40,959 nt of DNA. Origin: Lentisphaerae bacterium GWF2_49_21 (GTDB taxonomy: Bacteria; Verrucomicrobiota; Lentisphaeria; Victivallales; GWF2-50-93). The notes under the pieces were generated by a model. It made no database searches. It saw only the letters and a program-made list of their open reading frames with translations, and was not told where the DNA came from. A program made the position numbers and the translations under genes. Each line of letters opens with the position of its first letter. Position 1 is the stretch's first letter. The DNA is taken from NCBI GenBank assembly GCA_001804805.1, contig MHBH01000033.1, forward strand, positions 126,882 through 167,840, read 5' to 3'. Below, piece after piece: positions 1 through 40,959 of this stretch.

Positions 1-1
1 T

Positions 2-241
2 CTCGAGCCCACTGGCAACAATTTGTTTGTCGAATACAAGGATCAGCCCGGGGTGATCGGCAAGATAGCGAGCCATCTCGGCAAGAACAAGATCAACATC
101 ATCGATCTGCGTGCTCCTCAGAGCATAAGCGGAGACAAGGCGCTTGCCGTAATAAAGACCAATGTGCCTGTACCCGAGGAGATGGTGAGGGAGATCAAGG
201 AGCTTGTGAAGGCTGATTTGACCTTCAACTTCATCTACTGA
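2..241 (+). CDS. serA: D-3-phosphoglycerate dehydrogenase, C-terminal ACT domain (partial)
   Basis: This is the 3' end of a gene that enters from outside the window; the frame is open from base 2 to the TGA at 239-241. The last ~70 residues form an ACT-type regulatory domain (DQPGVIGKIASHLGKNKINI, then a second strand around ALAVIKTN). This is the arrangement at the C-terminus of phosphoglycerate dehydrogenase, the first enzyme of serine synthesis, where the ACT domain binds serine. The TTG at base 23 is not treated as a start because homology-like sequence (LEPTGNN) continues upstream of it. The catalytic part is not visible, so another ACT-ending enzyme cannot be excluded. The gene converges on the permease gene on the other strand. 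Confidence 0.72.
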   Translation, partial: LEPTGNNLFVEYKDQPGVIGKIASHLGKNKINIIDLRAPQSISGDKALAVIKTNVPVPEEMVREIKELVKADLTFNFIY

Positions 242-266
242 TAAATTTTCCGGACGGAAAATTTAT
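241..266. repeat. Perfect inverted repeat just after the serA stop
   Basis: ATAAATTTTCCG at 241-252 and CGGAAAATTTAT at 255-266 are exact reverse complements separated by two bases. The dyad starts at the stop codon and precedes the GC-rich terminator hairpin. With a 2-nt loop it is more likely a DNA palindrome or mRNA 3'-end structure than a classic terminator. Confidence 0.6.
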
Positions 267-272
267 GATTTA

Positions 273-309
273 AAAGAACGGCGCCAGTTAATGGCGCCGT
301 TCTTTTTTA
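273..309. terminator. Bidirectional intrinsic terminator between convergent genes
   Basis: AAAGAACGGCGCC (273-285) pairs perfectly with GGCGCCGTTCTTT (293-305) around a 7-nt loop, followed by a T run. The A-rich left flank provides a U tract on the other strand, so it can serve both serA and the convergent permease gene, whose stop codon lies inside the right edge. Confidence 0.85.
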
Positions 310-1401
310 TCTTCTGGCGATGATGAAGAGGAATATGGCTCCGCCAATCTGGTAGAAGATGTTTGGTATCCAGATGAGGAGCTGCGGATGCAGTGCAGGA
401 CGCGTATAGAGGGCCGCAAGTATCATGATGGAAATGAAATAGGCTCCGGCGAGAAGGACGCTCAGGAAAAGTCCGACGGATGTTTCGCGTCTCGACGTCC
501 TTATCGCGAGAGGCATTCCGAGGAGGAGGAACGCTATCGGCGATATGGCAAGCGCGATCCTCTGGTTCAGCTCCACTTCCAGCCGGGTCACGTCCATTCC
601 GCGTTTCTTGAAGAGCATTGTCCTGCTGAACAGCTCCTTGGTGGTCAGATACTGCGGCTTGTCGCCGACTTTTATTTCATTGAACTTGTGGCCGTAGTCA
701 ATTGTGAACTCCATCTCCTTGCCTGCGGTCCTCCTGGGGGACTTGTCGCTGCCTTCATATGCCTTGATGATTGTATTGGCAAGTATGATCTTCATCACCT
801 GCCTGCTCTCATCGACCTCTATTTTCCCGCTTGACGCAGTGATGTCCTGCTCCACCTGCTTGAGGTCCTTTGAAAGAATATAGACCTGTATGTTGGAGAT
901 CTCATCCTTCTCGTTCTTGTCGTCGATATAGATGTTATAGTGCTCATATTGGACGGGTTTGCCCGGCTCGAGGATGGCGGCCGGCCTCTTGATACCTGCC
1001 TGCTTGAGCAGATCCTTGGCCTTTCCCGAATAATATGGAGATACATCCATCTGGAGATAGACGCATACGCAGGTGAGAAGGAACGTCAGGATGATTATTG
1101 GCGATATGATCTGGAGTATGGATATGCCGCAGGCACGCATCGCGGTGATCTCATTGTTCGCCGACATCCTTCCGAAAACAAGCATGGTGGCTACAAGGAC
1201 GCTGAAGGGGATGGTCAGTGAAAGCGCAGTAGGTATTATATACAGCAGGAAGGAAAAGGCGGCATCCGCAGGTATGCCCTGGGTCAGCGCCTGGAAAATC
1301 TTGATCAGATGCGTCCCCAGCATTCCAAAAGTCATGACTACAACAGCCATGACACCGGTTAGGACGAAGTCCCTGGTCACATAGATATTTAATATTCTCA
1401 T
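307..1401 (-). CDS. LptF/LptG family LPS transport permease
   Basis: A 364-residue protein of the YjgP/YjgQ (LptF/LptG) family, the inner-membrane permease of the Lpt ABC transporter that extracts lipopolysaccharide and passes it across the periplasm. Visible architecture: three N-terminal membrane helices (about residues 11-35, 48-75, 93-118), with the conserved cytoplasmic stretch FGRMSANNEITAMRACG contacting the ATPase. A periplasmic beta-rich domain follows (about 125-265), then three C-terminal helices (about 280-360). Length and layout are normal for the family. I cannot tell LptF from LptG by eye, so no symbol is given. It lies 19 bp downstream of the small Gly/Gln-rich gene on the same strand and is probably co-transcribed with it. 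Confidence 0.88.
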   Translation of the reverse strand: MRILNIYVTRDFVLTGVMAVVVMTFGMLGTHLIKIFQALTQGIPADAAFSFLLYIIPTALSLTIPFSVLVATMLVFGRMSANNEITAMRACGISILQIISPIIILTFLLTCVCVYLQMDVSPYYSGKAKDLLKQAGIKRPAAILEPGKPVQYEHYNIYIDDKNEKDEISNIQVYILSKDLKQVEQDITASSGKIEVDESRQVMKIILANTIIKAYEGSDKSPRRTAGKEMEFTIDYGHKFNEIKVGDKPQYLTTKELFSRTMLFKKRGMDVTRLEVELNQRIALAISPIAFLLLGMPLAIRTSRRETSVGLFLSVLLAGAYFISIMILAALYTRPALHPQLLIWIPNIFYQIGGAIFLFIIARR

Positions 1402-1420
1402 TTAACCTTGCAATGGCTTT

Positions 1421-1861
1421 TCAAAAAGTCGGCTGAGGAAAATCTCCACCTTCATCCGAAGGTTTTGATTGCCTGCCGCCCTGGCCCATTCCGCCGCCTT
1501 GTCCGCCCTGACCCATTCCTCCACCCTGGCCTTGTCCCATGCCACCGCCTTGACCGCCCTGTCCCGGTCCGCCCAGATTAGGCATCATTCCATATTTCTG
1601 CTGGAATTCCTGCATCTTCTTCACGAATTCCTGATGCAACTTCTTAAGATCATTGAGATCCTTGATCATCTGCTTTGCATCTTCCTCGGTAAGCTCTTTT
1701 TTCTGCTGGCCTTGTCCCTGTCCCTGGCCTCCGCCCTGTCCCATGCCCCCACCTTGTCCAACCTTTCCGGATTTCGAGTCGGCGGCCTTTACCATCATGG
1801 AGATAGATACAGCAAACAGAAGAGCAATCGCCATCGACATTGCAACCAACAGCTTTTTCAT
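1421..1861 (-). CDS. Exported Gly/Gln-rich low-complexity protein
   Basis: A 146-residue protein with a clear signal peptide (MKKLLVAMSMAIALLFAVSI..., cleavage likely after VKA near residue 27). Two blocks of GQGGGMGQGG-type repeats (about 35-52 and 97-131) flank a charged helical segment (about 54-90, EEDAKQMIKDLNDLKKLHQE). I recognise no family. The helical core between flexible Gly/Gln linkers suggests a small periplasmic or surface protein that oligomerises or binds a partner. The start is supported by an AGGAG-type site a few bases upstream. It heads a two-gene unit with the Lpt permease, so an envelope role is a reasonable guess only. The repetitive DNA could vary in length between strains. 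Confidence 0.75.
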   Translation of the reverse strand: MKKLLVAMSMAIALLFAVSISMMVKAADSKSGKVGQGGGMGQGGGQGQGQGQQKKELTEEDAKQMIKDLNDLKKLHQEFVKKMQEFQQKYGMMPNLGGPGQGGQGGGMGQGQGGGMGQGGQGGGMGQGGRQSKPSDEGGDFPQPTF

Positions 1862-1974
1862 GTTGTTTCTCCTTATTTTAATTTATCAGTTACGAGTTAA
1901 GTATTATGCCTTTAATCTTAAGTCGAAAAACGTTTTTTTCAAACTGGCCATGGGAAAAATACGGCAAATGGATG

Positions 1975-2003
1975 TTGAGAAATCAGCGTTTAATGTGTAT
2001 TGT
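1975..2003 (+). promoter_or_regulatory. Candidate promoter for the 2039 gene
   Basis: TTGAGA (1975-1980) and TATTGT (1998-2003) are separated by 17 bp and lie 35 bp before the chosen start codon. The match to the sigma-70 type consensus is moderate. The region between the divergent genes (1862-2038) holds no gene. Confidence 0.4.
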
Positions 2004-2038
2004 CTGTGCTTGTCAACCACTGGGAAGGCCGATGCATA

Positions 2039-5000
2039 ATGAATATGAATAGAATTATTACACTTTTGTTTCTGATTTGTTTTCTTCATGTCATTCTTTC
2101 CGCTGAAGAATCTGCCGACTACAATGCCATAGCGAAATGCCAGCAGGCGCTGGTCACGCGGAAAGTCGCCAACGGCGAGTTTCCGGAGAGCATCCTTGAA
2201 AAGGCCCTCACGCTTCCTCCGGAGCAGTTTGTCAGCGAAGATGAGGAGAAGCTGGTCAAAAAGCTTTTCGACCAGCTTGGTGCGGACAAGTTCGAGGACC
2301 GCGAAGCCGCGACAAAGGAACTGATTGAAAAGCATAATGCATCGGGATATCTCAAGCTTCTTTTGAAACAGACCCGTGAACCCGAGTCTGCCGGCCGCGC
2401 GAAGAAGATAATAGACGCCTGGAAGGAGAAAAATCCTGATGATGAATTCCTGCTGAAGCTCAAGATGTGGATGAACTGCCCCGGCAGCATTACAAAGCTC
2501 AAGATGCATTCAGTTATTTATACGCCTGCGCAAAAACATAACAAGCATCAGCTCCTCTACGATGCAGTAAAGGGGATGAGCCTTGATGACTTTCCCTCGG
2601 ACGACAGGATAAACGCAATTATTTTCTGGATGAATTCCTGTCAGACTAAATCCCAGAGCCTCAACGTTTCATTCTTCCGCCAACTCAAGGATGAGGAGTG
2701 GCGGAACAAGGAACTTCTTGAAGCCGTGAGGAAGGCTCTTGAAGACGAGAACAGCAGTTTCAACGGACTTGAATTCGAAGATCTGCTCGTAAACATTCCT
2801 ATGGGCATTGATTTGAAGGACTGGCTGCCCATGCTGGTTTCTTCTACAACGCGTAAAGGCGCAATTGCAGCATTGCTTGTGAAGACTGGAAACAAGGAGG
2901 CCCTTCCTGACTTTATTGAGCTGCTGAACCAGGAATGGAGCAGTGCGACTGCTGAAAACGGAAAGATCCGCGGTGGCGGACACAGCCTGTACTACAGCCC
3001 GTTCTACCAGTTTGAGATTTTTAAAATTCCAGCCTACAGGAAGTTCGCGCCGGAGATCCTGAAGGGTATAAATGAGAAGTTCGCCGATGACCGCATAGCC
3101 TACCATGACGCGTACTTGAATGTCGTCAGATATTTTGCGGCCACCGATGCCGGGATTGAGATGCTTGAGAGTCTGAGCTCCCACAAGTCTCCGCAGACGG
3201 CCATCGGCGCCTGTCTCATGCTCTACGGTCAGAACGGGAAGGATGAGACTCTTGAGAAGCTGCTGGCCGCCCTGAATGCCGCATCGCCCCAGGATATCAT
3301 GAGCAACTACGCGGAACTCGCGGACCTGCTCCGCTCGCTGCGCGGAAAGATGCTCATCAGCCCTGAAAAGGCCGGTTTTTACGGGAAGCTGATCCGTTCG
3401 GCAGGAGAGGCGTTCATGAAGAATGTCCTTGATGCCGACAAGTATTCCGTACAGAAGGACGCGTTTGATTTCTTCATTGGCGAGCTGCTTCCGTTCGGCC
3501 TGGTGGCGCCGGAGAGGCGGAAAGTCATCGACATGCTCGCCGCCTGCACCAAGTTCGAGTGGTGGGGCTATCCTGAGTCGGCCGTGCGCTTCCTCGTGCA
3601 GGACGCAGCCGCCAAAGGGGATTCGGATAAGCTGCTGGAACAGCTCGCGGCCTCTGCCGGTGAATTGGGCGCCAAGCCCGGGGCACTGGTCCTCCTTGTG
3701 GATTTCGCAATGATTTCAGGACAGTATCGGAAACTCGAGCCGATGAAGGGGAAGTTGACCAAGCTCCTTGAGAAGACGGATGAAAAGGAAAAATTCCCTC
3801 CACAGGTGAAAAAAGCCTGCTGGATCCTGTTCCCCGAAGCGTTCATCTCGTCCCCGCAGCCGTTTGAGTGGGGACCCGACTATCTCCTCCTTAATGGTAA
3901 AGGCATCGCCTGCGACAGGCTCGCAGAGAAGCTTGACGGACAGGGCAAGGACTACAAGGCCCAGTTGTTCCGCCTCTCATATGGATTGGAGGACGCCGAC
4001 CTGTCAAAGATTAATGAAGTAAAGGAATATGATTTGTTCATAATATTGTCCGAGATGGCATGGAAAAATCCGCCTCCTGAAAAGGTAATGAGGGACAAGC
4101 TGCTTGATCTCTGCGAGAAGATGAAGGAGGCGGAATATGGCTGGCAGGTCAGGGAGTTCCTGAAGAACACGCCAGGACTGATCAGGAAATTTGGAATACG
4201 GATCGGCGAGATCAGGAGTGACAACCCCATGCTCATGCTCCTGGAGGCGGATATGGCGCTCCAGCGCGGGGACATCAAGGCTTACAGGGAATCAGTCCGT
4301 AAGGCCCGGGAGAGTCCCGAACTTATCCCTACCGATTACATGAGGAATGACATCCGCGCCCGCGAAACCGTGCTGGAACTTGCCGATGGCGTCATAAGCG
4401 ATGAACTGAAAAGGCGGATGGCCGCTGCAGGGGTCAGCGAGCCTGAGGGCGGTAGATATAGGCTCGTGAACATCCTGTATGAGAATGGATTTACTGAGAA
4501 GGCCCGCGAACTGCGCAAGATTGTGCCCAAGCCGGACGTGTATTACAAGTGGGAGCTTTCGGAATGCTGTCTGTCATGGGCCTGGAACGAGGCCATCGCC
4601 GGAAATTCCACGGAGGCGCTCTCGCTTGCGGAGACGGCGCTGATGAATGCACGGTCCAAGGAGATGAGCGACTATGCCCTCATGATGAGGCGCCTGCTCA
4701 AGGAGAATCCGGCAGAGCTTGGCGGTTTCCTGAAAGCGCTGGCAATTAGGAGGGATTCCTCGAAGAAGGCAGAATACGCCGATGCAGTTGCGAAGGTCGC
4801 GGAGAAGGCAGTTGACAAGGATCTGAAGGCGCTGTCGGCGTTCATGGCGGCGCGTCTGGCGCTAGCATCGGGGAAAAGGGAAGAGGATGTCCGGAAACTC
4901 TGGCAGTTAGGTGCCGAGGCTGTCGGACTTCACAGCGGATACTGCAGGGATGCCATGGATGCCGTGCCCGGCGAAAAGACGAAATTCACCGTCTCTTCAA

Positions 5001-5299
5001 GCTGGTACAGCCGTGACACTATGCCAAAGGAGATGACCCCGTTCACCAATTCCTTCGGACTGTGCTACAAGGCCGATGAGCCCTGCCTGACGGTGAAAAG
5101 CCTGATGCTCATCGGTCCGTACGGGATCGCCTCGGCAAGCGAGAAACTGCAATATTTCTGCGATGGCAGCGGATATTGGAGCTCCATAAGGGACCAGGGG
5201 AAGGCCTTTGTCCCAGGCGAATGGTCGGCTATTATTAAATATCAGGACGGCATTGAATATCACCAGCGGACGTTGCTGCCGTATACCGTAAAAAAATAA
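2039..5299 (+). CDS. Large exported alpha-helical repeat protein of unknown function
   Basis: About 1086 residues. The chosen start gives a signal peptide at the very N-terminus (MNMNRIITLLFLICFLHVILSA|EES); an in-frame ATG at 2000 would overlap the candidate promoter and add a non-signal extension. A GGAAGG-type ribosome site lies near 2023-2028. The mature protein is rich in amphipathic helices with TPR/HEAT-like spacing and only a few predicted strands near the C-terminus (last ~100 residues). I recognise no catalytic motif or named family. Its size and solenoid character suggest a periplasmic or surface scaffold. A GTACAGGC hairpin follows the stop codon, and the next gene also encodes an exported protein in the same direction. 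Confidence 0.8.
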   Translation: MNMNRIITLLFLICFLHVILSAEESADYNAIAKCQQALVTRKVANGEFPESILEKALTLPPEQFVSEDEEKLVKKLFDQLGADKFEDREAATKELIEKHNASGYLKLLLKQTREPESAGRAKKIIDAWKEKNPDDEFLLKLKMWMNCPGSITKLKMHSVIYTPAQKHNKHQLLYDAVKGMSLDDFPSDDRINAIIFWMNSCQTKSQSLNVSFFRQLKDEEWRNKELLEAVRKALEDENSSFNGLEFEDLLVNIPMGIDLKDWLPMLVSSTTRKGAIAALLVKTGNKEALPDFIELLNQEWSSATAENGKIRGGGHSLYYSPFYQFEIFKIPAYRKFAPEILKGINEKFADDRIAYHDAYLNVVRYFAATDAGIEMLESLSSHKSPQTAIGACLMLYGQNGKDETLEKLLAALNAASPQDIMSNYAELADLLRSLRGKMLISPEKAGFYGKLIRSAGEAFMKNVLDADKYSVQKDAFDFFIGELLPFGLVAPERRKVIDMLAACTKFEWWGYPESAVRFLVQDAAAKGDSDKLLEQLAASAGELGAKPGALVLLVDFAMISGQYRKLEPMKGKLTKLLEKTDEKEKFPPQVKKACWILFPEAFISSPQPFEWGPDYLLLNGKGIACDRLAEKLDGQGKDYKAQLFRLSYGLEDADLSKINEVKEYDLFIILSEMAWKNPPPEKVMRDKLLDLCEKMKEAEYGWQVREFLKNTPGLIRKFGIRIGEIRSDNPMLMLLEADMALQRGDIKAYRESVRKARESPELIPTDYMRNDIRARETVLELADGVISDELKRRMAAAGVSEPEGGRYRLVNILYENGFTEKARELRKIVPKPDVYYKWELSECCLSWAWNEAIAGNSTEALSLAETALMNARSKEMSDYALMMRRLLKENPAELGGFLKALAIRRDSSKKAEYADAVAKVAEKAVDKDLKALSAFMAARLALASGKREEDVRKLWQLGAEAVGLHSGYCRDAMDAVPGEKTKFTVSSSWYSRDTMPKEMTPFTNSFGLCYKADEPCLTVKSLMLIGPYGIASASEKLQYFCDGSGYWSSIRDQGKAFVPGEWSAIIKYQDGIEYHQRTLLPYTVKK

Positions 5300-5303
5300 A
5301 GTA

Positions 5304-5324
5304 GTACAGGCATCCCGCCTGTAC
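5304..5324. repeat. Short palindromic intergenic repeat
   Basis: GTACAGGC (5304-5311) and GCCTGTAC (5317-5324) form a perfect 8-bp stem with loop ATCCC directly after a stop codon. No T tract follows, so it resembles a REP-type palindrome more than an intrinsic terminator. Comparable palindromes sit at 11207-11262 and 23676-23695. Confidence 0.6.
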
Positions 5325-5395
5325 CACGTTCTTCTTCAGATCCCATTGAATTCCTCCTGTTATCAGCTATATTATCTGTTCTTTCTGGAGTAACA

Positions 5396-6946
5396 ATGAA
5401 ATATCTGATTGCTTCCGTAAATCTGGTCGTTCTGGCGGCTCCTCTTTTCTCAATGGAGCCTCCTCGCGTTTTGGACGTTTCAGAGCCGCCTCCGGCTGGA
5501 ATTTACATCCTTGATCTCCCGCAGGAGGATTTTGACAGGGCTATTCTTTCAAGCAGTCAATTCCCCGGAGCCGACGAGATCGTGAACGCATTGTTCGAAG
5601 CACCTGCAGAACAAGTTCAAGCAGGACAGCCGGTGGTCAAGGAAGAGCTTGCCGGTATTATGCCTCTTGCTCAGGCATTCGCCATGGCCGATGCCATTTC
5701 CCTGTATTCAGGACAGACCGTCTTTGCGAACGGGACCGCTGGATCATGCCGATATTATTCGATAGATGTCCCAGTTGGAACTTCGCGGCTTGTAGCCGGA
5801 CTTGCCGGTACAAGCATGGTGCTTGAAAACAATTGCGACATATTTGCGAAACTCGCAGTTTTTCCTACGGAATCTTCATATAACGCCAATGGACTAGAAA
5901 GCCTGAAGGGAGAAGTCCTGACTGTAAGCAATCCCGCTCCGGGAACTTGGTATCTCATGCTCCGAGGAACTTCGGACTACAGGGATGTTGCGCTGACCGC
6001 CACCTGCTACAGAAGCACCGACATAATCCTCACAAAAGTTCCGGCCAACGACCAGGAAGTCCCTTTCAAGGCGGAGTTCGAGGGAAGGGTGCTTGACTGG
6101 GAATCCAAGGGCGTGACCGGGATTACAGTCCGTATGCGGGATCCTATGACAGGGACAATCTCATCGATCAACGCGAGCACCGATGCCGACGGTTCTTTCA
6201 GCTGTTCGGTTCCGATAGACATGGAAGGGGAGTACACATTTGACTTTTTCTTCACAGGGATTCCTGATGCAGCCGGAGGCACCGCATGTCATACTGTTGC
6301 TACATTGAATGGAGCGCTCGATCCGAACGGTCCCTTTGATCTTTATGCATATCTGGATACAACTCCAGTCCCGCTTGATGCGGCAGATACCGCAGGCATG
6401 CAGGAGTTCCTCAGCATCCGCAACGGATGGGAGAGCGACAAGATAAATCCTGCATATGAGGAGATGTGGATAAGCAGGACAGCCGCTTCCATATCGGCCG
6501 ATGCGAAACTTTCGGGACAATTTGAGGAAGGGCTCTACCTGCTGCTTTACGGAGTCGAAGGCGCCGGCGCCGGAAACGGCATGAATGCCAGGCCTGTGCT
6601 GTCAACAACCCCTCTTGCGGTACATGTATCTCCGGAGAGGAAGAAGGCTGTCCTTGATAATCTGGCCTCCCTTGGCCTGCTTGGAGAATCTGCGAAATCC
6701 GCAGTAATGGCTGGTAATATCGGCATCATAGCGGTTGCCGCGCTGGAAAGCGGAACTGAATCATCCGACCGCGACATGGACATCGCCCTTTCAGCCGCAG
6801 ATCAGATGGATGTCCTTGCGAGCATCGCCGATGGCAGCGCCGGACATGTCGAGTCCAGGAAGGTCGGAAACGTCAACCTCAAGGTCTTAAGCATTCCTTT
6901 CGGCCCCCGCAAGCTCAACGTCATAGCCTCCGGATTTGTGAAGTAA
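5396..6946 (+). CDS. Exported protein with PPC-like and carboxypeptidase-regulatory-like domains
   Basis: 516 residues with an N-terminal signal sequence (MKYLIASVNLVVLAAPLFS). Residues about 101-205 look like a bacterial pre-peptidase C-terminal (PPC) beta-sandwich (SGQTVFANGTAGSCRYYSID ... GTWYLMLRGTSDY). Residues about 224-290 resemble a carboxypeptidase regulatory-like/Ig-like fold (FEGRVLDWESKGVTGITVR ... TDADGSFSC). The rest has no family I recognise, and no protease or hydrolase catalytic domain is visible, so a binding or structural surface role is more likely than an enzyme. The start has a TGGAG site 8-10 bases upstream. The gap to the previous gene (96 bp) contains only the palindrome at 5304. 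Confidence 0.75.
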   Translation: MKYLIASVNLVVLAAPLFSMEPPRVLDVSEPPPAGIYILDLPQEDFDRAILSSSQFPGADEIVNALFEAPAEQVQAGQPVVKEELAGIMPLAQAFAMADAISLYSGQTVFANGTAGSCRYYSIDVPVGTSRLVAGLAGTSMVLENNCDIFAKLAVFPTESSYNANGLESLKGEVLTVSNPAPGTWYLMLRGTSDYRDVALTATCYRSTDIILTKVPANDQEVPFKAEFEGRVLDWESKGVTGITVRMRDPMTGTISSINASTDADGSFSCSVPIDMEGEYTFDFFFTGIPDAAGGTACHTVATLNGALDPNGPFDLYAYLDTTPVPLDAADTAGMQEFLSIRNGWESDKINPAYEEMWISRTAASISADAKLSGQFEEGLYLLLYGVEGAGAGNGMNARPVLSTTPLAVHVSPERKKAVLDNLASLGLLGESAKSAVMAGNIGIIAVAALESGTESSDRDMDIALSAADQMDVLASIADGSAGHVESRKVGNVNLKVLSIPFGPRKLNVIASGFVK

Positions 6947-6953
6947 TTCCGTG

Positions 6954-7082
6954 TTACTTCGTGTCAACTGGAGCGTCTTTCTTCTCGTTCTTCGCAGGCT
7001 GTGAATCCTTCTGAACGTCAGGAACCTCGTCGTATTTCTTCAGCAGCTTTTCTATCTCGGCAATAATGTCCTTGGCCTGCTT
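6954..7082 (-). pseudogene. C-terminal remnant of an unidentified gene
   Basis: On the minus strand an open stretch of about 42 codons reads as a highly charged, helical C-terminal tail (QAKDIIAEIEKLLKKYDEVP, then a Lys/Asp/Pro-rich end ...DAPVDTK and TAA at 6954-6956). Immediately upstream in frame is a TGA at 7083-7085 and no start codon lies between, so it cannot be a whole gene as it stands. Its amino-acid character is that of a real protein end, which suggests a decayed or truncated gene. It is too short to name the family. Confidence 0.4.
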
Positions 7083-7127
7083 TCATGTTATAACCGTTTA
7101 CCGGGTAAGGGTAATTTGTTTGTAGTA

Positions 7128-7141
7128 GCGCATGCTTGCGC
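7128..7141. repeat. Small GC palindrome (REP-like)
   Basis: GCGCA (7128-7132), loop TGCT, TGCGC (7137-7141). It is an isolated GC-rich hairpin in an otherwise AT-leaning intergenic region between the gene remnant and the regulatory region of the 7395 gene. No function is assigned. Confidence 0.4.
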
Positions 7142-7189
7142 GTTCTTGGGCCTTTTAGGTTTTCGTGAGGCTTCAATGGATCTATATAT

Positions 7190-7206
7190 GTTCAGCAATG
7201 CTGAAC
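7190..7206. promoter_or_regulatory. Operator-like palindrome upstream of the GH-A gene
   Basis: GTTCAGCAATGCTGAAC is a perfect dyad with 8-bp arms and one central base, ending 30 bp before a consensus -35 box. A further half-site (AGCTGAAC) lies at 7272-7279, at the expected transcription start. The same half-site TGCTGAAC occurs in the promoter region at 16763-16779. Odd-length palindromes of this size fit an IclR-type dimer, and an IclR gene lies downstream at 11286; this link is inferred. Confidence 0.6.
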
Positions 7207-7236
7207 GATAAATCATTAAAATATGAGTGGAAATGC

Positions 7237-7265
7237 TTGACATGGGAATAAAGGCATATTATAAT
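7237..7265 (+). promoter_or_regulatory. Consensus promoter of the GH-A gene
   Basis: TTGACA (7237-7242) and TATAAT (7260-7265) are both perfect boxes with 17-bp spacing. An AT-rich stretch with TAAATCATT (7209-7217) lies 19 bp before the -35 box, as in the promoter at 16819. The predicted leader is about 120 nt. Confidence 0.85.
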
Positions 7266-7311
7266 CAGAATAGCTGAACACTATTATGGAGATCCGGATG
7301 AAGATAAGGTT

Positions 7312-7370
7312 TGACAGGATATATGAAATTCAAGAATATCATGAAAATCCTGTAATCCTGTCGATAAAAT
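7312..7370. repeat. Dispersed GACAGGAT/ATCCTGTC repeat, copy 1
   Basis: TGACAGGAT (7312-7320) and AAATCCTGTAATCCTGTC (7345-7362) form an interrupted inverted repeat in the leader before the 7395 gene. Related copies lie near 15148, 20997 and 22802, each just in front of a gene in the same direction. Confidence 0.6.
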
Positions 7371-7394
7371 CCTAAAGCTATAATAATTGGAGAT

Positions 7395-10300
7395 ATGAAA
7401 ATGAAATTCCCGGGCTTGTTCATGGCGTTGGCTTCCTCAATCCTTCTTTCAACGGCTTCCTTTGCACAGGAGTCCATCAAGGGCAACATCGAGACCTGGT
7501 GCAATGTGACATGTCCGTCAGAGATCTCAGATTCAAAGCAGTTTGAAGTCCAGGTGGATCTCAAGGGAATAGCGTCTGCGACGAAAGTCCAGGCGAACCT
7601 CATGTACATCAAAAGCGACGGGAAGTTCGGCGGAATGCTGAAGGTGGGAAAGGCTTTTGATGCTCCAGCCGGAGATTCCACTCACAAGTTCTCGTACAAG
7701 TTTGCGGCGAAAGCCGACGCTGGCGAGGGCATCATCGCCGTCTTTCTTTCGCCCGACGGCAGCTGGGACAAGAAGACTAAAAGCGGCAACGGCCCGAAGA
7801 TGAAGATAATCCTGAGTCCAGCAGCAAAGGTCCTAGAGGAGAAAAAGGCTCCTGAAAGCGTTACCTTCAAGAAGAGCTGGCTGTGTTTCGTGTCAAGTGG
7901 AGATGACAACAAGAAATATGTCGAGGGCGATGACTGGGAAGTGAAGATAGACTATTATCTCGATCCTTCGGAAGACTGGGGTGGAACCCAGATCAACCTT
8001 TGGTGTCTTGGCCCGTGGATCGACTGTCCGGACAACAAATATACGATGAAGCGCGGTCACGAGCGTTATTCCGGTCTTGGCGGCAAGACGAAGATCGCTC
8101 CCGGCAAGGGGAGCTACACATACAAGATGAAGATGCCTAAGGCGATGGAGAGGAATTCACTTCTGCTGATCGCGTTCTTTGTCGGTGCCGACGGACAGAA
8201 CTGGCCGTGGCAGGTGAGGTCAAATGGCCCTTGGTTCATACGCAAAGATGGTTTTTTCGAGCTTGGATCCGACAAGGCAGGCAATCTGTTCAAATATGGT
8301 GAAGCCATACAGCTGAAGGCGGTTCTCAAGAACGCCGACAATTCCGACAAGACAATGAGTTATCGAATATACAATACTAAGGGGGCTGTGGAGGATGAAG
8401 GCAAGGTGCAGTTCAAGGCCGAGAAGAGCGGCCAGGCTGTTGATATAAAGCCGAACATCAAGAGCAAGGGGACATTCCTGCTCGAAGCAGAAGTTGAAGG
8501 ATGGGAGAAGCGGTCGGTTTCCTTTGCAGTAATACCTGACGTGCTGAAGATCACCGGAGGCAGGGAGACGCAGTTCGGATTCACGGTACACGACGGGACC
8601 CGCGAGGAGGCGGTGAAGATCGGAGCGATGCTCGGATTCACTTCGTGCAGGTATTTCTTCGGCTGGAGGAATGTCCAGCCTGCAAGGGATGTATGGAATC
8701 TTGAGGAGCGCGACAAGAACATCGACATTCTCAACAAGTATGGAATAAAGCCCTGGCTCTGCATAGTCCAGCCGCCGGTATGGGTGATGAACGCTCCGGC
8801 GCAGGACGTCGGATATTTTCCATTCCCGTTTGACGAAGAGGGATGGAGGGGAGCCGTCAAGGAATTGTCAACCAGATACAAGGGGAAGATCATCGGGTTC
8901 GAATGGCTCAATGAGATCATTCCCGGAAAGATATGCGTGAATCCCGTCGAGGACTACATGAAGTTCTGCAGGATCGGGAACGAGGTGTCTAAATCGGTGG
9001 ATCCGTCCATGAAATCCCTTCTTGCCGGCGGCCTCTGGCCTCAGGACTTCAGGCAGAACCTGTTCAGGGCAGGAATCGGGCAGTATATAGATGTGCTTCC
9101 GGTCCATTATTCCAACGGCAGCGCGATCCGCGAGATCAAGAACGACCTTGCGGCGAACGGGCTCGAGAACAAGGTGAAGATATGGGACGATGAGACCGCC
9201 TGGGGAATTTCCTCATGGAAGAAACCGCCGGTGGAAGATCTGACCGACTGGAGGCAGTCGAACTGGGTGCTTACGAATTTTACTGACGAGCTGGTAAACG
9301 GCACTGAGAAGATAATCTATTTCGGCGGGGCTCCGAGTCCGACAGGCGACTGGTACTACATCTACGACGATTGCACTCCGCGTCCATCCGCCGCGGCGCT
9401 TGCAGTCTATACCTCGAAGATGTTCAACGCGAAACCCCTCGGGGCCTTCATGCTAGGGGAATCCGGACTCTTTCATCTTTTCGAGAGGGACGGAAAGGCG
9501 CTGCTCGTGTCATCCAGCTACCAGGATGGAGGAGAGGACATCGACATCATCTGCGGCGGCACTTCGCTCAGCATGACGGACTGGCAGGGCAACGAGTCGT
9601 CTGTCATGGTGAAGGAGAGATCTGCGAAGCTCGCACTCAGGCCCCTGCGCTGCTATGTCGAGGGAGGGGAGCTTGACGTCCTCAAGAGATACATTGTTCC
9701 AGTGGTGCATGGCGAGTTGCCTGCGGCCGGCCGCGGCAAGTCGATGGTCGAATCGACGCAGATCTCATACATTCCACAGATGTCGGTGCTGAAAGGGACG
9801 CCCGCGAAACTCTATGTGACGATAATGAACCTCTATGATTTCGATCTAAAGGGAAAGATCGAAGTTGAATCTAAGACCGGACTTTCTAAAAAGCCAGAAC
9901 TCGTATTTTCAGTTGAGAAAGGCAAGGAAAAGCTGTTAGATATCGATCTGGCGTTCAGCGCCGATGTCAAGCCGGGAGCTTTTGAGATGGAACTGAAGAC
10001 ATCGTTCGAGAAGGAGAGTCTGCCGCCGGTTTCGAAGCCGTTCAAGGTGACCGTGCTTTCCCCCGACTCAGTTGGAAATCTTTTGAAGAACAGTGGATTC
10101 GAGGAGAAGGGTGGCACGGAAGGTTCTGCGGCTGATTGGAGCGGCAGCGGAAAGAACGGCAGGAGGGTGGATTCGCAGAAAGCCGTTCCGGGCCTCGGGG
10201 ATTTTGTATATGAGTTTTCAAATACCAATGGCAAATACGAGACGATATACCAGGGGAGGAACGTGGAGCCTGGCAGCAGCTATCTCTACAGCGCATGGAT

Positions 10301-11198
10301 AAATGCCCAGGGCATTCCGGCCGGAAGCAACATCAACCAGGTACTGACGGACGGTGCAAAGAAGGATCTCCACGACGTCCGAGTCTTCAAGTCTGCCGCC
10401 AAGACCAACGGCTGGCAGCTTATACTGATGAAGTACAACGCCGACCCGATGCTTGCAAGCTCCGCATTCGCGCCGGTGGTGAACGGAAACGGGAAAGTGT
10501 CCTTTGACAATATCAGGCTCTCAGCGTATGACGGATCCGAATATGCTGCGGAATGCGTGAAGACAGACAAGGCACCGTCCATCGACGGGAAGCTCGATGA
10601 ATGGAAAAAGTCATCTCCGATACCGCTGATCGGCGAGAACCAGCTTGTGAAACTCAAGCCCGACTACAAGTGGGAGGTCAAGAACCTCTGTGGTGCGGCG
10701 TATCTCAACTGGGACAAGGACAAGCTTTATCTTTCAGTTGAAGCGAGGGACAATGTGCATTCAGTTCCATCTGCCGGCGAGAAGGCGGAGGAGAGTGATG
10801 GATTGACGATTGCATTCCAGCCTGCGTTCCGTACCCCGGGAAGCGACTTCAAGGCGTTCTCTTATTATGTGTCGGCGGCGGTTCCCGGTGGCGGAAGCGG
10901 CAAATACACCTTGTACCGTCCCGAGAAACAGAGCGGCGGATTCAAGGCCGGACACCTTGCGAGGGATTCATCCGTCTACCAGCTTGAAATCAAGCACGCG
11001 GAAGGAACTACGATATATGAAATCGCAATACCTTGGTCGGAGACTGGAATAGTTCCGGTGTTCGGAACCAAGTTCGGAATGAGCATACAGTTGAACGACA
11101 ACGACGGTTATGGCCGGGAAGCGTTCATGGAGTGGGGTGGCGGACTGCGTCCCGCATGGGCTCCGGACCATTTCGGTGTCGTGACGATAACGGAGTAG
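7395..11198 (+). CDS. Exported clan GH-A glycoside hydrolase with CBM-like domains
   Basis: 1267 residues with a signal peptide (MKMKFPGLFMALASSILLST..., cleavage near SFA|QE, residue 24). N-terminal beta domains (about 30-385) precede a TIM-barrel catalytic domain (about 390-690). The barrel shows the two clan GH-A glutamates: acid/base E507 in GFEWLNEI and nucleophile candidate E600 in IWDDETAWG. A linker beta domain follows, then a CBM4/9-like module (about 893-1045, starting LLKNSGFEEKGG). The C-terminal module is CBM9/DOMON-like (about 1050-1267, SIDGKLDEWKK ... LYLSVEARDN). It most resembles GH39/GH5-like retaining glycosidases acting on plant- or algal-type polysaccharides; the substrate cannot be read. 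A consensus promoter and operator-like dyad lie upstream, and an IclR regulator gene follows. Confidence 0.82.
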   Translation: MKMKFPGLFMALASSILLSTASFAQESIKGNIETWCNVTCPSEISDSKQFEVQVDLKGIASATKVQANLMYIKSDGKFGGMLKVGKAFDAPAGDSTHKFSYKFAAKADAGEGIIAVFLSPDGSWDKKTKSGNGPKMKIILSPAAKVLEEKKAPESVTFKKSWLCFVSSGDDNKKYVEGDDWEVKIDYYLDPSEDWGGTQINLWCLGPWIDCPDNKYTMKRGHERYSGLGGKTKIAPGKGSYTYKMKMPKAMERNSLLLIAFFVGADGQNWPWQVRSNGPWFIRKDGFFELGSDKAGNLFKYGEAIQLKAVLKNADNSDKTMSYRIYNTKGAVEDEGKVQFKAEKSGQAVDIKPNIKSKGTFLLEAEVEGWEKRSVSFAVIPDVLKITGGRETQFGFTVHDGTREEAVKIGAMLGFTSCRYFFGWRNVQPARDVWNLEERDKNIDILNKYGIKPWLCIVQPPVWVMNAPAQDVGYFPFPFDEEGWRGAVKELSTRYKGKIIGFEWLNEIIPGKICVNPVEDYMKFCRIGNEVSKSVDPSMKSLLAGGLWPQDFRQNLFRAGIGQYIDVLPVHYSNGSAIREIKNDLAANGLENKVKIWDDETAWGISSWKKPPVEDLTDWRQSNWVLTNFTDELVNGTEKIIYFGGAPSPTGDWYYIYDDCTPRPSAAALAVYTSKMFNAKPLGAFMLGESGLFHLFERDGKALLVSSSYQDGGEDIDIICGGTSLSMTDWQGNESSVMVKERSAKLALRPLRCYVEGGELDVLKRYIVPVVHGELPAAGRGKSMVESTQISYIPQMSVLKGTPAKLYVTIMNLYDFDLKGKIEVESKTGLSKKPELVFSVEKGKEKLLDIDLAFSADVKPGAFEMELKTSFEKESLPPVSKPFKVTVLSPDSVGNLLKNSGFEEKGGTEGSAADWSGSGKNGRRVDSQKAVPGLGDFVYEFSNTNGKYETIYQGRNVEPGSSYLYSAWINAQGIPAGSNINQVLTDGAKKDLHDVRVFKSAAKTNGWQLILMKYNADPMLASSAFAPVVNGNGKVSFDNIRLSAYDGSEYAAECVKTDKAPSIDGKLDEWKKSSPIPLIGENQLVKLKPDYKWEVKNLCGAAYLNWDKDKLYLSVEARDNVHSVPSAGEKAEESDGLTIAFQPAFRTPGSDFKAFSYYVSAAVPGGGSGKYTLYRPEKQSGGFKAGHLARDSSVYQLEIKHAEGTTIYEIAIPWSETGIVPVFGTKFGMSIQLNDNDGYGREAFMEWGGGLRPAWAPDHFGVVTITE

Positions 11199-11206
11199 AG
11201 TCAGTA

Positions 11207-11262
11207 GGGCAGGCTTTCCAGCCTGCTCGGTAAACAGCTATGACGGGCTGGAAAGCCCGCCA
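11207..11262. repeat. Pair of palindromic units forming a large imperfect hairpin
   Basis: GGGCAGGCTTTCCAGCCTGC (11207-11226) and GACGGGCTGGAAAGCCCGCC (11242-11261) are near-perfect reverse complements (shared core GGCTTTCCAGCC) around a 15-bp spacer. The unit sits between the GH-A stop codon and the IclR start. It may act as an mRNA 3'-end structure, but it has no T tract and looks like a REP-type repeat. Confidence 0.6.
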
Positions 11263-11285
11263 TACTTAATGAAAAAGATAATTAC

Positions 11286-12104
11286 ATGAAGACTGAAAAA
11301 AAGCAGAAATGGTACCAGGTGCAGTCGGTCGACAGGGCTATTGAGATATTGAACCGGGTTGCCATGTTCCCGCAGGGGATAGGCGTACGTGAGCTTGCAC
11401 GGCAGGTGAAACTGAAGACACCGACTGCGTATGCGCTTGCAAGGACTTTGGAGTCGAAGAATTATCTTGAGTTTGATCAGGCGGAGAAGAAATACAAGCT
11501 GGGGATCAGCGCGATAATACTTGGTTTTGGCACAGGCACGACCTGGTTCAGCAGGATTGGAATGATAGTTGACGAGAAGGTAAGGAAGCTGGTGGCGGAA
11601 GCAGGCGAATCAGCGGTGGTCTACGGGCTTTTCGGCAATCTTATCGTTTCCCTGAATGCTGTCAATGCCGACAATGAGATCGGGGTGAATCACAAGTCCG
11701 GACACTTCATGCAGTATCCGCACGGAACGGCTTCAGGACTTGTCCTGATCGCCAATGCGAATAAGGATTTCATCGACTATTACGTGAAAAGCGGACTTTC
11801 CAAAACGAAGGACGAAATCTCGCCGGAGGAGCTGATGAAGAAACTTGAATCAGTACGCAAGGACGGATATGCGGAAATGAACAATTATCGCAATTCGGGT
11901 GTTTATGCGGTGGCGTTTCCGATAAAAGGCTTTTTGGGCAAAAACGATCTCTCATTGGCCGTTGCAATGCCGCTGGTCCGTTTTAGTGCCGCAAAAAGGA
12001 AGTCTTTTCTTGTGATGGTGGGGAAATATGCGACCGAGATATCCAAGGAGCTTGAGAAATATTCCTTCATGTCTTCAAATCCAAAAGCAAAGGCTGGAAA
12101 ATAA
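11286..12104 (+). CDS. IclR family transcriptional regulator
   Basis: 272 residues. The N-terminal winged helix-turn-helix (about 14-75: VQSVDRAIEILNRVA ... GIGVRELARQVKLKTPTAY) and the following IclR effector-binding domain (about 85-258, with GTASGLVLIA and NSGVYAVAFPIKG segments) have the family's order and length. IclR proteins bind 15-17 bp palindromes and respond to small carboxylates or sugars. The gene is placed between the GH-A enzyme and the rest of the carbohydrate cluster. The best candidate sites in this window are GTTCAGCAATGCTGAAC (7190-7206) and its weaker counterpart at 16763-16779; this pairing is inference. The TAA of this gene abuts the GTG start of the next. Confidence 0.88.
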   Translation: MKTEKKQKWYQVQSVDRAIEILNRVAMFPQGIGVRELARQVKLKTPTAYALARTLESKNYLEFDQAEKKYKLGISAIILGFGTGTTWFSRIGMIVDEKVRKLVAEAGESAVVYGLFGNLIVSLNAVNADNEIGVNHKSGHFMQYPHGTASGLVLIANANKDFIDYYVKSGLSKTKDEISPEELMKKLESVRKDGYAEMNNYRNSGVYAVAFPIKGFLGKNDLSLAVAMPLVRFSAAKRKSFLVMVGKYATEISKELEKYSFMSSNPKAKAGK

Positions 12105-14519
12105 GTGAAAAAGATAAATTTTGAAGTTTCGTTGAAGCCGTTCACGGATCTGTCGCACGACGGGATCATGAACACCTGCGCCAGGATATATTCCAACTGG
12201 GAGATCCTGATGGAGCGCTTCGAGGAGATCGGGATCCTTCTGTGGGTCGGCGACGGCAACGAAATCCTGGAGTGGAGCGGGAACCTGAACGACGAGCTCA
12301 GCTGGGGAAAGACGATCGGCTTCTGCAACTACAACCTCCATGAGGTCTATGATCCGGAGGTGACAGGATATGGGATGCAGAAGGCGGTGCAGTATAAGGA
12401 CAGGATTCCTACGCTCCACTATCGCGACTTGAAGAATATCATAGGCTGTCTCCGGAAGACTTTTTCGATCAGGAGCGGAAAACGGATCTACATTGGCGCG
12501 ACAATCGATCCGGGACCGGAATTCGCATTGGCAAATTTCAAATTGGTAAGGCATCCTGAATGTCTGGTTTCAAAAGAGCTGAGGAAAAGGTTCCCGGTGC
12601 CAATGCTGTTCATGACCCATCAGGCGGTGCTTGAAGGGGATGATTTCAGGTATGCGGCGTTTCCAAAGGGTCTGCCACAGGATACGAGCATGGGCAAATT
12701 CCTGGGAATGCAGCTCAAGGAGGCGTTCAAGGATCTCGGATACGACTATGTCTGGTTCTCCAATGGTTTTGGTTTTTCGCACAGCCCGTGGTGCAGCAGG
12801 GGGGAAGTGTTCGACGGAAGGTCCTTTGACAGGAGCGAGGCCGACCGCCAGCTGAAAAAGCATGCGAGGTTCTGGGCAGATTTCAGGAAGGCCTTCCCGG
12901 ACTGCCGGATTGAAGTGAGAGGGACGAACTATTCGGTCGGCATGGATATTTCAACTGATGCGACATCGCACAGGCTTGTAAAGGAGAAAGGGAAGATTGC
13001 AACGCTTCCTCCGAACCTTCCAAATCTTTCCGAAGCTGTCGGACTGGAGATGTCGGTGTTCATGTCGAGGAACTGCAAGAGCGGAGACGGAAAGTTCCTC
13101 TTCAGGTATTACCTCAACGATCCGTGGTTTATGTCCAATCCCTGGTACGACCGCTACTGCCGCGATCCCTATGACATATTCTGCCCGCTGACGATCTCAA
13201 GGGTCAATGCAGATGGAAAAGTCTCCGTGCCGGACAGTTTCTCAATCCTCACCATTGACACTGAAAGAGGCGAACTGATAAAGGACGAAGCTGCGGAAGT
13301 GACTGGATATTTTGTCAGGGCCTTCAACGAGATGCCGGACGAACCGGCTCCTGTAATACTCGTATATCCTTATGACGAATACCATGATATCCTTGAGAAG
13401 AAGACAGGATCTCTTTCAACGCCTTTTGCACATGACTGGTATCTGACTCAGGCGATCACTGGCGGAATGCCGTTGAACACGGTTATGAGCACGGACACAT
13501 TCGTGAAGCTGAAGAGGGACAGGCGTCTGCCTGATGCTTCATATGTAATGCCTGTGCCTGAAAAAGATTGGGCGTTCAGCAAGAATGTCTGCGAGTTTGC
13601 CAGGAACGGCGGAAAAGTCCTGCTGTATGGTTCATTGAAAAATGCATCAGCGGAACTTCTCGAGATGCTTGAAATCAAGATCGGCAGGGAGATTGAAGGT
13701 GATTTCAAGGTTGAGAAACTCGACGGGATCGACATAAGTCTTGAAAGTAAAAAGGACGTACACCCCCTTAGGCACAGGTCCATTGTGAGCGGTGGAGGTC
13801 TTGCAGAAATTTCCAAAGGGGCGAATGTCCTGATCTCCGTCTCGCTGAAAGGTGAAAAGAGGGCATATGCGGTATCGTGTTCGAACAAGGCCTGGAAGAA
13901 CGGAAGAATAGCCTGGATCAGGGGTACGGCAAGCTTTGAGCCGGTATCGAAATCAGCGAACCCCCAGTTTGACAATTCCTCCAAGTTCCAGACGCCTGGC
14001 AGCTGGATGAGGATAATGCTCTCGGAACTTGGATGGACTATATCGAACATCAGGCCGGACGGCAACGAGAGGGAAGCATATGTGTTCATAAAGCGCTTTG
14101 ACAATGCGTTCTATTTTGCAGGGCACAAGCCTGATGCAGCCGTGCGCTTCAAGATTGGAACACCGCACGGAGCACCTGTTTTCAGTGAAACTGAAACTGT
14201 GATAGATCGGGAGGGCTGTTCCCTGGACACATTCGGCAAGACTTTCTATAACGAGGTCCGGCTCTTTGTCAGGATGAAATCAGGAAAGATCAAGGCCAAG
14301 GAGTCGCCGTGCCAGATTGGTTTCAAGAGGCAGACGGGGTATCATGGATTCAAGAACGCCGACATAAGGATATTCCCAGGGAAATCGGCGATCGGGACAA
14401 GGGAACTGGCGGTCTTTTCTAAATTCTGGGAACAGGAGAAGGTGAAGCCGAAATATAATCAGAAGGAAAAATGCTTCGAGATCAGGAACTACACTGGAGA
14501 TCTGCATGTAACATGGTAA
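12105..14519 (+). CDS. Conserved-looking 804-residue protein in the sugar cluster, family not recognised
   Basis: 804 residues starting with GTG directly after the stop codon of the IclR gene (TAAGTG), which implies translational coupling. There is no signal peptide or membrane segment, so it should be cytoplasmic. The protein is rich in aromatic and acidic residues ([47 protein letters not shown]), which suggests a sugar-binding (beta/alpha) barrel-like N-terminal half of about 450 residues. A Rossmann-like segment (about 480-540, [10 protein letters not shown]) and a beta-rich C-terminal part follow. This is typical of uncharacterised intracellular glycosidases, but I see no motif that proves catalysis. 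An acyltransferase gene follows 10 bp downstream. Confidence 0.78.
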
Positions 14520-14529
14520 GGAGCCGGCA

Positions 14530-15081
14530 ATGAATTTCATAAAGCGCAAGTTGATGGACTGGGCATACAAGGGCATAGAGCAGCGGAACCGCGAGTACAA
14601 CATGGAGCTGGTCAAATCGTCGCCTGGCATGCATCCGTCTACGCAGATATTGGGGCCTTACCGGATAACTATCGCCGGAATCGAAAACTTGAAGATAAAG
14701 GAAAGGACGATCATACATGTCGGACCGAACACTCTCCTTTACGCGGTCGGCGGACTTGAGATCGGATCATACTGCCATTTTGCCAGGAACCTCTGCGTAT
14801 TCACGACCAACCACAATTACCACGGAGATAGGCTTCCATATGCCACGTCCGAACAGGATATCAAAAAGAAGGTTGTAATTGAAGACTTGGTCTGGATCGG
14901 GATGAACGTTTCAATCGTTCCGGGGGTTACTGTCGGTGAAGGTGCGATAATCGCAATGGGGGCGGTCGTTACGAAGGATGTTCCCAAATACGCCGTAGTC
15001 GGAGGGAATCCGGCAAAAGTTCTGAAAACCCGTGATGAGGAACATTTCCTCAGACTGAAGAAGGAAGGGAAGCTTGGATGA
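14530..15081 (+). CDS. Hexapeptide-repeat acyltransferase (maltose/galactoside O-acetyltransferase-like)
   Basis: 183 residues with left-handed beta-helix hexapeptide turns ([36 protein letters not shown]) and the C-terminal end [15 protein letters not shown] typical of CoA-dependent O-acetyltransferases. A His in the loop NHNYHGDR is the likely catalytic base. Substrates in the family are sugars, glycosides or surface polysaccharide; the setting beside the unknown 804-residue protein and an isomerase suggests sugar modification. It is 10 bp downstream of the previous gene with an AAGGAG site in the gap, so the IclR, 804-residue protein and acyltransferase genes form one operon. The N-terminus is slightly extended relative to minimal family members. 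Confidence 0.85.
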
Positions 15082-15147
15082 CAGGGACTGGATTGATGGA
15101 TGAGTGGATGGCAGGATGAATGGGTTTGAAACAAGGAAGATGAATAT

Positions 15148-15246
15148 GATTGACGGGATAAGAGGATTGACTGGATATAATAAATTAAAAATCATGTAAA
15201 TCCTGCCTGCCTCGCCGTAGTCATACGAAGGCGGGTAATCCTGTCA
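15148..15246. repeat. Dispersed GACAGGAT/ATCCTGTC repeat, copy 2, with an insert
   Basis: Left part TTGACGGGATAAGAGG and TTGACTGGATA (15150-15177). Right part AAATCCTG (15198-15205) and TAATCCTGTC (15236-15245) is split by a 30-bp palindromic unit. Joining the two right halves restores the same string seen uninterrupted in copy 1 (about 7345-7362). The stretch 15082-15147 before it is low-complexity GGATGAATGG-type sequence without a gene. Confidence 0.6.
15206..15235. repeat. 30-bp palindromic unit inserted in repeat copy 2
   Basis: The unit begins CCTGCCTCGCC and ends GAAGGCGGG; CGCC/GGCG arms can pair around a GTAGTCATACGAA loop. It interrupts AAATCCTG/TAATCCTGTC exactly, as judged against the copy near 7345-7362. 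It looks like a small mobile palindromic unit (REP-like). Confidence 0.55.
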
Positions 15247-15283
15247 GAAAAATCTAATAGTTTTATCAAAAGGAGATGAGAAT

Positions 15284-16753
15284 ATGAGCAAGATACAGAT
15301 TGCCAGGAAAAAACCTTTGATTGCAAATGTCGGTGTCTTCGGAGTCGGACACCATACCTACTGGTCGCAGTTCGACGGACTGCTTGATGACCTGAAGAAG
15401 AAGCTGAAGGTTTTCGAGGACAAGGTTGCAAAGAATGATGTAAAGGTCTTTGACTTCGGGATAGTCGACAATGCACAGTCGGCTTATAAGCTTGTTCCGA
15501 AGCTCAAGGCTGCGGATCTCGACTTGATCTTCATCGACATGGTGACGTACGCGACATCATCGACGATAGGCGCGATCTTCAGGGAGGTGAACGTGCCCAT
15601 GGTGATGGTCGCGCTCCAGCCTCTCAAGGCGATGAACTATGAAAAGGCGTCGACATATGTCCAGCTCTGCAATGACGATTTCTGCTCGGTGCCGGAATTC
15701 ACAGGCGTCGCCATCAGGATGGGCAGGAGGGCTCCAGAAGTGATCATCGGAACCCTTGAGAAGGATCCGGTTGTCGATGCGGAAATCAAGGAGTGGTGCG
15801 GAATAGCACATGCGATACATGATCTCAAACGCGCCAGGATCGGACACATGGGGCATGTGCTTGAGGCGATGCTCGACATGCACACGGATCCGACTTCGCT
15901 CACTGCCGCTTTCGGCTGCCATGTCGTCCAGGCCGAGCCCGACGACATCATGAAGCACTACAGGAAAGTTGACATGAAGCTTGTCGAGCAGAAGAAAAAG
16001 GAAATCCTTGGATTCTTCGACACTCCTGAACCTGTCTCTGATCCTCTGACATCAAAACTTAGCGATGAGGATCTGATGACGGCTGCGAAAGTCGCAGTTT
16101 CACTCGACAAGTTCATTGATGATAAAAAGCTTGACGGGCTCGCATATTATTACGAGGCAGAACCGGAGTCCGAGATGAGGAAGCTTGTGACGAACCTTAT
16201 CGTCGGCAATTCGCTCCTCACGAGCGCCGGCTTCCCGATGTGCGGCGAGTTCGATATCAAGACATGCATTGCCATGATGATCATGGACAGGCTGGATATA
16301 GGAGGAAGCTTCGCGGAATTTCATCCCGTGGATTTCGAGAGGGATTCCGTGCTTGTCGGACACGACGGTCCGCATCACCTCAATATCGCCGATGGAAAGC
16401 CTGTTCTCCGCAGTCTGAAGAAATACCATGGCAAGCCTGGCAAGGGCGCGAGCGTGGAGTTCAGCATCAAGGCCGGTCCTATTACGATGCTCAGCATCGG
16501 CGTGAAGGCTGATGGCAAGTTCAAGTTCATAATCGCAGAGGGCGAATCGATGAAAGGGCCGACTCCACCAACAGGCAACACAAACACGCACGGGAAGTTC
16601 CAACCGGACATCAGGACGTTCCTGAAACGCTGGGTGGCGGAAGGTCCGACGCATCATTTCGCACTTGGCATCGGACACAAGGCCGGAACGCTGAAAAAGA
16701 TCGCGGATATTCTCGGAATAGAATCGGTGATAACTACTTCTTCAAAAGAGTAG
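15284..16753 (+). CDS. L-arabinose isomerase-like ketol isomerase
   Basis: 489 residues resembling the arabinose/fucose isomerase superfamily: an N-terminal Rossmann-like region (NVGVFGVGHHTYWSQFDG) and central segments contacting the sugar. The C-terminal end GPTHHFALGIGHKAGTL is the AraA-type His motif. Candidate metal ligands are E291 (YYEAE), E322 (MCGEFD), a His in the HPVDF/GHDGPHH segment and H457. Such enzymes convert aldoses to ketoses using Mn2+. The match is to the broad family found in sugar clusters of this kind of bacterium rather than to a proven arabinose enzyme, so no symbol is given. An AAAGGAGATGAG site precedes the ATG. The 202-bp gap before it holds only repeats. Confidence 0.78.
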   Translation: MSKIQIARKKPLIANVGVFGVGHHTYWSQFDGLLDDLKKKLKVFEDKVAKNDVKVFDFGIVDNAQSAYKLVPKLKAADLDLIFIDMVTYATSSTIGAIFREVNVPMVMVALQPLKAMNYEKASTYVQLCNDDFCSVPEFTGVAIRMGRRAPEVIIGTLEKDPVVDAEIKEWCGIAHAIHDLKRARIGHMGHVLEAMLDMHTDPTSLTAAFGCHVVQAEPDDIMKHYRKVDMKLVEQKKKEILGFFDTPEPVSDPLTSKLSDEDLMTAAKVAVSLDKFIDDKKLDGLAYYYEAEPESEMRKLVTNLIVGNSLLTSAGFPMCGEFDIKTCIAMMIMDRLDIGGSFAEFHPVDFERDSVLVGHDGPHHLNIADGKPVLRSLKKYHGKPGKGASVEFSIKAGPITMLSIGVKADGKFKFIIAEGESMKGPTPPTGNTNTHGKFQPDIRTFLKRWVAEGPTHHFALGIGHKAGTLKKIADILGIESVITTSSKE

Positions 16754-16762
16754 TAGGCGGGT

Positions 16763-16779
16763 GTACGGCAATGCTGAAC
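16763..16779. promoter_or_regulatory. Operator-like dyad before the first pseudopilin gene
   Basis: GTACGGCAATGCTGAAC is an imperfect version of the perfect palindrome at 7190-7206: the right half TGCTGAAC is identical and the left half matches at 6 of 8 positions. It lies 39 bp before the -35 box, against 30 bp in the other promoter, a difference of about one helical turn. Confidence 0.5.
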
Positions 16780-16818
16780 AGTGTGATGTGTAAATCATTG
16801 ATAATTAAGAATATGTGC

Positions 16819-16847
16819 TTGACAAGGAGATGTGATAGAGGTATAAT
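16819..16847 (+). promoter_or_regulatory. Consensus promoter of the pseudopilin/deacetylase operon
   Basis: TTGACA (16819-16824) and TATAAT (16842-16847) are perfect boxes spaced 17 bp. TAAATCATT (16791-16799) lies exactly 19 bp before the -35 box, and AATATG and TGC are placed as in the promoter at 7237. A start near 16854 gives a ~40-nt leader with a GGGGG-rich ribosome site. Confidence 0.85.
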
Positions 16848-16893
16848 ACCCATAAGGTGTATGGCGATGAATGAATGGTAAAGGGGGCGAACG

Positions 16894-17733
16894 ATGGAAA
16901 GGCGTGGAAAAAGTTATTCGATCAAGTTTACGTTGATCGAACTATTGGTAGTTATTGCGATTATCGCAATCCTCGCGGCGCTTCTCCTTCCTGCATTAAA
17001 GAAGTCAAAGGAACAGGCGAAGAAGGCCTTGTGCATCAGCAATGAAAAGCAGGTCTACACGACCATGCTGAATTTCACGACTGACTTCGACGACAGGTTT
17101 CCCGGCGGAGCCCATCAAGTGATTCCCACGTCGGGCGCGGTGACTTGGTACACTATACTGAACGAACTGATGTATGATGGCAAGCCGAGGATTGTAGGAT
17201 ATTATATGCCGACTGATCCATATGCCGCCTCGAAAGGCGAGACCACATACGATTCAGGTTCGTATCTGCTATGTCCGACAAAAAATTTTGTTGGTGCGGG
17301 CTACAGTCGTTACTGGGGATATAATATCGATGCAATGGGCGGTTACAACTGGGGTGCTTATCCTGAATGCGGAACATACGGAAAGTCACTTGACGTCAGT
17401 TCTCAGACACCGCCGCCATATGTGGCTCCAAAGTATGACTCGTATTATCTCGGGGCCAAGACATCTCTGTTCCAAAAGCCCTCATCGCAGTTCCTTCTTG
17501 TGGAAACGGAGTTTTCAGGTGAATGCGTCTTTGCCAAATCGCCATACACCTTGACACTCGGTGACGATTCCGCGTTTCCTGCCTATACCGCATATCATGG
17601 CTGGTATTCATTCCGGCATGGCGGATTCAGCGGGAATTTCCTTTTCATCGATGGTCATGTCGAAGGCCTCGGTCCGTATGACGAGATCAATACGAAGGCG
17701 AGATTCTACATTGATATTGCAAGCCCGAAATGA
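16894..17733 (+). CDS. Type II pseudopilin-like secreted protein (DUF1559-type)
   Basis: 279 residues. After a short basic leader comes the prepilin motif [18 protein letters not shown] with the Glu at +5, followed by a long helix ([20 protein letters not shown]). This is processed by prepilin peptidase and placed in the membrane like a type II secretion pseudopilin. The remainder is a beta-rich globular domain ending in the family's [12 protein letters not shown] segment. Such proteins occur in very large numbers in Lentisphaerota and relatives and are proposed to aid polysaccharide uptake or secretion; the role is not established. It opens an operon with a deacetylase, a second pseudopilin-like gene and an SGNH-type gene. 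Confidence 0.85.
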
Positions 17734-17787
17734 GAAAAAATACAAATGCCAATAGGACACGCTGAAGCTGTGAACCCCGACATAATT

Positions 17788-18906
17788 ATGATAACCTGCA
17801 AAAGGCTATTTTTTTTAACAGCAATATTATTGTTGTCTGCGAATTTCGCATCAGCGGAAAATAAGAATAAGATTCTCGCAGGTAAACCGGAAAAGCCGCG
17901 TTTCACAGTAAAGGATATTGAATGGCCAGAAAAATTTGGAGATGCATCTGTTTGCCTTTGGAAGGACGATGCAATTGCGGCATTTTCCCTGACGATCGAC
18001 GACAACTGCGCCCCGGACCACGAGTGGTGGCTGGAGACCGGAAAGAAATATGGATTCCCGATCACATGGTTCGTCATCACCGACAGGATCAGCGGTACAA
18101 ACTCATTCAACGGCACCTGGGAAGGCTACAAGAAATTGATTGATGCCGGGAACGATGTAGGCTCCCATACCGCCATGCATCTCCACATTGATGAGCCGGG
18201 ATGGAAGGATATTGAGACTGAGTATGCTGATTCGAAGAAAGACATAGAGGAAAACATAAAAGGGCACAAGGCTTTTGTGCTTGCTTTTCCCGGAGGCCCT
18301 AATACCAAGCTGAATGATCAGGAGATAGCCGCGAAATATTATATCGGATGCCGCGCAGGTTCAGCCGCAATCAATCCCGCGAACATGATCAATTACACGT
18401 CAATAAACAGTATTGGTGCCATCAATATCGGAAATGCCCAGTTCGAATCGCAGGACCTGCTGACGGCATTGGAGAAGGGCAGGGCGAAGAGGGCGCAGTT
18501 CTACAGGGGCTGGTACTGCTGCCATTTCCACCTTGTTAAACCCGAATTGAGGGAAGAACTCTCAAAGCCGTTTGAGTTCCTGGCTGCAAAAATCAAGTCA
18601 GATGAACTCTGGGCCGGGCTTTTCCGCGACATTGCAATGTATGGACAGGAGAGGGATACTGCGAAGTTGACCGTAAAAGAAGTTGCAAAGGACAAGATTG
18701 TTCTCAGCCTGAATGACGAGATGGATGATTCGATATTTAATTATCCGCTGACGGTGAAGGTCAGGCTTGAGCCTTCATGGAAAAGTGCCGAGGCCATGCA
18801 GGATTCGAAGAAGGTAAAATGCAGGCTTGTGACAAACAACGGTGGCAACTACGCATTGATACAGGTCGTCCCCGACATTGGGGATGTAACAGTAACAGGG
18901 AAGTAG
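17788..18906 (+). CDS. Exported polysaccharide deacetylase-like protein
   Basis: 372 residues from the ATG at 17788, chosen because it puts a clean signal peptide ([20 protein letters not shown]) first; an in-frame ATG at 17746 would add 14 residues and neither has a strong ribosome site. The NodB-type fold is visible: SLTIDDN with the catalytic/metal Asp pair, [10 protein letters not shown] giving the metal His residues, and LAFPGG. The family removes N- or O-acetyl groups from polysaccharides (chitin, xylan, peptidoglycan) using a divalent metal. It is encoded between two pseudopilin-like genes in one operon, about 55 bp after the first and 8 bp before the second, so it probably acts on the same exported glycan. 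Confidence 0.82.
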
Positions 18907-18913
18907 CTGGAAA

Positions 18914-19621
18914 ATGAATGCTGGCAGGGAAAACAAATTCACTCTTATTGAACTTCTGGTCGTGATTGCGATCATCGCAATCCTGGCGGCGCTGCTTCTC
19001 CCGTCACTGAAAAGTGCGAAGGAGGAGGCGAAAAAAATTGTCTGTCTGAGCCAGATCAAGCAGTTGAACCTGGCTGCCCAGATGTACTTGGAGGAAGGAG
19101 GCATGCATTTCCCTCCTGGCAACAATGGAGGTGCCTATGGAGTCGGTGACCAATGGTATCAGGCCTCATTGCTTGGCTCTTATTTCAATGCGGACTTGCC
19201 GCGATACTACAAGATAAACGGTGTTTGGTGTCCCCCTTATGACAGTATCATCAGATGTCCATCCCTTCCGGTGCAGAAGGGTGCCGAGGAGGTACGTTCC
19301 TGGATAGCTCTGAACAGTTCCTGGTATTTTGCAGATACAGCAAAGGCTTATGAATATGGGCCAAGTATTACGGAATTCAAGAGTCCCGAGAAGGTGGTAG
19401 TGTTTGAGGACTGTCCATATGCCGCTTTCAGCTACATATGCAATTATGCAACCGTCGGAGGGGCATGGATTGAAGGCAGCACCACCTCCTATGTCTGCGA
19501 TTACAGGCACAAAGGCGGTGTAAATTACGGCTTTGCCGATGCACATGCGGCCTATATAAAAAATCCGAATAGCGCATTTAATGCAGGAGAGATCAGGGCA
19601 AGACCGAATCTGAGCAGGTGA
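18914..19621 (+). CDS. Second type II pseudopilin-like secreted protein
   Basis: 235 residues with the prepilin leader and [18 protein letters not shown] motif at about residues 9-26, then a helix ([20 protein letters not shown]) and a globular domain ending [15 protein letters not shown]. Same family as the gene at 16894 but shorter and divergent outside the N-terminus, so not a recent duplication. It starts 8 bp after the deacetylase stop codon, and its TGA overlaps a GTG of the next reading frame, consistent with one transcript. Confidence 0.84.
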
Positions 19622-19650
19622 AAATCATAACTGAGGAGCTGAAGATTAAG

Positions 19651-20973
19651 ATGAAGAACCGAATTTTATCGGCTATTGCCATGTTGTTTTGTATTACCGC
19701 TGTTTCTTTTGGCGCAGATAAGAAATTGGATGGCGCGCCCTATGTGGATTCGAAGACAATCAAGGAACGGTTTTCGGAGATCACGGAAAAGGACATGGAC
19801 ATGCTCCGCACCAAGAAGATACTCTTTGCGAGCCGATCATTCGGACTCAACATGTACAAGGGGCTTTCAGCGCTGGCTAAGAAAGATAAGAAATACGAGT
19901 TCCTGTCCTCATATAAGCGTTATGACGTGTTCAAGGCCGGAGGGGATCTCAGCATAATACCTGCGGACGCCTTCAAGGAGACGAACTTCGTGCATTTCAT
20001 GGCGACTTATTATCCGCATACCAAGCGAGTGGAGGAGATGGACACGCTCCTGCGCAAGGCCCCGCACAAGTTCGGCGACAAGGTCGATGCCGTGATCATC
20101 TTCTACCATACCGCGACGACCGATGCATTTAAGACATACTCCGAAAACATGGATGCATGGAGGAAAGATTTCCCCAAAGCCCATTTCATATATGTAACTG
20201 CCGGATTCATGGGGCCGAAGTACGCCAAGGACAATGAAAAGGCGCACGCCTTCAGTGAAATGGTCCGGGCCCGCTACAAGGGGAAGGCGCCCCTCTACGA
20301 TATGGCGGCGATCCTAAGCGACGATTTCAGGGCAGGGCATTTCTATTGTCCGGAGTATAGCAATGATCCTGCCGATGTTCATCCCAACCTCGAGGCGGGT
20401 GAAACCATGCTTGCCAAGGGATTCCTGCTCGTGCTCAGGGATGCCTTCCTGCAGAAGACTCCTGATGCAGTGAACGGCAAGGCAGCTGTGAAGACTGAAG
20501 AAGCAAAAACGCCAAAAACTGTTACCGAGACCTTGGCGCCGGATAATCCGGATTACAAGGCAGTCCGGAAGATACTCGATGCCAACCAGCTGACAAAGAA
20601 GAAAGTTGAAAATGTGGCTGTGGTCAGCAATGGCAGGATAACTGAATTGTTCCTTCAGGAAGGAGGCATATCGGAACTTCCTGATGCCATTGGAACCCTT
20701 ACCGCGCTCAAGAAGCTGCATCTGTATGGGGACCGCACTCTGAAATATCCTCTTCTGAAAAAAATATCCCCGTCAATAGGCAAGTGCACCGAGCTTGAGG
20801 AACTTCTCCTGAACCAGAATGATCTAAGCGGTTTGCCCGAGGAGATCGTCAGCCTGAAGAAAATCAAGAACCTTTCTCTTGGCGACAACCGTCTCAAGGG
20901 TTTGTCTCCAGCGGTCCTGGAATGGGTAAAACGCTACGATCCCAAAGGTGTTGAGGATCAGAAAGGCGATTGA
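19651..20973 (+). CDS. Exported SGNH-hydrolase-like protein with C-terminal leucine-rich repeats
   Basis: 440 residues from the ATG at 19651, preceded by a GAGGAG site and starting a signal peptide (MKNRILSAIAMLFCITAVSF). A GTG at 19618 in the same frame would overlap the previous gene and hide the signal. Residues about 50-265 resemble an SGNH-fold domain: strand ILFASRSFG, a central VDAVIIFYHTATTD, and D242-V-H244 in ADVHPNLEAGETMLA, the usual catalytic Asp-His pair. The nucleophile is uncertain (S61 or S63). Residues about 325-425 form four or five leucine-rich repeats (ELEELLLNQNDLSGLPEEIV and LKKIKNLSLGDNRLKGLSP). SGNH domains de-esterify acetylated glycans, matching the neighbouring deacetylase. 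The combination with LRRs is unusual. Confidence 0.68.
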   Translation: MKNRILSAIAMLFCITAVSFGADKKLDGAPYVDSKTIKERFSEITEKDMDMLRTKKILFASRSFGLNMYKGLSALAKKDKKYEFLSSYKRYDVFKAGGDLSIIPADAFKETNFVHFMATYYPHTKRVEEMDTLLRKAPHKFGDKVDAVIIFYHTATTDAFKTYSENMDAWRKDFPKAHFIYVTAGFMGPKYAKDNEKAHAFSEMVRARYKGKAPLYDMAAILSDDFRAGHFYCPEYSNDPADVHPNLEAGETMLAKGFLLVLRDAFLQKTPDAVNGKAAVKTEEAKTPKTVTETLAPDNPDYKAVRKILDANQLTKKKVENVAVVSNGRITELFLQEGGISELPDAIGTLTALKKLHLYGDRTLKYPLLKKISPSIGKCTELEELLLNQNDLSGLPEEIVSLKKIKNLSLGDNRLKGLSPAVLEWVKRYDPKGVEDQKGD

Positions 20974-20996
20974 ACCTGTATTCCAGGAGTTGACTT

Positions 20997-21072
20997 CATG
21001 ACATGATTACCGTATTTTCCTGTCTTTATGAATTCAATTTATCCTGTTAATCCAGTTATCCTGTCAAGTTGT
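20997..21072. repeat. Dispersed GACAGGAT/ATCCTGTC repeat, copy 3
   Basis: CATGACATGATTACC on the left and ATCCTGTTAATCCAG plus TTATCCTGTCAAG on the right (to about 21071) match the family at 7312 and 15148. It fills most of the 123-bp gap between the SGNH-LRR gene and the GH3 gene. Confidence 0.5.
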
Positions 21073-21096
21073 TAAAGTTTAATAAGGGGAGTTCTT

Positions 21097-22803
21097 ATGT
21101 CCAGCAAGTCGGAAATGATCAGCAGGCTTATCGGGAAAATGACTCTTGAACAGAAGGTCGGACAGTGTTTCGTGATCGGATTTACTGGTACCATGATCAC
21201 TCCGACTATCATTGAAAGAATAAAGAGATATTGTCCGGCGGGCATCCGCTGCGGGCTTACGTTCAGGATAAAGACTGCATATTATGATCCCTACGCCACT
21301 TCACCTAAGTTCGCTCACAGGGTGATCCGTTATCCGGTCGGTACCGTAAAGGATTTCGTTCCCGGGCTTCCAGTACCGGAATGTACGAATGAAGAATATT
21401 GCGCATTCCTGAATACAATGAAGAAGGCGTCGCTCAACAATGATCTTGGAATTCCAGTACACATCACGATGGACATGGAAGGCGATGCAAGCGCAGATTA
21501 CCCGAGGGATGGAATAAGGTTCTTCCCGTCGTGCGGTGGAATAGGGCGCACTGGTGATACGAAACTCGCACATGATGTCGCCTGGGCGGTTGCGCGCGAA
21601 CTGACTTCGCTTGGAGTCAGCTGGCTGCATTCGCCGGTGATAGACGTCAATACCGAGCCTATGAATCCGGAGATAGGCATCAGGAGTTATTCCGATAAGA
21701 CCGATGAAGTCGTGAAGTTCGTGTCAGCCGCCCTGAAAGGATTCAAGGAAGGGGGAATCGTTGCGACCGGCAAGCATTATCCCGGACGTGGCGCCTCGTC
21801 GCAGGATGCGCATCATGGTCTGCCGGTCATCAAGCTTTCAAGGAAGAAGATGATGGATGCACATATCAGGCCGTACGCGGAAATGATCGAGAAGGAGATT
21901 CCTCTGCCGTGCGTGATGACCGCGCACACTGCCTATCCTGAAATCGATCCTTCAGGACTTCCAGCTTCGTTGTCAAAGGTCTTTATCACGGATATTCTCA
22001 AGAACGAACTTGGATTCAAGGGGACGGTCACTACTGATGACATCACGATGGGTGGAATTGCCGCGAAGTTCGAGATCGTCGAGGCATGCCTGAGATCATT
22101 GAACGCCGGAAACGATCTCATACTCCTCAGGGAGGAAAGCCCGCTGATCGATGAAGTCATTCCCGGGCTTGTGAAGGCCGTGAAGAAAGGACAGCTGAAG
22201 GAATCAAGGCTTGATGAGGCCATCACTCGTACACTTTCTGTGAAATATGATTATGGTTTCTTCAAGAACGGCGGGATAAGGGATGTGAAGAAGGCGAGTG
22301 ACGGCATCAGGGATCCGAAGGTGATAAACATTGCGAGATCCGCAGCAAAGAAGGTGCAGGTGATCCTGCGTGACAAGCAGAAGCTGCTGCCTGTCGCCAA
22401 ATCGGAGAAAGTCCTGTTGATCGAACAGATAAATCCTCTCCACAAGCTTGTTAACACGCAGGAATGCCATCCATCACTTCTCTGGGAGCAGATGCTGAAA
22501 TATTCTGACAATGTGATCAACGTCGAGACCTCCATGGACTACACCGAGGACGATGTGAAGAGGATCAAGCGGCGTCTTGGCGAGGCTGAACTTATCGTTG
22601 CGACAAATTATTATTTCCGCAGATCGGCCGACGGCGGTGATTTCATACAGCGCCTGCACAAGATGACGAAGAAACCGATCATCGTCGTGGCGAACACTCA
22701 CTATCCACAGGCCCTTAAACCTGAGTTCAAGACGGTCATACTCACCTATGGTTCGTCTCCGGAATGCATCGCAGAAGCCGCGAGGGCGATATTCAGGAAA
22801 TAG
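21097..22803 (+). CDS. Glycoside hydrolase family 3 protein (NagZ/beta-glucosidase-like)
   Basis: 568 residues. The N-terminal GH3 barrel (about 12-350) shows GKMTLEQKVGQCFVIGF at its start, the substrate-binding KHYPGRG (K226-H227), a D/H loop SSQDAHHGLP, and the nucleophile region VTTDDITMGG with D314. The SQDAHH loop resembles the Asp-His acid/base dyad of N-acetyl-beta-hexosaminidases (NagZ type), which favours an amino-sugar substrate. A Rossmann-like GH3 C-terminal domain follows (about 385-568). There is no signal peptide, so it is probably cytoplasmic and acts on imported oligosaccharides. A strong AGGGGAG site precedes the ATG. The next gene begins about 30 bp downstream. Confidence 0.87.
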   Translation: MSSKSEMISRLIGKMTLEQKVGQCFVIGFTGTMITPTIIERIKRYCPAGIRCGLTFRIKTAYYDPYATSPKFAHRVIRYPVGTVKDFVPGLPVPECTNEEYCAFLNTMKKASLNNDLGIPVHITMDMEGDASADYPRDGIRFFPSCGGIGRTGDTKLAHDVAWAVARELTSLGVSWLHSPVIDVNTEPMNPEIGIRSYSDKTDEVVKFVSAALKGFKEGGIVATGKHYPGRGASSQDAHHGLPVIKLSRKKMMDAHIRPYAEMIEKEIPLPCVMTAHTAYPEIDPSGLPASLSKVFITDILKNELGFKGTVTTDDITMGGIAAKFEIVEACLRSLNAGNDLILLREESPLIDEVIPGLVKAVKKGQLKESRLDEAITRTLSVKYDYGFFKNGGIRDVKKASDGIRDPKVINIARSAAKKVQVILRDKQKLLPVAKSEKVLLIEQINPLHKLVNTQECHPSLLWEQMLKYSDNVINVETSMDYTEDDVKRIKRRLGEAELIVATNYYFRRSADGGDFIQRLHKMTKKPIIVVANTHYPQALKPEFKTVILTYGSSPECIAEAARAIFRK

Positions 22804-22822
22804 GACAGGATAACAGGATTGG
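22802..22822. repeat. Dispersed GACAGGAT repeat fragment, copy 4
   Basis: GGACAGGATAACAGGATTGG, beginning in the GH3 stop codon, is a single arm of the family seen at 7312, 15148 and 20997. It lies directly before the next gene. Confidence 0.45.
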
Positions 22823-22832
22823 CGTGGTATAT

Positions 22833-23651
22833 ATGAAAAGGTTCCTGATAATTCTTCTTTTCTTTACGGCTGCCTGGCTGCATGGGCAAGCCGGTTCTTT
22901 CACGGTGTCCACATACAATCTCAATTATGGTAATTTCAATCAGAAGCTGATCAAGACGGCGATTGAAGGAGCCGGCAGCGACATTGTAGCATTGCAGGAG
23001 ACCAATAAGGACGTTGAAGGTTTTCTAGGAAAGACATTTACAAAGCAATATCAGTCAGTCAGCTTTACCGGTAACAGGGGAAAGCATCCGGGCGAACGGT
23101 TTGGCTTCCTTTCTAAATATGCGTTTGAATCATTGAACTTCATCAAGCCTAAAGACGGAATCTTCGGCTCCTATGTTGCGATAACGGCAATTAATGGGAT
23201 CAAGCTGCAAATAGTGAATGTGCATCTGCAGCCTACGAGATTGAGCAAGGAGAAGGGTTTGACCGAAAATCTTGCGCTGTTAGCTGAAGCCGATGAAACC
23301 CACCTGAAGGAAATCAAGAATATTTTGGACATCATAGACAAAAAGTTGCCCACAATCGTCCTCGGAGACTTCAATTCCATGTCATTTTTTAAGACGTGTA
23401 ATTATATGAAGGAGAACGGTTATATTGACTGTGTGGCCGGCTTGTCTGAAAATCCTGACATGATGCACACATGGAGCTGGAAATTGAAGAATGGCTACGA
23501 ACTGCCTGCGAGGATTGATTTTATCTTCTGTAATGATGCCTTTGTTCCCAAGAACATGAAAATCGATAAGGAGACCGGTTCTGATCATTTCCTGATGACG
23601 GTGGAACTGGAATTCAAGAAATCTGAGAAGCAGGGAAACGAGAAAAAATAA
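22833..23651 (+). CDS. Exported endonuclease/exonuclease/phosphatase family hydrolase
   Basis: 272 residues from the ATG at 22833, which begins a signal peptide (MKRFLIILLFFTAAWLHG). The EEP fold motifs are all present: STYNLNYGN (Asn), VALQET (metal Glu), VNVHLQP, VLGDFNS (Asp/Asn) and the final GSDHF (Asp/His). Members hydrolyse phosphodiester bonds of DNA, RNA, phospholipids or inositol phosphates using Mg2+. An exported member close to sugar enzymes could release phosphate or nucleosides outside the cell; the substrate cannot be told. The nearby in-frame ATG at 22764 lies inside the GH3 gene and is rejected. Convergent with the AraC gene. Confidence 0.84.
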   Translation: MKRFLIILLFFTAAWLHGQAGSFTVSTYNLNYGNFNQKLIKTAIEGAGSDIVALQETNKDVEGFLGKTFTKQYQSVSFTGNRGKHPGERFGFLSKYAFESLNFIKPKDGIFGSYVAITAINGIKLQIVNVHLQPTRLSKEKGLTENLALLAEADETHLKEIKNILDIIDKKLPTIVLGDFNSMSFFKTCNYMKENGYIDCVAGLSENPDMMHTWSWKLKNGYELPARIDFIFCNDAFVPKNMKIDKETGSDHFLMTVELEFKKSEKQGNEKK

Positions 23652-23675
23652 TCGCCGGCGCTCCGATAAGAAGAT

Positions 23676-23695
23676 CTCGGGCAGGAATGCCCGAG
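23676..23695. terminator. Hairpin between convergent genes
   Basis: CTCGGGCA (23676-23683), loop GGAA, TGCCCGAG (23688-23695) is a perfect 8-bp stem touching the stop codon of the AraC gene and 24 bp after the EEP stop. It has a short T-rich flank (TTACTTTTCC) and may terminate the forward transcript; it also resembles the other stop-associated palindromes in this window. Confidence 0.5.
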
Positions 23696-24538
23696 TTACT
23701 TTTCCTTCTTCGGCGGATGGCCGCGGATCTTCCTGTACTGGCGGCTGAAGTAGTTGCTGTCGGTGAATCCCGAAGCGAAAGCCGCCTCCTTCACGGAAAT
23801 ATCTCCAGACTTCAGAAGCTTTGAAGCGTGCGAAATTCGCAGGCGGAGCTGGTAGTCTATCGGTGAGAATCCCGTGGATTTCTTGAAGGCCCGGAAGAAG
23901 GTGCTGCGCGACATCGAAGACATCTTCAGGAGACGTGGAATGTCGAGGGGCTCCCGGAAATGCTGTTCGATATGGCTTATTACGCTGGCGAACTTCAACA
24001 TTGGGCTCTGGTTCTTCTCGTACATCTTCGAATAGCATCTGGAGAGGAAGCCTGCGAGCCGCATGAAATGCGCGGTCGCCATGAACTCGTAGCCGGGAGT
24101 ATGCCTTTGGGTTTCATTGGTGATGTCCTCGATTATTCCGGAAGCGTGCGCTAGCTGTTCTGGAGTCAGCTGGAGACGGTGCTCGAAGCGTGCCTGTCCT
24201 CTTATTTCCGGCTGGATCATGAAGAGCGCATGGTATCCTGGGAGTTTCTTAAGCTCGCTCCTTGGCATGTTCATCGCTTCGAGCTGGAAGAGGATGTTCA
24301 CCAGATGCATGTTCGTAGTGTCGCGGTATCCATGGCTTCTTCCCTTGCGGATGATGAAGACGTCCCCCGCCGACAGCTCATAGGATTCGTTGTCGGTGAA
24401 GTGCACTCCTTTCCCACGCTGGATTATCACAAGCTCGTCGAAGCCGTGTCCGTGCAGGCTCATAGGCCCCTGCGGATACTGCAGGTTTATTACCAGAGGG
24501 AATTCTTCGGGCAGATAACGATGGACTTTGTTTTTCAT
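23696..24538 (-). CDS. AraC family transcriptional regulator with cupin sensor domain
   Basis: 280 residues from the ATG at 24538. The N-terminal cupin-like sensor domain (about 8-100: GHGFDELVIIQRGKGVHF, SAGDVFIIRKGRSHGY) is followed by a C-terminal AraC DNA-binding domain (about 175-275). The latter has two helix-turn-helix units (LDIPRLLKMSSMSRSTFFRA and ISVKEAAFASGFTDSNYFSR). Regulators of this build sense sugars and usually activate neighbouring catabolic genes; the GH106-like gene at 25433 is a plausible target. The frame stays open another 60 codons upstream to 24718, but that stretch runs through the GACNNAAAG arrays and reads as low-quality protein, so it is not counted. The four-helix element begins 38 bp upstream of the start, in the promoter position. 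Confidence 0.85.
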   Translation of the reverse strand: MKNKVHRYLPEEFPLVINLQYPQGPMSLHGHGFDELVIIQRGKGVHFTDNESYELSAGDVFIIRKGRSHGYRDTTNMHLVNILFQLEAMNMPRSELKKLPGYHALFMIQPEIRGQARFEHRLQLTPEQLAHASGIIEDITNETQRHTPGYEFMATAHFMRLAGFLSRCYSKMYEKNQSPMLKFASVISHIEQHFREPLDIPRLLKMSSMSRSTFFRAFKKSTGFSPIDYQLRLRISHASKLLKSGDISVKEAAFASGFTDSNYFSRQYRKIRGHPPKKEK

Positions 24539-24575
24539 GCTCTTAATGAATATTGGTATCGTGCGGTTTTCAAAT

Positions 24576-25306
24576 GACAAAAAGGACCTAAAGGACAGAA
24601 AGTAATACAAAATACTGGAAAATCGGAAGTCGTGAAGTAATTTGTATGAGTCCTTTATGTCGCTTGAGTCCTTTTGGTCCTTTGATTTAGGAGAATCATC
24701 CATGCCCGAACACTTCATCCCGCCGCATGGCGGGTATAAGAATCTCCTCTCTTATAAAAAGTCTGTGATAGTCTATGATGCGACGGTGTATTTCTGCGAC
24801 CGCTTTTACAAGAAAAGCGATAGGACTTATGACCAGATGATCCAGGCCGCCCGTTCTGGAAAACAGAACATCATAGAAGGAAGCATGGCTTCAGCGACAT
24901 CCAAGGAAACCGAAATTAAGCTGACGAATGTAGCCAGGGCCAGCTTGGAAGAACTCCTCGAGGACTATCGTGATTTTCTTAGAAACAGGAAGCTTGAGGA
25001 ATGGCCCAAGGAACACCGTTACGCGAAACGTTTGAGGGAGCTCAACCGCAAGCCTGATGCTGATTACGAGACCTTCCGCAAAGGCATAGAAAATCCAGAT
25101 CCTGCGATTTCCGCAAATGTGATTATCGGACTGATCAAGGTCACCAGCACTCTCCTGAAGAACCAGATAAGCCGGCTCGAGGATGATTTCGTGGAAAATG
25201 GCGGACTCCGCGAACGGATGTTCCAGGCAAGGCTGAAACAACGCCAAAAGCAGACTCTCAATTCTTGAAATTCTTTGTCCTTTATGTCCTTTGCGTCCTT
25301 TCTGTC
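24576..25306 (+). mobile_element. Candidate element: four-helix-bundle gene bounded by GACNNAAAG arrays
   Basis: Array 1 on the plus strand is three tandem 9-bp units GACNNAAAG (24576-24602). Array 2 (24650-24684) and array 3 (25273-25306) carry the same unit on the minus strand as CTTTNNGTC, with about four units each, one of which in array 2 is degenerate. Arrays 1 and 3 are therefore terminal inverted repeats around a single gene, and array 2 ends just before its ribosome site. The outer edges also share ATGACA. No transposase is present, so mobility is inferred from the layout only. Confidence 0.5.
24702..25268 (+). CDS. Four helix bundle suffix-domain protein (23S rRNA IVS protein-like)
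   Basis: 188 residues from the ATG at 24702, chosen because a TAGGAG site lies 8 bp upstream; an ATG at 24642 would translate array 2. The N-terminal IPPHGGYKNLLSYKKSVIVY and the core RTYDQMIQAARSGKQNIIEG ... KETEIKLTNVARASLEELLE are hallmarks of the four-helix-bundle family. That family includes proteins encoded in 23S rRNA intervening sequences and the Avd accessory protein of diversity-generating retroelements, here in the version with a C-terminal suffix domain. These proteins form basic barrel pentamers that bind nucleic acid; the biological role of stand-alone versions is unknown. The gene is isolated between arrays of a 9-bp repeat and matches neither neighbour functionally. Confidence 0.82.
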   Translation: MPEHFIPPHGGYKNLLSYKKSVIVYDATVYFCDRFYKKSDRTYDQMIQAARSGKQNIIEGSMASATSKETEIKLTNVARASLEELLEDYRDFLRNRKLEEWPKEHRYAKRLRELNRKPDADYETFRKGIENPDPAISANVIIGLIKVTSTLLKNQISRLEDDFVENGGLRERMFQARLKQRQKQTLNS

Positions 25307-25320
25307 ATTTTTATAGCATG

Positions 25321-25411
25321 GGACTATCGTGCTAATAAATGGGATTCAAGTTAAGGAAGGCTTCTGGAAGCCAGCTAAAATATAGCTCAGACATAAAATG
25401 CACGATAGTGC
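25321..25411. promoter_or_regulatory. Paired dyad sites upstream of the GH106-like gene
   Basis: ACTATCGTGC (25323-25332) and its exact reverse complement GCACGATAGT (25400-25409) lie 67 bp apart before the 25433 gene. The right site is itself a dyad, GCAC-GATA-GTGC (25400-25411); the left is GGACTATCGTGC (25321-25332). A small hairpin GGCTTCTGGAAGCC lies between them. This arrangement fits an activator or looping repressor; the AraC protein encoded next door is a candidate. Confidence 0.45.
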
Positions 25412-25432
25412 TTAACGAAAGGAAATATATAG

Positions 25433-28400
25433 ATGAAAGACGATAATGGAAAGTTCATGAATCCAGATTCCCAGTACCGAGGCAAGCCATTCTGGGCGTG
25501 GAACGGGAAGCTCAAGGAGCACGAGCTCCGCAGGCAGCTCGATATTATGAAGGAGATGGGGCTCGGTGGAGCGTTCATGCATTCGCGGACAGGGCTTGAC
25601 ACGGCATATCTTTCCGAGGAATGGTTCAAGCTCGTCAACGCATGCGCCGATCATTGCAGGAAGAACGGCATGGAGGCGTGGATGTACGACGAGGACCGCT
25701 GGCCGTCCGGCGCAGCAGGAGGACTTGTCACAAAGAATCCTAAATATCGTCTGCGCATGCTCAGAATGACAATTTCAGAACCTTCCGGATACAAGGCGCA
25801 GGGCGGAGAGCTCGCAGTCTTCGTTGCAAAGATGGTCGGCAACAAGCTGATCAGCTACCGTCAGGCGAAGTCCGCAAGGAAGCCGGACGCTGCAGCCGGC
25901 GAACGCATTCTCTCGTTCAAGGTCCAGATCGAGGACAACTCCCCATGGTACAATGGTTACACATATCTCGATACGATGTCCGACGAGGCCGTCAAGCAGT
26001 TCGTCAAGGTAACGCATGAGGCCTACGCGAAGAACTGCAAGAAGAATTTCGGCAAGCTGATGCCGGGAATATTCACCGACGAGCCGAACTACGGGCACCT
26101 TTCCGCGAACAAGGACGGAGTCAAGCTCCCATGGACCGGCAAGCTCCTCCAGACCTTCAAGAAGAATTATGGATATGATCTTACTGACAATCTCCCTGAA
26201 GTGGTATTCAGATTGAACGAAGAGGAATTTTCCAAGGCGAGGCATGACTATTTCGAGACATGCACCTCCTTGTTCACCGGAAATTTCGGCAAGAAGATCT
26301 ATGACTGGTGCGACAAGAGCAATGTTGCGTTCACAGGACATGTGCTTTCCGAGGAATCCCTCCAGTCGCAGACACGCGTGGTCGGAGCGGCGATGCGTTT
26401 CTATGAATACATGCAGGCTCCCGGAATCGACATCCTGTGTTCCCAGGGGCTGACACGCGAAGGCAGTCCGAAACCGGAATATCTTACGGCAAAACAGTGC
26501 AGTTCGGTGCTTGACCAGTTTGGCAGGAAATGGATGCTGAGCGAACTTTATGGATGCACGGGCTGGCATTTTACTTTCGCTGAACACAAGGCTGTCGGCG
26601 ACTGGCAGGCCGCTCTCGGTGTCAACCTCCGCTGTCAGCATCTCTCCTGGTACACGATGGAGGGCGAGGCGAAACGCGATTATCCGGCTTCGATATTCTT
26701 CCATTCTCCGTGGTGGAGGGACTATCCTGTGGTCGAAGATTATTTCTCCAGGGTCAACTACATGCTTACTCAGGGCAGGCCTGTCAGGGACATCGCCGTG
26801 ATACATCCGATCGAGAGCGCCTGGGGCCTGGCGTACCAGGAGATGATTGACTGCGGATGGGATTTCCCGCAGAGGAAGGAAGGCGACAAGAAGCAGCCTC
26901 TGATAAACCTCGACGAAAACCTCAAGAAGGTCCAGCAGATACTACTCGAGGAGCATTTCGACTTCGAATACCTTGACGAGGAAATACTCTCCCGCCATGG
27001 CAAGGTCAAGGAAGGCAGGCTGAACCTCGTCAAATCCTCATATAGTACTGTCGTCGTGCCTCCGGCATACACTCTCAGGAAGAGCACCTGCGAGATGCTT
27101 GCGAAATTCGCAGCAGCCGGCGGAAAGGTGATCTTCGTGGAACCGACGCCAACTCTTGTCAACGCAGAGAAATGCGACTGCATCAAAGGAATTCTTGCGA
27201 AATCCGCAATAATTCCTTTGGACAGGGAAGCCCTGGTAAAGGCAATCTCAAAGGACAAGGAGATCAGGAAGATTTCAGTTAAAAGCGCCGACGGCAAGGA
27301 ATACAATCCATGCCTCTACATGATGAGGCAGGACAAGAACGGACGCACGGTCGTCTTCATCTGCCACACGCTGCAGGACAAGGATTCCGGAGAGGTTACG
27401 GTTGAAATCCCGTTTGACGGCGTGGCGCAGGAATGGGATGCGATCACCGGCGACGTCTATCTCGCCGATGCGCAGAAGACATCCTCCGGAGTGAAGCTGA
27501 AGACTGTCCTTTATGGATATGGAAGCAGGTTGTTCGTCGTGGATCCGAAAGCCGACGCCTCGCTGAAGAAGCGTCGCGGTTCAAAGGAGACAGGCAGACA
27601 GAAGATTGCATGCGGAAGCGTTGAAATCTCCAGGGATGAGCCGAATGCTTTCCCTCTTGATGTTCCGGAATATTCAGTGAACGGGGGCGAGTGGAAGAAG
27701 GAGAAGGACATCTTGAAGGTCGATAATGCGATTCGCGATGTTGCCAAATGGCCTCATCGTGGCGGTTCAATGTGCCAGCCATGGGCGCAGAAGGAGAGTT
27801 CGGAATCGCAGAAGGTTAACGTAGGTCTTCGCTATACGTTCGAGGTCGAGGAAGTTCCGGCAAGCCCGTGCCGTCTGGTCATGGAAAGGCCGGAGAAGTT
27901 CTCGGTGGTGCTTAACGGACATGAGCTGAAGCATGACGAAGGAGAAGGCTGGTGGATAGACAATTCATTCAAGAGGATTCTTGTCCCGGCAAGAATCCTG
28001 GTTAAAGGCAGGAACGAATTAATCCTGAATACAAGATACGGGAGGAAGGACAATCTCGAGTGCATGTATTTCACCGGCGAATTCGGATTCAAATGGGTGA
28101 ATGGGAATTGTCCGGTCATAACCAGGCTTCCGGTACAGCTTAAGCTCGGGGACTGGTGCGAACAAGGATTCCCGTGCTATTCCGGCGCCGTGTCATACGC
28201 CATGGAGATTGACGTCAACGCAGACTCAGGCAAGAAGATCGTGCTGGAAGTTCCGGAATGGAAAGGTGCGCTGGTTAAGGTGCATGTGAACGGCAGGAAG
28301 GCCGGAAACATCGCCTGGAAGCCTTACGAGATCGATATCACCAACTTCATTGTCAAGGGGAAAAACAGGATCGAAGTAGAGGTGGTTGGAACAAGAAGGA

Positions 28401-28546
28401 ACCTTCTCGGTCCGTTGCATCACAATGTGAAGTATCCGAACTGGACCGGCCCCTGGGAGTTCAAGAAGGAAGAGGCGTGGACCAACGACTACGTCAGGTT
28501 TCCATACGGGCTGATGGGCGAACCGACTGTATCCGTCAGGGAGTAA
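25433..28546 (+). CDS. GH106-like (alpha-L-rhamnosidase-type) glycoside hydrolase
   Basis: 1037 residues, no signal peptide. The N-terminus (GKPFWAWNGKLKEHELRRQL ... GLGGAFMHSRTGL) and the block MEAWMYDEDRWPSGAAGG are characteristic of large glycosidases related to family GH106. Candidate catalytic/metal residues lie in FTDEPNYG (E217), GHVLSEE (E307) and LSELYGCTGWHF (E371). A Rossmann-like middle (about 540-640) and C-terminal galactose-binding-type beta-sandwiches (about 830-1020, ending with VNGRKAGNIAWKPYEIDITN) follow. GH106 enzymes release L-rhamnose from pectin or other glycans by inversion; this protein is at the edge of that family, so the substrate is uncertain. It has its own regulatory region with paired dyads and ends in a strong hairpin. 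Confidence 0.8.
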   Translation: MKDDNGKFMNPDSQYRGKPFWAWNGKLKEHELRRQLDIMKEMGLGGAFMHSRTGLDTAYLSEEWFKLVNACADHCRKNGMEAWMYDEDRWPSGAAGGLVTKNPKYRLRMLRMTISEPSGYKAQGGELAVFVAKMVGNKLISYRQAKSARKPDAAAGERILSFKVQIEDNSPWYNGYTYLDTMSDEAVKQFVKVTHEAYAKNCKKNFGKLMPGIFTDEPNYGHLSANKDGVKLPWTGKLLQTFKKNYGYDLTDNLPEVVFRLNEEEFSKARHDYFETCTSLFTGNFGKKIYDWCDKSNVAFTGHVLSEESLQSQTRVVGAAMRFYEYMQAPGIDILCSQGLTREGSPKPEYLTAKQCSSVLDQFGRKWMLSELYGCTGWHFTFAEHKAVGDWQAALGVNLRCQHLSWYTMEGEAKRDYPASIFFHSPWWRDYPVVEDYFSRVNYMLTQGRPVRDIAVIHPIESAWGLAYQEMIDCGWDFPQRKEGDKKQPLINLDENLKKVQQILLEEHFDFEYLDEEILSRHGKVKEGRLNLVKSSYSTVVVPPAYTLRKSTCEMLAKFAAAGGKVIFVEPTPTLVNAEKCDCIKGILAKSAIIPLDREALVKAISKDKEIRKISVKSADGKEYNPCLYMMRQDKNGRTVVFICHTLQDKDSGEVTVEIPFDGVAQEWDAITGDVYLADAQKTSSGVKLKTVLYGYGSRLFVVDPKADASLKKRRGSKETGRQKIACGSVEISRDEPNAFPLDVPEYSVNGGEWKKEKDILKVDNAIRDVAKWPHRGGSMCQPWAQKESSESQKVNVGLRYTFEVEEVPASPCRLVMERPEKFSVVLNGHELKHDEGEGWWIDNSFKRILVPARILVKGRNELILNTRYGRKDNLECMYFTGEFGFKWVNGNCPVITRLPVQLKLGDWCEQGFPCYSGAVSYAMEIDVNADSGKKIVLEVPEWKGALVKVHVNGRKAGNIAWKPYEIDITNFIVKGKNRIEVEVVGTRRNLLGPLHHNVKYPNWTGPWEFKKEEAWTNDYVRFPYGLMGEPTVSVRE

Positions 28547-28590
28547 ACAGGAAGAATCGGTGAGCCGGAGAACCGGCGAAACGGAGAATA

Positions 28591-28624
28591 TAAACCCGTC
28601 ATGGTGCAATCCATGACGGGTTTA
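28591..28624 (+). terminator. Strong hairpin terminator after the GH106-like gene
   Basis: TAAACCCGTCATGG (28591-28604) and CCATGACGGGTTTA (28611-28624) form a perfect 14-bp stem around TGCAAT. The T-containing right arm ends TTTATTG; a long T tract is missing but the stem is strong. Confidence 0.7.
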
Positions 28625-28727
28625 TTGCTCAAATGCTCATTGCATATCTCCCTGCTTCCTCTGGATATGCCTCAAAAGTTTGTAATGCGTCAGCATCGGA
28701 TTTTCCTATAATAATATATTTTTCCGG

Positions 28728-28778
28728 TTGACATCCGGGAAAATATTGCTAACATGTAATAGTCTAAAACATTATTAG
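28728..28778 (+). promoter_or_regulatory. lexA: lexA promoter with extended -10 and nearby dyad
   Basis: TTGACA (28728-28733), then after 16 bp TAACAT (28750-28755) preceded by TGC, an extended -10 element. A dyad CTAAAACATTATTAG (28764-28778, outer CTAA/TTAG arms) overlaps the expected transcription start and could be the LexA operator. It does not match the boxes known to me from E. coli (CTGT-N8-ACAG) or Bacillus (GAAC-N4-GTTC), so the operator call is tentative. Confidence 0.5.
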
Positions 28779-28797
28779 CGTATACAGGAGGTGGAAT

Positions 28798-29424
28798 ATG
28801 AGAGGACTGACCGACAAGCAGAGGAACATGCTGGATTTCATAGAGAAATTTTCGGATTCCAAGGGCATGGCGCCGACCGTATACGAGATTGCCGATTATT
28901 TCAGGATCAAGACTTCGACCGTCTTTGCGCATCTGCAGTCCCTGCAGAAGAAGAAATTTATCACCAGGACCTCCCAGGCGAGGAGCATTACGCTTTTCGG
29001 AAAGACGAAGCAGCACCGACATACATCCTTCGTTTTGGCAATTCCGCTGCTTGGCAGGATAAGCGCCGGGCTTCCGCTGGATTCTTCGGAACTGAGGGAG
29101 GGGGAGGTTTATTGCGATTCGTCGATGTTCAAAGGCGAGGATACTGCCAGGCTGTTCGCCCTGAGGATAAACGGTGACAGCATGAAGAATCTCGGGATTC
29201 TCGATGGAGACTATGTCATAGTAAGGAAATCCTCGGTGGCCCAGGAAGGAGACATCGTTGTCGCTCTTGCCGGTGATGAAACAACGGTGAAGAGCTATTA
29301 TCCTAGGGGCGGGAAAATAGCGCTGAAGCCGGCAAATCCGAAATTCAAGACGCAGATCTATGTTGCGGAAGAAGTAAAGATACAGGGCAAGGTCATCGGC
29401 CTGCAGAGAACATTCGCCTCCTGA
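28798..29424 (+). CDS. lexA: LexA repressor (SOS response, S24 peptidase)
   Basis: 208 residues, the usual LexA length. The N-terminal winged helix (LTDKQRNMLDFIEKF ... PTVYEIADYFRIKTSTVFAH) binds the operator. The C-terminal S24 domain has the self-cleavage site A90-G91 in GRISAGLP, nucleophile S128 in INGDSMKN and general base K165 in ETTVKSYYP. RecA-stimulated autocleavage derepresses DNA-repair genes. The recognition helix differs from the E. coli sequence, consistent with a different operator. A very good AGGAGGTGG ribosome site precedes the ATG. No other SOS gene is adjacent. Confidence 0.93.
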   Translation: MRGLTDKQRNMLDFIEKFSDSKGMAPTVYEIADYFRIKTSTVFAHLQSLQKKKFITRTSQARSITLFGKTKQHRHTSFVLAIPLLGRISAGLPLDSSELREGEVYCDSSMFKGEDTARLFALRINGDSMKNLGILDGDYVIVRKSSVAQEGDIVVALAGDETTVKSYYPRGGKIALKPANPKFKTQIYVAEEVKIQGKVIGLQRTFAS

Positions 29425-29438
29425 CACCGTACGTATTC

Positions 29439-29458
29439 AGTAAACTATGTCGTTTACT
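29439..29458. repeat. Hairpin with TATGTC loop, first copy
   Basis: AGTAAAC (29439-29445), loop TATGTC, GTTTACT (29452-29458), 15 bp after the lexA stop codon. A weaker CCGTA/TACGG hairpin (29463-29479) and a T-rich stretch follow, so part of this region may end lexA transcription. Confidence 0.55.
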
Positions 29459-29537
29459 TAATCCGTACAAAAAATACGGGAAATCACTCTTTTTTTATTC
29501 TACATGAAAATGCCAAAATTGGCCGGGAACATCATGT

Positions 29538-29552
29538 CTTTCACGGTGAAAG
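29538..29552. repeat. Perfect palindrome in the lexA-radical SAM gap
   Basis: CTTTCAC-G-GTGAAAG, 7-bp arms with one central base (29538-29552). It lies midway between the two TATGTC-loop hairpins. The whole gap 29425-29642 contains no protein-coding frame I can support. Confidence 0.5.
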
Positions 29553-29595
29553 CCGTTTTGTCATGAAAAAACCGTTGATTTCGCATTTTATTAGA

Positions 29596-29635
29596 CGTAA
29601 ATATTCACTGAAGTATGTCCTTCAGTGAATATTTA
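29596..29635. terminator. 17-bp-stem hairpin with TATGTC loop, second copy
   Basis: GTAAATATTCACTGAAG (29596-29612), loop TATGTC, CTTCAGTGAATATTTAC (29619-29635): a perfect long stem just past the stop codon of the minus-strand radical SAM gene. It shares its 6-nt loop with the hairpin at 29439. It may terminate that gene, although no clear T tract follows on the minus strand. Confidence 0.5.
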
Positions 29636-29642
29636 CAACTTG

Positions 29643-31127
29643 TCAGCTTACGTTCTGCTTGGAGACCTTGCGGAAATGATATCCGTAGATTGCAAGCGTT
29701 ATCGCAAGCGGGAAAAGTTTCGGCTTCCTGAGCTGTGTCCAAAGTATAAGCTTCCAGTAGTAATAGCGCCCGTTGCTGATGATGCCAAGGTGGTAGATTG
29801 ATTTTAAGAACGCCATGACATGTGAAAAACTCACTCTTGATTTTACAGAAGGAGAAGGCTTATACTCCTTGAGGAAAGTCTTCACCCGCTGGTAATACTT
29901 CTTATGTGAATAAATCTCACTTAGTATTTTCTTGTAGCCCTCCTTTAGAGTGCCTGCATTCATCTTGCTGGGCACAATATTAGTTGTGCCGTCGACATTG
30001 TCCCCGGTCGTCAATCCGACAAGTCGGCCTTCGCTTTTCATTCTTTCATACAGCCTTGTACCGGGTATCGCCTGGAGCAGGCCGACCATGGCGGTGGTTA
30101 TTCCGCTTTTCTGGATGAAATCAATCTGGCGCTGGAAGATGCTGGTTGTGTCGCTGTCAAATCCGACAATGAATCCGCCCTGGACCTGGAATCCGGCGCG
30201 CTGCATCTTCTTGATGTCGGCGAGCATGTCCCTGTTCCTGTTCTGTTTCTTGCTGCACTCGGCGAGACCGCTGTCATCGGGAGTTTCAATGCCTATGAAA
30301 ACCATGTCGAATCCGGCATCGACCATCATTTTCATGAGTTCGTCATCGTCCGCCAGATTGATCGACACTTCGGTCAGGAATGAAATCCTCTGCCTGGTCA
30401 TGTGCCATTTTATAAGGGCTGGAAGAAGATCGGACTTGAGCTGCTTCTTGTTGCCGATGAAATTGTCGTCGACAAAGAAGATTCCAGCTCGCCAGCCCTG
30501 TTCGTAGATGCAGTCCAGTTCGGCAATGATCTGTTCCGTGGATTTTGTCCTGCACCGGTGTCCGAAAAGAGAAGTGACATTGCAGAATTCACAGTTGAAC
30601 GGGCAGCCTCTGGAGAACTGGACGTTCATCGTCACATATTTCTTCATGTTCACAAGGTTCCAGCGAGGAACCGGTGTGCAGGCTATGTCCGGGAATTCCG
30701 TAGAAGTATAGAACCTCTTCAGAGTTCCATTGCGCAGGTCCTCCAGGAAAAGGGGCAGGGTGATCTCCGCCTCGTTGAGGACGAAATGGTCGACATCAGG
30801 GAACAGTTCGTGTTCACTTATGAAAAGAGGCCCGCCTGCGACGATTTCGAGTCCTGCGTCCTTGCAGATCTTCACCGCCTCTATTGCCGATTCCTTCTGG
30901 ACGATCATGCCGCTTATGAATGCAAGATCCGCCCATTCCAGATCTTTTCTTTTGAGCTTGCCTGTGTTCATATCTGTAAGACGTATGTTCCATTCCCTGG
31001 GCAGCATGGCGGCAACCGTTAAGAGCCCGAGGGGAGGGAATGCGGAATTCTTATGGACGAATTTCAAGGCGTGCTTGAAACTCCAGAAAGTATCCGGAAA
31101 TTCAGGATAGATTAATAAAATGTTCAT
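29643..31127 (-). CDS. B12-binding domain radical SAM protein (DUF4070-type)
   Basis: 494 residues. An N-terminal cobalamin-binding Rossmann domain (MNILLIYPEFPDTFWSF, FPPLGLLTVAAMLP) is followed by a radical SAM domain with the 4Fe-4S cysteines C175, C179 and C182 in SRGCPFNCEFCN and IFFVDDNFIGN downstream. A C-terminal DUF4070-like region follows (about 370-480). Relatives carry out methyl transfers or ring and lipid rearrangements, for example in hopanoid and chlorophyll-related pathways; the substrate here is unknown. The start has an AAGGAG site. No partner biosynthetic gene is adjacent, so the role cannot be deduced from context. Confidence 0.87.
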   Translation of the reverse strand: MNILLIYPEFPDTFWSFKHALKFVHKNSAFPPLGLLTVAAMLPREWNIRLTDMNTGKLKRKDLEWADLAFISGMIVQKESAIEAVKICKDAGLEIVAGGPLFISEHELFPDVDHFVLNEAEITLPLFLEDLRNGTLKRFYTSTEFPDIACTPVPRWNLVNMKKYVTMNVQFSRGCPFNCEFCNVTSLFGHRCRTKSTEQIIAELDCIYEQGWRAGIFFVDDNFIGNKKQLKSDLLPALIKWHMTRQRISFLTEVSINLADDDELMKMMVDAGFDMVFIGIETPDDSGLAECSKKQNRNRDMLADIKKMQRAGFQVQGGFIVGFDSDTTSIFQRQIDFIQKSGITTAMVGLLQAIPGTRLYERMKSEGRLVGLTTGDNVDGTTNIVPSKMNAGTLKEGYKKILSEIYSHKKYYQRVKTFLKEYKPSPSVKSRVSFSHVMAFLKSIYHLGIISNGRYYYWKLILWTQLRKPKLFPLAITLAIYGYHFRKVSKQNVS

Positions 31128-31374
31128 TGCAATTCTCCTTTAATGTAAGGCGGGCGAGGCGGGATGCAGGATTAATGCAAGTCTCTCAATGGCTTGTTCC
31201 GGTTTATCGGGGATTCAGGAATTAAAACTCAAAACCGGCAATTCGTGCAAATGTCAAGTCCGTCGGTTGAACTCTCTACCCGCAACCTATCCCATGGCAT
31301 CGGAATTTCAAGCGAAGTTGACTAGATTCTTCAGATATAGATCAGCCGTTCCAGAGGCCTGTTCCAGCATCATT
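31128..31374. other. Intergenic stretch without a recognisable gene
   Basis: About 247 bp between two minus-strand genes. It holds the ribosome site of the radical SAM gene at its left edge and a dispersed dyad CCGGTTT (31199-31205) / AAACCGG (31232-31238). I see no convincing coding frame; the promoter for the radical SAM gene presumably lies here on the minus strand. Confidence 0.4.
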
Positions 31375-32352
31375 TTATTTGAACTTGTCATAAGGAGTTG
31401 TCCTCTCCTTCTTGCTGACATTGTCAAGAGTTTTGACATACTCCTCATAAAGTCTCTTTTCAAGTTCCTTGGAGTACTTGTATGATGCGAGGAGATCGTT
31501 GATGATTTTTTCACTGCCGAAATCTATTTTCTCCAGACTCTTTCTTTTAGAGGATTTCCAGGAATCGGAATTAAGGATTTTTGAGGCTTCATACCACGTA
31601 TCGATATTCTCCCGCCATTCTATTTCACTTATTTTCAGCCCCTTGTAGACTATTTTGTTGTCCTTGAAGAAGTCGATATGCTTCTCGAACGCCCTGTGAT
31701 ACATGTTCCTGAGGGATTCTTCGGTGATTCCGGCATTCTGCAGGCCGAACACCGAGCTGCTGCTCACATTGAATTTCGTAAAGTTGCACAGGGTGATCTT
31801 GATGAGCTGTCTCTCCTCGTCAACCTCCGTGTTCCAGACATTAGGAAGTTTCCTGACATGATCTGCGATGGCGGCGAGGATCGTCCTGTCCTGCGGTGGC
31901 GTAGGCCCCTTGTAGATGAATTCATAATAGGAGAATGTGTCGTTGATGAATTCGGTGGTCATATCTCCGTCGCTCCACATGCCTATATCTGGAATTTCCG
32001 GCAGCTTTTCCGGAACTTTTTCATTTATGGATTTCCATTTCATCGGAGCAATCACCATTATGTCGTTGATATGCAGCGAAAGTCCTGCCCTCCTGATAAC
32101 GTAAGGCGGGGGGATGTACCTGCCCTTGTAGATGAAATATCCGTTGTTTATGGGCTGGCTCGATTCCTCGCCGAATATTTCAGTGCGGAATAGGACAGGA
32201 TCCACTTTTACAGGTATGGAGGGATCCTCTTTTGGTTTTCCCCCAATCGGAAAAGCGTTGCATCCGGAAAAAATGAAGCAGGATGAGGCGATTGCGAATG
32301 TCGCAATTATCCCCGTCAGGAATCTCGAAGACAGCGTAGGCAGATAGTTCAT
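31375..32352 (-). CDS. Putative lipoprotein of unknown function
   Basis: 325 residues. The N-terminal hydrophobic segment ends in a lipobox, FIFSGC with the modified Cys at residue 31, so the protein is probably anchored to a membrane facing the periplasm or exterior. The mature part is a mixed alpha/beta domain (PPPYVIRRAGLSLHINDIMV ... NDTFSYYEFIYKG) followed by a charged helical C-terminus (about 225-325). No family is recognised. It starts 18 bp downstream of the comM fragment on the same strand, so it may once have been transcribed with comM and now needs another promoter. Confidence 0.75.
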   Translation of the reverse strand: MNYLPTLSSRFLTGIIATFAIASSCFIFSGCNAFPIGGKPKEDPSIPVKVDPVLFRTEIFGEESSQPINNGYFIYKGRYIPPPYVIRRAGLSLHINDIMVIAPMKWKSINEKVPEKLPEIPDIGMWSDGDMTTEFINDTFSYYEFIYKGPTPPQDRTILAAIADHVRKLPNVWNTEVDEERQLIKITLCNFTKFNVSSSSVFGLQNAGITEESLRNMYHRAFEKHIDFFKDNKIVYKGLKISEIEWRENIDTWYEASKILNSDSWKSSKRKSLEKIDFGSEKIINDLLASYKYSKELEKRLYEEYVKTLDNVSKKERTTPYDKFK

Positions 32353-32370
32353 GATATTGCTCCTTGGCCG

Positions 32371-33207
32371 TTACCAGAGCCTCTTGTCGAGTGTCCGATA
32401 TTGTACGGCTTCGAAAATATACTCCTGTTTTACGTTTTCGGAAGAGTCAAGATCCGCAATTGTCCTTGCAACACGCAGAATCTTGTCGTAGGCCCTGGCG
32501 CTCAGCTGGAGCTCCTTTATGGAATGCCTGAGGTATGACTGGCTCTCCTTGTCGAAGGAGCAGTGCTGCTGGAGATGTGATTGTTCCATCTGGGAATTGC
32601 AGTAGATTCCCGTGTTTTCAAAACGTTTCAACTGGGTGCTCCGGGCGCTCGTCACCCTTTTGCGGATTTCGCAGGAACACTCGCTGTCCGGGACCTTGAG
32701 CATTTCATCATCGTTCAGTGGAAGCAGTTCGACATGGATGTCTATCCTGTCCAGCAGAGGACCCGAGATCTTGCTCCTGTAGCGCTGGATCTGCGGAGGC
32801 GTGCACCGGCAGACCCTCTGGATATTGCCATAATGCCCGCAGGGGCACGGATTCATGGCCGCGATAAGCATTATCCTCGCTGGAAACACAAATGACCCGG
32901 AGGCGCGGGACACCGTGACGGAACCGTTTTCAAGAGGCTGGCGCATTACTTCAAGGACATTCCTTTTGAATTCCGGAAGCTCATCGAGAAACAATACTCC
33001 ATTGTGCGCCAGGCTGAGCTCGCCTGGTGTCGGCATGCTCTGCCCGCCGAAAAGGCCGGCATCGCTTATCGTATGGTGGGGTGCGCGGAACGGCCTTTGC
33101 GTCAGTATGGGGCTGTCAGCCGGAAGAAGACCCATGATGCTGTGGATCTTGCTGACATCCAGGGCTTCGTCGATATGCATCGGCGGAAGAATTCCCGCAA
33201 CTATACT
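32371..33207 (-). pseudogene. comM: comM (Mg-chelatase-like AAA+ protein), 5'-truncated
   Basis: This is the C-terminal half of ComM/YifB, a MoxR/ChlI-related AAA+ helicase that promotes branch migration during natural transformation. Visible parts: ALDVSKIHSIMGLL, RPFRAPHHTISDAGLFGG, Walker B VLFLDEL, the sensor region MNPCPCGHYGN with a Cys cluster, LLDRIDIHVEL, and the C-terminal lid ARAYDKILRVARTIADL. The N-terminal ~240 residues of the ~510-residue family, including the Lon-like domain and Walker A GxxGxGKT, are missing. Family-like sequence (VAGILPPM) continues just upstream of the first ATG (33180) to about 33200, then hits an in-frame TAG at 33211-33213. The break coincides with the start of the AT-rich island and its R1 repeat, so the gene is probably disrupted. 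Confidence 0.85.
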
Positions 33208-33227
33208 AATCTAATCCGACTGCTATA

Positions 33228-33464
33228 CGCCCTCCCTGAAGCCTCTTAACATTGAGAGATATACGCGATAATTCACTGTTTGCAGGCAAGATAGGATGAC
33301 TTCAACAGGAAGTACATAACTTATATCCCTTCCAATTCTAATAAACCCGAGGAAACCACATGCAAATGGGAATTACGACAATGCCTGCCTAAGCCTCTAT
33401 TGACCTTCTACGTTTAAGGCTAAAACCTTGACTTTCCAGCTCCGGATGGTCTATTCTGTAGTGT
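33228..33464 (+). repeat. Long island repeat R, copy 1
   Basis: About 235 bp, similar to R2 (35741-35975) and partly to R3 (37379-37475). Shared blocks in order: GAAGCCTCTTAA, CTGTTTGCAGG, AAGATA, TTCAACAGG, ATGCAAATGGGA, TAAGCC, CCTTGACTTTCCAGC, GATGGTCTATTCTGTAGTG. It starts about 20 bp from the point where comM homology ends and leads into the first island gene. Confidence 0.75.
33428..33457 (+). promoter_or_regulatory. Promoter-like element inside R1
   Basis: TTGACT (33428-33433) and TATTCT (33452-33457), spacing 18 bp. The same element, with one change in the -10 box, is conserved in R2 at 35939-35968, while surrounding bases differ. It points towards the 33502 gene. Confidence 0.5.
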
Positions 33465-33501
33465 TTCGAAAATGATAATTTTATAATAACAAGTTAGGCA
33501 T

Positions 33502-34248
33502 ATGAAAGCCCTCTCAGGTAGAAAGATTAAATTTACGAAGGCCAATTTGTCACATTTCTCTGATGCCCAGATGACCGCGTTTTATGTATTTCCACACATC
33601 CTGAACAAATTAAAGTTATTAGAGACACAGATATTCAGTCAATGGCAGACGGCAACGGACTCAAAACGTTCTCAAATTGAGAGAGAGGCCGCCTTGCTGG
33701 GTGCTTTCGAGTTCATACTGTTGCTGGCTGGAGAACTGAAAGAGGGATGGGAAGCAATCCAGAGTTGCTACTATGGAAATAAGTTATCAAAGACACTCAA
33801 TACTAAACTACGTAAAGACGCACAATATGCCCTCAAGAGACTACCAAGCCACTTCACTAAAACAAGTATCGCCCTCCGACTTCGGAATGATTTTTCATAT
33901 CATCACTCGCCAGACAAAGTACTATCCACGACTAAAATACTCGAAAAAGATGACCCTCATACGGCCTATCTTTTTAAAGATGATAACAATTATTTCGACT
34001 ATGCTACAAAACTCAGAATTGCATCAGTTGCCGAGTCGCTTGAATTGTCAGATTGGCGCAAAGTTATTGAACATCTTATCTTTACCGTCGTGAAAGAAGT
34101 CTATCAGGATATGGCCATTGCACTTAATACAATACTTGGCGAGCTCATGAAGACTGTTTCATGTGGCCAGGAGGTTGTAGATTTACCTAATGTCCCAAGT
34201 GATGTCGAACTTTCTGGCCATTTCTTTTTCTATGTATCTAAATCATAG
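33502..34248 (+). CDS. HEPN-like protein of unknown function, island module 1
   Basis: 248 residues, almost all alpha-helical, without signal or membrane segment. A helix bundle (EAALLGAFEFILLLAGELKE) precedes RLRNDFSYHHSPD. The Arg...His pair in RNDFSYH fits the Rx4-6H motif of HEPN nucleases that cut RNA in toxin-antitoxin and abortive-infection systems. The match rests on one short motif plus helical context, so the family call is tentative. It is the first gene after the R1 repeat and its promoter-like element; the start codon has only a weak ribosome site. Codon use is AT-rich, like the island and unlike the sugar cluster. It could be an abortive-infection gene independent of the cyclase pair 80 bp downstream. 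Confidence 0.55.
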   Translation: MKALSGRKIKFTKANLSHFSDAQMTAFYVFPHILNKLKLLETQIFSQWQTATDSKRSQIEREAALLGAFEFILLLAGELKEGWEAIQSCYYGNKLSKTLNTKLRKDAQYALKRLPSHFTKTSIALRLRNDFSYHHSPDKVLSTTKILEKDDPHTAYLFKDDNNYFDYATKLRIASVAESLELSDWRKVIEHLIFTVVKEVYQDMAIALNTILGELMKTVSCGQEVVDLPNVPSDVELSGHFFFYVSKS

Positions 34249-34328
34249 TCCTAATAATATGTAGTACCATTATGCTCTGCCTGCAACTGACAATGTTATC
34301 GATAAGCTTATTTTAATGGAGGTGATAA

Positions 34329-34964
34329 ATGACCTCTGAGATTGATCCGATTAAAGTTGAACACAAGTACGTTTTGGTCTTCGATATATGTTCATCTACG
34401 ACAATAGTTGAAGATCTAATACGTTCTGAAAGACAAGAATTATGGCGCTCTCTATTAATTATAATGAAAAACCATCTTGTTGAAGAGAGAGCAAAGAGTA
34501 ATTTCATTATATATAAATTCATTGGCGACGGGTGGATATTATTGTTTGAAGAACATTTTTCCATGACTGAATTGTTCTTAATAATGAAAAGGATTTGCGA
34601 GAAGTATGATGATGCATTTAGACGTAAAATCAAAGGGGTGCTGTCAATCCCTATAGATGCAGTTGGCATTACATTTGGGCTGGAAGAAGGAAGTCTTATT
34701 AAAATTGTAATGAATTCTCAAACCGAATATGTCGGGCGTGCTATAAATATCGCCACACGGCTTCAAGGGGCGATAAAGGATAAGGATAAAAACCCGCAAG
34801 GAAAAGTAATGATGTCAAATAAAGTATATGTGGATGCAAAACATGAGATAAAATCCATATATAGAGTTGTCGGAGTTGAGAGAAACTTGAGGAATATTTC
34901 TGGTGGGAATAAATATCTCGCGAAAAAGCTGTATTTATTCGAAGCGCCAAAGAAAAAAGCCTAA
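34329..34964 (+). CDS. Class III nucleotide cyclase, Pycsar-like (PycC candidate)
   Basis: 211 residues forming one cyclase homology domain. The first metal Asp is D19 in VLVFDICSST, the second D67 in YKFIGDGWIL, and the transition-state Asn and Arg are N140 and R144 in YVGRAINIATRLQG, so the active site appears complete. Small stand-alone class III cyclases paired with a membrane or TIR effector are the signal-producing part of Pycsar anti-phage systems, which make cCMP or cUMP upon infection. Whether this enzyme uses a pyrimidine or purine NTP cannot be read with confidence. An excellent GGAGGTGA ribosome site precedes the ATG, and the membrane protein gene starts 28 bp downstream. Confidence 0.78.
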   Translation: MTSEIDPIKVEHKYVLVFDICSSTTIVEDLIRSERQELWRSLLIIMKNHLVEERAKSNFIIYKFIGDGWILLFEEHFSMTELFLIMKRICEKYDDAFRRKIKGVLSIPIDAVGITFGLEEGSLIKIVMNSQTEYVGRAINIATRLQGAIKDKDKNPQGKVMMSNKVYVDAKHEIKSIYRVVGVERNLRNISGGNKYLAKKLYLFEAPKKKA

Positions 34965-34992
34965 CTACCAGATTAAAGCAGAGGGAAATAAA

Positions 34993-35394
34993 ATGGAAGA
35001 TAATTCACAAATCTTTCATGACAGGGCATATAATGCAACCTTGGAAATAAGAAAAATATTAATGTCCTTATCTACAGGGATACTTGCAGTTTATTTCTTT
35101 TCTTTAACTCAGGAAATTAAGCCACCTTTGAATATTGCAGAGAAAATTATTCTAACTATAAATATAATATTGTTTTCATTCAGTATCCTTTTTGGATTAT
35201 TGGCTTGGTTTTCAGATAATAAAAGATTTTTTTATAAGGCTAAGGAACTAGATAATCTTAATGAGAAAGAAAAATATACGAAGGCTAAAGATCGATGGTA
35301 TCGCATGAGAAGACTTTCGGATATTTTATTTTATTTCCCATTTGCTGCAGGGATTATTTTCTCTGCGATATTTTTAATTTTAAGGATAATATAG
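34993..35394 (+). CDS. Three-TM membrane protein, Pycsar-like effector candidate
   Basis: 133 residues from the ATG at 34993, which has an AGAGGG site; an upstream in-frame ATG lies inside the cyclase gene. Three hydrophobic helices (about 22-40, 52-74, 110-132) surround a charged cytoplasmic loop (about 75-108, KAKELDNLNEKEKYTKAKDR). This topology, an N-terminal amphipathic helix, a TM pair, a helical loop and a last TM, is like that of PycTM effectors, which are thought to impair the membrane when they sense a cyclic pyrimidine nucleotide. I see no separate cyclic-nucleotide-binding domain, so sensing would have to involve the loop or an unrecognised region. The pairing with the cyclase is the main evidence. 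Confidence 0.65.
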   Translation: MEDNSQIFHDRAYNATLEIRKILMSLSTGILAVYFFSLTQEIKPPLNIAEKIILTINIILFSFSILFGLLAWFSDNKRFFYKAKELDNLNEKEKYTKAKDRWYRMRRLSDILFYFPFAAGIIFSAIFLILRII

Positions 35395-35404
35395 GATCTA
35401 TTGC

Positions 35405-35575
35405 ACATCCCTCCAGCCTCAAACGCAACATGCCATTTAGCCTCATAACGATGTTGGAAAAGCCCCGCGATAACGGGAAGCAGTAGGGCGTGGGAAAAAA
35501 GGAATACTTATTAATATATTACTAATAAGAATTTAAAGTTATGACAAGAAACTTATTAGTTAATAATAAACTCCT
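35405..35575 (+). repeat. Long structured island repeat S, copy 1
   Basis: 171 bp starting 10 bp after the effector stop codon, closely similar to S2 (37169-37335). Shared blocks: ACATCC, CCAGCCTC, ATGCC, CGATGTTGG, AGCCCC, AAGCAGTAG, AATATATTACTAATAAGAAT, ACTTATTAGTTAATAATAAA, CTCCT. It contains the hairpin ACTAATAAG (35521-35529) / CTTATTAGT (35552-35560) with a 22-nt loop, and a small CCCG/CGGG stem. The 165 bp between S1 and R2 have no gene. Confidence 0.75.
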
Positions 35576-35740
35576 CCAAGGTCAGGTTATGGCTATGGGA
35601 CAGCCTTAATCCTATCAATTCCTATCATTTACAGGCGGAATACTGCAATTTTTCATTAAGCCCCATGCCCTTTCCCATAAAACCATGAAAACGCTGAAGA
35701 ATCCGCCTCAAAACACGGTTTTTAGCGGATGTAACCCTTG

Positions 35741-35975
35741 CCCTGCCCGAAGCCTCTTAATTTCTATCATGGCACATTGAGTATACGCCCAAGATACCTG
35801 TTTGCAGGAAAGATAAGACGGGTTCAACAGGTAGGACACCCTTTTTCCCCTTAAGCCTTGAAAACCCTCAGCAACCCGTATGCAAATGGGATTTGCGATA
35901 ACGCTTGTATAAGCCATCTTCCCTTTAAACCTTAAACCTTGACTTTCCAGCCACCGATGTTCTATTTTGTAGTGA
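35741..35975 (+). repeat. Long island repeat R, copy 2
   Basis: About 235 bp co-linear with R1, with the same blocks (GAAGCCTCTTAA, CTGTTTGCAGG, TTCAACAGG, ATGCAAATGGGA, CCTTGACTTTCCAGC). It contains the promoter-like TTGACT (35939-35944) / TATTTT (35963-35968) with 18-bp spacing, directed at the 36078 gene. Confidence 0.75.
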
Positions 35976-36077
35976 ATTATGCCAATGACATGCCCGGAGT
36001 TCTTTCTATAGGTAATGCCTTTAAATGAATATGAAAATGTTATAAAATAAGGTTCAAGATATAAAGGAAGGAATAAC

Positions 36078-37145
36078 ATGGACAACAGCCTTGGCAAAAC
36101 ATTCATTTCCGCATCCGATATTTCTTCTGGCCTCTATGATGGGATCAAGGGAGGCATGAATGGGTATAAGGACTTCGTTGATATGGTTCTTAATTCAACT
36201 GCTGAAAAATCATGGACAAAATTAAAAGATCCACAGCTATTATGGAAAATTCCTAAACTTGCCCTACTCCTTTCCGATTCATGCATAATGTTTGGTTGTG
36301 GTGGTCCAGAGCTTAAGATGAAAATTCAGCACAAATTTGCCCAACCATTTTCCTTTGTATTACCAAAAGACTTGCTCCCTCGCATTCAAAATAAATCTAT
36401 ATGGCCAGCTCTTACTTACTTTCAGCCCTCTGTCGTAACCACATGGATTAACGATGCTAAAGACCTAATCGCCGATGGCAAAGCAGTATATGTACCAGAA
36501 CGTGGCTTATTGGTTGAGGGTGAGGCAAAAGGCAGTAAGAAGAGCTGGGATTTAATGCCGATGCATCAGTCATTACCATTAGACGCCCTGTTGCCATTAG
36601 GATATTATGGACGGCCAGAAAACACCGCCATTATTGACTCCGCACATGTACAACTTTCTACAGATGCCCTTGCCAGCATCTTAGATGTATCACTTCCATA
36701 CATTGAGGATATTTCCCTCACTGATTTTTATAAACTTTACAAAGATGAATATAATTCTGTTGTTCTTTTGCGTAAGGCTCTACGCTCTTCGCTTGCAAAA
36801 GCATTAAAGGAATTGAACAACACACAAACTCCAGATGTAATTCATAAGCTTTGCCTCAACCTCAAACACGATGAGATTGACCCAGAGTTGGCAAAGCTCA
36901 ATCTCGCATATAAACGTGTCGTAAAAACCAAATCATTTTCTGCTATTGGAGCAGCGGTATCTACTGTCACACTTTCTGCCGCTGCACTTCTTGCACCATC
37001 TATTCCTGCATATGTCGCCCTTTTTGGGACATCCGGCTTGGTGCTGACTATGAAGGAATTCTCCGAGTTTCAGAATAATAAGGTGATGCTCAAAGAGAAT
37101 CCCTATTATTTTCTCTGGAAAATGAAGATGACCCAAAAGAGTTAA
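36078..37145 (+). CDS. Unknown protein with C-terminal membrane segments, island module 2
   Basis: 355 residues from an ATG with an AGGAAGG site. Residues about 1-280 are soluble-looking with mixed structure (DLMPMHQSLPLDALLPLGYY, IDSAHVQLSTDALASILDVS). Near the C-terminus two adjacent hydrophobic helices (about 292-333: AIGAAVSTVTLSAAALLAPS, then AYVALFGTSGLVLTM) could insert in the membrane. I recognise no family and no catalytic motif. It is the only gene between R2 and S2, so it forms a one-gene module. By position among defence-type genes it may be a single-gene anti-phage protein with a pore-forming end; that is inference only. Confidence 0.7.
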   Translation: MDNSLGKTFISASDISSGLYDGIKGGMNGYKDFVDMVLNSTAEKSWTKLKDPQLLWKIPKLALLLSDSCIMFGCGGPELKMKIQHKFAQPFSFVLPKDLLPRIQNKSIWPALTYFQPSVVTTWINDAKDLIADGKAVYVPERGLLVEGEAKGSKKSWDLMPMHQSLPLDALLPLGYYGRPENTAIIDSAHVQLSTDALASILDVSLPYIEDISLTDFYKLYKDEYNSVVLLRKALRSSLAKALKELNNTQTPDVIHKLCLNLKHDEIDPELAKLNLAYKRVVKTKSFSAIGAAVSTVTLSAAALLAPSIPAYVALFGTSGLVLTMKEFSEFQNNKVMLKENPYYFLWKMKMTQKS

Positions 37146-37168
37146 GGACAGCAATTCCTCAATTACGA

Positions 37169-37335
37169 ACATCCTCCCAGCCTCGAACCAAAATGCCTTT
37201 GGCCTCATTTCGATGTTGGGAAGCCCCCGCGACAGCGGAAAGCAGTAGAGCATGAAAAAAGAATACTTGTTTAATATATTACTAATAAGAATTTGTGGTA
37301 ATGGCTAAAAACTTATTAGTTAATAATAAACTCCT
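37169..37335 (+). repeat. Long structured island repeat S, copy 2
   Basis: 167 bp, starting 23 bp after the 36078 gene's stop codon and matching S1 along its length. The long hairpin ACTAATAAG (37281-37289) / CTTATTAGT (37312-37320) is identical in stem and loop length (22 nt) but the loop sequence differs. The small stem is CCGC/GCGG here instead of CCCG/CGGG, so pairing is kept although bases differ. Confidence 0.75.
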
Positions 37336-37378
37336 TACTATGCAATAAGCTGAGGATATAAGGCTATCCTCCCAAATC

Positions 37379-37475
37379 CCCTGTTTGCAGGCAAGATAAC
37401 ATGGGTTAAAAGGACAGGACACACCCCTTTCCCCCTTAAGCTATGAAAAACACAAGAAAACCACATGTAAACAAA
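37379..37475 (+). repeat. Island repeat R, copy 3 (truncated)
   Basis: The left portion of R is present (CCTGTTTGCAGGCAAGATA, then GGACA, CCTTAAG, ACCACATG). The promoter-containing right part found in R1 and R2 is missing. It ends against the 3' end of the minus-strand module. Confidence 0.65.
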
Positions 37476-37502
37476 ACTTTTCCTAACAAATTATCCTGCC
37501 TG

Positions 37503-38168
37503 TTATGGTTTTGGAATAAAATCATGCCAATTAGGTGCAATGCATTTTCTCTCATCAAAATCTAATTGTGAATTAGGCCAATATCTTTTAGTTAACTTCT
37601 CATAGGTTTCTGTTACAGACCAATCAGGCAAAGTGGAGGTTTCACCACCGGATGTTAGCTTAAGAGAATTAGTGCGATATCTATTGTTTAGAAAAACAAT
37701 ATTATCCATGACAGATTGCTCAAGAGTTCCCATATTATCACTATCGTATGGATCTGTTGGGGCAAAATGAGCAGATATTTTATTACGCCATTCCCTTAAA
37801 TCTGGAATAATAGATTTGACATAAGTATTACATTCTTTTTTGATATGCTCTTTATTTTTGACTATATCTGCCGTTGTCCATGAATTCATTGACAATACTT
37901 TTATTAAACCAACTAATCTTGTATAATTCACCATTGATGTACCAAACCAGTGGAATATACATGGAATTATCGGATCCATCTGCATAAAAAAAGCTGTAAT
38001 TTTAACTTGGGGATTCGTTGGCATCATTTTACCTTCTTGAAATTTAATTATTACAGCTAATCGAAACAATCCATGAGGTATATAATTAAGAGCATGAAGG
38101 TTATTTATTGGAAGTTTTTTAAGGTCAACTTCTATCCCGTCTATATAATCTATTTTGATTTTATTCAT
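37503..38168 (-). CDS. HEPN-like protein linked to a type IIB restriction system
   Basis: 221 residues, soluble and mainly helical. It contains LREWRNKISAHFAPTD, in which Arg...His (RNKISAH) fits the Rx4-6H motif of HEPN ribonucleases or their inactive relatives. Other parts (DLKKLPINNLHALNYIPHGL, VVNYTRLVGLIKV-like helices) give no family I can name. It is the last gene of a minus-strand unit, 42 bp after the specificity gene, so it is probably co-transcribed with the restriction system and might act as a second-line toxin or regulator. The function is not shown by the sequence. It is distinct in sequence from the HEPN-like gene at 33502. Confidence 0.5.
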   Translation of the reverse strand: MNKIKIDYIDGIEVDLKKLPINNLHALNYIPHGLFRLAVIIKFQEGKMMPTNPQVKITAFFMQMDPIIPCIFHWFGTSMVNYTRLVGLIKVLSMNSWTTADIVKNKEHIKKECNTYVKSIIPDLREWRNKISAHFAPTDPYDSDNMGTLEQSVMDNIVFLNNRYRTNSLKLTSGGETSTLPDWSVTETYEKLTKRYWPNSQLDFDERKCIAPNWHDFIPKP

Positions 38169-38210
38169 TATATTCTTATAATCTAAACTTTATTATAACT
38201 ATCGTACTTC

Positions 38211-39158
38211 TTATATTTCCTTGCTGAATGGCAACGACTTGATATAATTCTCCATATATTTATAATCTGGCTTATTGTTATTTTTTACAGGTACTTTTAT
38301 TTTAGATTCTTTCATTCGCTCCACATGCCATTTCCGACCGTAATTGAATCTATATTTCTCCATTTTAATCAATGTTACAAAAAATAAAGCTATATATTGA
38401 TTCATGTTGAATTTAGGATATAAAACATTTACATCGTCTGATGCGCAAAAGGGCTCAGGCTGATAAAATGCCTCAGCGACAGAACCATTATAGTTAACTG
38501 TAATTGTATTCTTCTCATGTATTGGCTCGTGTCCGATTAGTTGACGGTATCCATTATTTGAGTCAATGGAGCCAATAAAAGGTATATCCCCTATAGTCAT
38601 ATTGGCTTTCGTAAGGCGTTTACCTTTTTTAATATCAAATAATTCTTGCAGTTGATACCATTTCCATTTTGACATATCTAAAGGCAATTGGGATTTTTTT
38701 AAAAAAGGCTCTTTTGCATTATCAAAACAATGAATGTTGGATTTATAAACCCAATCAGGTATTTCCATTTTATCTGGCAACATTAAATTTTTAAGAGTTC
38801 TATTTGCTTGTCGTCCATAATTATATCTGTATTTATTGGCATTAATACACACGCAGTAAAATAATTTTTCTTCTGTAGAAAGCTCTATTTTAGATGTCAA
38901 ACAATATATGTGATACCCTGTATAATATGGTTGAGGTTGTAAAAATGTTTCAAGGACAGAGCCACCTAAGGAAACAGTAATTGTCCCTGCTGGCATTGGT
39001 TCCATTCCTTGAATCAAAGCTACAATTGCAGAAATCCCATTATTACTTGATGTTCTTGATACGTAATTTATACCTGATGGTACTTGCCTAAGCCTATTAA
39101 GCTCCAAGCTATGTCCATATTTAATATCGAAAATTTCTGTAATTCTTATTTGTTTCAT
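38211..39158 (-). CDS. Restriction-modification specificity subunit (HsdS/BcgIB-like)
   Basis: 315 residues made of two similar halves, each a target-recognition domain. FDIKYGHSLELNRLR and LFDIKKGKRLTKANMTIG open the halves, and YRYNYGRQANRTLKNLMLPD and YRFNYGRKWHVERMKESKIK close them. This duplicated layout is that of type I HsdS and of the B subunit of type IIB enzymes such as BcgI, which recognise split DNA targets. The start codon overlaps the end of the methylase gene by 4 bp (ATGA), so both are translated together. It is shorter than many HsdS proteins, fitting the BcgIB type. Confidence 0.85.
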   Translation of the reverse strand: MKQIRITEIFDIKYGHSLELNRLRQVPSGINYVSRTSSNNGISAIVALIQGMEPMPAGTITVSLGGSVLETFLQPQPYYTGYHIYCLTSKIELSTEEKLFYCVCINANKYRYNYGRQANRTLKNLMLPDKMEIPDWVYKSNIHCFDNAKEPFLKKSQLPLDMSKWKWYQLQELFDIKKGKRLTKANMTIGDIPFIGSIDSNNGYRQLIGHEPIHEKNTITVNYNGSVAEAFYQPEPFCASDDVNVLYPKFNMNQYIALFFVTLIKMEKYRFNYGRKWHVERMKESKIKVPVKNNNKPDYKYMENYIKSLPFSKEI

Positions 39159-40873
39159 GTCAGTCCATTAATTAATTTAAAAATCATATATTTTTTTAAA
39201 TTATCTTCAAAATTATCTTTCTTTATTAATGAATAATCCGTTTCCATATAAGCTTCTGCACACCACTCATCTTCATGAATTATATATTGTTTAACACATT
39301 CACCTGGTATATCATCTCTATTGCGATACGATTCCACCCAATGGTCTCTTATTGTTGTCCACTTATCATAGAGGTCGATTCTCCCCTTATGTTTTGTTTT
39401 AACAAAGCCATCATCTTTCCAGTATCCAAACCAAGTTTTTTGATTACTTTTCTTATGCGGAATATGGGATTTAAAAACCATTATACAAGGCACTGTGCCA
39501 ACAGGATAAAAAAGGTCATTCGGCATAGACATCACTGCATCAAGAGTATGATATTTTAATATTTCTTCTCTTTTAGCATGAGGAGAAATAGCGCATGACA
39601 TCGGAACTATGGCAATTCCTACGCCACCTTTTATTAAACAATCAAGCATATGTTTAACAAAAACTAATTCATGCAAATCTTCATCACTTTGCGAATAAGG
39701 AGGATTTAGCATTCCTATGGTGCATTTATGCTTTTTAATTTCCCTTGTAATAGCCTCATCAAAACAGCTGCCTTGATGAAGATTTGCTTTCCCATCTCCT
39801 CTTAAAATCATGTTACTTGCAGCAAGAGCATACATTTGTGGTTGATTTTCAACGCCAATAAGGCCTTCATTTTTTATCTTATCTTTTTGTTTTTGCGTGA
39901 CTGCCTTTTTAAACATCTGATGCATTGCTGATACTAAAAATCCTCCTGTTCCAGCACATATATCTAAAACTTTACTATCAGCTTGAACATTTCCAATAAA
40001 AGCAAACAGTTCAGTAATATGCCTTGGAGTCAGTACGATGCCCAAAGCTTTCTTATCCCCTCCTGTATACTTTAAAAATTCTCCATAAAATTGACCTACA
40101 ACATCAAAATCATGATAAACGCTAATAAAAGGCCATACCTTCTCATTAAGCATTTTAATTATTTCAAAAAGAACACCTTTAGGAAATTTTTTATTGGACT
40201 TGCCAAGGTTAGGATGAACGGCAATAGATGAATATGGCTGAGTCATGCTATATTCTTTTGAATGAGGTATTTTTGCTTTTTGAAACTCCTCTTTTATTAC
40301 TCTCATCCATTCTTTTTGCAATTCTTCTGGCCTATGCGCATCATAGCTTTTTGCAAAAGCTTTATTCTTTAAAGCAATTAGTGTTCCACTAACAAGTAAT
40401 GGCTTCTCACTTTCGGTAAGTTTTGCATGATCTCTCATGAAATCGTGGAGTTCTCTTGAGAATTCCATAAGATCCTGATGTCTTTTTTTAGCCACATCAG
40501 AATCAAAAGTTCCATGCTCGACATAATCTTCCAGTGAAATAATTGAATCTATCTTTTCTCCAGACTTATTTCTAAGTTCCTTATATAAACTTGCCCCTTT
40601 CGGGTAAATAAAGTTTGATATTTTTAATCCTGACCTTGTTTGACCACTAACTGCTACAGCTATTACATTATATGATTTAGAAAGCCACTTGGCGTAATGA
40701 ACAGCCCCATCTACTGCAAAATCAGCGGGCTTATCACGTTTCGCACTCTCATGACGCCTTGTGTCTGCCTTGCACTCAATAATTATAATAAAATCTGGAG
40801 TTTCAGAAGTTGTAATAATGAACTCTGGAGCACCAATTCCACCTTTTCCTGTTTTACTTGCTCCTTTAAGCAA
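39155..40873 (-). CDS. Type IIB (BcgI-like) nuclease-N6-adenine methyltransferase subunit
   Basis: 572 residues from the TTG at 40873. An N-terminal PD-(D/E)XK-type nuclease signature is visible (E17, TPDFIIIIECKAD with D27, E33 and K35). It is followed by a helical linker and an HsdM-like N6-adenine methyltransferase with motif I LDICAGTGGF (about 303-312) and motif IV NPPY (390-393). One chain carrying both nuclease and methylase plus a separate specificity gene is the BcgI type IIB plan. The 5' end is uncertain: the same frame reads SSYPLDLRKSLKRL upstream of the TTG without an ATG, then meets TAA at 40913-40915, beyond which it is open again to the window edge. So the protein either starts at a non-ATG codon or has lost its N-terminus. 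Confidence 0.8.
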   Translation of the reverse strand: MLKGASKTGKGGIGAPEFIITTSETPDFIIIIECKADTRRHESAKRDKPADFAVDGAVHYAKWLSKSYNVIAVAVSGQTRSGLKISNFIYPKGASLYKELRNKSGEKIDSIISLEDYVEHGTFDSDVAKKRHQDLMEFSRELHDFMRDHAKLTESEKPLLVSGTLIALKNKAFAKSYDAHRPEELQKEWMRVIKEEFQKAKIPHSKEYSMTQPYSSIAVHPNLGKSNKKFPKGVLFEIIKMLNEKVWPFISVYHDFDVVGQFYGEFLKYTGGDKKALGIVLTPRHITELFAFIGNVQADSKVLDICAGTGGFLVSAMHQMFKKAVTQKQKDKIKNEGLIGVENQPQMYALAASNMILRGDGKANLHQGSCFDEAITREIKKHKCTIGMLNPPYSQSDEDLHELVFVKHMLDCLIKGGVGIAIVPMSCAISPHAKREEILKYHTLDAVMSMPNDLFYPVGTVPCIMVFKSHIPHKKSNQKTWFGYWKDDGFVKTKHKGRIDLYDKWTTIRDHWVESYRNRDDIPGECVKQYIIHEDEWCAEAYMETDYSLIKKDNFEDNLKKYMIFKLINGLT

Positions 40874-40894
40874 TCTTTTTAGGCTCTTTCTCAG

Positions 40895-40913
40895 ATCGAG
40901 TGGGTAACTCGAT
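40895..40913. repeat. Palindrome at the 5' end of the restriction gene
   Basis: ATCGAGT (40895-40901), loop GGGTA, ACTCGAT (40907-40913) is a perfect 7-bp dyad next to the in-frame stop and upstream of the TTG start. It could be an operator for a controller protein or an mRNA structure limiting translation. Confidence 0.4.
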
Positions 40914-40959
40914 TAGAAAGACTCAATATCCAACAAGGAATATCTAACCGATGAAGGGA

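Follow-up and report, generated by a model that had tools for sequence, protein, structure and literature searches.

A four-helix protein gene bounded by its own short tandem arrays as a probable small mobile element

Short tandem arrays of one 9-bp unit surround a single gene in the genome of Lentisphaerae bacterium GWF2_49_21, and the arrangement raises the question of whether gene and arrays belong together and, if they do, what kind of unit they form. The repeat is AAAGGACNN, with a period of 9, and three arrays of it flank the gene (Table 1; coordinates refer to the window, i.e. the whole stretch of 40,959 nucleotides that was analysed). A first, sequence-only reading had placed one array in plus and two in minus orientation, and its positions hold to within a few bases. 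The second array indeed stops just before the ribosome-binding site (24685 versus AGGAG at 24689–24693) and the outer ends of the element, for which that reading had noted a common ATGACA, correspond as AAATGACA and TGTCATTT. Its placing of array 3 at 5 bp past the stop codon needs correcting, as the first full unit begins at 25277, 8 nt past the stop. Arrays 1 and 3, the outer pair, are 87% complementary across 31 nt, and arrays 1 and 2 are predicted to fold into a hairpin more stable than shuffled sequences (z-scores –2.8 to –4.1). The window has 20 copies of AAAGGAC where 5.75 are expected (3.5-fold), a number reached by none of 100 shuffles, and 8 of the 20 copies fall inside the element locus. 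The double unit GTCCTTTNNGTCCTTT is found at five places in the 5.9-Mb genome, four of them at this locus. The window gene itself contains no array. Its immediate neighbours also include a gene for an endonuclease/exonuclease/phosphatase-family protein.

Table 1. Features of the array-bounded locus, in window coordinates
Feature	Position	Strand	Description
Left neighbour, AraC-type regulator (host gene, outside the element)	23696..24538	-	Pfam AraC_binding, HTH_18; kept beside the empty site in G024
Candidate target duplication, left copy	24557..24564	.	TATCGTGC; identical 8 bases right of the element
Inserted element, ~760 bp	24565..25324	+	Absent in congener G024; ends uncertain by several bases
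Array 1	24572..24602	+	3.4 units of AAAGGACNN: AAATGACAA AAAGGACCT AAAGGACAG AAAG
Array 2	24648..24685 (about)	-	~4 units: GTCCTTTAT GTCGCTTGA GTCCTTTTG GTCCTTT, unit 2 degenerate; hairpin partner of array 1
Ribosome-binding site AGGAG	24689..24693	+	Sequence
Gene, 188-aa four-helix protein with suffix domain	24702..25268	+	TIGR04258 and TIGR02436 above cut-off; start ATG 24702, stop codon 25266–25268
Array 3	25276..25310	-	~3.9 units: GTCCTTTAT GTCCTTTGC GTCCTTTCT GTCATTT; inverted relative to array 1
Candidate target duplication, right copy	25325..25332	.	TATCGTGC; matches the left copy
Right neighbour, GH106-like glycoside hydrolase (host gene, outside the element)	25433..28546	+	Pfam Glyco_hydro_106; kept beside the empty site in G024

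The encoded protein matches the profiles TIGR04258 (67.4 bits, cut-off 40) and TIGR02436 (27.8 bits, cut-off 24), and its score against Pfam PF05635 (23.6) lies under the cut-off of 33.8. By these matches it is a member of the S23/IVP four-helix family carrying the TIGR04258 suffix, in agreement with the earlier assignment to the rRNA intervening-sequence proteins. The AlphaFold model is all helical with a mean pLDDT of 87. Foldseek searches with this model place 2gsc (Xcc0516, an S23/IVP protein) and 2rld on top, with probabilities of 1.00 and 0.90, and also return Avd from the ribonucleoprotein of a diversity-generating retroelement (DGR; 8ub7_E), all with weak E-values. The 2gsc protein is described in the literature as a toroidal homopentamer. 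A sequence search of the PDB gave no relative; a weak PDB match to IFT20 was judged to be chance. Residues Q45, S52, N56, I57, E59, A78 and E84 are kept in both suffix-bearing and plain members of the family, and E59 and E84 are invariant across 39 plain TIGR02436 sequences; any role of the conserved residues as an active or binding site is speculative. Scans against Pfam and NCBIfam recognised no nuclease, recombinase or known transposase class in the protein, nor the Y1 HuH transposase (TnpA-REP) domain.

In the congener G024 the AraC-type regulator lies beside the GH106-like gene and the element is absent. A search for such empty sites had been proposed from the sequence, and at this one the flank matches stop at window positions 24541 and 25319 and join at one base. 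The 8-bp sequence TATCGTGC stands on both sides of the element, and G024 has a single TATCATGC. The element is therefore an insertion, ~760 bp long, and the 8 bp are a candidate target duplication; at ~80% identity the exact ends are suggestive rather than proven, and both they and the duplication come from one site in one species pair. Related differences are seen at other elements of the same genome, in which four further suffix homologues occur, each with its own unit (GTCNGACNN, GTGACNNN, TCNGNCNGA and CGANNGCAAT, collected by eye and script). At the site orthologous to the second element, L002, G024 lacks the gene and has a single array with six units; the two genomes agree in the flank and over the first ~40 nt of the array. 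This difference fits either loss of the gene via recombination between arrays or insertion of a gene into an array. The third element, L003, is absent from the corresponding intervals of both G024 and G018.

The association of gene and arrays extends far beyond this genome. TIGR04258 is present in 47 of 100 genomes of the window's order, and a scan of GTDB genomes found 80 loci in more than a dozen phyla, with amino-acid identities of 52–76%. The 151 distinct suffix-bearing homologues come from more than a dozen phyla. Short arrays above the 99% level of a Markov null, here called significant, lie on at least one flank of 82 of them, on 63 flanks upstream and 47 downstream; these counts use empirical thresholds and are non-independent as the elements are related. 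The flanks of other ORFs in the same loci, which contain coding DNA, are significant in 54 of 950 cases (5.7%). The array effects are far larger than these statistical uncertainties. Under the same strict test, ~45% of the suffix homologues have no significant flank array. The period is 9 or 10 in 103 of the 110 significant arrays. Similarity between flanks, in direct or inverted orientation, is higher within an element than between elements (39 of 151 above the 99% cross-element level, p=3e-17). In some members, the variable loop before the suffix domain also encodes the element's own unit, giving loops of the SDKSDK type (14 of 147 above the 99% level, p=5e-6), whereas the unit was not found in the conserved protein core. 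Homologues mostly devoid of arrays and uniform in presence had been named as evidence against a gene–array unit; arrays were found at 82 of the 151, and presence and absence vary. At one locus (L012) the upstream array, the ribosome site and the gene start are repeated downstream of the gene, as if a second copy had been deleted.

The sequence of the unit differs between elements, and it does so together with the protein. Among 94 elements, those with more similar proteins tend also to have more similar array 6-mers (Mantel rho 0.47 between 6-mer similarity and protein identity; maximum of 300 permutations 0.10). At 60–70% protein identity, units are shared by 39% of pairs from different phyla and by 35% of pairs from the same group; below 50% identity, they are shared by 1–3% of pairs. 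These comparisons indicate that the unit follows the protein clade and not the host phylum. The sequence-only reading had proposed looking for GACNNAAAG-type arrays beside homologues elsewhere, and the expectation holds within the protein clade of the window and fails outside it, where the units of the other clades are different ones: what holds throughout is the match between a unit and its protein, and GACNNAAAG belongs to the window's clade only. Within that clade the unit and protein recur together in Acidobacteriota, Chloroflexota, Verrucomicrobiota, Hydrogenedentota, Desulfobacteraceae and Planctomycetota, and in the isolate Thiocystis violacea.

Plain TIGR02436 genes, which lack the suffix domain, were surveyed in the window's order only and not in Bacteroidota. 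Ten are present in the window's genome, most with their own unit. Across the survey, 34 of 77 flanks are significant, and the period of these arrays is 7 (26 arrays), 8 (7 arrays) or 9 (1 array), hence 7–8 in 33 of 34. In 19 of 39 plain genes, the inverted match between the gene's own flanks is above 99% of cross pairs. The period depends on the subfamily, 7–8 without the suffix domain and 9–10 with it. Of all the arguments for a protein that reads the units, presumably directly, this dependence is the strongest.

Several observations bear on movement. Mapping phylum labels on the protein tree requires 38 changes against a minimum of 14, on a tree with modest branch support, and the nearest rows to the window protein by path come from Myxococcota, Acidobacteriota and Chloroflexota. 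Part of this apparent transfer may be misbinning, as many of the genomes are metagenome-assembled. One 666-bp element is 98–99% identical in G053, G134 and G086, and 88% identical in G125 and G126. Its upstream neighbour in G053 and G134 is a gene named by eye as Sel1-like. The G086 copy has a different context but carries ~38 bp from the 3' end of the Sel1-like gene. The right ends in the three genomes coincide at AGTATTCAT, an array end, and diverge beyond it, and the left end is variable. Elsewhere, a second copy of the upstream host gene's 3' end stands downstream of the element; the host genes, identified by eye, are a glyoxalase gene, HsdM and an Eco57I-like gene. This pattern is reminiscent of elements that integrate at the 3' ends of genes, or of allelic recombination, and homologous recombination could be an alternative origin of host 3' ends that are duplicated or carried along. 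At L155 (G043:C16) two copies of an element lie close together; the glyoxalase 3' end and the start of the neighbouring gene are each repeated there as well, and the locus looks like a tandem duplication. A plasmid search gave one distant match (Prevotella nigrescens, 45%) and a phage search gave no relatives, so carriage on plasmids or phages is not supported.

Arrays also occur apart from genes. The GTCNGACNN pattern has up to 70 matches in some genomes, where the reversed pattern used as control has almost none. At 24 of the 30 places sampled, no gene of the suffix type lies within 1.5 kb. At L220 and L223, GTCNGACNN arrays are organised in tandem modules of 82 and 107 bp, with at least three consecutive copies. 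For the window unit, 100 genomes yielded one apparent solo array (L234) outside elements; three further matches (L233, L235 and L236) were set aside by eye as coding chance, in a lipoprotein signal peptide or another open frame.

The locus is probably a small mobile element in which the four-helix protein recognises the element's arrays, and so both marks and helps to mobilise the segment that they bound. The sequence-only reading had raised the idea of gene and arrays as a small moving unit, and this idea is well supported: the computed empty site, the presence and absence between species, the near-identical copies in different contexts, the transfer across phyla and the arrays at most homologues all speak for it, as do the array anatomy, the phylum spread and the ties of unit to protein and period to subfamily. 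Its other suggestion, a protein that responds to array transcripts, drew no support from the analysis. In this proposal the protein, probably as a ring, would bind several units of its own array. We infer both direct binding of the unit and the reading of several units by a ring, because unit and period are associated with the protein. An analogy for the reading of arrays, though not a relationship, is TRAP, whose ring binds RNA repeats set at intervals. The bound arrays would mark the segment for mobilisation, either as DNA or as an RNA or cDNA copy, and the hairpins of facing arrays may serve as substrate. Cutting and joining of DNA, likewise a deduced step, might fall to the protein itself through the conserved Q45, S52, N56, E59 and E84, to host enzymes, or to a reverse transcriptase acting in trans, the last being considered because the fold is common to Avd. 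Recombination between arrays may delete the gene and leave solo arrays. A wider claim, to which we give slightly less than an even chance, is that a class of transposable elements spans more than a dozen phyla, its mobiliser being a four-helix ring protein without a known nuclease fold that reads units of fixed period (7–8 bp in plain and 9–10 bp in suffix-bearing members), with unit and protein co-evolving and solo arrays being residual or non-autonomous.

The arrays could instead be sites of autoregulation or mRNA processing, where the protein binds array RNA or DNA and so controls its own expression or a hairpin cut by RNase III, with the gene spreading passively with its neighbours by recombination or transfer. 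This is unlikely, yet it accommodates several observations: the upstream arrays fold as a hairpin, the upstream gene is co-directional with the element in 99 of 116 cases, the duplicated host gene ends beside some elements suggest recombination, and RNase III removes rRNA intervening sequences that carry an S23 ORF from the RNA (PMC4990558). It leaves unexplained the clean empty site with its short candidate duplication, the downstream arrays, the arrays inside coding loops, the abundant solo arrays and the right end at an array common to three genomes. Mobilisation in trans, by a reverse transcriptase or transposase encoded elsewhere and with the four-helix protein as an RNA/DNA chaperone only, like Avd for DGRs, would account for the match to the Avd fold in the DGR ribonucleoprotein, for the absence of a catalytic domain from the protein, and for the fixed right and variable left end of the copies in G053, G086 and G134, as in some retroelements. 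We regard it as distinctly improbable; the variable left end is seen in a single set of copies, and no reverse transcriptase is found beside the window copy or among the listed common neighbour families.

A role for the gene as an accessory of restriction-modification or CRISPR operons, with the arrays as its regulatory region, is very improbable. Upstream neighbours do include N6_Mtase (6 of 53), Eco57I (4) and Cas7 (3), downstream ones Methylase_S (8 of 43) and Cas4 (4), and the figure of novel associations in a CRISPR survey, which counts in favour of such a role, includes the 23S rRNA IVP domain (PMC10910872). Most neighbours are nevertheless unrelated, the window copy lying between the AraC-type regulator and the GH106-like gene, and restriction and CRISPR genes are often transferred themselves; the association was judged to be a by-product of shared mobility. 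That the arrays are neutral microsatellites, arising by replication slippage and having no connection with the gene, is scarcely credible because array similarity follows protein identity in the Mantel comparison. Short-period arrays do occur elsewhere in the genome and unit counts vary, but period tracks subfamily, unit tracks clade across phyla, the flanks agree within an element and the flanks of control ORFs are far poorer in arrays.

The mobile element proposed here shares features with several known systems. The 23S rRNA intervening sequences with an S23 protein ORF, e.g. those of Coxiella and Leptospira, are likewise small selfish insertions that are sporadic and horizontally acquired, with one ORF of the same four-helix family and stem-forming inverted ends (PMC4990558). 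The window element differs in lying outside an rRNA gene, between the AraC-type regulator and the GH106-like gene; its kind occupies intergenic regions and operons, its ends are short tandem arrays of a protein-specific unit, and there are arrays on the gene's inner side as well. REP/REPIN sequences and their RAYT (TnpA-REP) proteins show a comparable pattern of genes flanked by repeats of their own type, many dispersed gene-free copies and a repeat type matched to the protein (PMC3116915, PMC8266576). Here, however, the protein is an all-helical bundle without the HuH/Y1 transposase domain, the repeats are tandem units of 7–10 bp rather than REP palindromes, and the distribution is cross-phylum; gene-free copies are abundant for the GTCNGACNN class, whereas the window unit has one solo array in 100 genomes. 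The REP/RAYT and the intervening-sequence systems each have a defining feature that is missing here: no HuH transposase was recognised, and the element lies outside an rRNA gene. Avd of DGRs (8ub7, 4DWL; PMC10053308) has the same fold, but the locus is without a reverse transcriptase, template repeat or variable repeat. Insertion sequences and MITEs are alike in absence at the orthologous site, inverted ends and a candidate target duplication, and unlike in that no known transposase class is present and the ends are arrays of degenerate units.

Searches of the open-access literature, with subscription journals and preprints mostly outside their coverage, found no reports of arrays at these genes. 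On sequence grounds we rate the element, with a function that we infer, as new as a system; the protein family is already known. ‘Four helix bundle’ genes of the stand-alone S23/IVP type are widespread and without a known role; the present data tie them to their own short arrays. If the locus is a mobile element, it represents selfish DNA of a new type. Many short intergenic repeats that now lack an explanation would then come from such elements, which would also offer a clue to the origins of both the rRNA intervening sequences and Avd. If the wider class exists, stand-alone S23/IVP proteins would have a function. The pairing of protein and array predicts a repeat-reading code.

Other repeats and motifs accompany these loci. 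After the endonuclease/exonuclease/phosphatase-family gene, at 23670–23708, lies a GC-rich hairpin-like sequence of 28–32 bp that recurs at dozens of places in the genome and its congeners, often with 100% identity; it is a repeat dispersed between genes and may be a terminator or a REP-like element. Another dispersed repeat, at L003:3050–3183, is ~50–130 bp long, 76–96% identical and found many times over in each of the four genomes of the genus, and as far as looked at it has no relation to the arrays. The window's genome also has many further noncoding short-period arrays, mostly of period 7 and 8 (L237–L256; G000:C61, C5), some in facing pairs with no checked four-helix gene nearby. The loci L002–L005 (G000:C24, C61, C73, C5) encode, after or near the suffix domain, a cysteine motif, CPxCG...FWGCxxYPxCKG, recognised by eye; it is lacking in the window gene and resembles a topoisomerase-type zinc ribbon.
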